A DNA stretch of 55,953 nucleotides, taken from positions 1 through 55,953 of the IMG/VR virus record IMGVR_UViG_3300032307_000533, one strand, 5' to 3'. The notes beneath the pieces are model-generated. The model was not told the DNA's origin. It saw only the letters and a list, made by a program, of their open reading frames with translations, and made no database searches. The stretch comes from a virus. The position numbers and the translations under genes were made by a program. Of this stretch, positions 1-55,953 are shown piece after piece. Each line of letters begins with the position of its first letter. The first letter of the stretch is position 1.

Positions 1-273
1 ACTACAATGAGTAAGAGATACTCAGCAGACTTGTCAATGTCTCATTTAAACTTGATAGGGTATTGGACTGGACATCCTAATATCCACATAGAAGACTATC
101 TCATGGGTAGAAACTGGATGTGGCTCTATAAAACGCCAGTCTCGTGGGAATAAAGCTAGGTAACAGAGGCTCCCAGTAGTTTGACTTTTTTTTAACGGGG
201 ATGCCCAGCAGGTTGTTTGAAAGGAAATAAACCGATATGACTACTCATCAGTAATCTCAAGATGGGGAAAAAT
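1..273 (+). ncRNA. Structured non-coding RNA, 5' part cut by window edge
   Basis: No convincing reading frame is present, but nested self-complementary segments are. There is a 6-bp hairpin at 8-24, GACTGG at 66-71 facing CCAGTC at 136-141, CCACAT at 84-89 facing ATGTGG at 118-123 inside it, and TGGGA at 145-149 facing TCCCA at 171-175. The strand is inferred from the tRNAs just downstream. Giant ornate phage RNAs (GOLLD, ROOL) are known to sit beside phage tRNA clusters, so this may be the 3' part of such an RNA. That family assignment is inference. Confidence 0.45.
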
Positions 274-364
274 GGTTGACTGCGTAATGCGGGATGGTGC
301 CCAAGTCCCCAAGACCGAAAGGTTGTAAGGTTGCCTAGTGCAGGTTCGAGTCCTGTGTCAGCCA
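274..364 (+). ncRNA. tRNA-like element with atypical core
   Basis: The ends look like a tRNA. GGTTGAC at 274-280 pairs with GTCAGCC at 357-363, and 340-356 forms a canonical T arm with a TTCGAGT loop. The 59 bases between do not fold into a clear D arm and anticodon arm. They instead contain GACC-GAAA-GGTT at 313-324. It could be a degenerate or long-variable-arm tRNA, or the tRNA-like end of the larger upstream RNA. No anticodon can be assigned. Confidence 0.45.
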
Positions 365-366
365 CA

Positions 367-476
367 AAAAACCCTCACAGCGGCTGGTGCCACCAGTGAA
401 CGACCCGAAGAAACGGGATTAGGATCCAAGTTCACTGAAAGCATGTCTTCGGACGGAAATGGTGGTCGGGGTTTTT
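367..476 (+). ncRNA. Compact structured RNA closed by an A/T-flanked helix
   Basis: AAAAACCC at 367-374 pairs with GGGTTTTT at 469-476, which encloses several perfect helices. These are CTGG/CCAG around 383-395, AGTGAAC at 395-401 with GTTCACT at 430-436, CCCG/CGGG at 404-417, and GTC-TTCG-GAC at 445-454. The U-rich 3' side could also end transcription. The stretch from 477 to 557 also holds small hairpins (GAC-GAAA-GTC) but nothing I can name. No RNA family was recognised. Confidence 0.5.
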
Positions 477-557
477 AAAAATAGTGTCTCGGTAAGCTCT
501 GACGAAAGTCAACTACGAGGTCTCGTCTGGCAGAAGGCCTCTGATCCAGACCAAATT

Positions 558-634
558 GCGGGTATAGCTCAATTGACTAGAGCACTAGCCTTCCAAGCTG
601 GGGGTTGCGAGTTTGAGTCTCGCTACCCGCTCCA
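558..634 (+). tRNA. tRNA-Gly (anticodon TCC)
   Basis: Acceptor GCGGGTA pairs with TACCCGC, the D arm is GCTC/GAGC, and the anticodon loop CTTCCAA gives TCC. The T arm has a TTTGAGT loop. The discriminator is T, and CCA is encoded at 632-634. Confidence 0.92.
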
Positions 635-636
635 AT

Positions 637-713
637 GCCTGAATAGCTCAGCTGGCCAGAGCGCCTCACTTGTAATGAGGATGTCGGGGGTTCGAATCCC
701 TCTTCAGGCTCCA
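637..713 (+). tRNA. tRNA-Thr (anticodon TGT)
   Basis: Acceptor GCCTGAA pairs with TTCAGGC. The anticodon stem CCTCA/TGAGG presents loop CTTGTAA, so the anticodon is TGT. The T loop is TTCGAAT and CCA is encoded at 711-713. It lies two bases after tRNA-Gly. Confidence 0.93.
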
Positions 714-737
714 TTTTTCCAATATGTCAATAAAACA

Positions 738-769
738 CTTGTCTTTATTGAACAGTTTTCCTATTTTTA
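738..769 (+). promoter_or_regulatory. Bacteroidota-type promoter before the sugar gene operon
   Basis: CTTG at 738-741 and TATTTTTA at 762-769 have the 24-base start-to-start spacing shared by nearly all promoters in this window. It supports the ATG at 780, ten bases downstream. Confidence 0.55.
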
Positions 770-779
770 TATAAAAAAT

Positions 780-1424
780 ATGGCGAACGGGGTTTATAAA
801 ATAACAGAGGATTTTGAGAAAGCTTTAAGTGATTATACTGGGGCTCCTTATGTGGTTACAGTAGATAACCAAAGTAACGCACTATTCTTGGCGTTATATT
901 ACGAAAATTATGTGGTTGGTAAAGTCGAGACAGATACAATCACAATTCCATCCAGAACATACCCTTCAGTACCTTGTGAGATCATACATGCTGGTCTTAA
1001 AGTTAATTTTAAAAAAGTTGAAGGTAAAACCTTGAAGGGTGCTTATCAATTAGAAGGTAGTAATGTTTGGGATTCAGCGTTAAGATTCACAACTAATATG
1101 TATATACCAGACACACATATGTGTGTTTCATTCACAGGTCCTTACAAACATTTCAAACTTTCAAAAGGCGGTGCCATATTAACCGATAGTTATGAAGCCT
1201 ATCTTTGGTTTAAACGCGCCAGATATTCTGGTAGACGTGAATGCTCTTATCACGATGATAATCTGGATATGCTTGGTTGGAATTTTTATATGATGCCAGA
1301 GTTAGCATCAAGAGGTTTATTATTGATGGGGCAATTCTATGATATGCAAGGTAAACCAAAACATAATGAAGATTTGGAGTTACCGTACCCAGATTTATCA
1401 AAATTTGAAATTTATACTAAATGA
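780..1424 (+). CDS. Short DegT/DnrJ/EryC1-type aminotransferase-like protein
   Basis: The 214-residue product resembles the N-terminal part of PLP-dependent sugar aminotransferases. It has a VDNQSNAL segment in the place of the usual SGTxAL, an NVWDSAL segment in the place of the ED-A motif, and SFTGPYKHFKLSKGG carrying the probable PLP lysine near residue 123. Family members are usually about 370 residues, so the C-terminal half is missing. Enzyme activity on a nucleotide sugar is therefore uncertain. The start at 780 is chosen because the open frame further upstream runs through both tRNA genes. It overlaps the next gene by ATGA, which suggests a joint role in sugar modification. Confidence 0.7.
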   Translation: MANGVYKITEDFEKALSDYTGAPYVVTVDNQSNALFLALYYENYVVGKVETDTITIPSRTYPSVPCEIIHAGLKVNFKKVEGKTLKGAYQLEGSNVWDSALRFTTNMYIPDTHMCVSFTGPYKHFKLSKGGAILTDSYEAYLWFKRARYSGRRECSYHDDNLDMLGWNFYMMPELASRGLLLMGQFYDMQGKPKHNEDLELPYPDLSKFEIYTK

Positions 1425-2020
1425 AAAAGGGTATAATTGGTGCGGGTGGGTTTGGCCGAGAAGTTTTTTGGAGCTTAAACCCAATCGAAAGAAATAAAAC
1501 AGTGTTTTTTGTTAATGATGAGTATTGGGACAACAGTGACCCGAATATATTACCATTATCTCTTTTCGAAACAGATAAATATGAACTAATTGTGGCCATA
1601 GGAGACCCTTTCGCCAGAAAAATAGTTATCGAATCATTACCTAAGAAAACAAAATTCTTCACCCATATACACCCCTCAGTGCAAATCTTAGGGGATGATG
1701 TTGAGATTGGTGAAGGTACTATTATCTGCGCTGGTACCATTTTAACAACAAATATTAAAATAGGTAAACATTCGCATTTAAACCTACAAACCACAGTTGG
1801 CCATGATACGGTTATCGGTGATTTTTTTACAACAGCACCTGGGGCCAAAATATCTGGTAATTGTAAAATAGGTGACTTAGTTTACATCGGAACAAATGCT
1901 TCTGTTAGAGAAAAAATAACGATTAATGATATGGTAACGGTTGGTTTAAACTCTGGTGTCGTTAAAAACATATTAGAGCCTGGGGTATATGGTGGTTTAC
2001 CCAGTAAAAAAATAAAATGA
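1421..2020 (+). CDS. NeuD-like sugar O-/N-acyltransferase
   Basis: The 199-residue protein starts with a Rossmann-like GIIGAGGFGREV segment, typical of the N-terminal domain of the NeuD/PglD family. From about residue 80 it continues into hexapeptide repeats of a left-handed beta helix (IGEGTII, IGKHSHL, IGDLVYIG). The late PGVYGGLPSKKIK matches the family C-terminus. Such enzymes transfer an acetyl group from acetyl-CoA to an amino- or hydroxyl-sugar. It is coupled by ATGA overlaps to the aminotransferase-like gene before and the transferase-like gene after, which suggests one glycan-modifying operon. The substrate is unknown. Confidence 0.82.
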   Translation: MKKGIIGAGGFGREVFWSLNPIERNKTVFFVNDEYWDNSDPNILPLSLFETDKYELIVAIGDPFARKIVIESLPKKTKFFTHIHPSVQILGDDVEIGEGTIICAGTILTTNIKIGKHSHLNLQTTVGHDTVIGDFFTTAPGAKISGNCKIGDLVYIGTNASVREKITINDMVTVGLNSGVVKNILEPGVYGGLPSKKIK

Positions 2021-3021
2021 TGAAAGAACTTTGCTTAATCGCCGCCTATACACCTGATTTAGAGAGACAGGATGTACTAAGAAAGTTAGTTACCAAATTA
2101 AAGGAATCTGACAAGAAAATACTGTTAATATCACATAGCCAAACACCACCAGATATTTTACAAAGAGTTGACTACCATTTCTATGACTCTGAAAATGAAT
2201 TTTTAACGGATAATAAATATAAAGTTTGGTATGGATCATCGATAGGTGGTGATATGATTGTTTCCCAGGATGTTATTAAATATTCCGCGGCTCTATTACC
2301 TTGTACCAGAAACTTGTGGTTTGGCTTACAAATCGCTAAGATGTTAGGTTATGGTTGTGTACATTACATTGAATATGACACTGAGATATTGGATATTAAT
2401 GTTATAGACGAAAATACTTTATTAATGGAAGAGTATGACGGTGTTTATTATACCGATGAAGCTGAATGGCAGATAAGGTTACCAGAACATCGTAGCGGAA
2501 CCCACTTATATGGTGCGTATTCGGTATATAATGTTACTAACTACACATATGAGGATTTGGTTTGGGATAGGGACAAACTACTTGAAGAATACACTAAACC
2601 AAATAATTCCCAACTGGTTGAAAGAGTTACGGAGAGCATCCTGATTAATGGTAGAAAATTTGTTATTAAAAACAAAAAAGAGTTGGTCGAGAATGGTTTA
2701 AGACCGAATCTACTTAATAAAGGTAGTAATAGTAAACCAATAGACCCTAAGATATTTTTTGTTGACGATGGTTTTGTAAAACTATATGCTTTAAACGCTA
2801 AACAAACGAACGAATACGTGGAAGTTGTTTTTAACGGTGACAAGATAAGGGTGCTCACCTTACAACCCAGTCATTACATGGTCATAAATATTGGGTTAGT
2901 TGGTGATGTTAAAAACGTTAAAGTCTATACTGACAATGAGTTTGTTAGAGGTTATGATCTGTCAACACAAGAAGATTTGGATAGGTTAATAAAATATAAC
3001 CACGTAAGAAAAATGTCTTAG
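2017..3021 (+). CDS. Putative GT-A type glycosyltransferase-like protein
   Basis: This 334-residue protein is not confidently recognised. It opens with beta-strand-rich ELCLIAAYTPD and contains HYIEYDTEI near residue 115, which could be the acidic metal-binding motif of a GT-A glycosyltransferase. The C-terminal third is probably a separate beta-rich domain. Overlap with the acyltransferase gene and the aminotransferase-like gene ahead support a role in sugar transfer. Either of two adjacent ATGs could be the start. Confidence 0.5.
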   Translation: MMKELCLIAAYTPDLERQDVLRKLVTKLKESDKKILLISHSQTPPDILQRVDYHFYDSENEFLTDNKYKVWYGSSIGGDMIVSQDVIKYSAALLPCTRNLWFGLQIAKMLGYGCVHYIEYDTEILDINVIDENTLLMEEYDGVYYTDEAEWQIRLPEHRSGTHLYGAYSVYNVTNYTYEDLVWDRDKLLEEYTKPNNSQLVERVTESILINGRKFVIKNKKELVENGLRPNLLNKGSNSKPIDPKIFFVDDGFVKLYALNAKQTNEYVEVVFNGDKIRVLTLQPSHYMVINIGLVGDVKNVKVYTDNEFVRGYDLSTQEDLDRLIKYNHVRKMS

Positions 3022-3023
3022 GA

Positions 3024-3055
3024 TTTGTTTTATACGGAATTAGTTACTACTTTTG
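3024..3055 (+). promoter_or_regulatory. Bacteroidota-type promoter
   Basis: TTTG at 3024-3027 and TACTTTTG at 3048-3055 are a full match to the -33/-7 consensus of the Bacteroidota primary sigma factor. The next start codon is at 3079. Confidence 0.8.
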
Positions 3056-3078
3056 TTACATAACATAAAAAAACAATT

Positions 3079-4107
3079 ATGAAATTTGACTTTGATGATA
3101 TCTTGATCATGCCCGCTGAGATAACAACTATTAACTCTCGCTCAGAGATTTATGAGTTTGATAATATGGGTGGATTACCACTCTTTACGGCACCGATGGA
3201 TACGGTTGTAAATGAATCAAACGAACGTTTCTTCAGACAGGAAAATATAAATGTCGTGTTACCACGAAAAGTGGAAGCTGACATGAACCCAAATACATCT
3301 TTTTCTCGATGGCTATCGTACAGCCTCAAACAATTTGAGGATGCGTTTATTCATTACGATCAACCAAAGGATAAAACACATTACATTTTAATTGATGTGG
3401 CGAATGGCCATATGCCAGCTGTTTATGAGTTGACGAAATTGGCTAAAGAAAAATACGGTGATTCGTTGGTTCTAATGGTTGGTAATGTAGCTAACCCAGA
3501 AACATACGGTTTGTTATCAGACGCTGGCGCTGACTATGTTAGAATTGGTATTGGTAACGGTGGTGGTTGCTTAACAACACAACAAACAGGCATCGGTTAC
3601 CCAATGGCTTCTTTGATTGAGGAGACGTATGAAGTGTCAATGCACCTGGATAAACCCGCTAAGATAGTAGCTGACGGCGGTTTTAAAAAATATGCTGATG
3701 TTATTAAAGCCTTGGCAATTGGTGCCGACTATGTCATGTTAGGTTCAATCCTAAACAAAGCACTTGAGAGCGCTGGTGAGACAGTTGATGAGGATGGTGA
3801 GACCATTGATCAGTACAATCAAAGCGCTGAATCATACCTAAAAGCTGGTGGTAAGCTATCCAAAAAATTTAGGGGTATGTCAACAAAAGAGGTACAGTCC
3901 TCATGGGGTAAAAAGAATCTGAAAACATCTGAGGGTGTTGTTAGGCTACACGATGTTGAGTACACACTCAGTGGGTGGGTTGAGAATTTTAGACACTACC
4001 TTAAATCCGCGATGAGTTACACAGACTCGAAGAACCTTAGTGAGTTTATTGGCCAGGTTCAGTATAACCAAATAACAACCGCGTCTTTTAATAGATACAA
4101 TAAATAA
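3079..4107 (+). CDS. IMP dehydrogenase/GMP reductase family enzyme
   Basis: The 342-residue TIM-barrel protein begins with FDFDDILIMP and has FTAPMDTVVN, GNVANPET, the active-site loop GIGNGGGCLTTQQTGIGYP with its catalytic cysteine, and IVADGGFKKYADVIKALAIGAD. These are the landmarks of IMPDH and GMP reductase. There is no CBS domain. The enzyme would interconvert IMP with XMP or GMP, shifting the host purine pool. The tail from about residue 300 extends past the usual barrel. It is a single-gene unit with its own promoter and terminator. Whether it is dehydrogenase or reductase cannot be told by eye. Confidence 0.88.
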   Translation: MKFDFDDILIMPAEITTINSRSEIYEFDNMGGLPLFTAPMDTVVNESNERFFRQENINVVLPRKVEADMNPNTSFSRWLSYSLKQFEDAFIHYDQPKDKTHYILIDVANGHMPAVYELTKLAKEKYGDSLVLMVGNVANPETYGLLSDAGADYVRIGIGNGGGCLTTQQTGIGYPMASLIEETYEVSMHLDKPAKIVADGGFKKYADVIKALAIGADYVMLGSILNKALESAGETVDEDGETIDQYNQSAESYLKAGGKLSKKFRGMSTKEVQSSWGKKNLKTSEGVVRLHDVEYTLSGWVENFRHYLKSAMSYTDSKNLSEFIGQVQYNQITTASFNRYNK

Positions 4108-4110
4108 AAG

Positions 4111-4134
4111 AAAAGCCCCGATTGGGGCTTTTTT
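4111..4134. terminator. Intrinsic terminator between convergent genes
   Basis: AAGCCCC-GATT-GGGGCTT with flanking A and T runs lies between the IMPDH-like gene and the minus-strand zinc-ribbon gene, and can serve both directions. Confidence 0.88.
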
Positions 4135-4144
4135 ATTTGTGTGA

Positions 4145-4381
4145 CTAATCATCATTCTCATTAATACCATTCTCTTTTTCCCACTTAGCTAATTTATCAA
4201 ATTCGTATTCACCAGAAAGTTTGTCATAACCACAATCATGGCAAAGATATGGATCCTCGTCATCGTCCTCAATGGTCCATGAATGGTCACATTTTGGGCA
4301 AGCTATCGATATATTACTCTTTTCCTCGTTAATAACCGACATAATCTGCTTCATTCTTCTAATTTCCTCGTTAATATTCAT
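4145..4381 (-). CDS. Small zinc-ribbon protein
   Basis: The 78-residue product carries CPKC and CHDC pairs about 19 residues apart, a classic zinc ribbon, in an acidic background. Its first 20 residues (NEEIRRMKQIMSVINEE) resemble the start of the 998-residue protein at 19374 (NTIREQMGLPLLNE). Both hold an L/I-N-E sequence of the kind cut by T4-type prohead proteases, so it could be packaged in the head. That is inference. No enzymatic role is evident. Confidence 0.65.
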   Translation of the reverse strand: MNINEEIRRMKQIMSVINEEKSNISIACPKCDHSWTIEDDDEDPYLCHDCGYDKLSGEYEFDKLAKWEKENGINENDD

Positions 4382-4447
4382 TAATAATATTTACTTATAA
4401 ATATAAACTTTATTCGGTAAAGGAAGTATTTATTATTAAAAAACAAT

Positions 4448-4999
4448 ATGGCGGATTTTCAATGGAAAGGGCAATGGTTTGGTGATCTGGTCACAGGAAG
4501 CACCGTACCTTATGCAGAAAACAATAACGTAACACATAACGGTATATATTATATGTGTACCAGTTTTGCTGAGGTTGGTTCACCATCACCAGATATGGAC
4601 ACTCAGCATTGGGATGTCATCCTTAGAGATGGTCTTTCTGGTAGTTCTGGTCAAGCTGGTTCCTCAGGGACGAGTGGTATTGATGGGTCTTCAGCGGCAA
4701 TTCAAAAACATTGGTTTGATGGTTTTGAACTTATTATCAACTCTGGGGATATCGTAACAGTCGGATCCGATTATGTTATACGTGATAGCGCATTATTTAC
4801 CGAAGGTCCAGGTGATGATGGTTATGGGGATTCGTTCACAATAGCGGGTAAAACCTATAGTAGAGACGGTAAATTAGCTATCCATGGTGACTTCGTTGTC
4901 TATGATTCGGATGTCCTAAATGATGGTGAAATAAGAGTTGACGGTGGTCTCATACTAGAAGGGGACGCTCAAATAGAAGGAGACGGAATAATAATTTAA
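4448..4999 (+). CDS. Fibre-associated protein with collagen-like segment
   Basis: The 183-residue protein starts with a WKGQWxxxxxYxxxxxVxHNGxYY pattern, like small carbohydrate-binding or fibre-attachment modules. A short Gly/Ser-rich collagen-like stretch follows (GLSGSSGQAGSSGTSG, about residues 63-78). The C-terminal half is beta-rich with repeated acidic turns. This design is common in phage tail-fibre and baseplate decoration proteins. It precedes the large solenoid protein by 25 bases and is probably co-transcribed. A TATAAATA sequence lies at 4396-4403. Confidence 0.65.
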   Translation: MADFQWKGQWFGDLVTGSTVPYAENNNVTHNGIYYMCTSFAEVGSPSPDMDTQHWDVILRDGLSGSSGQAGSSGTSGIDGSSAAIQKHWFDGFELIINSGDIVTVGSDYVIRDSALFTEGPGDDGYGDSFTIAGKTYSRDGKLAIHGDFVVYDSDVLNDGEIRVDGGLILEGDAQIEGDGIII

Positions 5000-5024
5000 A
5001 AATAAAACAAATAAAAACAAAAAA

Positions 5025-7532
5025 ATGCAATACATTCAATTACAATCACAAGCTGCGAACTCAACACCAATACCTGGGGAGAGTAAATTTAACTTCTTCA
5101 TTGATTCTGCTGATGGCTTACCTAAAATAAAAGATGATAACGGTACGATCATTACCGTTGACGGTTCAACACAGACCTTAACGTCATTAACATATGCCGC
5201 TTTTATTGAGCTCATAATGAACAATGAATTAACAAAGGGTTATTTCTATGAAATAAATGATTATGAAACTTGCTACGATCAACCAGACTTTAGTGCAAAC
5301 GGTAACGCAATAACCACTGGTAATTATAAAACTTCTGGTCAAGTTGAGCCAATAATTGTTTTTGCAACCGCGGCAGGTCAAATCGCAACAGAGGCTTTTC
5401 AAGCAACTTACCCTAAAGATAAGATAAAATATGATTGGACGTTTGGTGTTACTGAAGTTACATTTGGCCCAGCTAAAGGTAGAATTATCGAAAGAATCGA
5501 TGAGTTCAATAACAGAACTGATTATGATCACAGAAACATTTTGTTCAAAAGATACACAATGTATTATCCGAATGAACAATTAGTTGGTACGTTAAACATG
5601 GACAATGGAACAGTTACTGGCACAGAAACAACATTTACAAGTTTATCCACTGGACAGAGAATTTACATTCATGACTCTGGTTTAGAGTATATGATAACGG
5701 CGATTGCTGGTGATACTAATATGACCGTAACTGGTATAACATATAACAACGCATATGGATCAACTTTTTCAACAACTAGTTCAATAACTGGTTATAAAAG
5801 AAGTAATACCGATGACCCGTCAACCTTTACTGAATATAAAACTTTTAATCTTGAAAGTGCTGATTGTATTAACAACTATATTGGTAATTACGCTAATTTA
5901 AAAAACTGGGATGGTAACAATTTTTATCTAGCTAATAACGTGTTTATTGGTGAAGGTAGTGATATTATCAATAATACAATTGGTGATAATTCATATAACA
6001 ACACATTTGATGATGATGTCGATGGTAATGTTATCGGTTCTGGTTTTCGTAATAACACAAGTAATGATGATTTTGACGATAACAGGATTGGTGAGGATTT
6101 TAATAATAATATCATAACAGCCAATCTTTATCGCAACCAAATAGGTAATAGTTTTTATGGTAATATTATAACTTGTGATTCGGATTTTGATGATAATCGC
6201 ATCGGTAATAATTTTAATAATAACAGAATAGACTCTGACGATTTTTATAGAAATCAAATCGGTAATGATTTTAATTATAATAAAATCACCGCTAGCAATG
6301 ATGATTTCCAGAATAATGTTATTGGTAATCAGTTTAACGATAACACCATTTCAAAAGAGTTCATTAAAAATATCATCGGAAACGGTTTTAATAATAATCA
6401 GATCCTTGTTCAGTTTGATGGTAATATCATCGGAAACGGCTTCAACGATAATAACATCCTTGCCGACACCAACGGTGATGGTTATTTTAATGATAATGAA
6501 ATTGGTCAGTATTTTAATGGTAATAACATAATTGCGCAGTTTGTTAACAATAAAATTGGTAAAGATTTTTATAACAACACAATCCAAAACGCTTATGAAG
6601 GTACAAATTATGTTGAGTTTACTGATAATATTATAGAGTATAGTTTTAATAATAACAACATAGACGTACCTTTTAACAACAATAGAATCGGGCTTGAATT
6701 TAATAATAATAGTATATCATACGATGCAAATATTAATGGTTATTTTGAGAATAACATTATTGGGAATTCCGCTTATGGTAACGAAATCAATGGTTATTTT
6801 GACCATAATCAAATAGGTAATGGTTTTACTAATAATGATACTAACGGTAGGTTTACCAATAACAACATAGGTAATTATTTCGATGCTAACCAAACTCAAG
6901 ATGAGTTTTCTCATAATCGTATTGGTAATAATTTTTATCAGAATGTTATAGGTGAGTACTTTGGATATGGTTATGATACTATTAGAGGTAACGTAATCGG
7001 TAACCGTTTCCAGAGTAACACAACGCGTAACCATTTCTATGATAACAATATATGTGATGGGTTTATCGGTAACACCACGCCAGTGAATTTTCAATACAAC
7101 GATATTAAATATCCCATTGAAAACGTTGACTTCACAGTAAATAACAGAACTATTGCTACTTTCTCCCCCAACGCACCAACCTCAACGCAAGACGGTACCT
7201 ATAGTGTTCTTTCTGGTACTTCAAGTGTTGAAGGTGCTGGCGCTCTATTTGAAGTTCAAGTTACTGGGGGTGTAATCCAAAATGTTGTACTTACGTCACC
7301 TGGTTATGATTATTCGGTTAATGAGACAATAACAATATCAGCTGGTTTGTTTAACGGAACTGGTGATTTGGTTATAACGATTTTATCAGTTACTTCTCAA
7401 GCTATGGTTACCAGTGATTATAATTGTAAGATAAGCAGATCACCTAGCAATGGTGGTATTTTATTAATCTCCACTGAAACATTGACTGGTCTTTACACCC
7501 AATCGGAAATAACAGAGGTTTATCTTGATTAA
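5025..7532 (+). CDS. Large tail fibre/adhesin with Asn-rich beta-solenoid repeat
   Basis: This 835-residue protein has an N-terminal region of about 275 residues, which includes FFIDSADGLPKIKDDNG, a common phage fibre start. Residues of roughly 275-695 are a repeat array built on FxxNxIGxx with N-ladders (for example NNIIGNGFNNN). The C-terminal domain contains VVLTSPGYDYSVNETITI, a motif seen in many phage tail proteins. Regular Asn, Ile and Phe spacing of about nine residues suggests a solenoid. The likely role is a receptor-binding or surface-degrading tail spike, but no catalytic residues can be named. It is followed by a strong terminator. Confidence 0.78.
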   Translation: MQYIQLQSQAANSTPIPGESKFNFFIDSADGLPKIKDDNGTIITVDGSTQTLTSLTYAAFIELIMNNELTKGYFYEINDYETCYDQPDFSANGNAITTGNYKTSGQVEPIIVFATAAGQIATEAFQATYPKDKIKYDWTFGVTEVTFGPAKGRIIERIDEFNNRTDYDHRNILFKRYTMYYPNEQLVGTLNMDNGTVTGTETTFTSLSTGQRIYIHDSGLEYMITAIAGDTNMTVTGITYNNAYGSTFSTTSSITGYKRSNTDDPSTFTEYKTFNLESADCINNYIGNYANLKNWDGNNFYLANNVFIGEGSDIINNTIGDNSYNNTFDDDVDGNVIGSGFRNNTSNDDFDDNRIGEDFNNNIITANLYRNQIGNSFYGNIITCDSDFDDNRIGNNFNNNRIDSDDFYRNQIGNDFNYNKITASNDDFQNNVIGNQFNDNTISKEFIKNIIGNGFNNNQILVQFDGNIIGNGFNDNNILADTNGDGYFNDNEIGQYFNGNNIIAQFVNNKIGKDFYNNTIQNAYEGTNYVEFTDNIIEYSFNNNNIDVPFNNNRIGLEFNNNSISYDANINGYFENNIIGNSAYGNEINGYFDHNQIGNGFTNNDTNGRFTNNNIGNYFDANQTQDEFSHNRIGNNFYQNVIGEYFGYGYDTIRGNVIGNRFQSNTTRNHFYDNNICDGFIGNTTPVNFQYNDIKYPIENVDFTVNNRTIATFSPNAPTSTQDGTYSVLSGTSSVEGAGALFEVQVTGGVIQNVVLTSPGYDYSVNETITISAGLFNGTGDLVITILSVTSQAMVTSDYNCKISRSPSNGGILLISTETLTGLYTQSEITEVYLD
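5855..7110 (+). repeat. Degenerate coding repeat for the NxIGxxF solenoid
   Basis: More than thirty imperfect units encode FxxNxIGxx-type steps, often in pairs of about 18 to 20 residues. The DNA is biased to AATAAT, GGTAAT and TTTTAAT words. This explains the many long open frames seen on both strands here. Confidence 0.85.
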
Positions 7533-7560
7533 TAAAACCATTATTTAAGATAAATAAGTT

Positions 7561-7594
7561 GTTAACCCGATCATATGGTCGGGTTAACTTTTTT
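7561..7594 (+). terminator. Strong intrinsic terminator after the fibre gene
   Basis: A perfect 10-bp stem GTTAACCCGA/TCGGGTTAAC with an 8-base loop is followed by a T run at 7589-7594. Confidence 0.92.
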
Positions 7595-7650
7595 AATACC
7601 AATTATTTATAGTAGCGTAAAAAAAAAATAGATTTTTTTTTTGCATAACA

Positions 7651-7682
7651 CTTGTTTATTTACGAACTAGTCACTACTTTTG
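7651..7682 (+). promoter_or_regulatory. Promoter for tRNA-Leu and tmRNA
   Basis: CTTG at 7651-7654 and TACTTTTG at 7675-7682 lie 35 bases before tRNA-Leu, with no gene between. Confidence 0.75.
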
Positions 7683-7716
7683 TAGTGTTGTTAATCAACA
7701 AGCTCTTTTAAATAAT

Positions 7717-7803
7717 GCCGAGGTGGTGAAATGGTAGACACGAGGGACTTAAAATCCCTTGGACATTGTGTCCGTGCGGGTTCGAGTCCCGCTCTCGGTA
7801 CCA
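7717..7803 (+). tRNA. tRNA-Leu (anticodon TAA)
   Basis: Acceptor GCCGAGG pairs with TCTCGGT, including wobble pairs. The anticodon stem presents CTTAAAA, giving TAA. A long variable arm (GGACATTGTGTCC) marks a class II tRNA. The discriminator is A, and CCA is encoded at 7801-7803. The tmRNA follows nine bases later, so one transcript may carry both. Confidence 0.93.
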
Positions 7804-7812
7804 AATTTAAAT

Positions 7813-8196
7813 GGGGATGACTGGAATTGATTGATAGATACGTTCTTTAATTTGATGCATGCAGTGTTAGTATCGGAAACACTTTAATAACCTATACACA
7901 GTTTTAAATGGCGAAAGCTATATTGATGCTGACGGCAACATCGTGTTGGACGGTCAGTCTGTTGAGTTTGCAGATCTAGAATTGGCCTAAGCGAAAGCTT
8001 GGCTGACAACAGTCACCCAAAACTGCAAAACGATGTGTCGCTATCGTATAAGCGAGCAGAAGATTAGTTCTCAGTAAACCGAACTGCTAAAATAAGGGAA
8101 TTGTGAAGTTTGCCAGGTTAGAAAACTTGGATAAGCATGTGAACGAGGGTTAATTAATGACTAGACAAGACAGGGGTTCGAATCCCCTCATCTCCA
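7813..8196 (+). ncRNA. ssrA: tmRNA with unusually long tag
   Basis: The tRNA-like domain is clear. GGGGATG at 7813-7819, followed by ACTGG, pairs with CATCTCC at 8189-8195, and the T arm ACAGGGGTTCGAATCCCCT lies just before the 3' end. CCA is not encoded. The tag frame reads from a GGC resume codon at 7910 to TAA at 7988-7990. That is 26 residues starting GESY and ending ADLELA, with the stop inside a CCTAAGC-GAAA-GCTTGG hairpin as in known tmRNAs. Bacteroidota tags normally start GE and end ALAA after about nine residues, so this one is extended and its end is altered. tmRNA rescues stalled ribosomes with SmpB, and a SmpB gene lies at 33204. Confidence 0.92.
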
Positions 8197-8201
8197 CAAA
8201 T

Positions 8202-8233
8202 GGCGGTATCAAACGGTATCGCCTTAATTTTTT
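8202..8233 (+). terminator. Terminator after tmRNA
   Basis: GGCGGTATC and GGTATCGCC form a 9-bp stem with wobble pairs around AAAC, followed by a T-rich run. Confidence 0.75.
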
Positions 8234-8238
8234 AGTCT

Positions 8239-8646
8239 ATGGTAAAAGGTGTAATTGCGGGTAATTTTGATGTAATCCATCCAGGGTATATTAAGATGTT
8301 TGAGGAGTGTAAAGGAAACTGTGACACTTTCATGGTTTTTCTACATGACGACCCTTCATTGGAACGTCCAGAGAAATTAAAACCAATATTATCGGTGGAA
8401 GATCGATATGGTATGTTGTCAGCTATACGCTACATCGATACTATTAAGGTGTATCGCACAGAAAGTGACCTACATGAGCTACTGGTTAACGAGAACCCAG
8501 ATGTGAGATTTTTGGGGGATGATTATAAAGATAAATCATTTACTGGCGATGATCTGGATATTCGAATACACTATTTAGATAGATCACATGGTTGGTCAAC
8601 AACAAAGTACAAGAAAATGATTAGTGAATCACTTAAAATTGATTAA
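8239..8646 (+). CDS. Glycerol-3-phosphate cytidylyltransferase-like nucleotidyltransferase
   Basis: The 135-residue protein has the signature GNFDVIHPGYI at residues 8-18 (HxGH class, here HPGY), an RYGMLSAIRYID helix, and GWSTTKYKKMI in the place of the STT nucleotide-binding motif. Size and order match TagD-type enzymes, which make CDP-glycerol or similar activated alcohols from CTP. It shares one base with the downstream thioesterase (TAATG). Together with the nucleotidyltransferase at 30700 it suggests surface-polymer precursor synthesis. Confidence 0.82.
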   Translation: MVKGVIAGNFDVIHPGYIKMFEECKGNCDTFMVFLHDDPSLERPEKLKPILSVEDRYGMLSAIRYIDTIKVYRTESDLHELLVNENPDVRFLGDDYKDKSFTGDDLDIRIHYLDRSHGWSTTKYKKMISESLKID

Positions 8647-9110
8647 TGGAGCAGATGGAATTAATAACAACCTATATTTGTAAGAAGGGTGATATCGGTG
8701 TACACGACAATATGTTTGGTGGTACACTAGTGAGTTTAATTGATGATGCGTCAGCGGCATACGCGGCCCAGATTTGCGATACACCAATGGTTGTCACAAT
8801 TAAGATTGATGAATTGATCTTTAAGAAAGCTGTAAAGGTTAACGCACTACTCAAAATCTATGGAAAGGTTATTGAGTTTGGTAACACATCAGTATCTTTA
8901 TATATTGAGGTTAGAAAACATAATGTGCGTACAGGTGACCAAGAAATCGTTACCCATACCAACATTAAATTCGTTAGGATTGACGAGGATGGCACACCAA
9001 TACCAATTAGCCCACATGTTAAAGAGAGATATAAAGAGCGTCTAACTAAATATGGTAGAGGTCTTGTGTCGAAAAAAACAATTGAAAAAGATAAAGAAAA
9101 ACTTGCTTAA
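8646..9110 (+). CDS. Hotdog-fold acyl-CoA thioesterase
   Basis: The 154-residue product has DNMFGGTLVSLIDDASAAYA near residues 21-40, the central-helix signature of YciA/Acot-type hotdog thioesterases. A beta-strand pattern with YIEVRKHNVRTGDQEIV follows. Such enzymes hydrolyse acyl-CoA thioesters, and the substrate here is not predictable. Start ATG at 8646 overlaps the preceding stop; the ATG at 8655 is an alternative. A phage use in lipid or acyl supply is possible but only inferred. Confidence 0.8.
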   Translation: MEQMELITTYICKKGDIGVHDNMFGGTLVSLIDDASAAYAAQICDTPMVVTIKIDELIFKKAVKVNALLKIYGKVIEFGNTSVSLYIEVRKHNVRTGDQEIVTHTNIKFVRIDEDGTPIPISPHVKERYKERLTKYGRGLVSKKTIEKDKEKLA

Positions 9111-9133
9111 TTAAATTTTTTTGTCTATATTTA
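9102..9133 (+). promoter_or_regulatory. Promoter for the second tRNA cluster
   Basis: CTTG at 9102-9105 and TATATTTA at 9126-9133 have the common spacing, 11 bases before tRNA-Ser(TGA). Confidence 0.6.
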
Positions 9134-9144
9134 TAATATAATAC

Positions 9145-9232
9145 GGAGAGTTGGCAGAGCGGTCGAATGCGGCAGTCTTGAAAACTGTTTTAGTGAAAGC
9201 TAACGGGGGTTCGAATCCCTCACTCTCCGCCA
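9145..9232 (+). tRNA. tRNA-Ser (anticodon TGA)
   Basis: Acceptor GGAGAGT pairs with ACTCTCC. Anticodon loop CTTGAAA gives TGA, and there is a class II variable arm with TAGTGAAAGCTA. The discriminator is G, and CCA is encoded at 9230-9232. Confidence 0.92.
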
Positions 9233-9240
9233 CATTATAA

Positions 9241-9323
9241 CTAGGGTCGAGCCAGATTTTGCCACGGTTATAAAATAGGTGAGGAAGGATCAGAGCTGGC
9301 CGTGACTACTCTTCACCGAATTT
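9241..9323 (+). ncRNA. Structured spacer RNA between tRNAs
   Basis: An 83-base non-coding stretch lies between two tRNAs. It has complementary pairs GCCAG (9251-9255)/CTGGC (9296-9300), CACGG (9263-9267)/CCGTG (9300-9304) and GGTGA (9278-9282)/TCACC (9313-9317). The pairs cross, so they imply a pseudoknot or alternative folds. No tRNA or known family is apparent. Confidence 0.35.
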
Positions 9324-9397
9324 GGTCCTATAGCTCATTCGGTTAGAGCAACTGACTCATAATCAGTAGGTGCTTGGTTCGATCCCAAGTGGGACCA
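9324..9397 (+). tRNA. tRNA with anticodon CAT (Met, or Ile if modified)
   Basis: Acceptor GGTCCTA pairs with TGGGACC, and the anticodon stem CTGA/TCAG presents CTCATAA. The discriminator is A and no CCA is encoded. A CAT anticodon can be elongator Met or lysidine-modified Ile2, and the sequence alone does not settle which. Confidence 0.9.
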
Positions 9398-9401
9398 CAT
9401 C

Positions 9402-9490
9402 GGAAGGTTGGCAGAGAGGCCGAATGCGGCAGTTTGCTAAACTGTTGATCTCTGAAAAGGGATCCACTGGTTCGAATCCAGTACCTTCCA
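9402..9490 (+). tRNA. tRNA-Ser (anticodon GCT)
   Basis: Acceptor GGAAGGT pairs with ACCTTCC, anticodon stem CAGTT/AACTG presents GCT, and a long variable arm marks a serine tRNA. The discriminator is A and CCA is not encoded, so it needs CCA addition. Confidence 0.92.
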
Positions 9491-9493
9491 CAA

Positions 9494-9506
9494 AAGGGGT
9501 TCTTTG
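9494..9506 (+). repeat. Left arm of 13-bp inverted repeat
   Basis: AAGGGGTTCTTTG is the exact reverse complement of 9953-9965. The pair brackets the gene at 9535-9942. Confidence 0.7.
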
Positions 9507-9534
9507 ACATAATACATTAAAAAATTTTTAAACT

Positions 9535-9942
9535 ATGGAAACAATTTATTTCAGTTTAGGAATTGTTACGGCTTTGGTTGCGGTTTTACTCGTGATTGGG
9601 GTTGTGATGGTTGCTAGATTAACGAAAAAACAGTCAAACCAAGAAGATACAATAACTCATATCGAAAGATATAACCAAGAAGGTAGAAATGACCTTGTAC
9701 GTGATTTGGACGATATTCGAAGAGAGATTCATAAACAATTTGATGAAGTACATCGAATGATAGCCCAATTAAACGATGAAATTAGACGTGAGCTAGAAAA
9801 TGTTGATAGAGAAGCGCATCGACATATTGATGAATTAAACAAATATGTTGATTCACGTTTCGACAAAACGTTGGACAATGTCAGTAAGTTAATTGCTGAC
9901 CACAATAAACAAAACGAGAAAAACGGTCTTTTAACGGACTAA
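9535..9942 (+). CDS. Membrane-anchored coiled-coil protein
   Basis: The 135-residue protein has one strong N-terminal transmembrane segment (about residues 5-28). A highly charged helix full of heptad-like DDIRREIHKQFDEVHRMIAQL follows, predicted as a long coiled coil. The family is not recognised. It could be a spanin-like or envelope-associated protein. It stands alone between tRNA-Ser and the next gene and is bracketed by inverted repeats. Confidence 0.7.
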   Translation: METIYFSLGIVTALVAVLLVIGVVMVARLTKKQSNQEDTITHIERYNQEGRNDLVRDLDDIRREIHKQFDEVHRMIAQLNDEIRRELENVDREAHRHIDELNKYVDSRFDKTLDNVSKLIADHNKQNEKNGLLTD

Positions 9943-9952
9943 AATAAAATAA

Positions 9953-9965
9953 CAAAGAACCCCTT
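9953..9965 (+). repeat. Right arm of 13-bp inverted repeat
   Basis: CAAAGAACCCCTT mirrors 9494-9506. A second short pair, AATACATTAA at 9511-9520 and TTAATGTATT at 9975-9984, lies nearby but in non-nested order. Confidence 0.7.
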
Positions 9966-10002
9966 ATTTTTACTTTAATGTATTAATCAAACTATTTATA
10001 GT

Positions 10003-10332
10003 ATGAGTATGAACACAACACAGCGTAGGGTGCATATTGAACTTAATAGACAGTTCTTGAGTTGGTGCAGTAAAAATAACCTGTCCCTTAAGGAAAATGC
10101 TGAGGTATTTTTCGTTAACGAAAGATTATTGATGAAGCCCGAATACATCATAAATGATAAGATTTTTGTTGATATCTTAAAAACTGGTGAGTTTAAAGAA
10201 GAAAATTTAGAATTTTATCAGATCTTCGCGGAAAGTTTTGGTACGTTGATCTTAATCAGAGAAGAACATATTTGGTCATTGGATGATATAAGTAAACAAG
10301 ATCTTGAGGAAAGGTATAACTTTTCTTTTTAA
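10003..10332 (+). CDS. Unknown protein, 109 residues
   Basis: No family is recognised. The protein is soluble and mixed alpha/beta, rich in Glu, Asn and Phe, and begins MSMNTTQRRVHIELNRQF. The TATTTATA at 9993-10000 ends two bases before the start codon. It is followed within six bases by another unknown gene. Confidence 0.6.
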   Translation: MSMNTTQRRVHIELNRQFLSWCSKNNLSLKENAEVFFVNERLLMKPEYIINDKIFVDILKTGEFKEENLEFYQIFAESFGTLILIREEHIWSLDDISKQDLEERYNFSF

Positions 10333-10338
10333 AACAAA

Positions 10339-10740
10339 ATGGGTCAAATATACGCCACCTTCATAAAGGTGGACGACAAAGTGATAAAATATTTGGGTAT
10401 ACAAAAGACTGAGCACGCAACAATGCTTATGAGTTTTTATAATTTACACATACTCATCGCCTTAACAAAAACACAAAACCATTTAATGTCTTCATTCGAT
10501 AACTCGTTTTTTAATGAGTTATCCCCGTTTAAAAACAAATTATCTTTTGTTTTCCAATACAATACTGAAGAACTCGCCCCTATCTATGTTTTATATAGCT
10601 GTGATAGTAACAAAACAGGTATCGCCACTAAGAAAAAGATAATGAAGTTATTTGCTGGGGCTGGTGTTAACATTAAAGAAGTTATTAAAAAAGGTAAAAA
10701 GGAAAAAGAAACCCCAACAAAATTTATTTTTGATTATTAA
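10339..10740 (+). CDS. Unknown protein, 133 residues
   Basis: No family is recognised. Alternating hydrophobic strands (SFYNLHILIALT, KLSFVFQYN, IYVLYSCD) suggest a compact alpha/beta fold with a lysine-rich C-terminus. It is probably co-transcribed with the gene at 10003. Confidence 0.6.
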   Translation: MGQIYATFIKVDDKVIKYLGIQKTEHATMLMSFYNLHILIALTKTQNHLMSSFDNSFFNELSPFKNKLSFVFQYNTEELAPIYVLYSCDSNKTGIATKKKIMKLFAGAGVNIKEVIKKGKKEKETPTKFIFDY

Positions 10741-10760
10741 ATATTTTTTTATTATCTTTG
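10729..10760 (+). promoter_or_regulatory. Bacteroidota-type promoter
   Basis: TTTG at 10729-10732 and TATCTTTG at 10753-10760 are a full consensus match. The -33 part lies inside the end of the previous gene. Confidence 0.8.
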
Positions 10761-10767
10761 TACCGCA

Positions 10768-11307
10768 GTGGTGAATAAAGATGAAATATTTGAGAGTGTT
10801 ATGGATGAATTTGTTTTATTCAACCAAAAATATCTCTATAAACGTAGCATAGAATATCTTAGCGCCACGGAAAACTCTAAAACAACAATCAGGCAAATCA
10901 GACTAATTTTAAATTTAAGTCAAATCGGTATGTTGTATAATCTACAACCAACGATGTTTGCAAAGGGTAGGTTTGATGACGATTTATTAAAATTTTTATC
11001 CAGATATAGGAATAGGATATCCTTCACACTTTTAGATAAATCGGTTCATAAAACATTTAATAAAAAAAGTGGACCATATCATCTAATTCGTATAACAATA
11101 ACAAATGTCCCAGAAGAGGATCGTAACTTGATTGGTGATTTTTTGGCTAATAATCTAGGTAAATACACCTATTTTTCCAGGCAAACCGTTTCATACCCAG
11201 TCGACATCGATGATGAGAGAATCATCGATTTAAAACAACTGAGTGATCAGGATTTTATAGAAAATAGACGTAAGTATAAAGATTTAACCCTAATTTTTGA
11301 TAATTAA
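10768..11307 (+). CDS. Unknown protein, up to 179 residues
   Basis: No family is recognised. The protein is Lys/Arg-rich with several alpha-helical stretches. The GTG at 10768 lies only seven bases after the promoter -7 box, so the mRNA would be nearly leaderless. The in-frame ATG at 10801 (MDEFVLFNQ) is a good alternative start. It belongs to a row of small single genes each with its own promoter. Confidence 0.55.
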   Translation: MVNKDEIFESVMDEFVLFNQKYLYKRSIEYLSATENSKTTIRQIRLILNLSQIGMLYNLQPTMFAKGRFDDDLLKFLSRYRNRISFTLLDKSVHKTFNKKSGPYHLIRITITNVPEEDRNLIGDFLANNLGKYTYFSRQTVSYPVDIDDERIIDLKQLSDQDFIENRRKYKDLTLIFDN

Positions 11308-11327
11308 AAATTAATTTATTACTTTTG
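11296..11327 (+). promoter_or_regulatory. Bacteroidota-type promoter with ATG four bases away
   Basis: TTTG at 11296-11299 and TACTTTTG at 11320-11327 are followed by TATT and then the ATG at 11332, which implies a very short or absent leader. Confidence 0.8.
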
Positions 11328-11331
11328 TATT

Positions 11332-11736
11332 ATGAATATATATTTTAACACGCTATCGGCTGGTGATAAACTTAAAGCCGTATATCTTTTAAGTGATATT
11401 GGTAGTTTTTACGCTGAACCAGTTAATGACGGGGTGATTGGTGAGGGTTTATTGTATAATGATTATATGTTCCATTTCGAGGGGAACCCAGAAAGAACTG
11501 TTATCATTTTAAAGGATTCGGAGAAATACATCACAGACGCAATCAAGGGTTGGTTAGGAAACCATAAAGACCCGTCTTTCGTTACAAACAATAATAATAG
11601 TTTTAGTGCTTTGGTTGGTATTTCTGGGATAAATCTAGAAGATTACCATACGGTTGTTGTCGGTAAAGACGAACAGGATTTACCTGTAATACAAAAAACG
11701 AAAAAACTAATGGAAGTATATAAAAAAGAGGTGTAA
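11332..11736 (+). CDS. Unknown protein, 134 residues
   Basis: No family is recognised. It is a mixed alpha/beta acidic protein beginning MNIYFNTLSAGDKLKAVYLLSDIG and ending in a Lys-rich helix. The start is fixed by the promoter just upstream. Thioredoxin follows 39 bases later. Confidence 0.6.
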   Translation: MNIYFNTLSAGDKLKAVYLLSDIGSFYAEPVNDGVIGEGLLYNDYMFHFEGNPERTVIILKDSEKYITDAIKGWLGNHKDPSFVTNNNNSFSALVGISGINLEDYHTVVVGKDEQDLPVIQKTKKLMEVYKKEV

Positions 11737-11775
11737 ATTATTTACTCTTTACAATATTTTGATATAATTATAGAT

Positions 11776-12087
11776 ATGATACAGATAGAAAACAAAGAAC
11801 ATTTAGAGCAAATTCTTAGTGAGAATAGTGCGGTGGTATTGGACTTTTACGCAGAATGGTGTGGTCCATGTAAACAATTATTACCTATTGTTGAAAAGGT
11901 GAGTCAAGAACAAACAGACGTTGTTTATTGTAAGATTAACGTTGATTCTAATGGCCCTTTGGCAGCGGAGTACGGTGTCAGATCAATACCCGCTTTGAAA
12001 TACATTAAGAATAAGGAAGTTATTAAAACCACATTGGGTTCACGTCCGATGATGGAGATCGTTGAAAACTCAAAGGAACTTCTATAA
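11776..12087 (+). CDS. Thioredoxin
   Basis: The 103-residue protein is a complete thioredoxin fold. FYAEWCGPCKQLLP holds the redox CGPC at about residues 29-32, NVDSNGPLAAEYGVRSIPALKYI holds the cis-proline region, and the length is normal. It would donate electrons to ribonucleotide reductase or other disulphide-exchange partners. It sits six bases before the ClpP-like gene. Confidence 0.93.
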   Translation: MIQIENKEHLEQILSENSAVVLDFYAEWCGPCKQLLPIVEKVSQEQTDVVYCKINVDSNGPLAAEYGVRSIPALKYIKNKEVIKTTLGSRPMMEIVENSKELL

Positions 12088-12093
12088 TAATTT

Positions 12094-12672
12094 ATGCGAT
12101 CAATAGGAAAACGATACGGCGGTAATAATGAATATAACGAGACAAATTCGAGAAATTTGGTCCTCAGTTCAAGTATTACCGATACAGCCGTTCGTGAGAT
12201 AATTGAATCGATATTAGATATTAACTCGGCTGATGATGAACTCTCGGCCGAGTTGACCGATTATAAAAGAGAACCAATTAAATTGGTTATTAACAGTTTT
12301 GGTGGCTCTGTATATGATGGATTCGCGTTAATCGCGGCGATCGAGCAATCTAAAACACCTATACATGGTTACGCCTATGGTTCAGCCATGTCAATGGCAT
12401 TCGCTATTTACATCTCAACACACGTTAGATTTGCACACAAGACAACGACATTTATGTATCATGAAATATCAGATTATTTCTATGATAACATAACTGGTGC
12501 CAAGCAAAACATTAAAGAGTGTGAGCGAATACAAAAAGTTTATGACAATTATGTGACATCCAGAACTTTGTTACCCACTGAAAAAATGAGGGTAATGAAA
12601 GATAAGAAAGAAGATTGGTATATCTCAGCACAAGAAGCCCTTAAATATAAGGTTATTCACAAAATACTTTAG
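12094..12672 (+). CDS. ClpP-like serine protease (first copy)
   Basis: The 192-residue protein has the ClpP/crotonase core: INSFGGSVYDG near residues 67-76, catalytic Ser100 in GSAMSMA, His123 in MYHEIS and a candidate Asp174 in KEDWYIS. The triad therefore appears intact. ClpP forms the proteolytic chamber used by ClpX or ClpA unfoldases, which degrade tmRNA-tagged proteins. In phages, ClpP relatives also act as head-maturation proteases. No capsid genes are nearby, so the role is open. A second copy lies at 48415. Confidence 0.88.
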   Translation: MRSIGKRYGGNNEYNETNSRNLVLSSSITDTAVREIIESILDINSADDELSAELTDYKREPIKLVINSFGGSVYDGFALIAAIEQSKTPIHGYAYGSAMSMAFAIYISTHVRFAHKTTTFMYHEISDYFYDNITGAKQNIKECERIQKVYDNYVTSRTLLPTEKMRVMKDKKEDWYISAQEALKYKVIHKIL

Positions 12673-13997
12673 CAATAAAAAATGTTATCCACTATACCGT
12701 TACCAGGGTCAACGGTGAACGAGAAGTTATTGTCCATTGAGTAATACCACATACCTGGCACCGCATTAAATGGAGTTGAGCCAGTTGAATCTTCGTATAA
12801 TTTATCACCCATACCTGTAAATGACTCAGCAAAGACACTTCCTCGTCTACCACCAGGGCCAATTTGACAAGCTTCATTAGGTTCAGCGAAAGGTCCAGTG
12901 ATTCCGTATTCGTTGTAAGTTACACCACCACCATATGTCGCATAACCACTCCAGTTACCAGCACCATCCCAATAAGCGTATGAGTTCTCAGCCGAAGTAC
13001 CGTACCAACCAGCTGGTGCGTAACTAGCGGCTCCAGTTTCCTCTACACCTAACGCTGACTCAGCCTCAGTACCACCAGGTGCCCAAAGAGGTGTTATAAA
13101 GAAGGTGGCTGGGGTACCAGGGTCGTAAGTGCACCAAACCTCAGTTTCAAAAACCGCGTTAGCTGGGAATGCAATACCTGGGTCAGAACCTTGATAATAT
13201 TTTACTGGACCAAGCCCAGTGCTATTAATTCTAATTCTTGGGTTATAACCTATTTGATCTAAACTACAAAACGTTGCGTGTCTCCACTCACTAGTTAATT
13301 TACTTGTAGCTGGTAACACATTTGGGTATGTCCCAGTATTATAAGGTGCTGCATCTAACAAATGATTAAACCCTAACCCACTACCGTTAGCTGCGATAGA
13401 ATAAAAACACCACGTACCAGTATAACCAGCTAATGTTAAAAAACCGTGGAAATGAAAGGTTTTATTGGTGTTACCAGCCAGTGTAAAGATACTCGGGTTA
13501 TGACCAGCAACTGTTGTTATATTCGCACCTAAATTACCTAAATACAAAGATGCGCTGGTGCTAAATGATGCCGATGGCGCGGTAAATGTTGTGCTTGAAG
13601 ATCCAGTACCAGTATATTGGTTACCATATTTTCTACCGAATGCGTCTATTGTAGTCACAAAGTAATCAACGTATGTCCAACTACTATTAGCGCTTTTTCT
13701 TTTACACCACGGACCACGAAAAACATTTAATGTATAATCATAGATTTGAAACGCCACATATGTATCATTTGTTGCGTTAGGGTTACCACCAACAAGTGGT
13801 TGGAAAACGGATAATATTCTTAATTTTGGTGGTCTATTAAGGCCTTTATAAAAGGTTGGCCCTGTGTATTCATAACCAACTGTGAAAGTTACGTTAGATT
13901 GTGTTGCACCGTACCTGTCACTAGCGGCGTATACAACTTTTGCTGTAAAACTACTTAAAGAGTTAATATTATTGATTTTTCTACCTAGATTTGCCAT
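12669..13997 (-). CDS. Large beta-rich probable virion protein
   Basis: The 442-residue protein is rich in Gly, Thr, Ser, Tyr and Asn and poor in charged residues, with many short strands such as VAFQIYDYTLNVF and SASLYLGNLG. No domain is recognised. This composition is typical of fibre or capsid decoration proteins. It lies 14 bases after the minus-strand gene at 14012-14587, whose start has the same style (MASTR.., MANLGR..), so the two are probably one late operon. It converges with the ClpP-like gene, and the stop codons overlap. Confidence 0.68.
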   Translation of the reverse strand: MANLGRKINNINSLSSFTAKVVYAASDRYGATQSNVTFTVGYEYTGPTFYKGLNRPPKLRILSVFQPLVGGNPNATNDTYVAFQIYDYTLNVFRGPWCKRKSANSSWTYVDYFVTTIDAFGRKYGNQYTGTGSSSTTFTAPSASFSTSASLYLGNLGANITTVAGHNPSIFTLAGNTNKTFHFHGFLTLAGYTGTWCFYSIAANGSGLGFNHLLDAAPYNTGTYPNVLPATSKLTSEWRHATFCSLDQIGYNPRIRINSTGLGPVKYYQGSDPGIAFPANAVFETEVWCTYDPGTPATFFITPLWAPGGTEAESALGVEETGAASYAPAGWYGTSAENSYAYWDGAGNWSGYATYGGGVTYNEYGITGPFAEPNEACQIGPGGRRGSVFAESFTGMGDKLYEDSTGSTPFNAVPGMWYYSMDNNFSFTVDPGNGIVDNIFYC

Positions 13998-14011
13998 TAT
14001 TCATATATTTT

Positions 14012-14587
14012 TTATTGGAAACGAATTTCAACATCACCCCCAGTACCATATCCATTTGCGTAACCTAAACCACCATTATCGTAAACATATATACCATCAG
14101 AAAGTATCGTATCTATGTAACTACCATCAAAATAAACATCGAATGAGCCACCAGTCATACCAGAAACGCTCACCACAAATTGTAGAGTTTCCCAATGAGC
14201 ACCCTCTTCTTGAAAAGTTCCGTTAGGTAAAGAACCAGTCCCACTATCGAGTGTTATTGGGTTAGGCGCGGTACCGTTTGACCCGTTCATTGGATTAATC
14301 TCAACCCTTATATTGGCAACGTTATTAACATTTATTGCTGTGACAACATAATCAACCCAACCCAATAAATCGGTGAATAAACTTAATCTATGAGGTGAGC
14401 CAGTACCTGGGTTACCGTAACAATACGCGAAACCGTATGGCGGTGAACCAGGGTTAAAATCCTCTGTTGCGTATCTTTGTAACGATTGGTTTGAGGTATT
14501 CGAAGTCCAGCCCTGAACAATCGATTTATCCAGATCGCTCATTTTAATTATTGTCGCCGATGTAATAGGTGTTCTTGTCGATGCCAT
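14012..14587 (-). CDS. Beta-rich probable virion protein
   Basis: The 191-residue protein is rich in Gly, Asn, Ser and Thr. The C-terminal half (FDVYFDGSYIDTILSDGIYVYDNGG) looks like a jelly-roll or fibre tip. No family is recognised. On its coding strand TATTTATA (14606-14613) lies 18 bases before the start, like several other genes in the window. It is first in the minus-strand pair with 12669-13997. Confidence 0.65.
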   Translation of the reverse strand: MASTRTPITSATIIKMSDLDKSIVQGWTSNTSNQSLQRYATEDFNPGSPPYGFAYCYGNPGTGSPHRLSLFTDLLGWVDYVVTAINVNNVANIRVEINPMNGSNGTAPNPITLDSGTGSLPNGTFQEEGAHWETLQFVVSVSGMTGGSFDVYFDGSYIDTILSDGIYVYDNGGLGYANGYGTGGDVEIRFQ

Positions 14588-14631
14588 TTTATTAACTTAT
14601 TTTACTATAAATACAATTAAAATGTAAAATA

Positions 14632-14663
14632 TTTGGTGGTTAACAAAGTTTATATTATATTTG
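14632..14663 (+). promoter_or_regulatory. Bacteroidota-type promoter with ATG four bases away
   Basis: TTTG at 14632-14635 and TATATTTG at 14656-14663, then CAAC and the ATG at 14668. This supports a tiny gene that would otherwise be overlooked. Confidence 0.8.
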
Positions 14664-14667
14664 CAAC

Positions 14668-14793
14668 ATGAAAACATATAAAAAGCTTACAGAAGTCAAA
14701 ATTACAACAGTTAACCAAGCTAAAATGCTTGAAAACTATGCTAAGAGTATTAAAAAAGCTGCTAAAGTAAATAAGAAAAAGATTAAGTCTTAA
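14668..14793 (+). CDS. Very small basic protein, 41 residues
   Basis: The product starts MKTYKKLTEVKITTVNQAKM and ends with a Lys-rich tail, about a third lysine. It has a perfect promoter and a near-leaderless start. It overlaps the convergent nuclease gene by four bases. A small basic phage protein could bind nucleic acid or inhibit a host target. Function is unknown. Confidence 0.6.
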   Translation: MKTYKKLTEVKITTVNQAKMLENYAKSIKKAAKVNKKKIKS

Positions 14794-15389
14794 AGCTTAA
14801 TCATATAGTCTGGGTATTTTTTACCTTTAACTGGTGCAACATTCGGAAAATAGTATTTTTCTAAAACTTTTCCGTTAACCATTATGGTTTTTGTGAAACC
14901 ATCTGGTACTGTAGCACCCGTTGGTAATTTTATTGATTTAACTGAGAAGACTAGGTCAATACTAACTATAACAACGGCACCGCTTTTTGCTAACTCTCTT
15001 TCATGCAATTCAAGAAATCTCCAAACACCACGGTTTAGGTTTTCTTGTTGTAACGCACAGTTTAGATAACTAAACGTTTTAAATAACATTTGTTTATCGC
15101 AGTTAAAATCAGCGGCTGGTGCTAAATGACCCTTGTCGTATTGGTTATTAGCGTAATCGAAATCATCAGATGTTTTAATACTGTCATTGATATAAAAATC
15201 CATACCTTCTCTTGAAGCTGTACCGCTTGGGCATAAAACTTTATATGTTATCGATAATGGCTGTTCGTAAACTTCAGAGTATACACCACTAAAGATATCA
15301 TTTTTAAATTTAACTTGGGCTCTTTGCGCAGCAACCTGTTGCGCAAAAGATAATAACGTGATTATTATAATCAATAATTGTTTTTTCAT
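14790..15389 (-). CDS. Exported DNA/RNA non-specific endonuclease (EndoG/NucA type)
   Basis: The 199-residue protein has an N-terminal signal peptide (KKQLLIIIITLLSFAQQVAAQ, likely cut near residue 21). The nuclease core follows, with YDKGHLAPAADF (DRGH-like, catalytic His) and FSYLNCALQQENLNRGVWRFLE (metal-binding Asn and helix). This matches the beta-beta-alpha-metal endonucleases of the EndoG/Serratia family. Export would place it in the periplasm or medium, where it could degrade superinfecting phage DNA or extracellular DNA. The native DRGH arginine is Lys here, a conservative change. It has signs of bacterial origin and is read opposite to its neighbours. Confidence 0.88.
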   Translation of the reverse strand: MKKQLLIIIITLLSFAQQVAAQRAQVKFKNDIFSGVYSEVYEQPLSITYKVLCPSGTASREGMDFYINDSIKTSDDFDYANNQYDKGHLAPAADFNCDKQMLFKTFSYLNCALQQENLNRGVWRFLELHERELAKSGAVVIVSIDLVFSVKSIKLPTGATVPDGFTKTIMVNGKVLEKYYFPNVAPVKGKKYPDYMIKL

Positions 15390-15435
15390 AGTAATTTCTT
15401 ATATTTAAGATAAATATATTAAACATTAGGAAAGA

Positions 15436-16305
15436 ATGAGATTATCAGACAATATTGGAAACACACCGCTTATTAAAATAAGTGATAAAATATATGCGAA
15501 GGCTGAGTTATTAAACCCAACTGGGTCAATAAAAGACAGGATGGCTAGCAATATAATCAATAACGCGTTCAATATGGGCTATATTTCAGTTGGCGACACA
15601 ATTGTTGAGGCGACATCTGGTAACGCTGGTATATCCTTTGCTTGGCTTGCCGCTGAGAGAGGTCTTAAGTGTGTTATTGTTATGCCAAGTAACATGTCAG
15701 ATGAAAGAAAGAAGATGTTGAGATTCTATGGCGCGGAGTTAATTGAAGTTGATCCAGGTGATTTTGATGGGGCGATTAGATTAAGAAACGAATTATCAAT
15801 AGAGAATGGTTGGTTCAACACCAATCAGTTTAATAATGAACTAAACACTCAAGCACATTTCAACGGAACAGCTGTTGAAATCATAAAGGATGTAAAGGGT
15901 GAAACAATATCCGCTTTAATAAGTGGAACAGGTACTGGTGGCACTCTTATGGGTTGCCAGAAGAGATTAAAGGGTATCTACGATAAGATGGAAGTTATAG
16001 CCGTTGAACCAGCTGAATCAGCTGTTATGAGCGGTGGGCAACCAGGGTTACATGGTATACAAGGTATTGGTGACGGGTCAAAATTCCTGGTTGATCTTAC
16101 AGTTGTTGATCAAATCATCACAATAAAAACAGATGAAGCTAAAGCTAGAGCCTTAGATTTATCAAAGGAATTAGGTATCTTTATTGGTATATCCGCTGGG
16201 GCTAACATACTAGCAGCTGAAAGATATGTTGAATCAGCTAAACCAGATGGTATTGTGGTGACGTTCTTATGTGACCGAGGTGAAAGATACTTATCTTGTT
16301 TTTAA
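15436..16305 (+). CDS. cysK: Cysteine synthase (O-acetylserine sulfhydrylase)
   Basis: The 289-residue PLP enzyme has NPTGSIKDRMA with the PLP lysine near residue 34, EATSGNAGISFAW, GTGTGGTLMG, and a late serine-binding region LGIFIGISAGAN. This is the full CysK/CysM plan and near-normal length. It converts O-acetylserine and sulfide to cysteine. Phage-encoded cysteine synthesis is uncommon and could feed protein synthesis or sulphur and redox metabolism with the nearby thioredoxin. CysK versus CysM cannot be separated by eye. Confidence 0.9.
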   Translation: MRLSDNIGNTPLIKISDKIYAKAELLNPTGSIKDRMASNIINNAFNMGYISVGDTIVEATSGNAGISFAWLAAERGLKCVIVMPSNMSDERKKMLRFYGAELIEVDPGDFDGAIRLRNELSIENGWFNTNQFNNELNTQAHFNGTAVEIIKDVKGETISALISGTGTGGTLMGCQKRLKGIYDKMEVIAVEPAESAVMSGGQPGLHGIQGIGDGSKFLVDLTVVDQIITIKTDEAKARALDLSKELGIFIGISAGANILAAERYVESAKPDGIVVTFLCDRGERYLSCF

Positions 16306-16309
16306 AAAT

Positions 16310-16341
16310 TTTGTTTTTTTGAAAAATTAGTATTATATTTG
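16310..16341 (+). promoter_or_regulatory. Bacteroidota-type promoter
   Basis: TTTG at 16310-16313 and TATATTTG at 16334-16341. A GTG at 16341 overlaps the -7 box, so the ATG at 16350 is the real start of the next gene. Confidence 0.8.
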
Positions 16342-16349
16342 TGGGAGAT

Positions 16350-16883
16350 ATGGATGAAAATAATAAAATATGGTCTGGTTTAGAGGCCGAAACTTACACA
16401 GCTAAGTTTCATTTTGTTCTCTTAGAACGAGACTATGATGTCATATACATAGATGAGACCACTTGTAAATTAATTGGGCGAAATGGTGATGAGATCGATA
16501 TTTTATTAGAGTTTAGTGCTATTCAAAGACTTAGCTACGAACTAATCGGTGATTTAAATAGTATTTACGAGAACCCAGATAAAATTACTGATCATATTGA
16601 TAATTTTATTAAATATGATGAAAGCTGGACTGAACCAGTGGATAAAACTGGTTGGGAGAGGTTTGATTTTATTGATGAAACTGGTAGACAATTTCATTTC
16701 ATGCATAAGAATCATAAGTGGATTAAGAAAAATGGTTGTACCTACCCTAATTATAACATGCCAAAAGACGTGTCGGAATTATACCCACTGGTAGACCCAA
16801 TCGATTCATTGAAAACGTTGATGAGAAAATTCAACGTAGACTTTCAACAAAAAAACTATGTCATACTTAAAACAAAAATTTAA
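16350..16883 (+). CDS. Unknown acidic protein, 177 residues
   Basis: No family is recognised. It begins MDENNKIWSGLEAETYTAKF and contains a Trp- and Tyr-rich middle (KTGWERFDFIDETG, KNHKWIKKNG). GGGAG lies just before the start. It heads a run of overlapping or adjacent small genes up to 19303. Confidence 0.62.
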   Translation: MDENNKIWSGLEAETYTAKFHFVLLERDYDVIYIDETTCKLIGRNGDEIDILLEFSAIQRLSYELIGDLNSIYENPDKITDHIDNFIKYDESWTEPVDKTGWERFDFIDETGRQFHFMHKNHKWIKKNGCTYPNYNMPKDVSELYPLVDPIDSLKTLMRKFNVDFQQKNYVILKTKI

Positions 16884-17028
16884 AGATATTAGTTGCGATA
16901 TGTGTAGTAAGGTAATCTCACTACTAATCGCTTTACACATCATAATTGCTTTGATTGTGGTGGGTGTTAAGTTTTACAATAAAACACAAGAAAAGAAAGT
17001 TGAAGTAAACAATGAAAAACACAAATAG
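16858..17028 (+). CDS. Small single-pass membrane protein, 56 residues
   Basis: ATG 16858 opens a frame encoding MSYLKQKFKDISCDMCSK, then a hydrophobic helix (VISLLIALHIIIALIVVGV) and a charged tail. It overlaps the end of the previous gene by 26 bases and the next by 17. No family is recognised. Confidence 0.6.
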   Translation: MSYLKQKFKDISCDMCSKVISLLIALHIIIALIVVGVKFYNKTQEKKVEVNNEKHK

Positions 17029-17188
17029 TACACAACACGAAAAAGTTAAAACTATTTTAGAGAAAACAAACCCAAATGAGTTCGACATCAATAAATTTAT
17101 TGAGGATGTTAGACTCATAAAAGAAGAAAGTAAAAAACGTGTTAATTGGGTCCATGATGAGTGGGACAATTGGCACGATAATTTTTAA
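17012..17188 (+). CDS. Small charged protein, 58 residues
   Basis: ATG 17012 encodes a soluble helix-rich product ending in an aromatic tail (VNWVHDEWDNWHDNF). It overlaps the membrane gene before it and ends six bases before the next. Function is unknown. Confidence 0.55.
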   Translation: MKNTNSTQHEKVKTILEKTNPNEFDINKFIEDVRLIKEESKKRVNWVHDEWDNWHDNF

Positions 17189-17194
17189 AGATAT

Positions 17195-17407
17195 ATGACA
17201 AAAGCTATCGGCACACTTATCGCTGCGTTATTAACGGTATTATTATACGCTGTCATAACCGCGCTACCAATTATGTTGTTATGGAATTATTGTTTAGTTC
17301 CAGCAATTCCGTTTATTAAATTAATAACCTTTTGGCAAGCATTTGGTGTTAAAATATTATTCGGACTTTTATTCAATGTGAACCAAAAAACAGAAACCAA
17401 AAAATAA
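17195..17407 (+). CDS. Small membrane protein, 70 residues
   Basis: Two or three hydrophobic segments (about residues 3-30 and 35-60) end in a Lys/Thr tail. No family is recognised. The position in a row of tiny genes suggests host-envelope interaction. Confidence 0.6.
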   Translation: MTKAIGTLIAALLTVLLYAVITALPIMLLWNYCLVPAIPFIKLITFWQAFGVKILFGLLFNVNQKTETKK

Positions 17408-17408
17408 T

Positions 17409-17792
17409 ATGGATACCATTGACAAATTTGAACCGACAAAGGTTTTATTTCTAACTGATGATGAGAATCAGTTGTGTATTAAAAAGATGTATTATCATAA
17501 TAGTTTGTTTAAGATTTACAATTATGATATAATGACAAAAACTAACTACGAGCTGGCGGATTACCAAAACGGTAAGTACACAGTTTTTAATCAGTTTTTG
17601 TTTAATCTCTACTTTATTAAACCTTTGAGACAAAGCCCTAAACTAGCCAGAGCTTTTCATGATTTTGTTAGAACGGATTTTAATGCTGGGGAATTTAAGG
17701 AAATCAGTGTTAAATTTAAATGTTTCAAGAGACGAATTAATATACGCGTAATCAAGTTATTACGCAAAACAAAAAAAGCGATATGGGAATAG
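17409..17792 (+). CDS. Unknown protein, 127 residues
   Basis: The N-terminal half is mixed alpha/beta and the C-terminus is strongly basic (KFKCFKRRINIRVIKLLRKTKK), possibly nucleic-acid binding. It overlaps the next gene by ten bases. No family is recognised. Confidence 0.6.
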   Translation: MDTIDKFEPTKVLFLTDDENQLCIKKMYYHNSLFKIYNYDIMTKTNYELADYQNGKYTVFNQFLFNLYFIKPLRQSPKLARAFHDFVRTDFNAGEFKEISVKFKCFKRRINIRVIKLLRKTKKAIWE

Positions 17793-18451
17793 AAAACTCA
17801 AAAGAGATTAAGTTTGATTTTGATGATGAGGTTAAAGAAAAACCTAATCGTCTTAAAGATCTATTGGACACCATCTACGATAAAGTTTATTGGAAAACCA
17901 TTGGTTGGAGAATAAAGGAGTTCAGATCATCTGTTAATAAACTTATCAGATGGTTCCCTATTATATGGAAAGACCGTGATTGGGATGACCATTACATCTG
18001 GGAAATCATGAAGAATAAATTAAGATGGCAAGCCAAATACATCGGTGATCGTGATTTCCACACCAGAGCAGCTTTAGATGCCAAACGTATTAGATTATGC
18101 GCCAACCTGATGGATAAAGTTCAGGATGGGTTCTATAGTGGTGAATATATGGATTACCATGAATCAAAATGGAATTTCTTAGATATCCCAGATAAACCAG
18201 GCTACAAAGAGTTGGATATGCAAACCACATCTGAGAATTTTGATGACTATTTCAAAAAATACCCATTGGTTTATAAAAAAGTTTTAGCCGATAAGAAGTT
18301 ACAAATATTCGGTATCGAAGCTAGAGACGGTGAAACCGAGGTTGATGCTAAACAAAGAATTGCAATGAACATCGGTAGATATAATCATGAGAGGGCTAGA
18401 AAACTCTTGTTTAGAATAATGGAAGAAAACATTGAGGGCTGGTGGGATTAA
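17783..18451 (+). CDS. Unknown phage-type protein, 222 residues
   Basis: A helical protein with an aromatic, basic core (RWFPIIWKDRDWDDHYIWEIMKNKLRW). I recall this type of sequence from large-phage genomes but cannot name a function. It ends EENIEGWWD. It overlaps genes on both sides by ten bases. Confidence 0.65.
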   Translation: MGIENSKEIKFDFDDEVKEKPNRLKDLLDTIYDKVYWKTIGWRIKEFRSSVNKLIRWFPIIWKDRDWDDHYIWEIMKNKLRWQAKYIGDRDFHTRAALDAKRIRLCANLMDKVQDGFYSGEYMDYHESKWNFLDIPDKPGYKELDMQTTSENFDDYFKKYPLVYKKVLADKKLQIFGIEARDGETEVDAKQRIAMNIGRYNHERARKLLFRIMEENIEGWWD

Positions 18452-18636
18452 CAAAATATAAAGTTGGAGATAGGGTAAACTTCACATTTATAGGGGCCCC
18501 GTTAAGTGGGGTTATCATTGAGGTTTTAGATAAAACCTTGTTAAAAGTTAAAACGGACGAAAACGGTATCGTACACAGAGTTGGGTTAACAGATAAAGAT
18601 CATAAATATTGTTTTTTAAATAATGGGAAATCATAG
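18442..18636 (+). CDS. Small SH3/KOW-like protein, 64 residues
   Basis: A GTG start at 18442 gives YKVGDRVNFTFIGAPLSGVIIEVLDKTLLKVK, the look of an SH3-like or KOW beta barrel, often nucleic-acid or ribosome binding. It overlaps neighbours by 10 and 14 bases. The fold assignment is by pattern only. Confidence 0.55.
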   Translation: MGLTKYKVGDRVNFTFIGAPLSGVIIEVLDKTLLKVKTDENGIVHRVGLTDKDHKYCFLNNGKS

Positions 18637-19303
18637 TAACATACTGAAAGACCTGGTTGAAAATTCCAGTGATTATTTCGGTGAGATGAAAAGGTTTGCT
18701 GACGAGTACAGCAAATACTTCAACGAGCCACCTAAGAATATCTTAGAGATTGGTTCCAGAGATGGGTACCACGCGGACTACCTTAAAAAATACTTTAACA
18801 TACCAGATGATAAAGTTTTCATCGTTGATGCACACCCCTATTGTGCGAGTATTATCAGAAGAGACCACCCAAATTACAGGGTTATTGAAGCCGCCGTTGC
18901 GCCTAAAAGAGGTGTGTTAAAATTTAACGCTATCCAGAACTTAGATCTTGGTGGTCTTGGTATGAGCTCCGCTTTACCGAAGGTTGCTGGGCCAGTTTTT
19001 GGTGAGACATGGGTTAACGTGATCGCTATTACGGGTGAAGATCTAATAGATTTGATCGAAGAACCTGAAATCGACTTGCTTAAATTAGACGTTGAGGGTT
19101 TAACCTATGAGGTTCTTGAGAGTTTCTCATTGAATCTTAGAAAAATTAAATTTATTCATACAGAAGGTGAGTACACTGAGGTGTGGAAAGGCCAGAAATT
19201 ATATAAAGATTTATGCGACCTATTGACCAAACATGGTTTCAAAGAGGCCTACAGGGTTGATATGTTAGCGGAGCAGTGTGATACTGTTTGGTATAGGGTG
19301 TAA
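18623..19303 (+). CDS. FkbM-family methyltransferase
   Basis: The 226-residue protein has SAM-binding ILEIGSRDGYHADYL near residue 40, FIVDAHP as the acidic second strand, and LLKLDVEGLTYEVLESF, the diagnostic FkbM motif. FkbM enzymes methylate hydroxyls of sugars or small metabolites. A phage-encoded one usually modifies surface glycans or nucleotide sugars. A weak terminator follows. Confidence 0.85.
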   Translation: MGNHSNILKDLVENSSDYFGEMKRFADEYSKYFNEPPKNILEIGSRDGYHADYLKKYFNIPDDKVFIVDAHPYCASIIRRDHPNYRVIEAAVAPKRGVLKFNAIQNLDLGGLGMSSALPKVAGPVFGETWVNVIAITGEDLIDLIEEPEIDLLKLDVEGLTYEVLESFSLNLRKIKFIHTEGEYTEVWKGQKLYKDLCDLLTKHGFKEAYRVDMLAEQCDTVWYRV

Positions 19304-19329
19304 AAAATAGCCCAGACTAGGGTTTTTTT
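19302..19329 (+). terminator. Weak intrinsic terminator
   Basis: An A-run, CCC-AGACTA-GGG and a T-run form a short hairpin after the methyltransferase gene. Confidence 0.45.
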
Positions 19330-19373
19330 AATAAAACTAGATATTTATAAGTATCTAAATATGTCTTTTTATT

Positions 19374-22370
19374 ATGAGCAAAAATGTTTTAAATGAAGTA
19401 AATACGATTAGGGAACAAATGGGTTTACCCTTATTGAACGAAAACGAATTATTACACCTAGAGCTATCCAAAATCGATTTGGACCCGCTTAACGAGGGTT
19501 GGTGGGAAAATGCGAAGTACGCGTTGTCTAAATTAGGTAGATACAAAGCTGGCGGTAAAATATTTGGTAAGACCCAAACTGACGCTAAAGCTAATGCTCA
19601 AATAATGGCTTTATTAGATAAAAAAGGGAATGAAATGATTAAACAACTTGATTCTAATATCAAGGCTAAAAATCCAGAGTTCCCTAATAACAAAAGTCAA
19701 GAGCAATATCTAACAACAATACTTGATATTGCCACAGTTTATGATTCCGTTGTCGCGGCAACAAAATTGAAACCGAATGATGCTGGATTCTTACCAGTTG
19801 ATGCGGCAAATGCGATTATCGAGGATCTAAGAGCTTATACACAAAAATATTTAGATGTTGATTTAACAGCCGCTTTCAGTGTCTTCAATGAAGCTGAAGA
19901 AGGTGCTGTTGAAGAGGGGATTGTTGATGAGGCTGGCCTTAAAGATGTTGGTAAAGCAGCTATGAAAGGTTTAAAGATGGTTGGGGATGACATTAAAGCA
20001 GGTATAAGAAACGGGCAAAAAACGGCTGATGATATAATGGGTAGAAACCCTGATCTAGAGGCTGCTAAAGCAAAAACCGCTGGTAAATTTGCGGATACAA
20101 AAGCCGCTATTGAAAAAGGTGATTTAGAAGCTTATGGTACAGAGAGAATGAAGACTCTAAGATCATGGAGAATGCCTTTGGCTTTAATGGGTACTGGCGC
20201 ATCATTTGGTGCGTTAAGTTGGTTAATTGAATATCTATATGGACCTAAAGAGATTGTAGAATCATCTAAAGACGTCATCGAATCAAAAGCTGAACAAGCT
20301 TTAGGTAACATCAAACCAGGTGAGGGTATGACACAAATCATGAACAGAACATTGGGTACGAGTTTGTCACCGAGTTCTAACCCAAATGATGTTGTATCCG
20401 CATTGGCTAAAATCGGTGGTGGTGACGCTAATAAAGGTGTTGAGATCATCACACAAAATGGTGGTATCTTTAGAGATCCAACCGCCGCTAAAGAAACTTT
20501 ATCACAAATTGTTGCTAACCCAACTGCACATGGTAATAACTTGAAACAAGTTTTCAGTGGAACCTGGGCTGGAACTGGTAAGATGGCTGGTGATACCTTG
20601 GTAACACAAAACGGTGGTACATTAAAACAAATGGTTATTACAGCTATTGTTAAGTGGACGACAAAAACAACAATCAAGACAACAGCAGCCGCAACAATCG
20701 CAGCACCAATCCTTAAAGTATTGGGTATTGGTTTATTAGCAGGTGGTGCGGTAGCGGCACTTTCAAGATACAAAGGTAGAAAATCATCTAGAGCTCAGGT
20801 TTTAAACGATTTAGTTCAATACTTAAGACCTGTTGAAGGTACTGAAGATAACCAACCAGTTATTGATGATAATAACGGTGGTGACAAAGGCCAAGGTGGT
20901 GGTGACGGACAAGGTGGTAAGAGTGGGTCTGACAACCAGTTATACAACTACCTTAAGAAATATTTCCAGGATCTTTACAACTTTAGATCACAAGTTAATA
21001 CAGACACTTACGGTAAAGGTGGCTCTGGTAACGCGCAAAAAACATACAGCGGTGGTGGGACTATAAATAAAAATGTAGTTGCGCCGAACGATGTCGATGA
21101 TTTATTGAAGTTAATGGAAGAGTTTGAAATGGTTTCAGAAGAAACTTTGGATGATATCGGATTAAGCTCAAACCAGTTAAAACTATTTAAAACCAATCTT
21201 CAGAGATTAACCCAGTTAATTAAGATGGTAAATAAATTCAGTAGCGAAGATAAAAACTTAGCTAGATTAATTGATTCGGCAAAAGGTAACCCAGTATCAA
21301 CAGCTGACATAAATAGCATGTTAGAGTCCGACCCAAAGAGTTTAAAGATATTTGTTAGCGATTTTAACAAAGCTTTATACTCAATTGAGTTTAAAAATGG
21401 TAACAGTATTATCGACCAATTAAGTAAAATCCAAGTAAATAAATTACAAGAGGATGAGCTTGTTGATGAAAAAGCTGAGAGAGAACAACCTAAAGGTGGG
21501 ATGAATAAGATCTACAACGATAGGCGTGCATTCTTAGGTAACTTACAAGGTTATGTTAAAACATTATATTCAATTTTCTCGTATTTAATCGATAAGATGA
21601 AATCTAACCCAGAAGGTAATAAAGAGGCACAAGCTGATTACTTAACAGGCCAAAAGGGTGGTAAAAATAGCCCAGGGTTAACTTCTACTGATAAAACCCA
21701 AATGAATAAGGGTCTAAACGCTACCCAAGTTAGCGGTAGTCTTAGAGACGTTGGTAAAACCCTTGAAGAGGGTAAGAGATATACTAAAGAAGAATTAAGC
21801 GAAATGAGTATTGATATGGAAGAAGCTATTAACCCTAAGACTGAAGCTATGTTGAATAGTGTTAACGGTAAAATCTTTACGCAATTAGCTAAGGTTGTAC
21901 CAGAATTAAGCACTAGAATTGCTACTGCATATCAACAAGAGTATGGTGAAACAATTAACAAAGCTAGATTAGGTAAATTCTTAGAGACAGTATTGGGTGC
22001 GTTGGCAACAGTTCCACAACAAAGAATGGTTCAGATTATCAATAGAGGTGATGTTGATATCACAGCTTATAAGAGAATGTTAAAGGATCTTAAGAATGCG
22101 GAAGGTCAAGATGGTGAACAACCAGTACAACCAACAGCATCATCTTTTAACCCAAGCACACCAGAAAAATTCTTACCAGTAAACGTTTCTGGATATGATT
22201 TAGCTGGCCAGAAAAATTCATTCAGAACTGGTTTAGCACAAAAAGCAGCTGAGATTATCAGTAGACAAACTGACATGAAACTAGATGAGAAAAACATGTT
22301 AGCGGTAATGAAACAATTGATCGACACATTAAACAGTAAGCACGGTGGTAATATACCGAAAGCTCAGTAA
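19374..22370 (+). CDS. Large probable virion-internal protein (998 residues)
   Basis: The protein starts with a helical leader (NTIREQMGLPLLNENELLHL) ending DPLNEGWWEN, where PLNE is an L-x-E sequence of the kind cut by T4-type prohead protease. The rest is helical and Ala/Lys/Asp-rich, with hydrophobic segments near residues 262-282 and 435-462 and a Gly/Gln linker near 500-520. No enzymatic domain is visible. Large helical proteins with propeptides are often head-core or injected proteins. This is the biggest gene in the window and has a strong terminator. TATTTATA lies at 19342-19349. Confidence 0.6.
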   Translation: MSKNVLNEVNTIREQMGLPLLNENELLHLELSKIDLDPLNEGWWENAKYALSKLGRYKAGGKIFGKTQTDAKANAQIMALLDKKGNEMIKQLDSNIKAKNPEFPNNKSQEQYLTTILDIATVYDSVVAATKLKPNDAGFLPVDAANAIIEDLRAYTQKYLDVDLTAAFSVFNEAEEGAVEEGIVDEAGLKDVGKAAMKGLKMVGDDIKAGIRNGQKTADDIMGRNPDLEAAKAKTAGKFADTKAAIEKGDLEAYGTERMKTLRSWRMPLALMGTGASFGALSWLIEYLYGPKEIVESSKDVIESKAEQALGNIKPGEGMTQIMNRTLGTSLSPSSNPNDVVSALAKIGGGDANKGVEIITQNGGIFRDPTAAKETLSQIVANPTAHGNNLKQVFSGTWAGTGKMAGDTLVTQNGGTLKQMVITAIVKWTTKTTIKTTAAATIAAPILKVLGIGLLAGGAVAALSRYKGRKSSRAQVLNDLVQYLRPVEGTEDNQPVIDDNNGGDKGQGGGDGQGGKSGSDNQLYNYLKKYFQDLYNFRSQVNTDTYGKGGSGNAQKTYSGGGTINKNVVAPNDVDDLLKLMEEFEMVSEETLDDIGLSSNQLKLFKTNLQRLTQLIKMVNKFSSEDKNLARLIDSAKGNPVSTADINSMLESDPKSLKIFVSDFNKALYSIEFKNGNSIIDQLSKIQVNKLQEDELVDEKAEREQPKGGMNKIYNDRRAFLGNLQGYVKTLYSIFSYLIDKMKSNPEGNKEAQADYLTGQKGGKNSPGLTSTDKTQMNKGLNATQVSGSLRDVGKTLEEGKRYTKEELSEMSIDMEEAINPKTEAMLNSVNGKIFTQLAKVVPELSTRIATAYQQEYGETINKARLGKFLETVLGALATVPQQRMVQIINRGDVDITAYKRMLKDLKNAEGQDGEQPVQPTASSFNPSTPEKFLPVNVSGYDLAGQKNSFRTGLAQKAAEIISRQTDMKLDEKNMLAVMKQLIDTLNSKHGGNIPKAQ

Positions 22371-22377
22371 ATTTTAG

Positions 22378-22403
22378 AAAGCCCCAGTCGGGGCTTTTTT
22401 TTT
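22378..22403 (+). terminator. Strong intrinsic terminator
   Basis: AAAGCCCC-AGTC-GGGGCTTT with a long T tract ends the 998-residue gene. Confidence 0.93.
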
Positions 22404-22422
22404 GCGTTTATTTTTTTTATTT

Positions 22423-22454
22423 CTTGCTTGGTAATGAAAAGTTTATTATCTTTG
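22423..22454 (+). promoter_or_regulatory. Promoter opening the RNA-repair-like island
   Basis: CTTG at 22423-22426 and TATCTTTG at 22447-22454. A TTG frame start at 22424 lies inside the promoter, so the ATG at 22472 is used. Confidence 0.75.
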
Positions 22455-22471
22455 TAAAAATATATTTTACT

Positions 22472-22735
22472 ATGCCAGAATTTTACGTAGAAGACTTGGA
22501 CATTGACCCAAGTGAATTTGTCAGCGCATGCTCAAAAAGAGAGATTGGAGAATTAATCGATGCGTTAGCTGAAGATGGTTACATCGTCAACCCAATTAAC
22601 AGTGTCCCAGCAGAGGATAAAAATCTTTTAGATGAAGAACGGGATGAGGTTATGGGTAAATTAGCTGGTCGAGGTAGATTAAGATTAACAAACGAAGAAG
22701 AAGAAATTATTAGAAAGATAGCAAACAGGTTATGA
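22472..22735 (+). CDS. Small acidic protein, 87 residues
   Basis: The product (MPEFYVEDLDIDPSEFVSAC) is helical and acidic with a basic GKLAGRGRLRL patch. It overlaps the RNA ligase gene by ATGA, so it is translated with it. It is possibly an accessory or regulatory partner. No family is recognised. Confidence 0.65.
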   Translation: MPEFYVEDLDIDPSEFVSACSKREIGELIDALAEDGYIVNPINSVPAEDKNLLDEERDEVMGKLAGRGRLRLTNEEEEIIRKIANRL

Positions 22736-23805
22736 ATTTAGAAACATTAAACAAGTATCACGAGGATGGGTTGTTGTACAAACAAACACACCCAACTCTT
22801 CCATTGACAATTTGGAACTACACCGAAAAAGTGCAGTACGAAATGTTATGGGATGAGATTACTATTGCATGTCGTGGACTTGTTACTGATGATTCTGGTA
22901 ACATTGTAGCTAGACCATTCCCTAAGTTCTTTAACTACGAAGAGGTTATTGATAAAGACGTTATTCCATGGGATAGTGAGTACATCCACGTACAAGAAAA
23001 AATGGATGGGTCTTTGGGTATCCTATTTCATTACGCTAGTGAGTGGCATTTGGCTACCAGAGGTTCGTTTACATCGGATCAAGCTGTAAAGGGTCTAGAG
23101 ATACTTAAATCAAAATACGATTTAAACAGATTTGTAAAAGAGGTTACTTACCTATGCGAAATCATATACCCTGAAAATAGGATCGTTGTTGATTATGGTG
23201 AGGATAAGATAACCTTTCTAGGTGCTAGTGTACCTGACATGGAATTTAACTGGGCCCCAGCTAAAGCGATATTCAAAACTTCTGGTATAAAAGAAGAGGA
23301 TGTTGTTTGGAGTTCTATGGATGTGTTATCTGAGGATGTTTTCAAAAGATATCAAAATCTTAACGAGCCAGATAAAGAGGGTTTTGTTATAAGGTTTTAC
23401 CCATCCAATTACCGTGTTAAAATTAAGTTTGAGGATTATGTTAGACTTCATAAGATAATGACAAACCTATCAACACGTAATGTTTGGGAGACGTTATCAA
23501 ATGGGGGTGACATAATGGAAACATTGGTTGATGTCCCAGATGAGTTTTATGATAAAATAAAGGGGTATGCCGAAGAATTGCAGAACCAATTTAGTACGCT
23601 TGAAAGAGAGTACAAGTGGATCTTTAAGATATTACATCGCTCATTGACTGAGGTATATAATGTACCACAAGAAAAACAACGAGCGGTATTCGCGCAGTAC
23701 GCTAAGAACTACAAACACCCAGCCATCTTGTTTAAGATGTTAGATGGTAACGATTACACGAAAATAATTTGGAGTTTAATTTACCCAGAATACAGAAAAT
23801 TATGA
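22732..23805 (+). CDS. T4 Rnl1-type RNA ligase
   Basis: The 357-residue protein has the nucleotidyltransferase motifs: VQEKMDGS with the AMP-accepting lysine near residue 90, CRGLV upstream, EGFVIRF as motif IV, and VKIKFEDYVRLHK as motif V. The C-terminal helical domain and overall size resemble phage T4 Rnl1, which seals tRNA cut by host anticodon nucleases. It leads an island with a kinase, phosphoesterase and second ligase, which supports RNA repair. It overlaps the next gene by ATGA. Confidence 0.9.
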   Translation: MNLETLNKYHEDGLLYKQTHPTLPLTIWNYTEKVQYEMLWDEITIACRGLVTDDSGNIVARPFPKFFNYEEVIDKDVIPWDSEYIHVQEKMDGSLGILFHYASEWHLATRGSFTSDQAVKGLEILKSKYDLNRFVKEVTYLCEIIYPENRIVVDYGEDKITFLGASVPDMEFNWAPAKAIFKTSGIKEEDVVWSSMDVLSEDVFKRYQNLNEPDKEGFVIRFYPSNYRVKIKFEDYVRLHKIMTNLSTRNVWETLSNGGDIMETLVDVPDEFYDKIKGYAEELQNQFSTLEREYKWIFKILHRSLTEVYNVPQEKQRAVFAQYAKNYKHPAILFKMLDGNDYTKIIWSLIYPEYRKL

Positions 23806-24053
23806 ACATGTTAGATTTAATTATTGAACAGAACCCAGAAGAGGAGTTCTTAAAAGCGGACGGATTAGATGGGGCTATCATTGGTTATGATGACCAAACT
23901 GGTAGACTCATTTATTCCATGAGCAAAGTTATTGGAATCCTCACAACGGAAGATGAGATGACTGAAGAAGATGCTCTAGAGCATTATTACTACAACATCC
24001 ATGGAAGTTACGTAGGAGAAAAAACACCGATTTGGTGTTATGATTATTTTTAG
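23802..24053 (+). CDS. Small unknown protein in RNA-repair island
   Basis: The 83-residue acidic protein begins MNMLDLIIEQNPEEEFLKADG and contains MTEEDALEHYYYNIHGSYVGEKTPIW. No named family comes to mind. The ATG at 23802 overlaps the ligase stop; an upstream frame extension into the ligase gene is discarded. Confidence 0.62.
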   Translation: MNMLDLIIEQNPEEEFLKADGLDGAIIGYDDQTGRLIYSMSKVIGILTTEDEMTEEDALEHYYYNIHGSYVGEKTPIWCYDYF

Positions 24054-24062
24054 ATATATTTG
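24031..24062 (+). promoter_or_regulatory. Bacteroidota-type promoter with ATG four bases away
   Basis: TTTG at 24031-24034 and TATATTTG at 24055-24062, inside the end of the previous gene, then CAAA and the ATG at 24067. Confidence 0.8.
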
Positions 24063-24066
24063 CAAA

Positions 24067-24702
24067 ATGAAAATACAAGTAGGAAGAAACCAAAAGGTTT
24101 GGTTTACATCGGACACACACTATGCGCACACGAATATTTGTCGTGCCATATCAAACTGGCCCGATGAGGATAAGACGAGAGATTTTGAATCTTTGGATAA
24201 GATGAATGCTGCGATTGTTAATGCGATCAACAACAATGTTGGTCCAGATGATATCTTATTCCACTTGGGCGACTGGTCATTTGGTGGATTTGAGAAAATC
24301 GCTGAACTTCGTCACAGAATCATGTGTCAAAACATTCACTTGGTGCTTGGTAACCATGACCACCATATCGATCGAAATAAAGAGGGTATACAGGACTTAT
24401 TCGCTTCTGTGAGTAAATACCATTACCTTACACTTAAAGTCGATAAGGGTGGCTCCCATGACGTTCATAGAATGGTATTGTGCCATTTCCCTATTGCGTC
24501 TTGGCATGACCTTAACCAAGGTGTTATCCACTTGCACGGACACGTTCACTTGCCAGCGCATTTGAAATTCGGTCCAGGTAAGATGATGGACGTTGGAATG
24601 GATGGTTCAAACGGGATGGAACCATACGAATTAAAAGACATCCTAAAATTAATGGAAAAAAGAGAAAAAAGATCAATGATCGCATACGACCATCATGAGT
24701 AA
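24067..24702 (+). CDS. Calcineurin-like metallophosphoesterase
   Basis: The 211-residue protein has all family motifs in order: FTSDTHYAH, LGDWSFGG, LVLGNHDHH, LCHFPIASW and LHGHVHLP. These bind two metal ions for phosphoester hydrolysis. In bacterial Pnkp-type RNA repair a phosphoesterase of this fold removes 2',3'-cyclic or 3' phosphates, and position between an RNA ligase and a kinase fits such a role. A general phosphodiesterase is also possible. The start is set by the promoter, and a frame extension upstream is rejected. Confidence 0.9.
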   Translation: MKIQVGRNQKVWFTSDTHYAHTNICRAISNWPDEDKTRDFESLDKMNAAIVNAINNNVGPDDILFHLGDWSFGGFEKIAELRHRIMCQNIHLVLGNHDHHIDRNKEGIQDLFASVSKYHYLTLKVDKGGSHDVHRMVLCHFPIASWHDLNQGVIHLHGHVHLPAHLKFGPGKMMDVGMDGSNGMEPYELKDILKLMEKREKRSMIAYDHHE

Positions 24703-25111
24703 AGAATTAATATTAGTAAGAGGAGTACCAGGATCTGGTAAGAGCACAACCGCAAAACTATTGGGAGCGGGTGGGGCTGGCTACGCACATTTTGAAGCCG
24801 ACATGTATTTCACGGAAGATGGGGTTTATAAATTCGACCCTACTAAAATAAGAGATGCGCATGCATGGTGCCAAAATAGTGTTGAGCAAGCAATGTTATT
24901 AAACCATACCACTGGACATAACAGTGTAATCATAGTATCAAACACATTCACACAGGAGTGGGAAATGGAACCGTACTATGCTTTAGCAAAACAATGGAAC
25001 TATAAAGTGTTCAGTATCATCGTTGAGAACAGACATGGTGGTTTGAACGAACACAACTGTCCAGAAGAAACAATACAGAAAATGAAGGATCGTTTTGAAA
25101 TTAAATTGTGA
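24695..25111 (+). CDS. P-loop kinase, polynucleotide-kinase-like
   Basis: The 138-residue protein has GVPGSGKST (Walker A), FEADMYF following it, AHAWCQNSVEQAM and VIIVSNTFTQEWEMEPY, the pattern of AAA_33 and N4BP2-like kinases related to the 5'-kinase half of T4 polynucleotide kinase. It would phosphorylate 5'-OH ends of RNA for ligation. It overlaps the phosphoesterase gene by eight bases, so kinase and phosphatase are split here, whereas T4 Pnkp fuses them. Confidence 0.85.
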   Translation: MSKELILVRGVPGSGKSTTAKLLGAGGAGYAHFEADMYFTEDGVYKFDPTKIRDAHAWCQNSVEQAMLLNHTTGHNSVIIVSNTFTQEWEMEPYYALAKQWNYKVFSIIVENRHGGLNEHNCPEETIQKMKDRFEIKL

Positions 25112-25410
25112 TGAAACAAGTTGTATACAATATAGGGTATAAAGGAACTGGTTCTGGTGTATTGACTGCGTTTCCGCAAATTTGGGATTGTGATTTTCCA
25201 ACATTTGCTAAGAAAATAAGACTGAAAAAAAATATCAAAGGACTATTTAACTGGGCAAAAGAAAATCATGTTGCACCTTCAACACTTGTATTGTATATTG
25301 TTATTTGGTATGATGATGTTTATTGGGAGTACACAATTAAGATGATTAACGTTAGAGAATATAGAAAACATTGGGAATTAATATATAAAAAAGAATGGAA
25401 AGAAAATTAG
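25111..25410 (+). CDS. Small unknown protein in RNA-repair island
   Basis: The 99-residue protein is basic and aromatic (KKIRLKKNIKGLFNWAKENH), possibly RNA binding. ATG 25111 shares a base with the kinase stop; the GTG at 25108 is an alternative start. It overlaps the second ligase by 16 bases. Confidence 0.6.
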   Translation: MKQVVYNIGYKGTGSGVLTAFPQIWDCDFPTFAKKIRLKKNIKGLFNWAKENHVAPSTLVLYIVIWYDDVYWEYTIKMINVREYRKHWELIYKKEWKEN

Positions 25411-26414
25411 CAAGCATACAAATAATAGCCGATATCAGACCTATTGAAGGTGCTGATGCTATTGAAGTTGCACGTATCAACAACTGGGATGTTGTTGTGG
25501 CAAAGAATGTTGGTCACAAGGTTGGTGACCATGTGGTTTACTGTGAGATCGACTCATTCCTACCTGTTAGAGAAGAGTTTGAGTTCTTGCGTAAGAGTTC
25601 GTTTAAAAGAATGGGTGACCAAGAAGGTTTCCGTCTTAAAACAATTAGACTTCGTGGACAAGTGTCACAAGGTTTGATCTTACCTATGAGTGTCTTTGGG
25701 GAGTTCAGTTGGACCGCGTATGAAGGTCTTGATGTTACCGAGAGATTGGGTGTCGTTAAATATGAACCACCTATCCCAGCTGAACTTGCTGGTAAGGTTC
25801 GCGGTAACTTCCCAGGTTTCTTGCGTAAGACAGATGAAGAACGTGTACAGAACTTAACCAAAGACTACACAAAATGGGTTGAGGAAGGTTTGGATTTCTA
25901 TGTGACTGAGAAACTTGACGGTAGCTCCGCAACATTCTATTTGAACGATGGTGTATTCGGTGTGTGTTCTAGAAACCTAGACCTTGAGGAAACTGAGGGT
26001 AACACTTTCTGGAAAGTGGCTCGTGAGTTAAAACTCGAAGAGAAGTTACGTGAGAATGGACAGAACTTGGCCATTCAAGGTGAGTTGATCGGAGAAGGTA
26101 TTCAGGGTAACCCATACAAGATTAAAGGTCACACCGTTAGATTCTTCAATGCGTTTGACATTGATTCTCAAACCTACTACGGCTTACCAATGTTCTTGGC
26201 TTTATTTGAACATCAGTTTAAATTGGAGATTGTTCCGATGTTAACTAACTTGACAATGAAGCTACCTCAAACAATCGATGAGTGCTTGGCGTTCGCTGAT
26301 GGTAAATCAGTTCTTAATAATGGGTTTGATCGAGAAGGTGTTGTGTTCAGAACCATGGATAGAACCGTAAGCTTCAAAGCCATATCAAATACGTTCTTAC
26401 TAAAAGAGAAATAA
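25395..26414 (+). CDS. RNA ligase of the Deinococcus DraRnl (Rnl5) type
   Basis: The 339-residue protein has an N-terminal OB-fold-like domain (about residues 1-110, ASIQIIADIRPIEGADAIEVARI, GDHVVYCEIDS). The ligase core follows, with YVTEKLDGSSATF and its lysine at residue 173, IQGELIGEGIQ, NAFDIDSQTY and EGVVFRT. This N-terminal OB plus nucleotidyltransferase order matches DraRnl, which repairs nicks in RNA-DNA hybrids with a 3'-OH RNA end. It is a second ligase of different type 1.6 kb from the Rnl1-like one. Confidence 0.88.
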   Translation: MERKLASIQIIADIRPIEGADAIEVARINNWDVVVAKNVGHKVGDHVVYCEIDSFLPVREEFEFLRKSSFKRMGDQEGFRLKTIRLRGQVSQGLILPMSVFGEFSWTAYEGLDVTERLGVVKYEPPIPAELAGKVRGNFPGFLRKTDEERVQNLTKDYTKWVEEGLDFYVTEKLDGSSATFYLNDGVFGVCSRNLDLEETEGNTFWKVARELKLEEKLRENGQNLAIQGELIGEGIQGNPYKIKGHTVRFFNAFDIDSQTYYGLPMFLALFEHQFKLEIVPMLTNLTMKLPQTIDECLAFADGKSVLNNGFDREGVVFRTMDRTVSFKAISNTFLLKEK

Positions 26415-26415
26415 T

Positions 26416-26607
26416 ATGTTCAACGGTCTCTATGATATGATGGATGGTGCAATGGCTGAAGCCCTTGGTGTTGATTTGGAAATTTATATTGACATTATCG
26501 ATAATAAGTGTACCTTTGAAGAAGCGGATTTTATAATCAGTGCTGTGTGGGGTGAAGATGAGTCCGAAATAGAAAAAGCGAAAGAAATTTTTAATAAATA
26601 CATATGA
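26416..26607 (+). CDS. Small acidic protein, 63 residues
   Basis: A helical acidic product (MFNGLYDMMDGAMAEALGVD) sits between the second ligase and the exonuclease, overlapping the latter by ATGA. No family is recognised. It could be a regulatory subunit. Confidence 0.6.
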   Translation: MFNGLYDMMDGAMAEALGVDLEIYIDIIDNKCTFEEADFIISAVWGEDESEIEKAKEIFNKYI

Positions 26608-27287
26608 TATACGTAAGCATTGACATAGAGACAACTGGTTTAGACAATGACAACAGTCAGGTTTTATCTATTGGGTTAGTTGTTGAAGACACTAATAACC
26701 TAAAACCGTTTGATGAGTTACCTAAACTTGAGGTTGCCATCATACGTGAAAGATTGGAAGGTGAGATCTTTGCTCTTAATATGAACAGAGAACTCATCTC
26801 CGATATTCTTAGTTATAAAATAGCTAAGACACCAGAGGCTAAAGCTGAGATCATGGAAAGAACTGGTCGTGAATATCTTTATGAGGAAGATGTCACCAAA
26901 CGAATCTTCCATTTCTTATATGATCATAAAGCTTTGGATGGTGGTCCCGACTTGTTTGAACCAAACAGGATGATTGAAGTTGTTAAGGGTAAAAGTTACC
27001 CAATGTTGACATCAAAGATGAAACCATATTATTTCAACGGTGCTGGTAAGAACTTTGCAAACTTTGATAACAAGTTCTTGGAGAGATTACCAAGATGGAA
27101 ACAAGTGTTGAAAGCTAGAGGTAGGACAATCGATCCGTCAATCTTATTTGTTGACTGGAAGAACGATGACGCCATCCCAGGGTTGTCGCTTTGCAAAGAG
27201 CGCGCGAAGATGGATCCACATGTCACACACAATGCCATTGATGATGCGATGGATATTGTTAAACTATTGAGAACACGATACGCATGA
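26604..27287 (+). CDS. DEDD-type 3'-5' exonuclease
   Basis: The 227-residue protein starts VSIDIETTGLD (Exo I with DE), has FNGAGKNFANFDNKFLE (Exo II) and VTHNAIDDAMDIVKLL (Exo III, HxxxxD). These place it among DnaQ/oligoribonuclease-type nucleases, which trim 3' ends of RNA or DNA. In this island it may process damaged RNA ends. It overlaps both neighbours by four bases. Confidence 0.87.
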   Translation: MIYVSIDIETTGLDNDNSQVLSIGLVVEDTNNLKPFDELPKLEVAIIRERLEGEIFALNMNRELISDILSYKIAKTPEAKAEIMERTGREYLYEEDVTKRIFHFLYDHKALDGGPDLFEPNRMIEVVKGKSYPMLTSKMKPYYFNGAGKNFANFDNKFLERLPRWKQVLKARGRTIDPSILFVDWKNDDAIPGLSLCKERAKMDPHVTHNAIDDAMDIVKLLRTRYA

Positions 27288-27919
27288 GAGTAATCTTTTT
27301 GGATATTGATGGGGTTATGAACTCCACTGTCTTTTATAAGCAAAGACATAAGAGACGTTGGAGAAAACCCATCACTTGGTGGTATGCGTTAAGGCGAATA
27401 GTCAGAAAGTTATTTGGTATTAAACCAAAGGGGGTTTCTTTAGCGGATTGGAAAACACCTGATTCACATTACACATTTGACTACCAATTCAAAAGATTAC
27501 AAGAAGAGACTTGTCCTCAGAAATGGAAATGGTTGTCTGAATGGTGTAATGAAACAGATACTAAAATTTGTATTTCATCAACATGGAAACATCACTTTGG
27601 GGTTAAAGGGTATGTCTCTACACCTGAAAAATGGGAAGATGCTTTAGTTAAACTTGGGTTTAAAGAAGGTACTTACGTTGGAATTACTGGAGACCGAAGA
27701 ACTTTAAGGGGTGACGAAATTAAAGATTGGTTAGAGAAACACCCTGAGGTTGAGGACTACGCAATATTAGATGATGATTCTGATATGTTGCCAGAACAAT
27801 TTATAAAGTTTCATCACACGGACGGTTGGTTTGGGTTAACACCAAATCACTTATATAGAATTAACAGACAATTTGAAAACAAAAGTAATTACGAAAGATT
27901 AACACAGACAATAAGATAA
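27284..27919 (+). CDS. HAD-superfamily phosphatase-like protein (first copy)
   Basis: The 211-residue protein opens RVIFLDIDGVMNS, the HAD motif I (DxDG). Later KICISSTWKHHF (motif II Ser/Thr with W) and AILDDDSDM (motif IV acidic pair) appear. The SSTW pattern resembles the HAD domain of the Swiss Army Knife RNA repair family, predicted to remove phosphates from RNA ends. Together with the neighbouring paralogue it supports the RNA repair reading. The paralogue follows directly (TAATG overlap). Confidence 0.8.
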   Translation: MRVIFLDIDGVMNSTVFYKQRHKRRWRKPITWWYALRRIVRKLFGIKPKGVSLADWKTPDSHYTFDYQFKRLQEETCPQKWKWLSEWCNETDTKICISSTWKHHFGVKGYVSTPEKWEDALVKLGFKEGTYVGITGDRRTLRGDEIKDWLEKHPEVEDYAILDDDSDMLPEQFIKFHHTDGWFGLTPNHLYRINRQFENKSNYERLTQTIR

Positions 27920-28491
27920 TGAAAGTTATATTTTTAGACCATGACGGAGTAATCTGTCTATCCTCAGAGTGGGGTAATCGTTTTAAGAAACAAGATAAAT
28001 GGGGTGGGCGTAAATTATCTATGACCACAAGACAAATGCCAGTTGAATATCGATTCGATAACTTCAATCAAAAGGCTGTTAAGGTCCTCAATGAGATCAT
28101 TGAGAAGACTGGCGCTGAAATCGTTACATCATCCGATTGGAAACGATGGGCAAACCTTGAAGAAATGGGTGAGTACTACGAGTCCAAAGGGATTATTAAA
28201 AAACCAATTGCATTGACCACTGATTTGGGTCAGTGCACCTGGTACAACGGTATGACATGGATCTGGTCACCACAATGGGACTTGGAGATGACCCGTGTTA
28301 TCGAAATTAAACAGTACCTACATGATCATCCTGAGATTACTCATTGGGTTGCTGTTGATGATTTGGACATGGGTAAGAACGGTGAATCTTGGAAAGACTG
28401 GGGGTTGGATAACTTCGTACTCACACCAAGTGGTAGCGAAGGCATCAAACAATCAGGTATCAAAGAAAAAATACTTAAATATCTGGAATAA
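27919..28491 (+). CDS. HAD-superfamily phosphatase-like protein (second copy)
   Basis: The 190-residue paralogue opens KVIFLDHDGVICLSS (DxDG), then has LNEIIEKTGAEIVTSSDWKRW (motif II) and WVAVDDLDMG (motif IV). It shares the SSxW plan of the gene before, again like Swiss Army Knife HAD domains. Two adjacent copies may be duplicates with different substrates. This is the last member of the overlapping block. Confidence 0.82.
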   Translation: MKVIFLDHDGVICLSSEWGNRFKKQDKWGGRKLSMTTRQMPVEYRFDNFNQKAVKVLNEIIEKTGAEIVTSSDWKRWANLEEMGEYYESKGIIKKPIALTTDLGQCTWYNGMTWIWSPQWDLEMTRVIEIKQYLHDHPEITHWVAVDDLDMGKNGESWKDWGLDNFVLTPSGSEGIKQSGIKEKILKYLE

Positions 28492-28566
28492 ACTCATTTA
28501 GAATACTATTTATAATGTACGCATATTTTTGCATTACATAAACATCATAATAGCAACATATGGAAG

Positions 28567-28788
28567 ATGACGATAGTAGGAAAAGTGAAGAAGGAGACCT
28601 GGAAAAAAAGGGTTTCAACAACGTGTTTAATGTTAGCAATGTTTTTCAACCCATTTGGGTTCGATGCGTTGTTCAAAATGGTGATGGATTGGACAGGTTC
28701 CTACTGGATTACGGATGCAATTTTTTATGGTATTGCGGCGCTATTTCTTGGTTTATATTTCTTAGTCAATAAAAAATCCACTAATTAA
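28567..28788 (+). CDS. Small membrane protein, 73 residues
   Basis: The frame from ATG 28567 encodes two hydrophobic segments (LMLAMFFNPFGFDAL and FYGIAALFLGLYFLV). It is preferred over the overlapping frame starting at 28560 because of its coherent membrane pattern. A weak -7-like TATTTTTG lies at 28524-28531. No family is recognised. Confidence 0.6.
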   Translation: MTIVGKVKKETWKKRVSTTCLMLAMFFNPFGFDALFKMVMDWTGSYWITDAIFYGIAALFLGLYFLVNKKSTN

Positions 28789-28820
28789 TTTGTTTATTTA
28801 GAAAATAGTTATTACTTTTG
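28789..28820 (+). promoter_or_regulatory. Bacteroidota-type promoter with ATG four bases away
   Basis: TTTG at 28789-28792 and TACTTTTG at 28813-28820, then TGTC and the ATG at 28825. Confidence 0.82.
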
Positions 28821-28824
28821 TGTC

Positions 28825-29289
28825 ATGACACAGAAATATAATATCTATTTAGACGATGTCCGCACGCCAGTAGCTGATGAGTGGGTCGTTGTACGTAACT
28901 ACGATGAGTTCGTGGCAAAAATAACTGAGATCGGCTTGGGTAATATCGAGTATATTTCATTGGATCATGATTTGGGTGACACCGCGATGAAAGAGTATTT
29001 TGAAAATGTTTCACCAAATTACCAGTTGGATTATTCTAATATCCATGAAAAAACTGGTTTGGATTGTGCGAAATGGTTAATCAATCATTTTTATGATACC
29101 CACCCAGAATACTTAGAACAATCTAGAGGTGAGAAGAAACGCTCGCTTTATTTCCCTTTCCCACATGTTTATGTACATTCGGCTAACCCGATTGGCTCAG
29201 CTAACATAATGGGTTACGTCAATAATTTTTTAATGAATGAGGCACAGCCACAAGATTGTGTGCGCGTGCAAATTGAACACACTGTGTAA
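28825..29289 (+). CDS. Cyclic-phosphate-processing receiver-like (cREC) protein
   Basis: The 154-residue protein begins YNIYLDDVRTP, then VVVRNYDEFVAKI, then IEYISLDHDLGD. This is the signature of the cREC receiver-like domain, predicted in the RNA-repair literature to process cyclic phosphate RNA ends. The remaining segment (FPFPHVYVHSANPIGSANIMG) fits the C-terminal half. It sits after the HAD proteins with its own promoter, and overlaps the next gene by a base. Catalysis is predicted, not proven. Confidence 0.8.
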   Translation: MTQKYNIYLDDVRTPVADEWVVVRNYDEFVAKITEIGLGNIEYISLDHDLGDTAMKEYFENVSPNYQLDYSNIHEKTGLDCAKWLINHFYDTHPEYLEQSRGEKKRSLYFPFPHVYVHSANPIGSANIMGYVNNFLMNEAQPQDCVRVQIEHTV

Positions 29290-29852
29290 TGATAGATAAT
29301 TACGAATTACTTAAACCCTTCATGGTTTTTGATAGCCCAGATCATTTTTATTTTCTACAGGTTATCAAACGCAGGAAAGATAACCCAGAGCTGACTGGTA
29401 ATAACAAAGTTATCGCCAATTACTATATCCGTTCTTTAGAGGAGTACCACAAGTATTACCTATTCGCTGTGCGTGAATGCCAACTAAATAATGCTAGAGC
29501 TTATTTGAGATTAAACGTTCGCGATGATAAGAAAGTCGCCTTGGAGTGTTTAAGAAAAATCAGTAACCTTGTCGCTGACGGTAACTATAAATCAGTCAAG
29601 AACACATACGATAACATTTGTGGTAAACACCACTCTGATAAGAATAAAAAATGGATCGTTGATTTTGATGAGGAGTGGATGCCAGAGAAAGACGATAGAG
29701 TCCAGGATATTATCAAAGCTGGCGGTAAGATATACGCTGAAGTACCAACTAAAAGTGGATGCCATATAATTTCCAGCCCGTTCAACAGAAATAAATTTAA
29801 ATGGATGATCGACATTCATAGGGATAACCCAACAATCTTATATATACCTTAA
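29289..29852 (+). CDS. Unknown protein with DFDEE and TKSGCHII motifs
   Basis: The 187-residue protein has a helical N-terminus and a C-terminal alpha/beta part with WIVDFDEEW and VPTKSGCHIISSPFN. The acid-pair plus SGxHII pattern loosely recalls archaeo-eukaryotic primase-like cores, but the match is weak. Close coupling to the cREC gene suggests a nucleic-acid role. Confidence 0.6.
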   Translation: MIDNYELLKPFMVFDSPDHFYFLQVIKRRKDNPELTGNNKVIANYYIRSLEEYHKYYLFAVRECQLNNARAYLRLNVRDDKKVALECLRKISNLVADGNYKSVKNTYDNICGKHHSDKNKKWIVDFDEEWMPEKDDRVQDIIKAGGKIYAEVPTKSGCHIISSPFNRNKFKWMIDIHRDNPTILYIP

Positions 29853-29863
29853 AAAATAAAGTT

Positions 29864-30184
29864 ATGATTAAAGAAGAACACAAATTAGATACCATAGCAT
29901 GGTTAATAATAACGGTGATATGTACATCAGCGCTTGCGATATACATGGTATCAGACAACCTCAATTTAAAACGAGAGAACTACGATTTACAAAATAATCT
30001 TAAAAAGTGTGAACAAAAGATTGATTCTCTGGAAGCTGTGTGTGATACGCTAAGACACCAAAACGAGATAATCGAGGATTATTGTCTTGAGACCATGAAA
30101 AATTATGAGAATGAGATTAGTTTTCTTGGGCACTCATTAGATGAACATAATATTCGTCCAGACTACTCAAACTTTGAAAAATAA
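29864..30184 (+). CDS. Membrane-anchored coiled-coil protein, 106 residues
   Basis: One transmembrane segment (about residues 10-31) is followed by a Leu/Glu/Lys coiled coil (LKRENYDLQNNLKKCEQKIDSLE). The topology fits an inner-membrane spanin but the family is not recognised. Confidence 0.6.
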   Translation: MIKEEHKLDTIAWLIITVICTSALAIYMVSDNLNLKRENYDLQNNLKKCEQKIDSLEAVCDTLRHQNEIIEDYCLETMKNYENEISFLGHSLDEHNIRPDYSNFEK

Positions 30185-30216
30185 TTTGGCCACTAAATAA
30201 AAAGTATTTATCTTTA
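30185..30216 (+). promoter_or_regulatory. Promoter with ATG four bases away
   Basis: TTTG at 30185-30188 and TATCTTTA at 30209-30216 (last base differs from consensus), then CACC and the ATG at 30221. Confidence 0.68.
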
Positions 30217-30220
30217 CACC

Positions 30221-30706
30221 ATGAATATATTTTTACTAGATTACGATGTTAAAAAATGTGCGCAGGCGCACGTTGATAAACATGTTGTTAAGATGATACT
30301 TGAAACGGCGCAATTGTTATGTGGTGTTCATTGGGTAACAGATAGCCAGTCCACAGCACCTTACAAGTTATCACATAAGAACCATCCGTGTTCAATCTGG
30401 ACCCGTGAGTCTTTATCCAACTACTTGTATTTGTGCGAGTTAGGTCTTGAGTTGTGTTACGAATACACCTACCGATACGGTAAGAGACACAAGTCGCAAG
30501 ACGTAATCGAATGGTGTATTGTGAATAAACCAAACATTGTCGATAAAGGGTTCACTGAGCCAGCCAAAGCTATGCCAGATGAGTATAAAGTTGATGACGC
30601 TGTTGAGTCTTATAGAAACTATTATTCTGGTGCTAAATCTGGTTTCGCCACTTGGAAGGGTCGAGACGTACCTGAGTGGTATGAAAACCGATTTGAGTTA
30701 TGTTAA
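30221..30706 (+). CDS. Conserved phage protein, possibly DNA-glycosylase-like
   Basis: The 161-residue protein has FLLDYDVKKCAQAHVDKHVVKMILETAQLLCGVH, a start I recall from many phage genomes. It may relate to the T4 endonuclease V (Pyr_excise) fold, but that link is uncertain. HKNHPCSIWTRES and several Trp/Tyr residues follow. It overlaps the next gene by seven bases. Confidence 0.6.
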   Translation: MNIFLLDYDVKKCAQAHVDKHVVKMILETAQLLCGVHWVTDSQSTAPYKLSHKNHPCSIWTRESLSNYLYLCELGLELCYEYTYRYGKRHKSQDVIEWCIVNKPNIVDKGFTEPAKAMPDEYKVDDAVESYRNYYSGAKSGFATWKGRDVPEWYENRFELC

Positions 30707-31206
30707 TTGAGGATAGATTAAAACACAAAATCCTAAGTCCCTCGGAAGTCATTAACTTTGTTACAGAACATAGGGCCCAGGGCGATAAGATAATATTCAC
30801 CAACGGGTGTTTTGACTTGGTTCATCTTGGTCACCTGGAGTACTTGCTAAAGGCGAAGGAACTTGGTGGTATCCTAATGGTGGGCGTCAACTCAGATCAA
30901 TCGGTTCGTACAATAAAAGGGGATAAAAGACCTATAATATCCGAAACCCAAAGGTATCATAATCTGGCGTGTTATTACTTTGTTGATGCGGTTGTACCGT
31001 TTGGTGATGAAACACCGATAAACTTAATAAAAATCATACAACCAGACTTTTTGGTTAAGGGTTCTGACTACAAACCAGAGGATATTGTTGGGTATGATAC
31101 AGTAAAAAGTTATGGTGGTGAGGTGGTGACGATATCAACTGGTTTATCACCAGATATCTATAGCACAACAAAAATAATCGAAAGGGTAATTTTATCAGAA
31201 AAATAA
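30700..31206 (+). CDS. HldE/RfaE-type nucleotidyltransferase
   Basis: The 168-residue protein has IFTNGCFDLVHLGHLEYLLKAKELG (HxGH motif), VGVNSDQSVRTIKGDKRPI, and a C-terminal STTKIIERV. This is the plan of the adenylyltransferase domain that activates heptose-1-phosphate or similar sugars, without the kinase half. It would supply activated sugar or alditol for a surface polymer, with the genes at 36144-38655. Confidence 0.88.
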   Translation: MLIEDRLKHKILSPSEVINFVTEHRAQGDKIIFTNGCFDLVHLGHLEYLLKAKELGGILMVGVNSDQSVRTIKGDKRPIISETQRYHNLACYYFVDAVVPFGDETPINLIKIIQPDFLVKGSDYKPEDIVGYDTVKSYGGEVVTISTGLSPDIYSTTKIIERVILSEK

Positions 31207-31228
31207 CTATTTATATTAAAACTATATC

Positions 31229-31915
31229 GTGAGTAATTTTAAATTAAAGAAATCAGAATTTATGGAATTAAACGTCAATAAAAAGGCTTTGAATGAGGCT
31301 GAAGAGAATGAGCTTACATCAACTATGCCAGAAGAGATAAAAGACGATGAAGAGACCAAAGAGGTTGAAACATCTGAAGAAGAAAAAGAAGAGAACACCG
31401 AAGAGAAAAAAGAGGAAGTAAACGAAGGTGGTCTATATAAATTAAGTCAAGAAACTATTAGCGAGTTGACTGATAGAATAAAAGATGAGTACACCGCTCA
31501 CTACTTCTATGTTAACGCGTCTAACTGGTGTAGAGACATGAACTATAAGAAGGCTACCGCTTTCTTTGAGGCTGAGGCCGTTACTGAACTAGAGCACGCT
31601 AAGGGTGTTCAGGATTACATGACTGATTTTAATATCATACCTGTAATGCCATCGACTGAAACGAAAAGAACTTTCACTAGTTTGCCACAGATCATCAGAG
31701 AGGCTTACAAGTTAGAGTTGGATTTAATGATGAAATACAACGAAACATCAAGTAAACTATTCGCGTCAGACTTAACAACTTTTGATTTCTTACAGACGTA
31801 TAGAGTAGGGCAAAAAGAATCTGTTGTTGAGTACAACGATTTGATTAACGCTTTGGATTTAGTTAACGAAAACGACAAATTCCAGGTACTTTATTTCGAA
31901 CAAACATACCTATAA
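31229..31915 (+). CDS. Ferritin-like protein with acidic N-terminal extension
   Basis: From about residue 70 the 228-residue protein is a four-helix ferritin-like domain, with DEYTAHYFYVNASNWC, FFEAEAVTELEHAKGVQDYM (ExxH pair at about residues 120-123) and later Glu/Gln helices. Residues 1-68 are an acidic, Lys/Glu-rich low-complexity leader ending EEVNEGG. VNE there resembles the L/I-x-E cleavage style of T4-type prohead protease, so the leader may direct packaging. GTG is the start, and TATTTATA lies at 31208-31215. It could protect DNA from iron-driven damage. Ferroxidase activity is not proven. Confidence 0.75.
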   Translation: MSNFKLKKSEFMELNVNKKALNEAEENELTSTMPEEIKDDEETKEVETSEEEKEENTEEKKEEVNEGGLYKLSQETISELTDRIKDEYTAHYFYVNASNWCRDMNYKKATAFFEAEAVTELEHAKGVQDYMTDFNIIPVMPSTETKRTFTSLPQIIREAYKLELDLMMKYNETSSKLFASDLTTFDFLQTYRVGQKESVVEYNDLINALDLVNENDKFQVLYFEQTYL

Positions 31916-31940
31916 AATATTGCGTATCATCGATATTATA

Positions 31941-31967
31941 CCCCGCCCTAAAAAAGCGGGGTTTTTT
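31941..31967 (+). terminator. Intrinsic terminator after ferritin-like gene
   Basis: CCCCGC-CCTAAAAAA-GCGGGG followed by six or more T. Confidence 0.93.
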
Positions 31968-31968
31968 A

Positions 31969-32000
31969 TTTGGTTTTATTAATTCTTTTTTCTATTTTTG
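31969..32000 (+). promoter_or_regulatory. Bacteroidota-type promoter with ATG four bases away
   Basis: TTTG at 31969-31972 and TATTTTTG at 31993-32000, then TTAC and the ATG at 32005. It directly follows the terminator. Confidence 0.82.
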
Positions 32001-32004
32001 TTAC

Positions 32005-32484
32005 ATGAATCCATTTTTAGAAAGAAAGCATGAGTTAACCGAACTTCATCTTAAAAAAGATAGGATAGCTTCTGATATTAAAAAAATAAAGGAAGAGCTT
32101 GAAAGAAAGATTGAGGCGCTTACCGATGTTCATAAGAACATGTTACTGGATACGGAACTTAAGATAAAAGAGTTCCCTAGACTCTGCGACCATACGGATG
32201 AGAATGGTGATTTAGCTACAGGCAAAGAGCATAAGATAATAGTACCTAGTATAGTTGGTGATATAACTTTGGTTAAACAAATGTGTTCGCTATGTGGTGG
32301 AAAAGTTTCTGAAGAAAAAATTGAGATCAGGAAATCTAAAGAAGCTGAATCCGAATTTAAAACCTGGTATCAAATTGATGACGATGAAACTTTTGTTGAT
32401 ACAATGACATTCGACCAGAATTTTATGAGTAATTTTATGGGTTATGTATCAGGTAGTACCATCGATATAAATTACATATTATAA
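32005..32484 (+). CDS. Coiled-coil protein with CxxC, 159 residues
   Basis: The N-terminal half is a charged coiled coil (KKDRIASDIKKIKEELERKIE). A later LCDH...CSLCGGK arrangement may bind zinc. No family is recognised. It is followed by two more small genes and SmpB. Confidence 0.6.
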   Translation: MNPFLERKHELTELHLKKDRIASDIKKIKEELERKIEALTDVHKNMLLDTELKIKEFPRLCDHTDENGDLATGKEHKIIVPSIVGDITLVKQMCSLCGGKVSEEKIEIRKSKEAESEFKTWYQIDDDETFVDTMTFDQNFMSNFMGYVSGSTIDINYIL

Positions 32485-32505
32485 TGGACTCCTTAAATAA
32501 CAATA

Positions 32506-33051
32506 ATGAGTAATTTTTGGAAAGACGCATATAAAGATAGTTGGGAACAATCAGCCACCAAAGAGAACCTAATCAAAGGGATAATTGAATCTGAGACAGG
32601 TTTAAAAGTTGATATAGTGGGTCTTGGTGCGGGTACAACCGATTACATATCTGGTAGCGCCCAGGACAACAACCACGAGAAAGGTGACGCTGACTTGTAT
32701 ATCGAAAGCAAAGATATACATATCGAAGTTACTGGCCCTAATGTACCCATGATGATATTTGATGATCTATGGTTCAGACCAGACAAACTAAATAACACTT
32801 ACAAAAAAGTTGTTACTGGTAACGGTAAACTACATTTGATCGTACACGTACAGGATGATAAACAAAACGGTAGAAAAATCATTCGCGGCATCAACCTTAA
32901 CGAACAATTTTTTCTGGATGTTAAAGCAAACCCCTACCCAATTATCACACCTAAGATAAGGGGTAATGTTGAGAAATATGTTGAGATTGATCCAAAAGAT
33001 AAGCACATAATAAAACTTGACCAAATAATAGAGTTAATAAAATCAGTATAA
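32506..33051 (+). CDS. Possible PD-(D/E)xK nuclease-like protein
   Basis: The 181-residue protein contains EKGDADLYIESKDIHIEVTG, where D and E-x-T resemble the core of restriction-type nuclease folds, though the expected lysine is replaced. Its opening (MSNFWKDAYKDSWEQ) is distinctive. No certain function. It shares a base with the next gene. Confidence 0.55.
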   Translation: MSNFWKDAYKDSWEQSATKENLIKGIIESETGLKVDIVGLGAGTTDYISGSAQDNNHEKGDADLYIESKDIHIEVTGPNVPMMIFDDLWFRPDKLNNTYKKVVTGNGKLHLIVHVQDDKQNGRKIIRGINLNEQFFLDVKANPYPIITPKIRGNVEKYVEIDPKDKHIIKLDQIIELIKSV

Positions 33052-33185
33052 TGAGTAAAACTTTTAAATATATTCTGGGTACCGTTTTCATAGTATTTGG
33101 TATGTGTGTGGGTGCAAGTAAATTGGCCAACGTGGTTGGTATAATTTTAATAATTTTGATACTAAACCATGCGAGGAAATCGTAA
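33051..33185 (+). CDS. Tiny membrane protein, 44 residues
   Basis: ATG 33051 overlaps the previous stop (TAATG). The product is a pair of hydrophobic segments (YILGTVFIVFGMCVG and VVGIILIILILN). Unknown. Confidence 0.55.
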   Translation: MSKTFKYILGTVFIVFGMCVGASKLANVVGIILIILILNHARKS

Positions 33186-33203
33186 GGTTTAAAACTTAAA
33201 GAT

Positions 33204-33623
33204 ATGATAAATAAAAAAGTTAGATTCGAATATGAGTTTTTACGTACAGAAGTGGCTGGTATTCAATTACTTGGTTCTGAGGTTAAGGCTATAAAAGATA
33301 ATAAGATTTCCATGGGTGAATCTTATTGCGTGTTCCATAACGGTGAGCTGTATGTTAAGAACATAAACATAAGTGGTAATGGTACCGCCTATTCACATGA
33401 ACCAACAAGAGATCGTAAACTTCTTTTGAGAAAAAGCGAGTTATTAAAACTACAAAAGGACTTGGTTAAGGGTTTAGCGATAGTACCTTACAAGTTGTTT
33501 AAGAACGAGCGGGGTAATTATAAATTGGAAATAGTTCTGGGCCGTGGTAAAAAATTACATGATAAGAGAAACGCGATTAAAGAACGTGATATTAGTAGGG
33601 AAACCAACAAAACACTTGCTTAA
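33204..33623 (+). CDS. smpB: SsrA-binding protein SmpB
   Basis: The 139-residue protein matches SmpB along its length: RFEYEFLRTEVAGIQLLGSEVKAIKDNKISMGESY near the start, INISGNGTAYSHEPTRDRKLLLRKSELLKL, VKGLAIVPYKLFKNERGNYKLEIVLGRGKKLHDKRNAIKERDI, and a basic C-terminal tail. SmpB binds tmRNA and guides it to stalled ribosomes, and its tail enters the empty mRNA channel. The phage also encodes a tmRNA at 7813, so both parts of trans-translation are present. Length is near the usual 150. Confidence 0.95.
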   Translation: MINKKVRFEYEFLRTEVAGIQLLGSEVKAIKDNKISMGESYCVFHNGELYVKNINISGNGTAYSHEPTRDRKLLLRKSELLKLQKDLVKGLAIVPYKLFKNERGNYKLEIVLGRGKKLHDKRNAIKERDISRETNKTLA

Positions 33624-33646
33624 TTAAAATAAATTTACTATTATTA
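33615..33646 (+). promoter_or_regulatory. Weak promoter
   Basis: CTTG at 33615-33618 and TATTATTA at 33639-33646 keep the common spacing, but the -7 box lacks the TTTG end. Confidence 0.35.
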
Positions 33647-33666
33647 TAATCTAATAGGATAAAAAC

Positions 33667-34071
33667 TTGGGTGATAAAAAGAAAATACCAGATTTAGTTG
33701 TATGGGATGAAGTTGAGGGGTATAATGCGAGTAAAATGCAGTACCCGACAAACGTCAGCGCACCCGCGTTTACATTACCAGATGTTGGGTTGGTTAGAAC
33801 CGAGTCGGCTAAAAAAATGATGGATGTTTTCGAGCAAGAGAAAAAAGAACTTGTTAGTAAGGTTGAGAAAATGTACAGAGAATACCTAGACTCCGTAATG
33901 GTGTGGGAATCAAAAATATCGTTTGATCCTGTTGTTGGGCAAACGTATTATTTGTATGATTTTAAAGGTGTTAACACCCTCTCATTACTATCACCAGATG
34001 ATTGGAATAAACACGATTGTTTTATTGGTGGATTTGTGTTGAACTCCGATAGAAAATGGATTAGAATATGA
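33667..34071 (+). CDS. DUF2452-like protein
   Basis: The 134-residue protein (IPDLVVWDEVEGYNASKMQYPTNVSAPAFTLPD, then YYLYDFKGVNTLSLLSPDDWNK) follows the pattern of the uncharacterised DUF2452 family. A TTG at 33667 is the only plausible start near the 5' end. It overlaps a tiny gene by four bases. Confidence 0.65.
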   Translation: MGDKKKIPDLVVWDEVEGYNASKMQYPTNVSAPAFTLPDVGLVRTESAKKMMDVFEQEKKELVSKVEKMYREYLDSVMVWESKISFDPVVGQTYYLYDFKGVNTLSLLSPDDWNKHDCFIGGFVLNSDRKWIRI

Positions 34072-34157
34072 GAAGATTTATTAATAAGATTATTTTCATA
34101 ATTGAAATATTCTTTGACAGAATAAAAAAGAAACGAAAAAGTATTTGGGATTTATGA
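34068..34157 (+). CDS. Tiny basic protein, 29 residues
   Basis: ATG 34068 overlaps the previous stop by ATGA, and its own stop overlaps the start of thymidylate synthase by ATGA, so the position supports translation. The product (MRRFINKIIFIIEIFFDRIKKKRKS) is an amphipathic or membrane helix. Unknown. Confidence 0.5.
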   Translation: MRRFINKIIFIIEIFFDRIKKKRKSIWDL

Positions 34158-35353
34158 ATAAATTAGATAAACAATATCAAGAATTACTCCAATCAATTTT
34201 AGATTACGGAGTTGAAAAGAAAGATCGAACAGGTACAGGAACCAAGAGTATCTTTGGTTATACCATCCGTCATAATATGAGAGATGGTTTTCCTTTATTG
34301 ACCACCAAGAAAATGGCTTGGAAAACTATGGTTACGGAATTAATATGGTTCCTACGTGGCGATACAAACATCAAGTTCCTTGTTGATAATAATTGCCATA
34401 TCTGGAATGGAGACGCTTTCAAAAACTTTATGAATACGAGTGAAGGTGACCCCGATTTAATCTGGAACCAGGAACAATTCATTAACATGATTAAGACCGA
34501 TGATGAGTTTGCTAAACAATGGGGTGAATTAGGCCCCGTGTATGGTAAGCAATGGAGAAGTTGGGGTGAGGGGTTCAAACGAGTGCCAAATGAAAAAGCT
34601 GATAAAGTTTATCATGTCACAACAACGGGTATAGACCAAATTGCAAACCTAATCAACGACCTTAAAACAAATCCTGACTCAAGACGATTGATGGTTAATG
34701 CTTGGAATGTAGGTGGATTAGACCAAATGGTTCTTCCACCTTGTCATTATGGATTTCAAGTTTATACAAGAGAGTTGAGTTTGGAAGAAAGAATTGGATT
34801 AGTAAAACCTATCCCAAATTTGTTTACACATGAAGATTGTGATGTAATAAATTTACCTAAACGAGCAATCTCTTTAATGTGGAATCAACGTTCAGTGGAT
34901 ACATTCCTGGGTTTACCGTTCAACATCGCATCTTATGGGTTGTTACTTGAGATCATCGCCAAAGCTGTTAACATGGTTCCAGATGAATTGATTGGTAATT
35001 TAGGTGACACACACCTTTACTTGAACCATATTGAACAAGCTAAAGAACAAATCGGTAGAGAGTTAACTGACGAGGAAAGATATAATATTTGGTTCACAAA
35101 TAATTACGAAACTGGTATGGAAAGATATTTTGACCCAAATAATTTACCAGACTTTGATGATGGGTATTATACACCAACACCAAAAAGAACAAGAGAACCA
35201 TACCCACTACCTGTTTTAAAACACATGAAAACGGATGAGTTCTACAAATCTTTAAGTGAGGATCAATCACTATTCCACCATCTAAACCCAGCAGATTTTA
35301 TGGTTGAAAACTACCAATCACATCCAACAATTAAAGCACCCTTAAGTAACTAA
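34154..35353 (+). CDS. thyA: Thymidylate synthase
   Basis: The 399-residue protein has DRTGTGTKSIFG, SRRLMVNAWNVG, LPPCHYGFQVY with the catalytic cysteine, and LGLPFNIASYGLLLEII. It exceeds the usual 264 residues through insertions, including about 25 residues after the CHYGFQVY strand and a longer C-terminus. It methylates dUMP to dTMP using methylene-THF; a small DHFR at 48983 would recycle the folate. ATG 34154 is preferred over the upstream TTG because of the ATGA coupling. Confidence 0.95.
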   Translation: MNKLDKQYQELLQSILDYGVEKKDRTGTGTKSIFGYTIRHNMRDGFPLLTTKKMAWKTMVTELIWFLRGDTNIKFLVDNNCHIWNGDAFKNFMNTSEGDPDLIWNQEQFINMIKTDDEFAKQWGELGPVYGKQWRSWGEGFKRVPNEKADKVYHVTTTGIDQIANLINDLKTNPDSRRLMVNAWNVGGLDQMVLPPCHYGFQVYTRELSLEERIGLVKPIPNLFTHEDCDVINLPKRAISLMWNQRSVDTFLGLPFNIASYGLLLEIIAKAVNMVPDELIGNLGDTHLYLNHIEQAKEQIGRELTDEERYNIWFTNNYETGMERYFDPNNLPDFDDGYYTPTPKRTREPYPLPVLKHMKTDEFYKSLSEDQSLFHHLNPADFMVENYQSHPTIKAPLSN

Positions 35354-35355
35354 TT

Positions 35356-35493
35356 ATGAGAATAGGCATAGATACAGTCATGTCCCAAATATATGTGTTA
35401 CCATACGTTAAAGTAACACATAGTAGATGGTTAAATGGTAACTACGAATTAATAATCGGTTGGCTTAAATGGGAATTGGTAATAGGAATATGA
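35356..35493 (+). CDS. Small protein, 45 residues
   Basis: ATG 35356 follows thyA by two bases, and the TGA overlaps the next gene start (ATGA), which supports it. The product (MRIGIDTVMSQIYVLPYVKV) is short and hydrophobic. Unknown. Confidence 0.5.
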   Translation: MRIGIDTVMSQIYVLPYVKVTHSRWLNGNYELIIGWLKWELVIGI

Positions 35494-35699
35494 AAAAAAT
35501 TAGAATTGAAGGTTATTGTTACAGGACTTGGACTAAAGGTGGGTTTAAACAATTTAGCCCAATACCTTGCCCGTTCTTTGTGCATAACCCATTAGGACAT
35601 TTTATTGAGACAGGTGTTTCAACAAACCTTTGGGTGATAAGTGTAAGCTTTTTGATCTGGGACTTTGGTATCCAGATTTACCAGGATTTAGAATATTAA
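35490..35699 (+). CDS. Small protein, 69 residues
   Basis: ATG 35490 overlaps the preceding stop. It is basic at the start (MKKIRIEGYCYRTWTKGGF) and then hydrophobic (TNLWVISVSFLIWDFG). An ATG at 35469 in frame would lengthen it. Unknown. Confidence 0.5.
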   Translation: MKKIRIEGYCYRTWTKGGFKQFSPIPCPFFVHNPLGHFIETGVSTNLWVISVSFLIWDFGIQIYQDLEY

Positions 35700-35701
35700 T
35701 T

Positions 35702-35926
35702 ATGAAAATATTAAGAAGAATTTTAGCGTTCATTATGGGTATGATATTCTACCCATTTGTTACGGGATTTATAATGCTCGAAAACATTGGGTTTTTTAAT
35801 GAGATGAAAAAATATAATTGGACTGCTATATTTGCGTATAGCGCTATTGGTTTTATGGCTTACTTATGGATCATATATGTTGTAAAACCTTTGGTTCTAA
35901 TAATAAGTGGAAATATAATTGATTAA
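35702..35926 (+). CDS. Small membrane protein, 74 residues
   Basis: Starts MKILRRILAFIMGMIFYPFVTGFIML and has a second hydrophobic helix (TAIFAYSAIGFMAYLWIIYVV). It lies two bases after the previous gene. Unknown. Confidence 0.6.
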   Translation: MKILRRILAFIMGMIFYPFVTGFIMLENIGFFNEMKKYNWTAIFAYSAIGFMAYLWIIYVVKPLVLIISGNIID

Positions 35927-35928
35927 AT

Positions 35929-36144
35929 ATGACATTAAGAGAATTAAAAACATGGGTAGATAATCTACCAGAAGAATTTCTTGACTTTGAGGTGGTTAAC
36001 GGTGAAGTTGGGATGCTTGAGGGTCAATACATGTACCGTCTTGATAAACCAGTAACAACATTAATCGTTGATGAGGAAAATAAAGAGGTTGTGATATTAA
36101 ACGATTCGCAAGAAACCGAAGATCATATAAGAGAAAATTCGTAG
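35929..36144 (+). CDS. Small acidic protein, 71 residues
   Basis: Begins MTLRELKTWVDNLPEEFLDFEVVNGE and ends in an acidic tail. I recall similar short proteins in phages but with no known role. The stop overlaps the GTG start of the next gene. Confidence 0.6.
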   Translation: MTLRELKTWVDNLPEEFLDFEVVNGEVGMLEGQYMYRLDKPVTTLIVDEENKEVVILNDSQETEDHIRENS

Positions 36145-37511
36145 TGATTAAATTAATTATATTCGATTTGGATGGTGTTTTAGTTGAGGCTAAGAACATA
36201 CACTTTGAGGCTTTTAATAAAGCTCTTGGCGAATACGCCATCACCTGGGATGAGCATTTGTCGATCTACGATGGTTTGAAAACGAACCAAAAATTAGAGA
36301 TGCTTCACGAACGTAAAGGTTTACCCAAAGAATCCTTTACCGCTATCTGGGGTGATAAGCAAAAATACACTTTAGAAGCGTTAAGAAAGTTAGAAGATGA
36401 TCCGTTATTAACGCTAACAATTGCACATTTAGTTCATGATGGGTATAAAATCGCTGTTTGTTCTAACAGCATTCGCAAGACGGTTTTAACGGTTTTATCC
36501 AAACTTAACATTATCGAGTATATTGACCTGGTAATATCTAATGAGGATGTGAACAACTCAAAACCACATCCAGAGATGTATTGGAAAGCGATGAGTAAGA
36601 TGAGTGTTTTACCAGAGGAGACATTAATCGTTGAGGATTCACCTTACGGTTTACTAGCAGCCGCAAGAAGTAAATCGCACATACTAAGAGTGGCACACCC
36701 TAAAGATGTCACTTACACAAACATAGCAAATAAATTAAAAGAAATAGAAATGGGTACTGAAACAAACACACCTAAATGGAAGGATGGTAAGTTAAACGTG
36801 CTTATCCCGATGGCTGGTGCTGGATCTAGATTCGAGCAAGCTGGATACACCTTCCCTAAACCTCTTATCGAGGTTAATAATAAACCGATGATACAGGTGG
36901 TTGTTGATAACCTTAACATTGATGCGAACTATATATTCGTTGTACAAAAAGCCCACAGAGATAAGTATAATTTAGATACGTTATTAAATCTAATCGCACC
37001 TGGTTGTAAGATAATAGAAACGGAAGGTTTAACACAGGGTGCCGCTTGCACAGCTTTGTTAGCTAAAGAGTATATCAATAATGACGCACCGTTATTCTTC
37101 GCGAACTCCGATCAGTTTGTTGAATGGGATTCTAATGAGTTCATGTATAAAATGAATGAGACAAATGCCGATGGTGGTATCGTAACGTTCAAAGCCACCC
37201 ACCCAAAATGGTCGTTCGCTAAGATTGGGGATAGTGGTTTCGTTACTGAAGTTGCTGAGAAGAACCCAATATCAGATAACGCAACAGTTGGTTATTACTA
37301 TTGGAAGTCTGGTTCTGATTTCGTGAGATACGCTGAACAGATGATTGATAAAGATATTAGGGTTAACAACGAGTTTTACGTTTGCCCAGTGTTCAATCAG
37401 GCAATTGAAGATCAAAAGAAAATACTCGCATTTGATGTTAAAGGTATGTGGGGTCTGGGTACGCCAGAAGATTTAAAGTTTTACTTAGAGAACCATAAAA
37501 AATCTAATTAA
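36144..37511 (+). CDS. HAD phosphatase fused to sugar nucleotidyltransferase
   Basis: Residues 1-205 are a complete HAD phosphatase of the beta-phosphoglucomutase type (FDLDGVLVEAKN, CSNSIRKTV, NEDVNNSKPHPEMY, EDSPYGLLAA). From about residue 218 a GT-A-like nucleotidyltransferase begins (LNVLIPMAGAGSRFEQAGYTFPKPLIEV, NSDQFVEWDS), as in enzymes that activate sugar phosphates. Fusion could couple trimming of a sugar phosphate to its activation, or channel an intermediate. The GTG start overlaps the prior stop. It heads a glycan cluster with a WavE-like transferase and a GDPD-like enzyme. Confidence 0.88.
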   Translation: MIKLIIFDLDGVLVEAKNIHFEAFNKALGEYAITWDEHLSIYDGLKTNQKLEMLHERKGLPKESFTAIWGDKQKYTLEALRKLEDDPLLTLTIAHLVHDGYKIAVCSNSIRKTVLTVLSKLNIIEYIDLVISNEDVNNSKPHPEMYWKAMSKMSVLPEETLIVEDSPYGLLAAARSKSHILRVAHPKDVTYTNIANKLKEIEMGTETNTPKWKDGKLNVLIPMAGAGSRFEQAGYTFPKPLIEVNNKPMIQVVVDNLNIDANYIFVVQKAHRDKYNLDTLLNLIAPGCKIIETEGLTQGAACTALLAKEYINNDAPLFFANSDQFVEWDSNEFMYKMNETNADGGIVTFKATHPKWSFAKIGDSGFVTEVAEKNPISDNATVGYYYWKSGSDFVRYAEQMIDKDIRVNNEFYVCPVFNQAIEDQKKILAFDVKGMWGLGTPEDLKFYLENHKKSN

Positions 37512-38204
37512 ATGTTAAGACAAGGTATTATAATACAAGGACCAACCCAATACTATAGAGAGGTATGTGAAGTTTATTCCGTGTATAAAGATGTTGTTTG
37601 GTCCACTTGGGTTGATGAGCCTAGCGAGAACATAGATTTCATTATCAGTAGCGGTATTGGTGTAATACTCAACCACAAACCAGAGTTTAATGGTTATTTA
37701 AATGTTAACCTACAATTAGCATCAACACTAAGAGGTATCGAATATTTTAAGGAGAGGGGGTTCACCGAGGTTATAAAAGTCAGAAGTGACATGTTATTCT
37801 ATAACTTGGATAAGGTGTTACCGAAACTACATGGAAAAGAGATTGCTTTCCTTGGCTTGAATGACTCGTCACGTAAAACTAAACTAGCTTACTATTTGGA
37901 TTACTATCACCATGGCCTCGACTTCACACCAGATCACATCGTCTTTGGTGAGATCAATGACATGTACAACGCCTTCAATTATTACACACCAATACATAAC
38001 CCAGTCCCGCCAGAAGCCACCATTTTAAGAAACTATCTGATAACCAAAGGGGATGTTAATTTTAGCCACGCTAATTTAGTTGATAAAGGTGTTTATTTCT
38101 TTGCCAACGATTGTGTTGAGAATGATTGTACTATAATGTGGATAAAAGAAGGGTGGGACTTTCTAGGTTTTATTTTAAACCCACATAACTATTTTATTTT
38201 TTAA
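37512..38204 (+). CDS. WavE-like glycosyltransferase
   Basis: The 230-residue protein starts QGIIIQGPTQYYREVCEVYSVYKDVVWSTW, followed by a second segment IKVRSDMLFYNLDKVL; QGP, StW and K-x-RsD are landmarks of the WavE lipopolysaccharide family. A GT-A-like fold is expected. It lies directly after the fused nucleotidyltransferase gene, which may provide its sugar donor. Confidence 0.78.
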   Translation: MLRQGIIIQGPTQYYREVCEVYSVYKDVVWSTWVDEPSENIDFIISSGIGVILNHKPEFNGYLNVNLQLASTLRGIEYFKERGFTEVIKVRSDMLFYNLDKVLPKLHGKEIAFLGLNDSSRKTKLAYYLDYYHHGLDFTPDHIVFGEINDMYNAFNYYTPIHNPVPPEATILRNYLITKGDVNFSHANLVDKGVYFFANDCVENDCTIMWIKEGWDFLGFILNPHNYFIF

Positions 38205-38208
38205 GATT

Positions 38209-38655
38209 ATGAAACTAATTTCACACAGGGGTAATTTAAATGGACCCAACACTGAGATGGAAAACAATCCGAAGTATGTTGAAGAAGCTATTCTACGCGG
38301 ATACGATGTTGAGATAGACGTCAGAGTAAAAGACGGTAAATTATATCTTGGTCATGATGAACCACAATACCCATTGGATATTGATTGGTTAGAGAGATGC
38401 TCATCGAGACTATGGTTACACTGTAAGGACACGGAAGTTATGGCTAAGTTCGTTGAGTTAGACCCTAGAGGTACTAATTTACATTATTTCTGGCACGAAA
38501 ATGACACATTAACATTAACCAGCAGGGGTTATATGTGGGTGTATCCAGGTAAACAACCGATCAAAGGTGGTATCGCGGTTTTACCAGAACTAAATGATGA
38601 TGATGTAACTCTCTGTTACGGAGTTTGTTCAGATTTTATTGAGCGATATAAATAA
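38209..38655 (+). CDS. Glycerophosphodiester phosphodiesterase-like protein
   Basis: The 148-residue protein has ISHRGNLNGPNTEMENNPKYVEEAILRGYDVEIDVRVKDGKLYLGHD, the N-terminal signature of GDPD enzymes with the HRG and EIDV metal ligands. It is shorter than typical members at 230-250 residues. It may cleave glycerophosphodiesters of surface polymers or be a reduced variant. Confidence 0.75.
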   Translation: MKLISHRGNLNGPNTEMENNPKYVEEAILRGYDVEIDVRVKDGKLYLGHDEPQYPLDIDWLERCSSRLWLHCKDTEVMAKFVELDPRGTNLHYFWHENDTLTLTSRGYMWVYPGKQPIKGGIAVLPELNDDDVTLCYGVCSDFIERYK

Positions 38656-38716
38656 ATTTTACTGAGGTTTTTTTCTTTAAATCAAAGTATATATTGTTAT
38701 AAGATAATATAATAAT

Positions 38717-38827
38717 ATGGACGTACACGAATGGTTTAAAACAGATGAATTTAAAAACCTACCTTACATGAAAAGGGTTTGGATTAGATTCAAGGTTGCG
38801 TTTTTTGAAACAATCTCAATGCAATGA
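38717..38827 (+). CDS. Tiny protein, 36 residues, first of signalling operon
   Basis: ATG 38717 encodes MDVHEWFKTDEFKNLPYMKRV and its stop overlaps the next start (ATGA). Translational coupling supports it. Unknown. Confidence 0.5.
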   Translation: MDVHEWFKTDEFKNLPYMKRVWIRFKVAFFETISMQ

Positions 38828-39012
38828 AAAAATGGTCTTCAATTAGAGTAGTTTATTTATTAATAGCTCTAATATTAATGTCGGGTGTTATACTCGAAAA
38901 CTGGTATATAATTTCTTTTATTATTATCATGTTATTATTTGCGACAATAACTAAATTTTGCCCATCAAAATGGTTTTTTGAGAAACTTGGGTTTGGCAAA
39001 TCGGATATGTAA
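38824..39012 (+). CDS. Small membrane protein, 62 residues
   Basis: Two hydrophobic segments (VVYLLIALILMSGVIL and WYIISFIIIMLLFATI) are followed by FCPSKWFFEKLG, loosely like DUF2892 proteins. It overlaps the kinase gene by one base. Confidence 0.55.
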   Translation: MKKWSSIRVVYLLIALILMSGVILENWYIISFIIIMLLFATITKFCPSKWFFEKLGFGKSDM

Positions 39013-39899
39013 TGCAAATAGATAACACAATATCTAAAGGTTCTAAGATAGCCCTAATAATCTCTGGGTTAATTATGTTAGCCTTCTTTTCAGTACAAAC
39101 ATGTGTTGTTTTTGGGTTTTGTAAGCCATCTATTGAGATAGCCTATTTTGGTTACCTTTGTATCTTAGCGTTTACACCACCTTTTGTTTATGTTGTTCGT
39201 GAGTTTCTGGCTAAGAAAGCTATTACAGAAAAAGAATTAGATAAGAAAAATATTTACCTAGAACACGCTGCTAAAATAATTAGACACGATATGCACTCTG
39301 GTATTAACACTTATATACCTAGGGGTATATCTTCTTTAACAAGAAGGTTAACCGATGAGGCTATCGAAGATTTAAAATTAGCAGCGCCGTTAAAGTTATT
39401 AACGGAAGGTTTGAAGCACGCTCAAAAGGTTTACTCTGGCGTATATGAATTTACAAATTTGGTTAAGCAGGGTGAGACTTTAAATAAAAAGGATTGTAAT
39501 GTACACGACATTCTTAAAGATTATTTAGATCTAACTTCATATAAAGATCAGGTTGTTATAAATGAGGATTTACCAACTTTAGAGGTTAATGAACCTTTAT
39601 TTTGTACGGCCGTTGATAACTTAATTAGAAACGGTTTAAAATATAACGACTCACCAACAAAGTTTGTTAAGATATATCGTGAAGGTAATGATATTATCAT
39701 AGAGGACAATGGTCGCGGTATTACGAACGATGAGTTTGTTGAGTTATCTAAACCATATAAAAGAAAAGAGGGGCAAAAAGAGAGCGGTACTGGTTTAGGT
39801 TTAAACATTTGTATTGCAATATTAGGTGAACATAAATTTAGCATAACAGCTGAAAAATTAGATAATGGAACAAAAATAAAAATTAAAACAAAGGCATGA
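39012..39899 (+). CDS. Sensor histidine kinase
   Basis: The 295-residue protein has two N-terminal transmembrane segments (about residues 12-34 and 42-64) and no large periplasmic sensor. The dimerisation helix contains IIRHDMHSG with the phospho-accepting His near residue 92. The ATPase domain has DNLIRNGLKYND (N box), EDNGRGI (G1) and GTGLGLNI (G2). All catalytic boxes appear intact. It is coupled by ATGA to a response regulator. Sensor input is unknown. It could sense envelope state or be driven by the third protein of the operon. Confidence 0.92.
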   Translation: MQIDNTISKGSKIALIISGLIMLAFFSVQTCVVFGFCKPSIEIAYFGYLCILAFTPPFVYVVREFLAKKAITEKELDKKNIYLEHAAKIIRHDMHSGINTYIPRGISSLTRRLTDEAIEDLKLAAPLKLLTEGLKHAQKVYSGVYEFTNLVKQGETLNKKDCNVHDILKDYLDLTSYKDQVVINEDLPTLEVNEPLFCTAVDNLIRNGLKYNDSPTKFVKIYREGNDIIIEDNGRGITNDEFVELSKPYKRKEGQKESGTGLGLNICIAILGEHKFSITAEKLDNGTKIKIKTKA

Positions 39900-40327
39900 T
39901 AGATTCAATATTGTTAGTGGATGATGAAAACTTATTTCATTTAGTTTTCGAGGACGCGTGTAGTCTTTTAGATATAACACTATCGTTAAAAAGTGTTAGT
40001 TCAACAGACGAGGCGGAAAAAATCTTTATAGAAAGATTTAAGAATAAAGATACAAAACCAGAATGTGTTTTCGTTGATTTAAATATCATAGGTTCTAAAT
40101 ACGATGGTATAGAAATGGTTAGGAAGATTAATTTTGAGTATGGTAATGGTTGTGTTGTTGGTATAATATCATCTAGTTCCGATACGGAAGAACAAGCTAA
40201 AGCAATCGCCGCTGGTGCTCAGTTCTGGATAGTTAAATCAGATGATATTGAACCTAGACTTGAGGAGTTTAGAAAAGACTTTGATGGTTATAGGACTAGA
40301 AAAGCACCTTTTAAAGTTTATAAATAA
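39896..40327 (+). CDS. Stand-alone response regulator receiver
   Basis: The 143-residue protein is a CheY-like receiver: VDDEN at 8-12, phospho-acceptor Asp61 in VFVDLNI, ISSSS, and Lys114 in WIVKSDD. There is no DNA-binding or enzymatic output domain, so it probably acts through protein contact. Start overlaps the kinase stop by ATGA and its own stop overlaps the next gene, so the three are translated together. Confidence 0.92.
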   Translation: MIDSILLVDDENLFHLVFEDACSLLDITLSLKSVSSTDEAEKIFIERFKNKDTKPECVFVDLNIIGSKYDGIEMVRKINFEYGNGCVVGIISSSSDTEEQAKAIAAGAQFWIVKSDDIEPRLEEFRKDFDGYRTRKAPFKVYK

Positions 40328-40875
40328 TGCTAGAATTGGGTAAAGATATTGAGGAGAAATTATTAAAGATATACGCTGATAATGGTGTTATGTTAGAGGG
40401 TAATATTCTTAAATTAATAAAACCAGAAACCAGTGATTTCGCTGAATACCTTAAAACCGCTAGTGAAAAAGATAAAGATAATAGGAGAAAACGCTTAGAC
40501 ATAACCAAACAGATCCAGGCCCAGAATAGGGAACTTATATCTGCTCAAGAAGAGAACATGTCCTTAATGGATGAGTTGAGAGATGCGCTTAAAAAAGCTG
40601 AGGATGCTAAGAACAACGCTGAAAATGATTTAGATCTCCTACAAAAGAAAACCCAATTTGAGTTAATAGGTTCAATCATAAAGGTGGCTTTATGGATAAT
40701 CATTGGTGTTGGTGTTGTTACATCACTACTATATTTCTCGGCTTTAATGACTGGTAAAGACACCAAGATACTAGAGTCTGCTTGGTCCAACATGTTCGGT
40801 ATTTTATTAACAAATTCATTCAGTATTATAGGTACCATAATGGGTGTTAAATACGCATCGAAAGAGGATAAATAA
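40327..40875 (+). CDS. Membrane coiled-coil protein partnered with the two-component system
   Basis: The 182-residue protein has a long charged coiled coil (about residues 60-110) and two transmembrane segments (about 113-141 and 153-173). It is unrecognised. Being the last, overlapping gene of the kinase operon, it may be a sensor input, output, or effector at the membrane. Confidence 0.65.
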   Translation: MLELGKDIEEKLLKIYADNGVMLEGNILKLIKPETSDFAEYLKTASEKDKDNRRKRLDITKQIQAQNRELISAQEENMSLMDELRDALKKAEDAKNNAENDLDLLQKKTQFELIGSIIKVALWIIIGVGVVTSLLYFSALMTGKDTKILESAWSNMFGILLTNSFSIIGTIMGVKYASKEDK

Positions 40876-40895
40876 TCAAACAAAAATATTTTTTT

Positions 40896-40924
40896 AAAGG
40901 GTTAACGAAAGTTAGCCCTTTTTT
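40896..40924 (+). terminator. Intrinsic terminator after the signalling operon
   Basis: AAAGGGTTAAC-GAAA-GTTAGCCCTTT with a T tract. Confidence 0.88.
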
Positions 40925-40925
40925 A

Positions 40926-40957
40926 TTTGGTTGATAAACTTATTTATCTTATCTTTG
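40926..40957 (+). promoter_or_regulatory. Bacteroidota-type promoter
   Basis: TTTG at 40926-40929 and TATCTTTG at 40950-40957. A TTG frame start at 40927 lies in it, so the ATG at 40969 is used. Confidence 0.82.
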
Positions 40958-40968
40958 TAAAAAAGAAT

Positions 40969-41511
40969 ATGGAAAAGGAAATTAAATGGGTATTAGCCCA
41001 ACACGAAGGTACGAATCACATGTATGATAAGTATTTGCCTTATGAGTTTCATTTGCGCATGGTTGCTAACATGGCTAACAAATTTATGTATCTGATGATA
41101 CCTAAGAATTATTTACACCCTGGTAACCAAGATGTTAACGACATTATGCTTGGTGCTTGGGGTCATGACTTAATCGAAGACACTCGTGTTTCTTACAATG
41201 ATGTTAAAGAGGTGTTAGGTCATGATGCTGCTGAAATTATTTATGCGGTCAGCAACGAAAAAGGTAAGAACCGTAAAGAGCGTGCAAACGAAAAATACTA
41301 TGAAGGTATCAGAAACACACCAGGTGCGGTATTTGTGAAATTGTGTGACCGAATTGCTAACGTGCAGTACTCAAAGATGACTGGTAGTCGTATGTTTGAG
41401 ATGTACCGTAAGGAAAATGATGAGTTTATGACTAGACTTGGATACACATTCAACAATAGTCATCAGTGCTCGGAAATGTTTGAATATTTAATTGGATTAT
41501 TTGAGGATTAA
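40969..41511 (+). CDS. HD-domain hydrolase, MESH1/SpoT-like
   Basis: The 180-residue protein has YEFHLRMVANMAN, MLGAWGHDLIEDTRVSYNDVKEV, and FVKLCDRIANVQ. The H..., HD and LCDRIANV pattern matches stand-alone (p)ppGpp hydrolases of the MESH1 type and the SpoT hydrolase domain. It would remove the alarmone and relax the host stringent response during infection. Substrate is inferred. Confidence 0.85.
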   Translation: MEKEIKWVLAQHEGTNHMYDKYLPYEFHLRMVANMANKFMYLMIPKNYLHPGNQDVNDIMLGAWGHDLIEDTRVSYNDVKEVLGHDAAEIIYAVSNEKGKNRKERANEKYYEGIRNTPGAVFVKLCDRIANVQYSKMTGSRMFEMYRKENDEFMTRLGYTFNNSHQCSEMFEYLIGLFED

Positions 41512-41514
41512 GTT

Positions 41515-42258
41515 ATGTTTAAGTTTTATGAAGTTGGTGGTTGCGTCAGAGATGAGATTCTTGGATTGAAATCTAAGGACATCGACTACGTTGCGGTACC
41601 TAGTGACGTATTGTTGAAAGATGTTACTTCGGCACATGATATGTTTGGTATTCTTGAATCCCACCTTGAAGAAGAGGGGTTTGAGTTGTTTTTGGTGACA
41701 CCTGATTGTTTTACCATCAGAGCAAAGTTCCCAAAAGGGCACAAGTATCAGGGTGTTGCTGACTTTGTTATGGCTAGAAAAGAAATTGGTTACGTCCCTG
41801 ACACAAGACAACCCATGGTTGTACCAGGGACTCTGTACGATGATTTAGAGCGTAGAGACTTCACACTCAATGCTTTAGCTAAAGATGAGAATGGTGAAAT
41901 CATTGATTACTTTAACGGTTTGAAAGCGTTAGAATGTGGTGTACTCATAACACCCTTATTGGCTGAGAAAACCATGTTGGATGATCCTTTGAGACTACTC
42001 AGAGCCTTTAGGTTTTCAATCACAAAAGGTTTCGTTATCTCAACACCAATCATGCTAACATGTTCAATGGATAGTGTTGTCGAAAAGTTAGAACAGGTCG
42101 TATCGCAAGAGAGAATCAGAGACGAGGTGTTCAAGATGATGAAACATGACACACTCAAAACACTCGAGTTATTCGAAAAAATTAGAACACTTAACCCAAA
42201 GCTGCTTGAGATCATGTTTGGTCGTGGTATGTGGCTTAAACCAACAACAGAACAATGA
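41515..42258 (+). CDS. CCA-adding enzyme/poly(A) polymerase-like protein
   Basis: The 247-residue protein has FYEVGGCVRDEILGLKSKDIDYVAV (catalytic DxD), LERRDFTLNALAKDENGEIIDYFNG and DDPLRLLRAFRFSI, the head and neck of class II tRNA nucleotidyltransferases. It lacks much of the usual C-terminal body and tail (typical length about 400). It may complete CCA ends for the phage tRNAs and tmRNA that lack them (9324, 9402, 7813), or add other 3' ends. Confidence 0.88.
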   Translation: MFKFYEVGGCVRDEILGLKSKDIDYVAVPSDVLLKDVTSAHDMFGILESHLEEEGFELFLVTPDCFTIRAKFPKGHKYQGVADFVMARKEIGYVPDTRQPMVVPGTLYDDLERRDFTLNALAKDENGEIIDYFNGLKALECGVLITPLLAEKTMLDDPLRLLRAFRFSITKGFVISTPIMLTCSMDSVVEKLEQVVSQERIRDEVFKMMKHDTLKTLELFEKIRTLNPKLLEIMFGRGMWLKPTTEQ

Positions 42259-42659
42259 TGACAATTGAAGAAATAGAAGCATTCTTTGAATCCCCTGAAG
42301 GAAAAGAATCTTTGGAAAAATTTGCGGAGAAACTTAGACAAGAAGATGAGTATAAAGATCGATGGATTGATCGTATGTGGAATCGTATTAAGGATGATAT
42401 TGATGGATCAATAGAACATCTTGATAACTGGTATGGTTCCGATAAATATAGAGATCGTGAATATAGGAGAGGTTATGAACCACGTGAAAAATTATTTTGG
42501 ATTTTACTTGGAGTGGCTGAGAAGTATGGTTCTGAGGTTGGTGATGAGTACGAGCTTTACGCTAATTCATTCACTGGTGAGATGTATAAATTAGGGTCTT
42601 ATTATATTCAAGTAATGTATGGTCAAGGTTCGGTAATTAGGATTGATAAACAAAAATAG
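42255..42659 (+). CDS. Acidic unknown protein, 134 residues
   Basis: A charged helical protein (MTIEEIEAFFESPEGKESLEKFAEKLRQ) with basic patches (YRDREYRRGYEPREKL). Double ATG start overlaps the CCA-like gene. Unknown. Confidence 0.6.
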   Translation: MMTIEEIEAFFESPEGKESLEKFAEKLRQEDEYKDRWIDRMWNRIKDDIDGSIEHLDNWYGSDKYRDREYRRGYEPREKLFWILLGVAEKYGSEVGDEYELYANSFTGEMYKLGSYYIQVMYGQGSVIRIDKQK

Positions 42660-42660
42660 T

Positions 42661-43173
42661 ATGGCAAAGCGCAATAAAATATTTGATATAACGCCCGAAG
42701 AGCGTGAAGAAATCCGCAACGCAAGGATTAAGTGGATCAAAGAGATGACAATGGAATATCAAATCGGGTATTATGTTGGTGAGCAGATCGTCAGGAAGGA
42801 TTTACCCTGTCTTGATGTTGATATGATTCACACTAGTAGGGTGATTACCGTTACGCCAGAAGAGTTTGCTGAAGCTAAAAGATTGAGTGATTTTTGGTAC
42901 GATAACCATAATGAGAAACTACATGGCGTTGAGGACCCTAATTGGCTGGCTCTACGGGATTATCACAAAGAACTTGAGGATAAGTATCTCCCGAAAGTTT
43001 TGACGTGTCATATCGATCCTTTTAACGTTGTTGACATGGAAGAGTTTAAGAGGGGTGTTAGAACGGCTTTGTGGGATTGTGATATGTGTCATTACGATAT
43101 TAGAGAAAACTCTGACATAGATGTCGAATATGATGAAGATTATTATTTCGCAATAATCACATTAAAAAGATAA
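42661..43173 (+). CDS. Unknown protein, 170 residues
   Basis: Begins MAKRNKIFDITPEEREEIRNAR. It contains CHIDPFNVV and DCDMCHYD, possibly metal binding. The frame start at 42643 is a TTG inside the previous gene, so ATG 42661 is used. Unknown. Confidence 0.6.
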   Translation: MAKRNKIFDITPEEREEIRNARIKWIKEMTMEYQIGYYVGEQIVRKDLPCLDVDMIHTSRVITVTPEEFAEAKRLSDFWYDNHNEKLHGVEDPNWLALRDYHKELEDKYLPKVLTCHIDPFNVVDMEEFKRGVRTALWDCDMCHYDIRENSDIDVEYDEDYYFAIITLKR

Positions 43174-43177
43174 AAAA

Positions 43178-43209
43178 TTTGGTTTTGTAAAAACTATTAA
43201 CTATTATTA
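43178..43209 (+). promoter_or_regulatory. Weak promoter
   Basis: TTTG at 43178-43181 and TATTATTA at 43202-43209 keep the common spacing, but the -7 box is poor. Confidence 0.35.
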
Positions 43210-43224
43210 TAAAAATTTAATAAA

Positions 43225-43923
43225 ATGATAAGTACACCACTAGACAAGATCCTTTTCATGGATATCGAAACCGTAGGTTGCGATGCTACCTACAAAAAAT
43301 TACAGAAGTCGAACAAAGAATTGGCATTCCAATTCGGTTTGTACGAGGACCACTTCAAGAAAAAATACGCTGAAGAAGCGGATAGCACACTCGAACAAAT
43401 ATTTGTGAACAAAGCCGCGTTAACACCTGAGTTTGCAAAGATTGTTTGTGTTAGCTTTGCTTTTATCGTGGGTGGTGAAGTAAGGGTACAATCATTCTCT
43501 GGTGAAGATGAGAAGGTTATCCTTGAAGGTGTTAAAGATATCATGGAGCGTGTACATGCGAAGGGTTACACTCTTTGTGGACACAACCTTAAAAACTTTG
43601 ACATCCCTATGCTTGAGAAGCGTATGATTATTAATGGGATGTCCTTACCGAAGATCTTGCCGACCTACGATACAAAACCTTGGGACATGAAAGTCATCGA
43701 CACCAAAGAGATTTGGGCTTGCGGTGCATTTGGTTCTATCGGTACATTGGAATTGATGTGCGTTAGTCTTGGTATCGAGTCACCAAAGAACATGGAAGTT
43801 ACAGGTAACAAAGTTCACGAAGCTTACTGGACTAAAAAAGATATTGACGGTATTACAGACTACTGTGAGAAAGATACTGTAACGTTGGTTGAGGTCTTGA
43901 TGAAACTTAAGGCTTTAAAATAA
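43225..43923 (+). CDS. PolB-type 3'-5' exonuclease
   Basis: The 232-residue protein has ILFMDIETVGCD (Exo I), GHNLKNFDIPMLEKR (Exo II) and ITDYCEKDTVTLVEVL (Exo III YxxxD). This is the stand-alone exonuclease related to the proofreading domain of family B DNA polymerases. It could trim DNA or RNA 3' ends. Confidence 0.88.
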   Translation: MISTPLDKILFMDIETVGCDATYKKLQKSNKELAFQFGLYEDHFKKKYAEEADSTLEQIFVNKAALTPEFAKIVCVSFAFIVGGEVRVQSFSGEDEKVILEGVKDIMERVHAKGYTLCGHNLKNFDIPMLEKRMIINGMSLPKILPTYDTKPWDMKVIDTKEIWACGAFGSIGTLELMCVSLGIESPKNMEVTGNKVHEAYWTKKDIDGITDYCEKDTVTLVEVLMKLKALK

Positions 43924-44382
43924 ATGGGTTACGTAAAAAAGTTTAAGGTTGTTGAGGATAAATTCGCCGCTGTAATAAAACAGTTGGGTGAGGTTGCGCC
44001 CTCAACAACCGAACAAGATATAAACGAACACTGGGATGTCAAACTAGATATTAAGTTTGATGTGAAAGCTGTTAAGAAAGTCAACCGATCTGATGGTGAG
44101 ACTGACGAAACAATTCACTGGGTTGAACTTATTAACGTTAGAGGTAACAGAGGTTGGTTGTATGGTGAAGCAGATTATTTCGCGTTTGAGTTAGATGACT
44201 ATTGGGTAATCGTTAATAAACAAATACTACAAACCTTTATCGCTAAGAAGTGTGCTAAGAAGGAGAAGAGTGACACCCCAGCTTTGTATAAGATATACAA
44301 TAGGAAAGATCGCTTAGATGCGATAACACTTGTTAAGACAATTGATCTGATGTACCTAGCCGAACAAGTAATTGAAAAGTAA
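43924..44382 (+). CDS. Possible PD-(D/E)xK nuclease-like protein
   Basis: The 152-residue protein has HWDVKLDIKFDVKAVKK followed by WVELINVRGNRGWLYGEADYFAFEL, a D...DVK pattern that may be a restriction-fold core. It follows the exonuclease gene directly, so a joint nuclease role is possible. Not confirmed. Confidence 0.6.
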   Translation: MGYVKKFKVVEDKFAAVIKQLGEVAPSTTEQDINEHWDVKLDIKFDVKAVKKVNRSDGETDETIHWVELINVRGNRGWLYGEADYFAFELDDYWVIVNKQILQTFIAKKCAKKEKSDTPALYKIYNRKDRLDAITLVKTIDLMYLAEQVIEK

Positions 44383-44383
44383 T

Positions 44384-44743
44384 ATGAAATACGAAAAATG
44401 TGATTGTGGTAAGAAAGCTGTTTGGGTGTACATGCCAGGTTATGCTGGCGGTGCAAACCCATACCACTGTGATGATTGTGTTATTGATCCAGATAATAAA
44501 ATCGGTTGTTCATGCAACTGGCGCTACGGTAAGGAACAGGAAGGTTTACCAATAGATTTACCCGAAGGTGTTGAAGGTGTTGACTGGGCTTGGGTTGAAC
44601 ACCCTGGGGATGAACATGTCGATAAGATCACCAAAGAGGATGATGGGTATTGGCAATACTTGGATGAAAGAGGTAGACCATACCCTTGTGCTGAGTATGA
44701 CTACGATGAAGATGGTTTTGAATTAGATGAAGAAAATGAGTAA
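44384..44743 (+). CDS. Acidic zinc-finger-like protein, 119 residues
   Basis: Starts KYEKCDCGKKAVW with CxC and later CDDC and CSC, a zinc-ribbon-like arrangement, ending in a long acidic tail. ATG 44384 is used over an upstream TTG. Unknown function. Confidence 0.62.
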   Translation: MKYEKCDCGKKAVWVYMPGYAGGANPYHCDDCVIDPDNKIGCSCNWRYGKEQEGLPIDLPEGVEGVDWAWVEHPGDEHVDKITKEDDGYWQYLDERGRPYPCAEYDYDEDGFELDEENE

Positions 44744-45134
44744 ATTAAATATAGCAATCATTGCACACGATGGTAAAAAAGCTGACATGGTTTCATTTAT
44801 AATGAAACGGTTAGATTTTTTTGGTAACCACACTAACATATACGCAACAGGTACAACAGGTAAACACGTTGAGCATGCTGGGTTAACAAACGTCACCAAA
44901 CTAAACTCTGGCCCAATGGGTGGTGATGCTGAGATAGCTGCAATGATTGTCAATAAACAAATTGACGGGGTTGTATTCTTTATCGATCCACTCGAAGCTC
45001 ATCCGCATCAGGTTGATGTTAACATGCTACTTAGAATTTGCATACTACATAATACACCGCTAGCCGTAAACTATGCCAGTGCGTCTTTGATGGTTAGGTA
45101 TTATGAACAATCAGTTTTAAATAAAAATCTATAA
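44736..45134 (+). CDS. mgsA: Methylglyoxal synthase
   Basis: The 132-residue protein matches MgsA: IAIIAHDGKKADMVSFI, IYATGTTGKHVEHAG, KLNSGPMGGDAEIAAMI, VFFIDPLEAHPHQVDVNMLLRIC and VNYASASLM. The Asp and His that drive dihydroxyacetone phosphate to methylglyoxal are present. A phage methylglyoxal synthase is surprising. It could divert glycolysis, release phosphate or poison the host. ATG 44736 or an in-frame one at 44727 may start it. Confidence 0.9.
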   Translation: MSKLNIAIIAHDGKKADMVSFIMKRLDFFGNHTNIYATGTTGKHVEHAGLTNVTKLNSGPMGGDAEIAAMIVNKQIDGVVFFIDPLEAHPHQVDVNMLLRICILHNTPLAVNYASASLMVRYYEQSVLNKNL

Positions 45135-45136
45135 AT

Positions 45137-45253
45137 ATGGGAAGTATAAACTCAGACGCGCTGATAGCCATTGGTACAGTCGTATTAATTGGGCTAGGTT
45201 TATTGATATCGATCATTAAACACAATCACGAAAATAAGAAAAATAAAAAGTAA
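45137..45253 (+). CDS. Tiny membrane protein, 38 residues
   Basis: ATG 45137 encodes a short product with one hydrophobic helix (LIAIGTVVLIGLGLLISII) and a Lys/Asn tail. It lies two bases after mgsA. Unknown. Confidence 0.55.
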   Translation: MGSINSDALIAIGTVVLIGLGLLISIIKHNHENKKNKK

Positions 45254-45257
45254 ATTA

Positions 45258-45289
45258 TTTGTTTATTAAATTAATTTACATTAAGTTTG
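45258..45289 (+). promoter_or_regulatory. Promoter for the NAD+/nucleotide operon
   Basis: TTTG at 45258-45261 and TAAGTTTG at 45282-45289, 16 bases before the start at 45306. Confidence 0.8.
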
Positions 45290-45305
45290 CGATCTAATAA
45301 AGAAT

Positions 45306-46277
45306 ATGGCAGAAACACTAAACCTAGTAAACCCCAACGACATATTTACATTCAAGTATGAAATTAGTCGTTTCCCTGATGGTCAACAATCGTTGAGATT
45401 GATTGAAGATGGGTACAATACATTCCAATCGCTTAGAGATTCTGATCAAGCGCATGGTATTACGCTTAAATCAAGATTGAATACCTTCAGCGATCTTGAA
45501 CTTATCATCTGTGCAACACAAGCATTGAAAGAGGTTGGTGTTAAAAACATTGAGCTTTACATACCATATTGTATTGGTGCTAGAAGTGATCGCAAGTTTA
45601 TGGAAGGTGGGATCAATTATGTTAAGACAGTAATCGCACCAATCATTAACTCGCAAGGTTACAGCAAAGTAACAATTCTTGATCCGCATTCGGACGTACT
45701 AGAAGCATGTATTAATAACTTCGAAAAAATAGATAACATCGATCTTGTTTCATTTGCTTTAGTAGATTACTTCTTATCAAAAGGCTTTGAAACTTGGAGT
45801 GCAGAGAATTTTGAAAATGTTCGATTCATCTCTCCTGATGCTGGTGCGTTAAAGAAAGTGTTTCATGTTGCTGAAGCGGTTAAATACAGAAACGAAGTTA
45901 TCATCGCATCTAAACATCGCAACCTTGAAACAGGTAAGATTGATTACACCAATGTACCTATGTCAGTGCATGATGCTGATAAGGATGTGTTTATCATTGA
46001 TGACATTTGTGATGGTGGTAGAACATTCATTGAGATAGCTAAGGCGGTTGATGAGGTTAGAAAACTATCAAGTTCAGTTAAACGTGAAAACTACGGTAAG
46101 AACTACCTGATTGTCACTCACGGTATCTTCAGCTTTGGTTTTGATTTCTTAGTACAACACTTTGATGGTATCTACTGTACCAATAGTGTTAAAGATATTC
46201 AAGATGGGACCATTGTAGACACGTTCTCAAGACACAAAACAATTCATTCATTAGTAAAACAACAAAACGTATTTTAA
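45306..46277 (+). CDS. PRPP-synthetase-like enzyme (candidate ADPR-PP synthetase)
   Basis: The 323-residue protein has the PRPP synthetase plan: FPDGQQSLRL, YIPYCIGARSDRKF, LDPHSDVLEA, ISPDAGALKKV and the PRPP-binding loop FIIDDICDGGRTF near residue 230. It may make PRPP from ribose-5-phosphate and ATP. Because a Nampt-like gene lies 0.6 kb downstream, it may instead be Adps, which makes ADPR pyrophosphate in the phage NARP1 NAD+ reconstitution pathway. Sequence alone does not separate the two. Confidence 0.88.
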   Translation: MAETLNLVNPNDIFTFKYEISRFPDGQQSLRLIEDGYNTFQSLRDSDQAHGITLKSRLNTFSDLELIICATQALKEVGVKNIELYIPYCIGARSDRKFMEGGINYVKTVIAPIINSQGYSKVTILDPHSDVLEACINNFEKIDNIDLVSFALVDYFLSKGFETWSAENFENVRFISPDAGALKKVFHVAEAVKYRNEVIIASKHRNLETGKIDYTNVPMSVHDADKDVFIIDDICDGGRTFIEIAKAVDEVRKLSSSVKRENYGKNYLIVTHGIFSFGFDFLVQHFDGIYCTNSVKDIQDGTIVDTFSRHKTIHSLVKQQNVF

Positions 46278-46278
46278 T

Positions 46279-46386
46279 ATGGAAAATTTACACCCAGTAG
46301 CCCAAGTAGTGGGTATCATTGTAATCGGCATCTGCGTATGCATCGCGGTTTTAGCTATGTTCACCACCTATTTTGATAAAAGATAA
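46279..46386 (+). CDS. Tiny membrane protein, 35 residues
   Basis: ATG 46279 lies two bases after the PRPP-synthetase-like gene. The product (VVGIIVIGICVCIAVLAMF) is one hydrophobic helix. Unknown. Confidence 0.55.
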   Translation: MENLHPVAQVVGIIVIGICVCIAVLAMFTTYFDKR

Positions 46387-46391
46387 TAAAT

Positions 46392-46802
46392 ATGACACTA
46401 GCAATCGTTTTAACCATCATCATTATTCATTGGATCGCAGATTTTGTTTTCCAAGCTGAAGAATGGGCAACCAACAAGAGTAAAAGTAATACGGCTCTTT
46501 ATAAACACGTACTAACCTACTCAACTTTTTGGTTGTTCGCCTCACCATTCCTATTAGGAACTTCAAGACCAGATGAGACCACTCAATGGTATGTTTATTC
46601 CTCTATTCTATTTTTCCTACTAACATTTTGCTGTCACTTTATCACTGATTACATCACCAGTCGAATCGTGGGACGTAAGTTTGCGAACCAAGAATATGGA
46701 AGTCCGATCCCCAACACAGGTGCCTTTACCGTAATCGGATTTGATCAAGTTTTACACTACGTTCAGTTATTTTTAACTTATTATTTGTTAATCCAAAAAT
46801 AA
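46392..46802 (+). CDS. DUF3307-like membrane protein
   Basis: The 136-residue protein has several transmembrane helices and IHWIADFVFQAEEWATNKSKS and CHFITDYITSRIVG, as in DUF3307 proteins. Its role is unknown, although it lies within the NAD+ operon. Confidence 0.68.
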   Translation: MTLAIVLTIIIIHWIADFVFQAEEWATNKSKSNTALYKHVLTYSTFWLFASPFLLGTSRPDETTQWYVYSSILFFLLTFCCHFITDYITSRIVGRKFANQEYGSPIPNTGAFTVIGFDQVLHYVQLFLTYYLLIQK

Positions 46803-46814
46803 ACAGTAAGTTTG
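46784..46814 (+). promoter_or_regulatory. Internal promoter for the Nampt-like gene
   Basis: TTTG at 46784-46787 and TAAGTTTG at 46807-46814 with one base shorter spacing. A long A-rich leader reaches the start at 46875. Confidence 0.7.
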
Positions 46815-46874
46815 TATTATAATGGTAGATATTTTAAAGATCCGTTAAATAAAAAAAAAATAAAAATCAATAAT

Positions 46875-48413
46875 ATGTTTAAACCAAATTCATTATTCTA
46901 CACAGATGGTTATAAGATTGGCCACAAGAAAATGTTAGCGTCTGGGACAACCCGTTTGTACGGTACTTGGATTCCACGCAGTGTTAAGTACGCGCCAAAA
47001 GGTGTAACTAAGATCGTATCATTCGGACAACAACTGGTTGTTAGGTGGTTGCATGATGAGTTCCAAGAGAACTTCTTTAGCTTACCTGAGCAAGTTGCTG
47101 TTGACTTCGGTAAAGACATGTCAATGTATCTTGGCATGGACTATGATGCGTCTCATTTTGTTGCACTTCACCGTTTAGGTTATTTACCAATCAGAGTTAA
47201 AGCTTTACCTGAAGGTATTGAGACAAATCCAAATGTACCTCACATGACATTCATCAACACTGTTGACGGATTCGCATGGTTGACACTGTACTTGGAGACA
47301 ATCATTAGTTCATTGGCTTGGAAACCATCAACATCAGCTACAACCGCATTACAATACAAACGTAATGTTGTTGAGTGGGTTATGAAAACGGATCCAGCTA
47401 ACGCTTTCTTGATCCCATTCCTTTGTCATGACTTCTCTGCTCGTGGATTGAGTCCATGGGATATGTTGTCAAGTGGCTTGGGTCACGCATCTTCTTTCTT
47501 GGGTTCTGATACAATCATCTGTATCCCAGGTTCACGTTACTATTACAATGAACCAGAAGATCAGGTTGCGATCTGTTCAGTGAACGCATCTGAACACTCA
47601 GTATCAACAACCAAAATCTTTACGGTTGGTGAGCAACAAATGATCGCTGATTGGTTGGTTGATTTCCCTAAAGGAATCTTATCAATCGTATCTGACACGT
47701 TTGACTTGTGGAAGCTGATCACAGAATACTTGCCAGCAAACAAAGAAACTATCATGGCTCGTGATGGTAAGTTGGTTATCCGCCCTGACTCAGGCGACCC
47801 AGTGGATATTATTTGTGGATTGAACTCAAACCCCCCAATTATGATAGATTCAGAATTATTGAAATCGAAAGATGTTCACAATGAACCTAAAGTAAAAGGA
47901 GTAATTGAATTACTTTGGGAAATCTTCGGTGGTACAATCAACGAACAAGGTTACAAAGTTCTTGACCCACACATCGGAGCAATCTACGGTGACTCAATTA
48001 CATTGGACCGCCAAATCCAAATCTACGAAAGATTGGAAGCGAAAGGTTTCGCAGCGACAAATATCGTATTGGGTGTTGGTTCATTCACTTACCAAATGAA
48101 CACCCGTGACACATTAGGTTTTGCCGCCAAAGGTGCTTGGTTTGAGGTTAAGGAACTCGTATCTGGTGATGAGAATAGTGAAGCTTATTACAAAAAGACA
48201 GGTTACGACATTTACAAAGACCCAATCACTGACGATGGAACAAAGAAATCATTAAAAGGTTTAATTTGTGTGACTGAAGACCATGAAGTACTTACACAAT
48301 GTACTTGGGAACAAGAGGCTCAAGGAATCTTACAAACAATCTATGAGGAAGGTCGATTCGATAACCAAACATCGTTAACAAAAGTACGTAATAAATTAAA
48401 TTCAATAAATTAA
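46875..48413 (+). CDS. Nicotinamide phosphoribosyltransferase-like (Nampt/Namat)
   Basis: The 512-residue protein has Nampt landmarks: LFYTDGYKIGHKK, HDFSARGLSPWDMLSSGLGHASSFLGSDT, and VIRPDSGDPVDI, with near-normal length. It would join nicotinamide to a pyrophosphorylated ribose. Next to the PRPP-synthetase-like gene it may be Namat of NARP1, which joins nicotinamide to ADPR-PP and so rebuilds NAD+ consumed by host defences. The alternative is plain NMN synthesis. Start ATG 46875 is used, not the upstream TTG at 46812. Confidence 0.92.
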   Translation: MFKPNSLFYTDGYKIGHKKMLASGTTRLYGTWIPRSVKYAPKGVTKIVSFGQQLVVRWLHDEFQENFFSLPEQVAVDFGKDMSMYLGMDYDASHFVALHRLGYLPIRVKALPEGIETNPNVPHMTFINTVDGFAWLTLYLETIISSLAWKPSTSATTALQYKRNVVEWVMKTDPANAFLIPFLCHDFSARGLSPWDMLSSGLGHASSFLGSDTIICIPGSRYYYNEPEDQVAICSVNASEHSVSTTKIFTVGEQQMIADWLVDFPKGILSIVSDTFDLWKLITEYLPANKETIMARDGKLVIRPDSGDPVDIICGLNSNPPIMIDSELLKSKDVHNEPKVKGVIELLWEIFGGTINEQGYKVLDPHIGAIYGDSITLDRQIQIYERLEAKGFAATNIVLGVGSFTYQMNTRDTLGFAAKGAWFEVKELVSGDENSEAYYKKTGYDIYKDPITDDGTKKSLKGLICVTEDHEVLTQCTWEQEAQGILQTIYEEGRFDNQTSLTKVRNKLNSIN

Positions 48414-48414
48414 A

Positions 48415-48981
48415 ATGGCAAATATAGACCTACCAGCTCCAAAGGACAGAAACCTTTATCTAGCAAAACAAGTTGATCAAGACAGTATCAACTCAATCAC
48501 AAAATCAATCGTTGAAATTTGTGATAACGATGAGTATCTAACAAAGTTATATGCTTTGCATGATTTAACTTACGTACCAAAACCGATTAAACTTTACATC
48601 GATTCATACGGTGGATACGTTTATCAGTGCATGGGTCTGTTGGGTGTAATGAAGCAAGCTAAGACACCCGTACACACGATTGTAACTGGTTGTGCAATGA
48701 GTTGCGGATTCCTTATCTCGATCTCAGGCCAAAAACGTTTTGGTTACCCTAAATCCACATACTTGTACCACCAGGTTTCATCAGGTGTACATGGTAAAGC
48801 GAAGGATATTGAGGAAGAAGTTATTGAGGTTAGAAGACTTCAGAAGATGATTGAAGATATCACACTTGAAAGCACAAACATTAGTAAAAAGAAACTTAAA
48901 GAAGTTTACGATGGTAAAGTTGATTGGTTCATTGATTCAAAAGAAGCAAAAGAATTAGGCGTGATCGATCAAATATTGTAA
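48415..48981 (+). CDS. ClpP-like serine protease (second copy)
   Basis: The 188-residue protein has IDSYGGYVYQ, catalytic Ser96 in CAMSCGF, His119 in LYHQVSSG and Asp170 in KVDWFID, so the triad is intact. It is more like a canonical ClpP than the copy at 12094. Between a Nampt-like and a DHFR gene it has no obvious partner. With tmRNA and SmpB it could help degrade tagged proteins. Confidence 0.88.
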   Translation: MANIDLPAPKDRNLYLAKQVDQDSINSITKSIVEICDNDEYLTKLYALHDLTYVPKPIKLYIDSYGGYVYQCMGLLGVMKQAKTPVHTIVTGCAMSCGFLISISGQKRFGYPKSTYLYHQVSSGVHGKAKDIEEEVIEVRRLQKMIEDITLESTNISKKKLKEVYDGKVDWFIDSKEAKELGVIDQIL

Positions 48982-48982
48982 T

Positions 48983-49348
48983 ATGAAGGCGATAATCGCT
49001 GTAAATAATTTGGGGTTCATAGGCAAGGGTAACACTTTATTGTGGAAGAACAAGAAAGATCTACAACACTTTAAAGAGTTGACCCTTGACCAGGTCCTAT
49101 TGGTTGGTTACAACACCAACTCAGAACTACCACCATTACCAAACAGAACAGTAATGCTGGATGAGAAAAATAATATAAACCTCACACCTCATTGGTGTAT
49201 AGGTGGTAAAAAAACCTATGAAAAGTATGCCCCATACTTTACTGAGTTACACATCTCACATATAGATGATAACCAAATAGGTGACGTGGTCTTCCCCGAC
49301 CTATCAAATCTAAACCCAGAGTGTAAAATATTTAACTACCATTTCTAA
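48983..49348 (+). CDS. Small dihydrofolate reductase-like protein
   Basis: The 121-residue protein has AIIAVNNLGFIGKGNTLLWKNKKDLQHFKELT, LPNRTVML, and CIGGKKTYEKY, then LHISHI. This is a DHFR plan shorter than the usual 160 residues. It may recycle folate for ThyA. Start lies one base after the ClpP stop. Confidence 0.82.
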   Translation: MKAIIAVNNLGFIGKGNTLLWKNKKDLQHFKELTLDQVLLVGYNTNSELPPLPNRTVMLDEKNNINLTPHWCIGGKKTYEKYAPYFTELHISHIDDNQIGDVVFPDLSNLNPECKIFNYHF

Positions 49349-49611
49349 TGACAATAAACGAACTATATGAGAAAGCTTTGGAGATCGAGTCTAAGTATAC
49401 ATCAGATTCTAATCTGAGTCTTTACATCAATAAAACCAGGTATCAAAATGGTATGATACGATACCAACTAAAGCATGAAGGTTCTGGTAAGATTGTCGAT
49501 ACTGGTTATGGTATAACTAACATTAGAGAACTACTAACTGTTTTTGATATGGGTATGGCTGCTAGATATAGGTTTAGAGATGCAGAGGGTGATAATTTAA
49601 CAATTGATTAA
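49348..49611 (+). CDS. Small unknown protein, 87 residues
   Basis: Begins MTINELYEKALEIESKYTSD and shares a base with the DHFR stop. Unknown. Confidence 0.6.
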   Translation: MTINELYEKALEIESKYTSDSNLSLYINKTRYQNGMIRYQLKHEGSGKIVDTGYGITNIRELLTVFDMGMAARYRFRDAEGDNLTID

Positions 49612-49612
49612 T

Positions 49613-50554
49613 ATGCGAGTAGTAGTAACAGGTGGCGCGGGTTTTATCGGTTCCGCGTTTATAAACAGACTTATGGATAAGTTTCCCGATATCGATGTAC
49701 TGTGTGTGGATAAACTAACATACGCAGGTAAAAGAAAAAATATTAAACACGATGTATCGTTCTTGCAAAAAGATATCTGTGATGTAACACCAGAGGATCT
49801 TGGTAGTTACGATTACCTTGTACACTTTGCGGCCGAGTCACACGTAGACAACTCAATTGAGAACGGTAGACCTTTCGTTAGAACGAACGTTGAAGGTACG
49901 TTTAATATGATTGAGTGCGCAAGACAGAATCCGAAGTTAGATAAGTTCATCCACATATCAACTGATGAGGTCTATGGTGACATGGCTGATCACTATTCAC
50001 TCAACCACTCAGCTACTGAGTTGGAACAGATTAAACCGAGTTCATACTATTCAGCTACTAAAGCTGCTTCGGATATGTTAGTTCAGGGTGCACATAGAAC
50101 TTTTGGTTTGCCGTACCTAATAACCAGAACTTGTAATAACTTTGGTGAGCATCAGGACCCAGAAAAGTTCTTACCGAAGATATATCAGTGTGTTAAAAAT
50201 GGTGGTGAGGTTCCTGTCTATGGTGACGGTGGCCAGGTAAGAGAGTGGATTTACGTCTATGATAATGTTGAGGTTATCCTTGATTTAATGTTTGATGAAG
50301 AAGCCGTTAACACCGTCTATAACATCGGATCTGGTGTTCATTATAGAAACATAGACCTTGTTAATATGATATCGGAGATACTTGGTAAGGATGTTAACTT
50401 TAAATTCGTAGCTGATAGACTTGGTCACGATAGAGCTTATCGTTTGAATTGTACCAAACTTAAAAAATACTATAAAGACAATAATTTTGATATGAAATAC
50501 TACAATATTAAAGATTATTTGTTAAAATTGTATGGTAATGATTCGGGTAAATAA
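49613..50554 (+). CDS. rfbB: dTDP-glucose 4,6-dehydratase-like (RmlB)
   Basis: The 313-residue SDR protein has VVVTGGAGFIGSAFI, YAGKRKNIK, LVHFAAESHVDNSI, HISTDEVYGD, YSATKAASDMLV (YxxxK), TRTCNNFGEHQDPEKFLPK and RVREWIYV-like segments, all landmarks of RmlB. It makes dTDP-4-keto-6-deoxyglucose for rhamnose synthesis. ATG 49613 is used over the upstream TTG at 49604. A RmlC-like gene lies 2.6 kb downstream. Confidence 0.92.
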   Translation: MRVVVTGGAGFIGSAFINRLMDKFPDIDVLCVDKLTYAGKRKNIKHDVSFLQKDICDVTPEDLGSYDYLVHFAAESHVDNSIENGRPFVRTNVEGTFNMIECARQNPKLDKFIHISTDEVYGDMADHYSLNHSATELEQIKPSSYYSATKAASDMLVQGAHRTFGLPYLITRTCNNFGEHQDPEKFLPKIYQCVKNGGEVPVYGDGGQVREWIYVYDNVEVILDLMFDEEAVNTVYNIGSGVHYRNIDLVNMISEILGKDVNFKFVADRLGHDRAYRLNCTKLKKYYKDNNFDMKYYNIKDYLLKLYGNDSGK

Positions 50555-51533
50555 ATACGAAATAATAGAAGATGGTGGTGTACAACGCCTTAAGGTTTGG
50601 TACACCTACTTGGGTAAAGAGCCGATGATCGGCGTACCTAAAATAACTGACGCTGTGTTTAGGACAATGGCCTATTCAGCTCAAAAAATAGCTCTTGAAC
50701 CTGGCTACAATTACTGGTGTGTTTTTAACGGTAACGCCCACGGTGTTGGTTCTAATATTGTCAGTAATTTCTCTATTGGCGTTATCTTTCAGTTATTAAC
50801 AGAGGATAGATCCAGAGTGGTATATGCTGAGGAGATACCTTTCGTTATAACGGATTATAAAAGACGATCTTTCGGTGGTAAAGACACATACGCCAAGCCG
50901 AACTTCTGGTTAATCGGCGCATCTATGACTGGTTATATGGTTAGAGATATGAAACCTGAAGCGTTTATCACAAGTAAGTATGTTATAACACCCGTATCCC
51001 ACTTAGCGTTATCACTTAATCGTTTCTTGAAATCCGACTATAAAAAATTCTTACAGTCAATACCCATAAAACCAAACGATACTATAGGTTTATTCCTTGG
51101 TGGTGTCGACTTGAATGTCTCCGTTGTTCGTAACGCGAAATTAAAAGGTATAACACCACAGCACTTACTCAACAAAATCCTATTCAAATATGTTGGTGTC
51201 ATAAAAGAGATAGAACAGTTATACCCAAAATGTAAAATTGTCATCATCCCAACAACCGCGACCATACCTGAGACGCATAACGTTTCAAACCCAACCTTCA
51301 TTGCTGGTTCACAAGAACTTAGAAGAGAATTATGTGACCAATATATTAACTTCTTTGAACAAGAAGTTAAATCAAAGAACATAGAATATTTTTGGGATTG
51401 CATGAATGTTTACTTAGACGGGAAAGGATATTGTAAAGAAGAATTCCTGATAAAGGATGATCACCACATTGGCGATGGTACAGTTTTCATCGAGAAACTT
51501 AAAAAGAAAATTGATGAAAATAATCTGTATTGA
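50532..51533 (+). CDS. SGNH-like hydrolase/acyltransferase-like protein
   Basis: The 333-residue protein has WLIGASMTGYM, IGLFLGGVDLNVS and IKDDHHIGDGT. These resemble the first, third and last blocks of SGNH enzymes, with the nucleophile block reading GAS. It may remove or transfer acyl groups on sugars. The match is by motif only. It overlaps RmlB by up to 23 bases. Confidence 0.6.
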   Translation: MVMIRVNKYEIIEDGGVQRLKVWYTYLGKEPMIGVPKITDAVFRTMAYSAQKIALEPGYNYWCVFNGNAHGVGSNIVSNFSIGVIFQLLTEDRSRVVYAEEIPFVITDYKRRSFGGKDTYAKPNFWLIGASMTGYMVRDMKPEAFITSKYVITPVSHLALSLNRFLKSDYKKFLQSIPIKPNDTIGLFLGGVDLNVSVVRNAKLKGITPQHLLNKILFKYVGVIKEIEQLYPKCKIVIIPTTATIPETHNVSNPTFIAGSQELRRELCDQYINFFEQEVKSKNIEYFWDCMNVYLDGKGYCKEEFLIKDDHHIGDGTVFIEKLKKKIDENNLY

Positions 51534-51565
51534 TTTGCTAATCTAAAATAAATTAACTAATTTTA
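51534..51565 (+). promoter_or_regulatory. Weak promoter before the tyrosinase pair
   Basis: TTTG at 51534-51537 and TAATTTTA at 51558-51565 with the common spacing. Confidence 0.4.
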
Positions 51566-51578
51566 TAAAAAAAGAAAA

Positions 51579-51755
51579 ATGGTAACAGAAAAAATTATCG
51601 ACAGTTTCGTTTATGAAACAATGGAAGGTCAGTTTATGGTAACCGATCCCACAGAATTCGACCAAGTAATCCCAGGTGGTCCTTGGCCAACAAAAGAAGA
51701 TGCTGAGAAAGCTCTGATAAACTTCATCGATGAAAACCAAATCACATTCGAGTAA
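51579..51755 (+). CDS. Small protein coupled to tyrosinase, 58 residues
   Basis: ATG 51579 encodes MVTEKIIDSFVYETMEGQFM, then PGGPWPTKEDAEKALINF. Its stop overlaps the tyrosinase start by one base, so the two are translated together. It may be a partner or copper chaperone, but no metal motif is seen. Unknown. Confidence 0.6.
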   Translation: MVTEKIIDSFVYETMEGQFMVTDPTEFDQVIPGGPWPTKEDAEKALINFIDENQITFE

Positions 51756-53188
51756 TGAATAAAAGAATTATCATATTAGTATCAGCAGCAGTACTGTTGG
51801 TTATCGGGTTGTTCCTTGTACTGAATAATAACGAACCGAAAAGATACGTCAGAAGCGAAGCTCATTCGATTGAGGCTCAGGACGATTTAGAGGCGATGGG
51901 TAAGGCGTTAAAGATCATGCGCAACTTACCATGCGATAACCCATTGAGTTGGTATTATCAAGGGGCGATGCACTGGATCCCAGATACAATTAACAACAAC
52001 CAGTTGTGTAGTTGGTATGGCAATGTGTCACAAATTAAAGATGGTTGGGATAATTGTACACATACACCAAGTGGTAAAGAGAAACTACATTTCTTAGTTT
52101 GGCATAGATTATACATCTGGCATTTTGAGAAGATCGTTAGAAAACTATCTGGTTATCAAGACTTTGCGTTACCTTATTGGGGTTACACTAACCAGGATAG
52201 TAAGTATAAAGTCCTACCAGATATCTTTAGAAATAGTAAATCATCGTTATATGAACCCTGCCGTTTTGACAGTTTGAATAACGGTTACCCTGTGTCTGGT
52301 GAGATCGAGAGATCATTGGACTTAACCAAACTATACGCATATAAAGACTATGCTTTGTTTAGTAATAATATAAACGCGGCACCTCACGGAGCGATGCACG
52401 ATTACATTGGTGCGGGTAATGATGTGACTGGTAATCTTAAGTTTAATAACACAATCACTGGTACAATATCTAACACAGGTTTGATGGGTTGGGTTCCGAC
52501 AGCAGCGTTCGATCCAATATTCTGGTTACACCACTCCAACATCGATAGGGTTTGGCAACAATGGACTAACTCACCTAACGGTAAGGCGGTCATGTTAGAA
52601 CAACTAAAGGATGCTCCATGGCAATACGTATTCTTCGATGAGAATGGTAAGCGTGTGGAGTACACAGTTGAAGAGGCTTTGGATATCGTATACGGTGAAA
52701 TGGATTATGATTTTGATGATACTAAGTTAACGCCAAAAACAAATCCTGTTATGTTACCCACGCAATATAAAACAGTTGTTGCTGAGAGTAATGAGAAGGT
52801 CGCTATTAATAGTCAGATAACAGATGCGGTAACTCAACTAAAGCACGGTGGTCAGATAAGCAACAAAGTTCTATTGACAATAACTGTTTCATATACTAAG
52901 ACTCCGAAGGGTTCTTATGAGGTGTACGTTAATAAACCAAGTAACATATCATTCCACCCTAGCAATAAACACTTCGCTGGTTACATGACGTTCTTTGGTT
53001 CAGACCATAAGATGCCAGGTAAGTCTTGCGAGAATGGTTGTTGCAGACCTTTAACAAAAACAGGTAGGCCAACATTCACATTCGAATACGAGATACCAGC
53101 CAATGAGTTCTACACAATAAAGGTGTATAAACACAGTGGTAAACACTCAGGTGATTTAATCATAGAAAACATTACAATAAAACAATAA
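51755..53188 (+). CDS. Membrane-anchored tyrosinase/polyphenol oxidase
   Basis: The 477-residue protein has an N-terminal hydrophobic anchor (about residues 5-23), a tyrosinase domain and a beta-rich C-terminal domain. CuA-type segments are AMHWIPD, CTHTPSG and FLVWHRLYIWHFE. CuB is HGAMHDYIG with His211 and His215, then DPIFWLHHSNIDRVWQQW with His259. Tyrosinases use O2 and two coppers to oxidise phenols to quinones. CuA holds an extra five residues between the CTH and WHR histidines compared with the usual spacing. A phage-encoded enzyme of this type is very unusual. It could crosslink or modify surface or extracellular material. Confidence 0.9.
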   Translation: MNKRIIILVSAAVLLVIGLFLVLNNNEPKRYVRSEAHSIEAQDDLEAMGKALKIMRNLPCDNPLSWYYQGAMHWIPDTINNNQLCSWYGNVSQIKDGWDNCTHTPSGKEKLHFLVWHRLYIWHFEKIVRKLSGYQDFALPYWGYTNQDSKYKVLPDIFRNSKSSLYEPCRFDSLNNGYPVSGEIERSLDLTKLYAYKDYALFSNNINAAPHGAMHDYIGAGNDVTGNLKFNNTITGTISNTGLMGWVPTAAFDPIFWLHHSNIDRVWQQWTNSPNGKAVMLEQLKDAPWQYVFFDENGKRVEYTVEEALDIVYGEMDYDFDDTKLTPKTNPVMLPTQYKTVVAESNEKVAINSQITDAVTQLKHGGQISNKVLLTITVSYTKTPKGSYEVYVNKPSNISFHPSNKHFAGYMTFFGSDHKMPGKSCENGCCRPLTKTGRPTFTFEYEIPANEFYTIKVYKHSGKHSGDLIIENITIKQ

Positions 53189-53189
53189 T

Positions 53190-53855
53190 ATGGAAAAAGC
53201 TACATTGATTTATAATCCATGCTTTGCTGATAATAGAGGGGTTTTCGCCCCTCTTCCTTTAGTATTTGGTGAAGATAAGATTGAGATCCTTAGAAAGGAT
53301 TGGGTACAAAGTAATATTAGTTACAACCCGAATAAGTTTACATTCCGCGGTATGCACCTACAAGAGGGACCACATGCACAAGCTAAATTGGTTAAGGTTG
53401 TAAACGGTTCTATCATAGATTTTGTAGTTGACTTAAGACCTAAATCACCTGACTATCTTAAGGTACAAGAATTTATTGTTACCTCTGGTTCAGAGGTGTA
53501 TGTACCTAGAGGTTTTGCACATGGATTTATCACAACCGAAGATAACACAGTTGTTCAGTATCTAGTTGACAATTACTATAATAGAGAGAGTGAGCGATCA
53601 ATTCTATGGAGTAGTTTCCCAGAAATCCGTAAAATTATTAAAGAACAACACGTAGACCCAATCATATCGGATAAAGACCTCAATGCTACACCTATCCACG
53701 ATTATCTATTGGAACCCAAATTAATTTTTGATACGGTTGAGTGGCAGGGAAGAGGTATTAACAATTTATATAATTCCAACTTTGCGGTTGTTTTAGCTGG
53801 TTCCCTTATGTTATTGGGGTTATTTTGTTTAGCTATTTTAAATTTTTTAAAATAA
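53190..53855 (+). CDS. RmlC-like epimerase with C-terminal membrane tail
   Basis: Residues 1-185 have the RmlC plan: YNPCFADNRGVFAP, FRGMHLQEGPHAQAKLVKVVNGSIIDFVVDLR and VYVPRGFAHGF. The H in MHLQ and the HGF segment match the active site. From about residue 195 a hydrophobic segment (FAVVLAGSLMLLGLFCLAIL) forms a likely membrane anchor not usual in RmlC. It follows tyrosinase directly. It would act on dTDP-4-keto-6-deoxyglucose from RmlB, or have a different cupin role. Confidence 0.85.
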   Translation: MEKATLIYNPCFADNRGVFAPLPLVFGEDKIEILRKDWVQSNISYNPNKFTFRGMHLQEGPHAQAKLVKVVNGSIIDFVVDLRPKSPDYLKVQEFIVTSGSEVYVPRGFAHGFITTEDNTVVQYLVDNYYNRESERSILWSSFPEIRKIIKEQHVDPIISDKDLNATPIHDYLLEPKLIFDTVEWQGRGINNLYNSNFAVVLAGSLMLLGLFCLAILNFLK

Positions 53856-53857
53856 AA

Positions 53858-53889
53858 TTTGGTTGGTAATAAAATTATCATTAGATTTG
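53858..53889 (+). promoter_or_regulatory. Bacteroidota-type promoter
   Basis: TTTG at 53858-53861 and TAGATTTG at 53882-53889, 22 bases before the start at 53912. Confidence 0.8.
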
Positions 53890-53911
53890 TATCATAAATA
53901 AATAAAAAAAT

Positions 53912-54223
53912 ATGGAAATTTTAATTACATTAATTGGTGGTATCGGATTAGCAATGGTTTTGATACTATACAGCGCACTTTCTTGGGGATACGTAACTTA
54001 CGTGTTATATCATTGGTTTGTTTTAACAACCTTAACGGAGTTACCCCATTTCACAATAACCCAGTTTATCGGGTTCGCTCTATTCTTAAGAGCTCTTATG
54101 CCAAGTAGCCCTGACTATATTAAGGATGAGTACAAAGACAAGAGTACTATGTACATAATGAATTTCTTGGGCCCTTGGATTGTCTTGTTATTTAGTTGGG
54201 CTATTAAAGTAATTTTATTTTAG
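53912..54223 (+). CDS. Multi-pass membrane protein, 103 residues
   Basis: Three hydrophobic helices (LIGGIGLAMVLILYSALSWGYV, FIGFALFLRALM, NFLGPWIVLLFSWAIKVIL). No family is recognised. It precedes another small membrane gene by two bases. Confidence 0.6.
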   Translation: MEILITLIGGIGLAMVLILYSALSWGYVTYVLYHWFVLTTLTELPHFTITQFIGFALFLRALMPSSPDYIKDEYKDKSTMYIMNFLGPWIVLLFSWAIKVILF

Positions 54224-54225
54224 TC

Positions 54226-54633
54226 ATGAAGTTATTTGCAAAATTATTTGTTGATGATAAAAGAAACGTATTATCAATGGTATTATTTTTTATCCTAATG
54301 GTTGCAACCCTTGGTCTGGTTTGGATTGTTTTTTACGATGAATTTATCGAAAGAAAATACATGACTAATAGACGTAGGTTGATTAAAGCAATCAATAACG
54401 GAACCGTTAAAATTGTTCTAAAAGAAAACCCCGACCCAACTTATTTCTTTGACATTGAGATGTACGACATTAACCATGTCAGTGGTGATACCTATGATTT
54501 ATGGCTATGGACTAAATCCGATGGTACTATCAAAGCATGTGTTGGTGATTACATAGGTTTATTCACAGGCTCACTAACCGCACGATTACTAAATAATAAA
54601 TTAGTTAAAATAGTAAAAGAAAACGCAATTTAA
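54226..54633 (+). CDS. Membrane protein, 135 residues
   Basis: One or two N-terminal transmembrane helices (SMVLFFILMVATLGLVWIVF), then a soluble beta-rich domain (FFDIEMYDINHVSGDTYDLW). Unknown. Confidence 0.6.
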   Translation: MKLFAKLFVDDKRNVLSMVLFFILMVATLGLVWIVFYDEFIERKYMTNRRRLIKAINNGTVKIVLKENPDPTYFFDIEMYDINHVSGDTYDLWLWTKSDGTIKACVGDYIGLFTGSLTARLLNNKLVKIVKENAI

Positions 54634-54646
54634 TAAAATAGAAAAA

Positions 54647-54820
54647 ATGGCAGAATTAATTATTTTATGTAGCATCCCAAGCATATTCTTTATGTTGATT
54701 GCTGAGGTAAATGGTGGGGGTAAGAGTCGATGGTTCACTTACTTTTTCATTAAACTACCATCATTCATTGCTGCGGTATTAATCGTGGTTTATTTCCTAA
54801 AACAATTTAAATTTATATAA
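54647..54820 (+). CDS. Small membrane protein, 57 residues
   Basis: ATG 54647 encodes two hydrophobic helices (LIILCSIPSIFFMLIAE and LPSFIAAVLIVVYFL) with a Gly/Lys linker. Next gene starts directly after its stop. Unknown. Confidence 0.58.
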   Translation: MAELIILCSIPSIFFMLIAEVNGGGKSRWFTYFFIKLPSFIAAVLIVVYFLKQFKFI

Positions 54821-55219
54821 ATGATAACAAAAGAATATTTTGATGTTTCACGTATCGTGTCCATCCATTTCACAGTAGAGCGCCCAGCCTATAAATTTTA
54901 TTGGGTTGATAGTGAACCAATTAAGAGATTTTTTGGTTTAATTAACACAGGCAAATTTACCGAACCTGGGTGGGTTAACCAAAATGATTGGGATGTGATA
55001 ACCTACACAGATGAAGAAATTCGTAATTATGGGTATAAAGTATACACAAAAGATGAACGTATCAATGACCGTGTTTGTTATTTTCCCCATGTTAAGGTTT
55101 ATCTAACTCACGATAACACCATTGAACAAACTTTTGAAACAGATAAAGAAGCTGAAGCTTGGATCGAATTATTAAAAGAAAAATCTGGGAAGACATTTGA
55201 AGTCGCAATCTATAAATAA
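54821..55219 (+). CDS. Unknown protein, 132 residues
   Basis: A soluble alpha/beta protein (MITKEYFDVSRIVSIHFTVERPAYKF) with a Lys/Glu-rich C-terminal helix. No family is recognised. Confidence 0.6.
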   Translation: MITKEYFDVSRIVSIHFTVERPAYKFYWVDSEPIKRFFGLINTGKFTEPGWVNQNDWDVITYTDEEIRNYGYKVYTKDERINDRVCYFPHVKVYLTHDNTIEQTFETDKEAEAWIELLKEKSGKTFEVAIYK

Positions 55220-55225
55220 TATAAA

Positions 55226-55774
55226 ATGAAGCACAGGGTTAAAGTTAAAGCAATCACCTATAGGGGTGACGTTCTTAATAAGACTGTTAAGATTGACGGC
55301 CCTGAGTTCAAGGAGTATTCTGAGGTTCTGAACATTAATGGTAGAGAACATCACTTTACCATTACTGTTGAGGACCAGGTGATGGATTGGTTGGACGCCA
55401 CCGATAAAACGGGGATCATGGATCAACATGGTTGGCACACCATTCTCGATTACAAAGTTAACAAACGTGTTGTTAAACAAAGCAAGGCTGATAAGCTGGA
55501 ACAGTTTAAGCGGATGGTTGAAACCTATTTCGATCCGAGCTTCGAACACTCAGTTAAGTTGCGAGATGATTTTATGGTGACATACATAAAAATGTTTGAC
55601 AAGATACAAACATTGTCCGCTGAACAACAGTTCATCATTGTCATGGGAACGCTTGATACCGCGTACACAGCACAGACAATGGCTTACAAACACACCATTA
55701 AGTTGATACAGGCTACCAATGATAAGGATTTAATGTTCAGGGTTGTTGGATCAAGGCAGAGATCGATTAACTGA
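55226..55774 (+). CDS. Unknown protein, 182 residues
   Basis: A charged protein (MKHRVKVKAITYRGDVLNKTV), with a helical C-terminus (TAYTAQTMAYKHTIKLI). It overlaps the last gene by one base. No family is recognised. Confidence 0.6.
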   Translation: MKHRVKVKAITYRGDVLNKTVKIDGPEFKEYSEVLNINGREHHFTITVEDQVMDWLDATDKTGIMDQHGWHTILDYKVNKRVVKQSKADKLEQFKRMVETYFDPSFEHSVKLRDDFMVTYIKMFDKIQTLSAEQQFIIVMGTLDTAYTAQTMAYKHTIKLIQATNDKDLMFRVVGSRQRSIN

Positions 55775-55953
55775 TGGCGATAAGAACCATAATACAAGAC
55801 GATGTCACTTATGTGTTAAGCGATGAACCTGTTACAGAAAGCGGGATCGACTACGTCTATGTTCTTGATGGTAAGGTTTGCACATACATGGATTGTATTG
55901 TGGAGAATAGATTGGATGAGATGGTTAGGGCCAGGGTAAGATCGGAAGAGCAC
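55774..55953 (+). CDS. Unknown protein, 3' end missing
   Basis: A frame starting at ATG 55774 (MAIRTIIQDDVTYVLSDEPV) runs off the window. Its last five codons lie in an adapter sequence and are not real. Confidence 0.55.
   Translation, partial: MAIRTIIQDDVTYVLSDEPVTESGIDYVYVLDGKVCTYMDCIVENRLDEMVRARVRSEEH
55939..55953 (+). other. Sequencing adapter remnant at contig end
   Basis: AGATCGGAAGAGCAC equals the start of the Illumina TruSeq adapter, so these bases are not phage sequence. Confidence 0.9.

Follow-up and report, generated by a model that had tools for sequence, protein, structure and literature searches.

Why would a phage carry a tyrosinase, and does the gene encode a complete enzyme? 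The question is raised by a stretch of DNA of 55,953 nucleotides (the window), corresponding to positions 1 to 55,953 of the IMG/VR virus record IMGVR_UViG_3300032307_000533. A first, sequence-only reading had proposed that it encodes a membrane-anchored tyrosinase, coupled to a small upstream gene and possibly acting with the neighbouring RmlB and RmlC-like proteins on a phenol-bearing polymer, on the envelope or against competitors. Taken together, our results lead us to give odds of about two in three to a type-3 copper phenol oxidase which was captured once from Bacteroidota by tailed phages and kept as an envelope-tethered accessory gene.

Copper site, lid domain and membrane tether

The coordinates given in the first reading proved exact, and the 477-amino-acid ORF codes for the whole of a type-3 copper protein belonging to the tyrosinase/polyphenol-oxidase (PPO) family. 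As expected from the motifs noticed earlier, the Pfam Tyrosinase profile PF00264 matched the protein with an E value of 2.1e-30 and 107 bits (cut-off 22.6), and it matched 26/26 viral and bacterial homologues. These motifs were all recovered, namely CTH (C101/H103), WHR (H117), PHGAMH (H211/H215) and DPIFWLHHSNIDR (H259/H260), which, together with H73, gives the six histidines in two motifs required of the type-3 copper family (H73, H103, H117; H211, H215, H259/H260). The residues H73, H103, H117, H211, H215, H259, H260 and C101 are invariant, far beyond chance, across 14 aligned viral homologues (A1) and in a second alignment, which brings together 26 viral and bacterial sequences (A2); C60 and C85 are invariant as well. 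Five extra residues between the CTH and WHR histidines had also been pointed out. They are real, the H103 to H117 spacing being of 14 residues versus 9 in HcTyr1 of Hahella sp. CCB MM4 (H78-H87, PMC11609597), but they are not a phage oddity. Because the same five residues are found in the Flavobacterium and Mucilaginibacter homologues, and four extra ones in Emticicia, the insertion marks the subfamily, and it was ruled out as a phage trait.

An AlphaFold2 model built on A2 reached a pLDDT of 84.6 and a pTM of 0.87, the CuA region being at only about 63–74. The four-helix-bundle core of the family was found in the model as helices 39-56, 108-132, 199-218 and 255-272. In agreement with the initial assignment, the best VIA-align match was the bacterial tyrosinase HcTyr1 (8B74; Z 29.6, 367 residues at 3.8 Å, over residues 30-477), followed by latent tomato PPO (27.7), apple PPO (27.4), Ralstonia TYR (26.4) and haemocyanins (about 20). 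In HcTyr1, copper is held by His43/78/87 and His211/215/238, and both monophenolase and diphenolase activities have been measured (PMC11609597). As the fold alignment to the latent PPOs runs over the full length, the C-terminal beta domain is predicted to be a lid of the latent-PPO type. Among the 26 homologues, PPO1_KFDV was matched in 2 and DUF7868 in 12, with weak PPO1_DWL matches as well.

Table 1. Coordinates of the features of the tyrosinase locus. Positions are those of the window. HA1 to HA3 and HB1 to HB3 denote the CuA and CuB ligands; the last line gives the contigs of the second viral family.
Feature	Position	Strand	Basis
58-aa gene, overlaps tyrosinase start by one base	51579..51755	+	no Pfam/PHROG match
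Tyrosinase-family gene, 477 aa, starts ATG	51755..53188	+	PF00264 2.1e-30; AF2 model; Z 29.6 to 8B74
Putative N-terminal signal-anchor, residues 5-24, no lipobox	51767..51826	+	sequence; AF2 helix 3-23; alignments
H73, CuA ligand HA1 (by alignment)	51971..51973	+	invariant in A1, A2
C101-T-H103, HA2 and CxH cysteine (candidate thioether)	52055..52063	+	C101, H103 invariant
H117 of WHR, HA3; HA2-HA3 distance 5 residues longer than in HcTyr1	52103..52105	+	invariant in A1, A2
N207, water-keeper position, 4 residues before HB1; Asn/Asp replaces Glu	52373..52375	+	alignments; PMC11608171
H211 (HB1), G212 (HB1+1), H215 (HB2), D216 (HB2+1)	52385..52402	+	alignments
H259/H260, HB3 and conserved seventh His	52529..52534	+	invariant in A1, A2
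Predicted C-terminal beta domain (lid/KFDV-like), residues 341-477	52775..53185	+	fold match to latent plant PPO, HcTyr1; Pfam
CxxxCC motif (C425, C429, C430) in lid loop	53027..53044	+	alignments; loop AF2 pLDDT <50
Second-family contigs	L110, L113-L115, L117-L119, L121, L124, L125, L130, L132, L134-L140		IMG/VR scan

The loop of this domain lying between FFG and the next strand holds 2–7 His and up to 5 Met in the Bacteroidota copies. At that place 14 of the 16 viral rows of the tree carry CxxxCC; the two others have lost the loop (L016) or show the bacterial type (L037). A fungal pro-tyrosinase takes up copper with the help of a CxxC motif, so copper loading or lid control by the phage Cys loop is a reasonable guess, though not more.

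Position 207 is N or D throughout the viral and Bacteroidota clade, in place of the water-keeper Glu. Its register was confirmed by the second viral family described below, where a Glu stands four residues before HB1 (EQGPH/ESGPH). Characterised PPOs nearly always have this Glu, a fungal exception being known (PMC11608171), and for this reason it was not taken as family-defining; Asn or Asp at this place could reduce or alter the activity. According to the rules of PMC11608171, a tyrosinase has an acidic residue, Asn or a small residue at HB1+1 and a non-basic one at HB2+1. Gly at HB1+1 (G212) and Asp or Asn at HB2+1 (D216 here) agree with these monophenolase-type rules, which are predictive only, and lean towards a tyrosinase rather than a catechol oxidase. 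In A2, an acid tends to occupy either the water-keeper position or HB2+1 (207 and 216), not both. Compensation between these positions by a moving acid was considered and dropped, the independent pairs giving a trend only (sign test, median p 0.25).

The predicted membrane anchoring of the tyrosinase was borne out. Its N-terminus (MNKRIIILVSAAVLLVIGLFLVLNNN) consists, over the first 25 residues, of a hydrophobic anchor devoid of a lipobox cysteine, modelled by AlphaFold2 as a helix from 3 to 23. Other phage copies and all close Bacteroidota homologues have a lipobox at the matching position. About half of the viral copies keep it, while those of the window, L003-L008, L014 and L015 were assigned by eye to a cysteine-free anchor helix, and three changes of tether type were mapped on the tree. 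As judged from these N-termini, membrane attachment is conserved while its means switches between lipoprotein and transmembrane anchor.

Phage carriers and gene neighbourhood

The source of the window is a virus record, and the window carries phage-type NadV, RNA ligases, ThyA and PRPP synthetase. No proof of a bacterial contig came to light; the two models used for capsid and terminase (PF07068, PF03237) gave no match in it. Scanning IMG/VR led to the recovery of relatives, 41–64% identical, on about 20 contigs of up to 476 kb, with exactly one tyrosinase copy in 17/17 viral records searched. The T4-type capsid protein Gp23 (PF07068) scored above cut-off on six of the tyrosinase contigs (252, 299, 476, 68, 134 and 21 kb) and the terminase TerL (PF03237) on five, and identical flanks were seen in independent contigs (L003-L007/L019; L011-L013; L018/L021; L010/L014). 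Four genes lying within about 10 kb of the tyrosinase, namely PRPP synthetase, NadV, a DHFR-like gene and an 87-aa gene, are common to the window and the 299-kb contig with Gp23 and TerL (G004). These hallmark genes and shared flanks substantiate the proposal of a phage-encoded tyrosinase. With hallmark genes on the same molecule, a variable presence and a bacterial origin, the gene has the attributes of a phage accessory gene, and its carriers are large tailed phages, probably infecting Bacteroidota.

The search of large phage genomes, which the first reading had called for, was productive in IMG/VR but not in GenBank, where tblastn queries with four different tyrosinases gave no tyrosinase among 50,697 phage records. 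A fold search of BFVD returned no viral tyrosinase, and among open-licence papers we found neither a report of a phage tyrosinase nor a phage description of its chemistry (quinones, melanin, protein cross-linking). A close relationship of the window with Tenacibaculum phage PTm1 was discarded, as the 50 kb compared have no more than NadV and one short gene in common.

The small upstream gene does share its stop with the tyrosinase start, its TAA overlapping the ATG by one base (...GAGTAATGAATAAA...). As a coupled partner, it did not hold. Its only IMG/VR relative, 75% identical (L109), follows DHFR, the 87-aa gene and RmlB in the same order as in the window, then adjoins a GIY-YIG gene and the start of a small membrane-protein gene; no tyrosinase lies downstream before the end of that contig. 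At other tyrosinase loci, unrelated genes occupy this position. Since the tyrosinase stretch is missing at this site in L109, a near relative, the gene is accessory and its pairing with the 58-aa gene a chance of position; a role of the latter as partner or copper caddie was therefore rejected, as it has no family match and its only relative is not beside a tyrosinase. By eye, the small membrane protein of L109 resembles a 57-aa ORF at 54647 of the window, and small membrane proteins of three related phages, encoded close to the tyrosinase site, share the pattern FML[VI]A.V[NT]G (window 54647-54820, L012:7811-7987, L109:6450-6558).

The RmlB/RmlC cluster was likewise discarded as a functional context, and with it the role that had been deduced from it, because this neighbourhood is peculiar to the window: a search for RmlB gave no match in the 299-kb contig, nor in the majority of the other tyrosinase contigs. 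Elsewhere the tyrosinase is found next to NUDIX, DNA ligase, a guanylate-kinase-like gene, DUF3127, RNase T, UvdE and ThyA (L007), Band 7 and adenylosuccinate synthetase (L012), an M50 peptidase (L010), or repeated genes of one unknown family together with an SLT transglycosylase gene (L017), and NadV/AdSS are among its neighbours on other contigs. Two adjacent genes of 540–560 aa, with no Pfam match, stand back to back with the tyrosinase on the 281-kb and 476-kb contigs (L010:4552-7882, L014:4552-7852). The window also contains a nucleotide-sugar set, scattered over 459-2020, 36144-37511, 49604-50554 and 53190-53855, which comprises a DegT aminotransferase, a PglD-like transferase, HAD and nucleotidyltransferase, RmlB and an RmlC-like protein with a C-terminal membrane helix. 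A 333-aa protein encoded at 50532-51533, with no Pfam/PHROG match, resembles SGNH hydrolases by eye in its C-terminal pattern (LGGVD ... DDHHIGDG).

Bacterial origin, host and a second viral family

Among the bacterial genomes scanned, the closest homologues were those of Flavobacterium cerinum (50% identity), Emticicia (47%) and Mucilaginibacter (47–48%), the gene being rare in its phylum (6/395 Bacteroidota genomes). All 16 viral rows of a 48-protein tree group together (support 100/99; 100% of bootstrap trees) as a clade that is sister (99/95) to the lipoprotein tyrosinases of these three genera. As this single clade is nested in Bacteroidota, one capture accounts for all viral copies. Close viral pairs gave dN/dS values of 0.015–0.053 (about 0.04), and this purifying selection indicates that the protein is in use. 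The neighbours of the bacterial homologues were examined as a functional clue and dismissed, having no theme in common. In Mucilaginibacter (L043:723-6389), genes for a ferritin-like protein, an MbnB/TglH/ChrH-type RiPP enzyme and DUF2063 precede the tyrosinase, a possible copper-peptide operon.

Shine-Dalgarno words were found at 4% of the window start sites versus 6% in shuffled leaders, the leaders being 45% A. Most relatives gave the same picture, L015 being an exception with Shine-Dalgarno words at 25%. Absent Shine-Dalgarno words and A-rich leaders are a known pattern of Bacteroidota translation, so that a member of the Bacteroidota is the most likely host; the distribution of DUF3127, located next to the tyrosinase in L007, presumably suggests the same host. 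The Bacteroidota promoter motif TANNTTTG was set aside as weak (93 observed versus 74.5 expected, 3/100 shuffles as high).

To look beyond this clade, IMG/VR was scanned with the general pattern DP.F..HH.N.DR, which yielded 31 stretches corresponding to the known clade and to 19 contigs with another tyrosinase. Most N-termini of this second family have a Tat-type RR motif, and the proteins carry the Glu water-keeper and Asn at HB1+1. Two of the contigs (109 and 297 kb) encode Gp23 and TerL; the single query tried against GenBank phages recovered no member. In a quick tree, whose branches are long, the family stood apart from the first, and L115 may not belong to it. That two families are both exported suggests that tyrosinase activity outside the cytoplasm would be useful to phages. 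Near the Tat-type tyrosinase of L110, we noticed a 114-aa ORF (L110:5270-5614) with a signal-like N-terminus and a PEP-CTERM-like end (VPEPSTYALFAGMIGLGYAVYRRK), which is unusual on a viral contig and may point to an exosortase-bearing host.

Possible function and known systems

A scheme for the tyrosinase can be put forward as follows. A tailed phage lineage would have taken the gene once from a Bacteroidota bacterium. The protein would leave the cytoplasm of the infected cell but remain tethered, here by an uncleaved N-terminal helix and probably by a lipid in the bacterial ancestors and many of the relatives. Two coppers on six histidines would use O2 for turning phenols and catechols into reactive quinones, with the C-terminal domain covering the site as a lid, as in the latent plant and bacterial enzymes; that the phage protein takes up copper and is active, we infer from its family. 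Because of this export and tether, the enzyme would act at the envelope of the infected cell, where quinones or melanin-like products formed during infection at the periplasmic or outer face may alter or shield the cell surface. That the purpose is such a change, as a defence against phenolic stress, oxidative stress or rival phages, is proposed only tentatively and with the odds against it.

The substrates of HcTyr1, the nearest solved enzyme, lead to another reading. It acts on L-tyrosine and L-DOPA and has been assayed on lignin-related phenols (PMC11609597), and the phage enzyme might in the same way detoxify or polymerise small phenolics (humic, lignin, algal or host pigments) as an auxiliary metabolic gene with no special link to the envelope. 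The scattered gene neighbourhoods suit an accessory gene of this kind, but a diffusible substrate would not need such strict tethering, and we regard this reading as possible, if rather doubtful. Tethering by two different means, and the Tat export of the second family, would instead fit an enzyme that oxidises tyrosines of surface proteins or surface phenols, cross-links them and hides receptors from other phages. Such a superinfection barrier seems unlikely, however, since no surface or receptor genes are conserved next to the tyrosinase, the RmlB/RmlC link is unique to the window, and the lid should restrict the access of proteins to the site. It is still less probable that the protein is non-catalytic, binding O2 or copper in the manner of haemocyanins or sequestering copper, with CxxxCC as an extra metal site: despite the Asn/Asp at the water-keeper position, high sequence scores against haemocyanin domains as well, and a Cys loop where bacteria have His/Met loops, by fold the protein is closest to a bacterial tyrosinase of measured activity and to latent PPOs (Z 25–30), haemocyanins scoring lower (Z about 20), and the acid at HB2+1 and the small HB1+1 suit catalysis. 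A bacterial gene on a miscalled or chimeric contig, to which the lack of a capsid or terminase match in the window with the two models could point, is highly improbable given that the contigs come from about 20 different metagenomes, that several have flanks in common, that Gp23 lies on six and TerL on five of them, and that the viral copies form a clade apart from all bacterial ones.

The envelope-tethered phenol oxidase captured from Bacteroidota thus remains our preferred reading. Two exported families, one of them under strong purifying selection over proteins down to 41% identity, suggest that the activity pays during infection. A broader and rather speculative proposal is that tailed phages captured tyrosinases at least twice, as a tethered Bacteroidota-type and as a Tat-exported enzyme, for oxidising envelope phenols or surface proteins, the Cys loop replacing His/Met for copper loading or lid locking; this would amount to a quinone-based remodelling or shielding of the envelope, used by no described phage system. 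The locus offers a starting point for testing an infection strategy that would act at the cell envelope and for studying a putative copper- and O2-dependent phage enzyme, and possibly a viral input to phenolic-carbon turnover in water and sediment.

The kind of enzyme is old; judging from the collections searched and from open-licence papers, no one has yet described a monophyletic, tethered lineage of it that is carried by phages and has a Cys lid loop. Its closest counterparts are the Bacteroidota lipoprotein tyrosinases (F. cerinum L041, Emticicia L042, Mucilaginibacter L043-L046), 47–50% identical over the full length and forming the sister clade, which share a similar CuA spacing, export with membrane anchoring and the Asn/Asp water-keeper position, but are chromosomal, always have a lipobox and bear a His/Met-rich lid loop instead of CxxxCC. 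HcTyr1 has the same two-domain fold, six His and CxH cysteine, but is about 24% identical, with an HA2-HA3 spacing of 9 (phage 14) and an HB2-HB3 spacing of 23 (phage 44). The second viral family resembles the first in being exported and located on viral contigs, and differs by its mostly Tat-type signal, Glu water-keeper, Asn at HB1+1 and separate clade. The latent plant PPOs (6HQI from tomato, 6ELS from apple, 4Z11-14 for aurone synthase) have in common with the phage protein a central and a C-terminal lid domain (Z 25–28), whereas they are plastid-targeted and unanchored and possess the Glu water-keeper.
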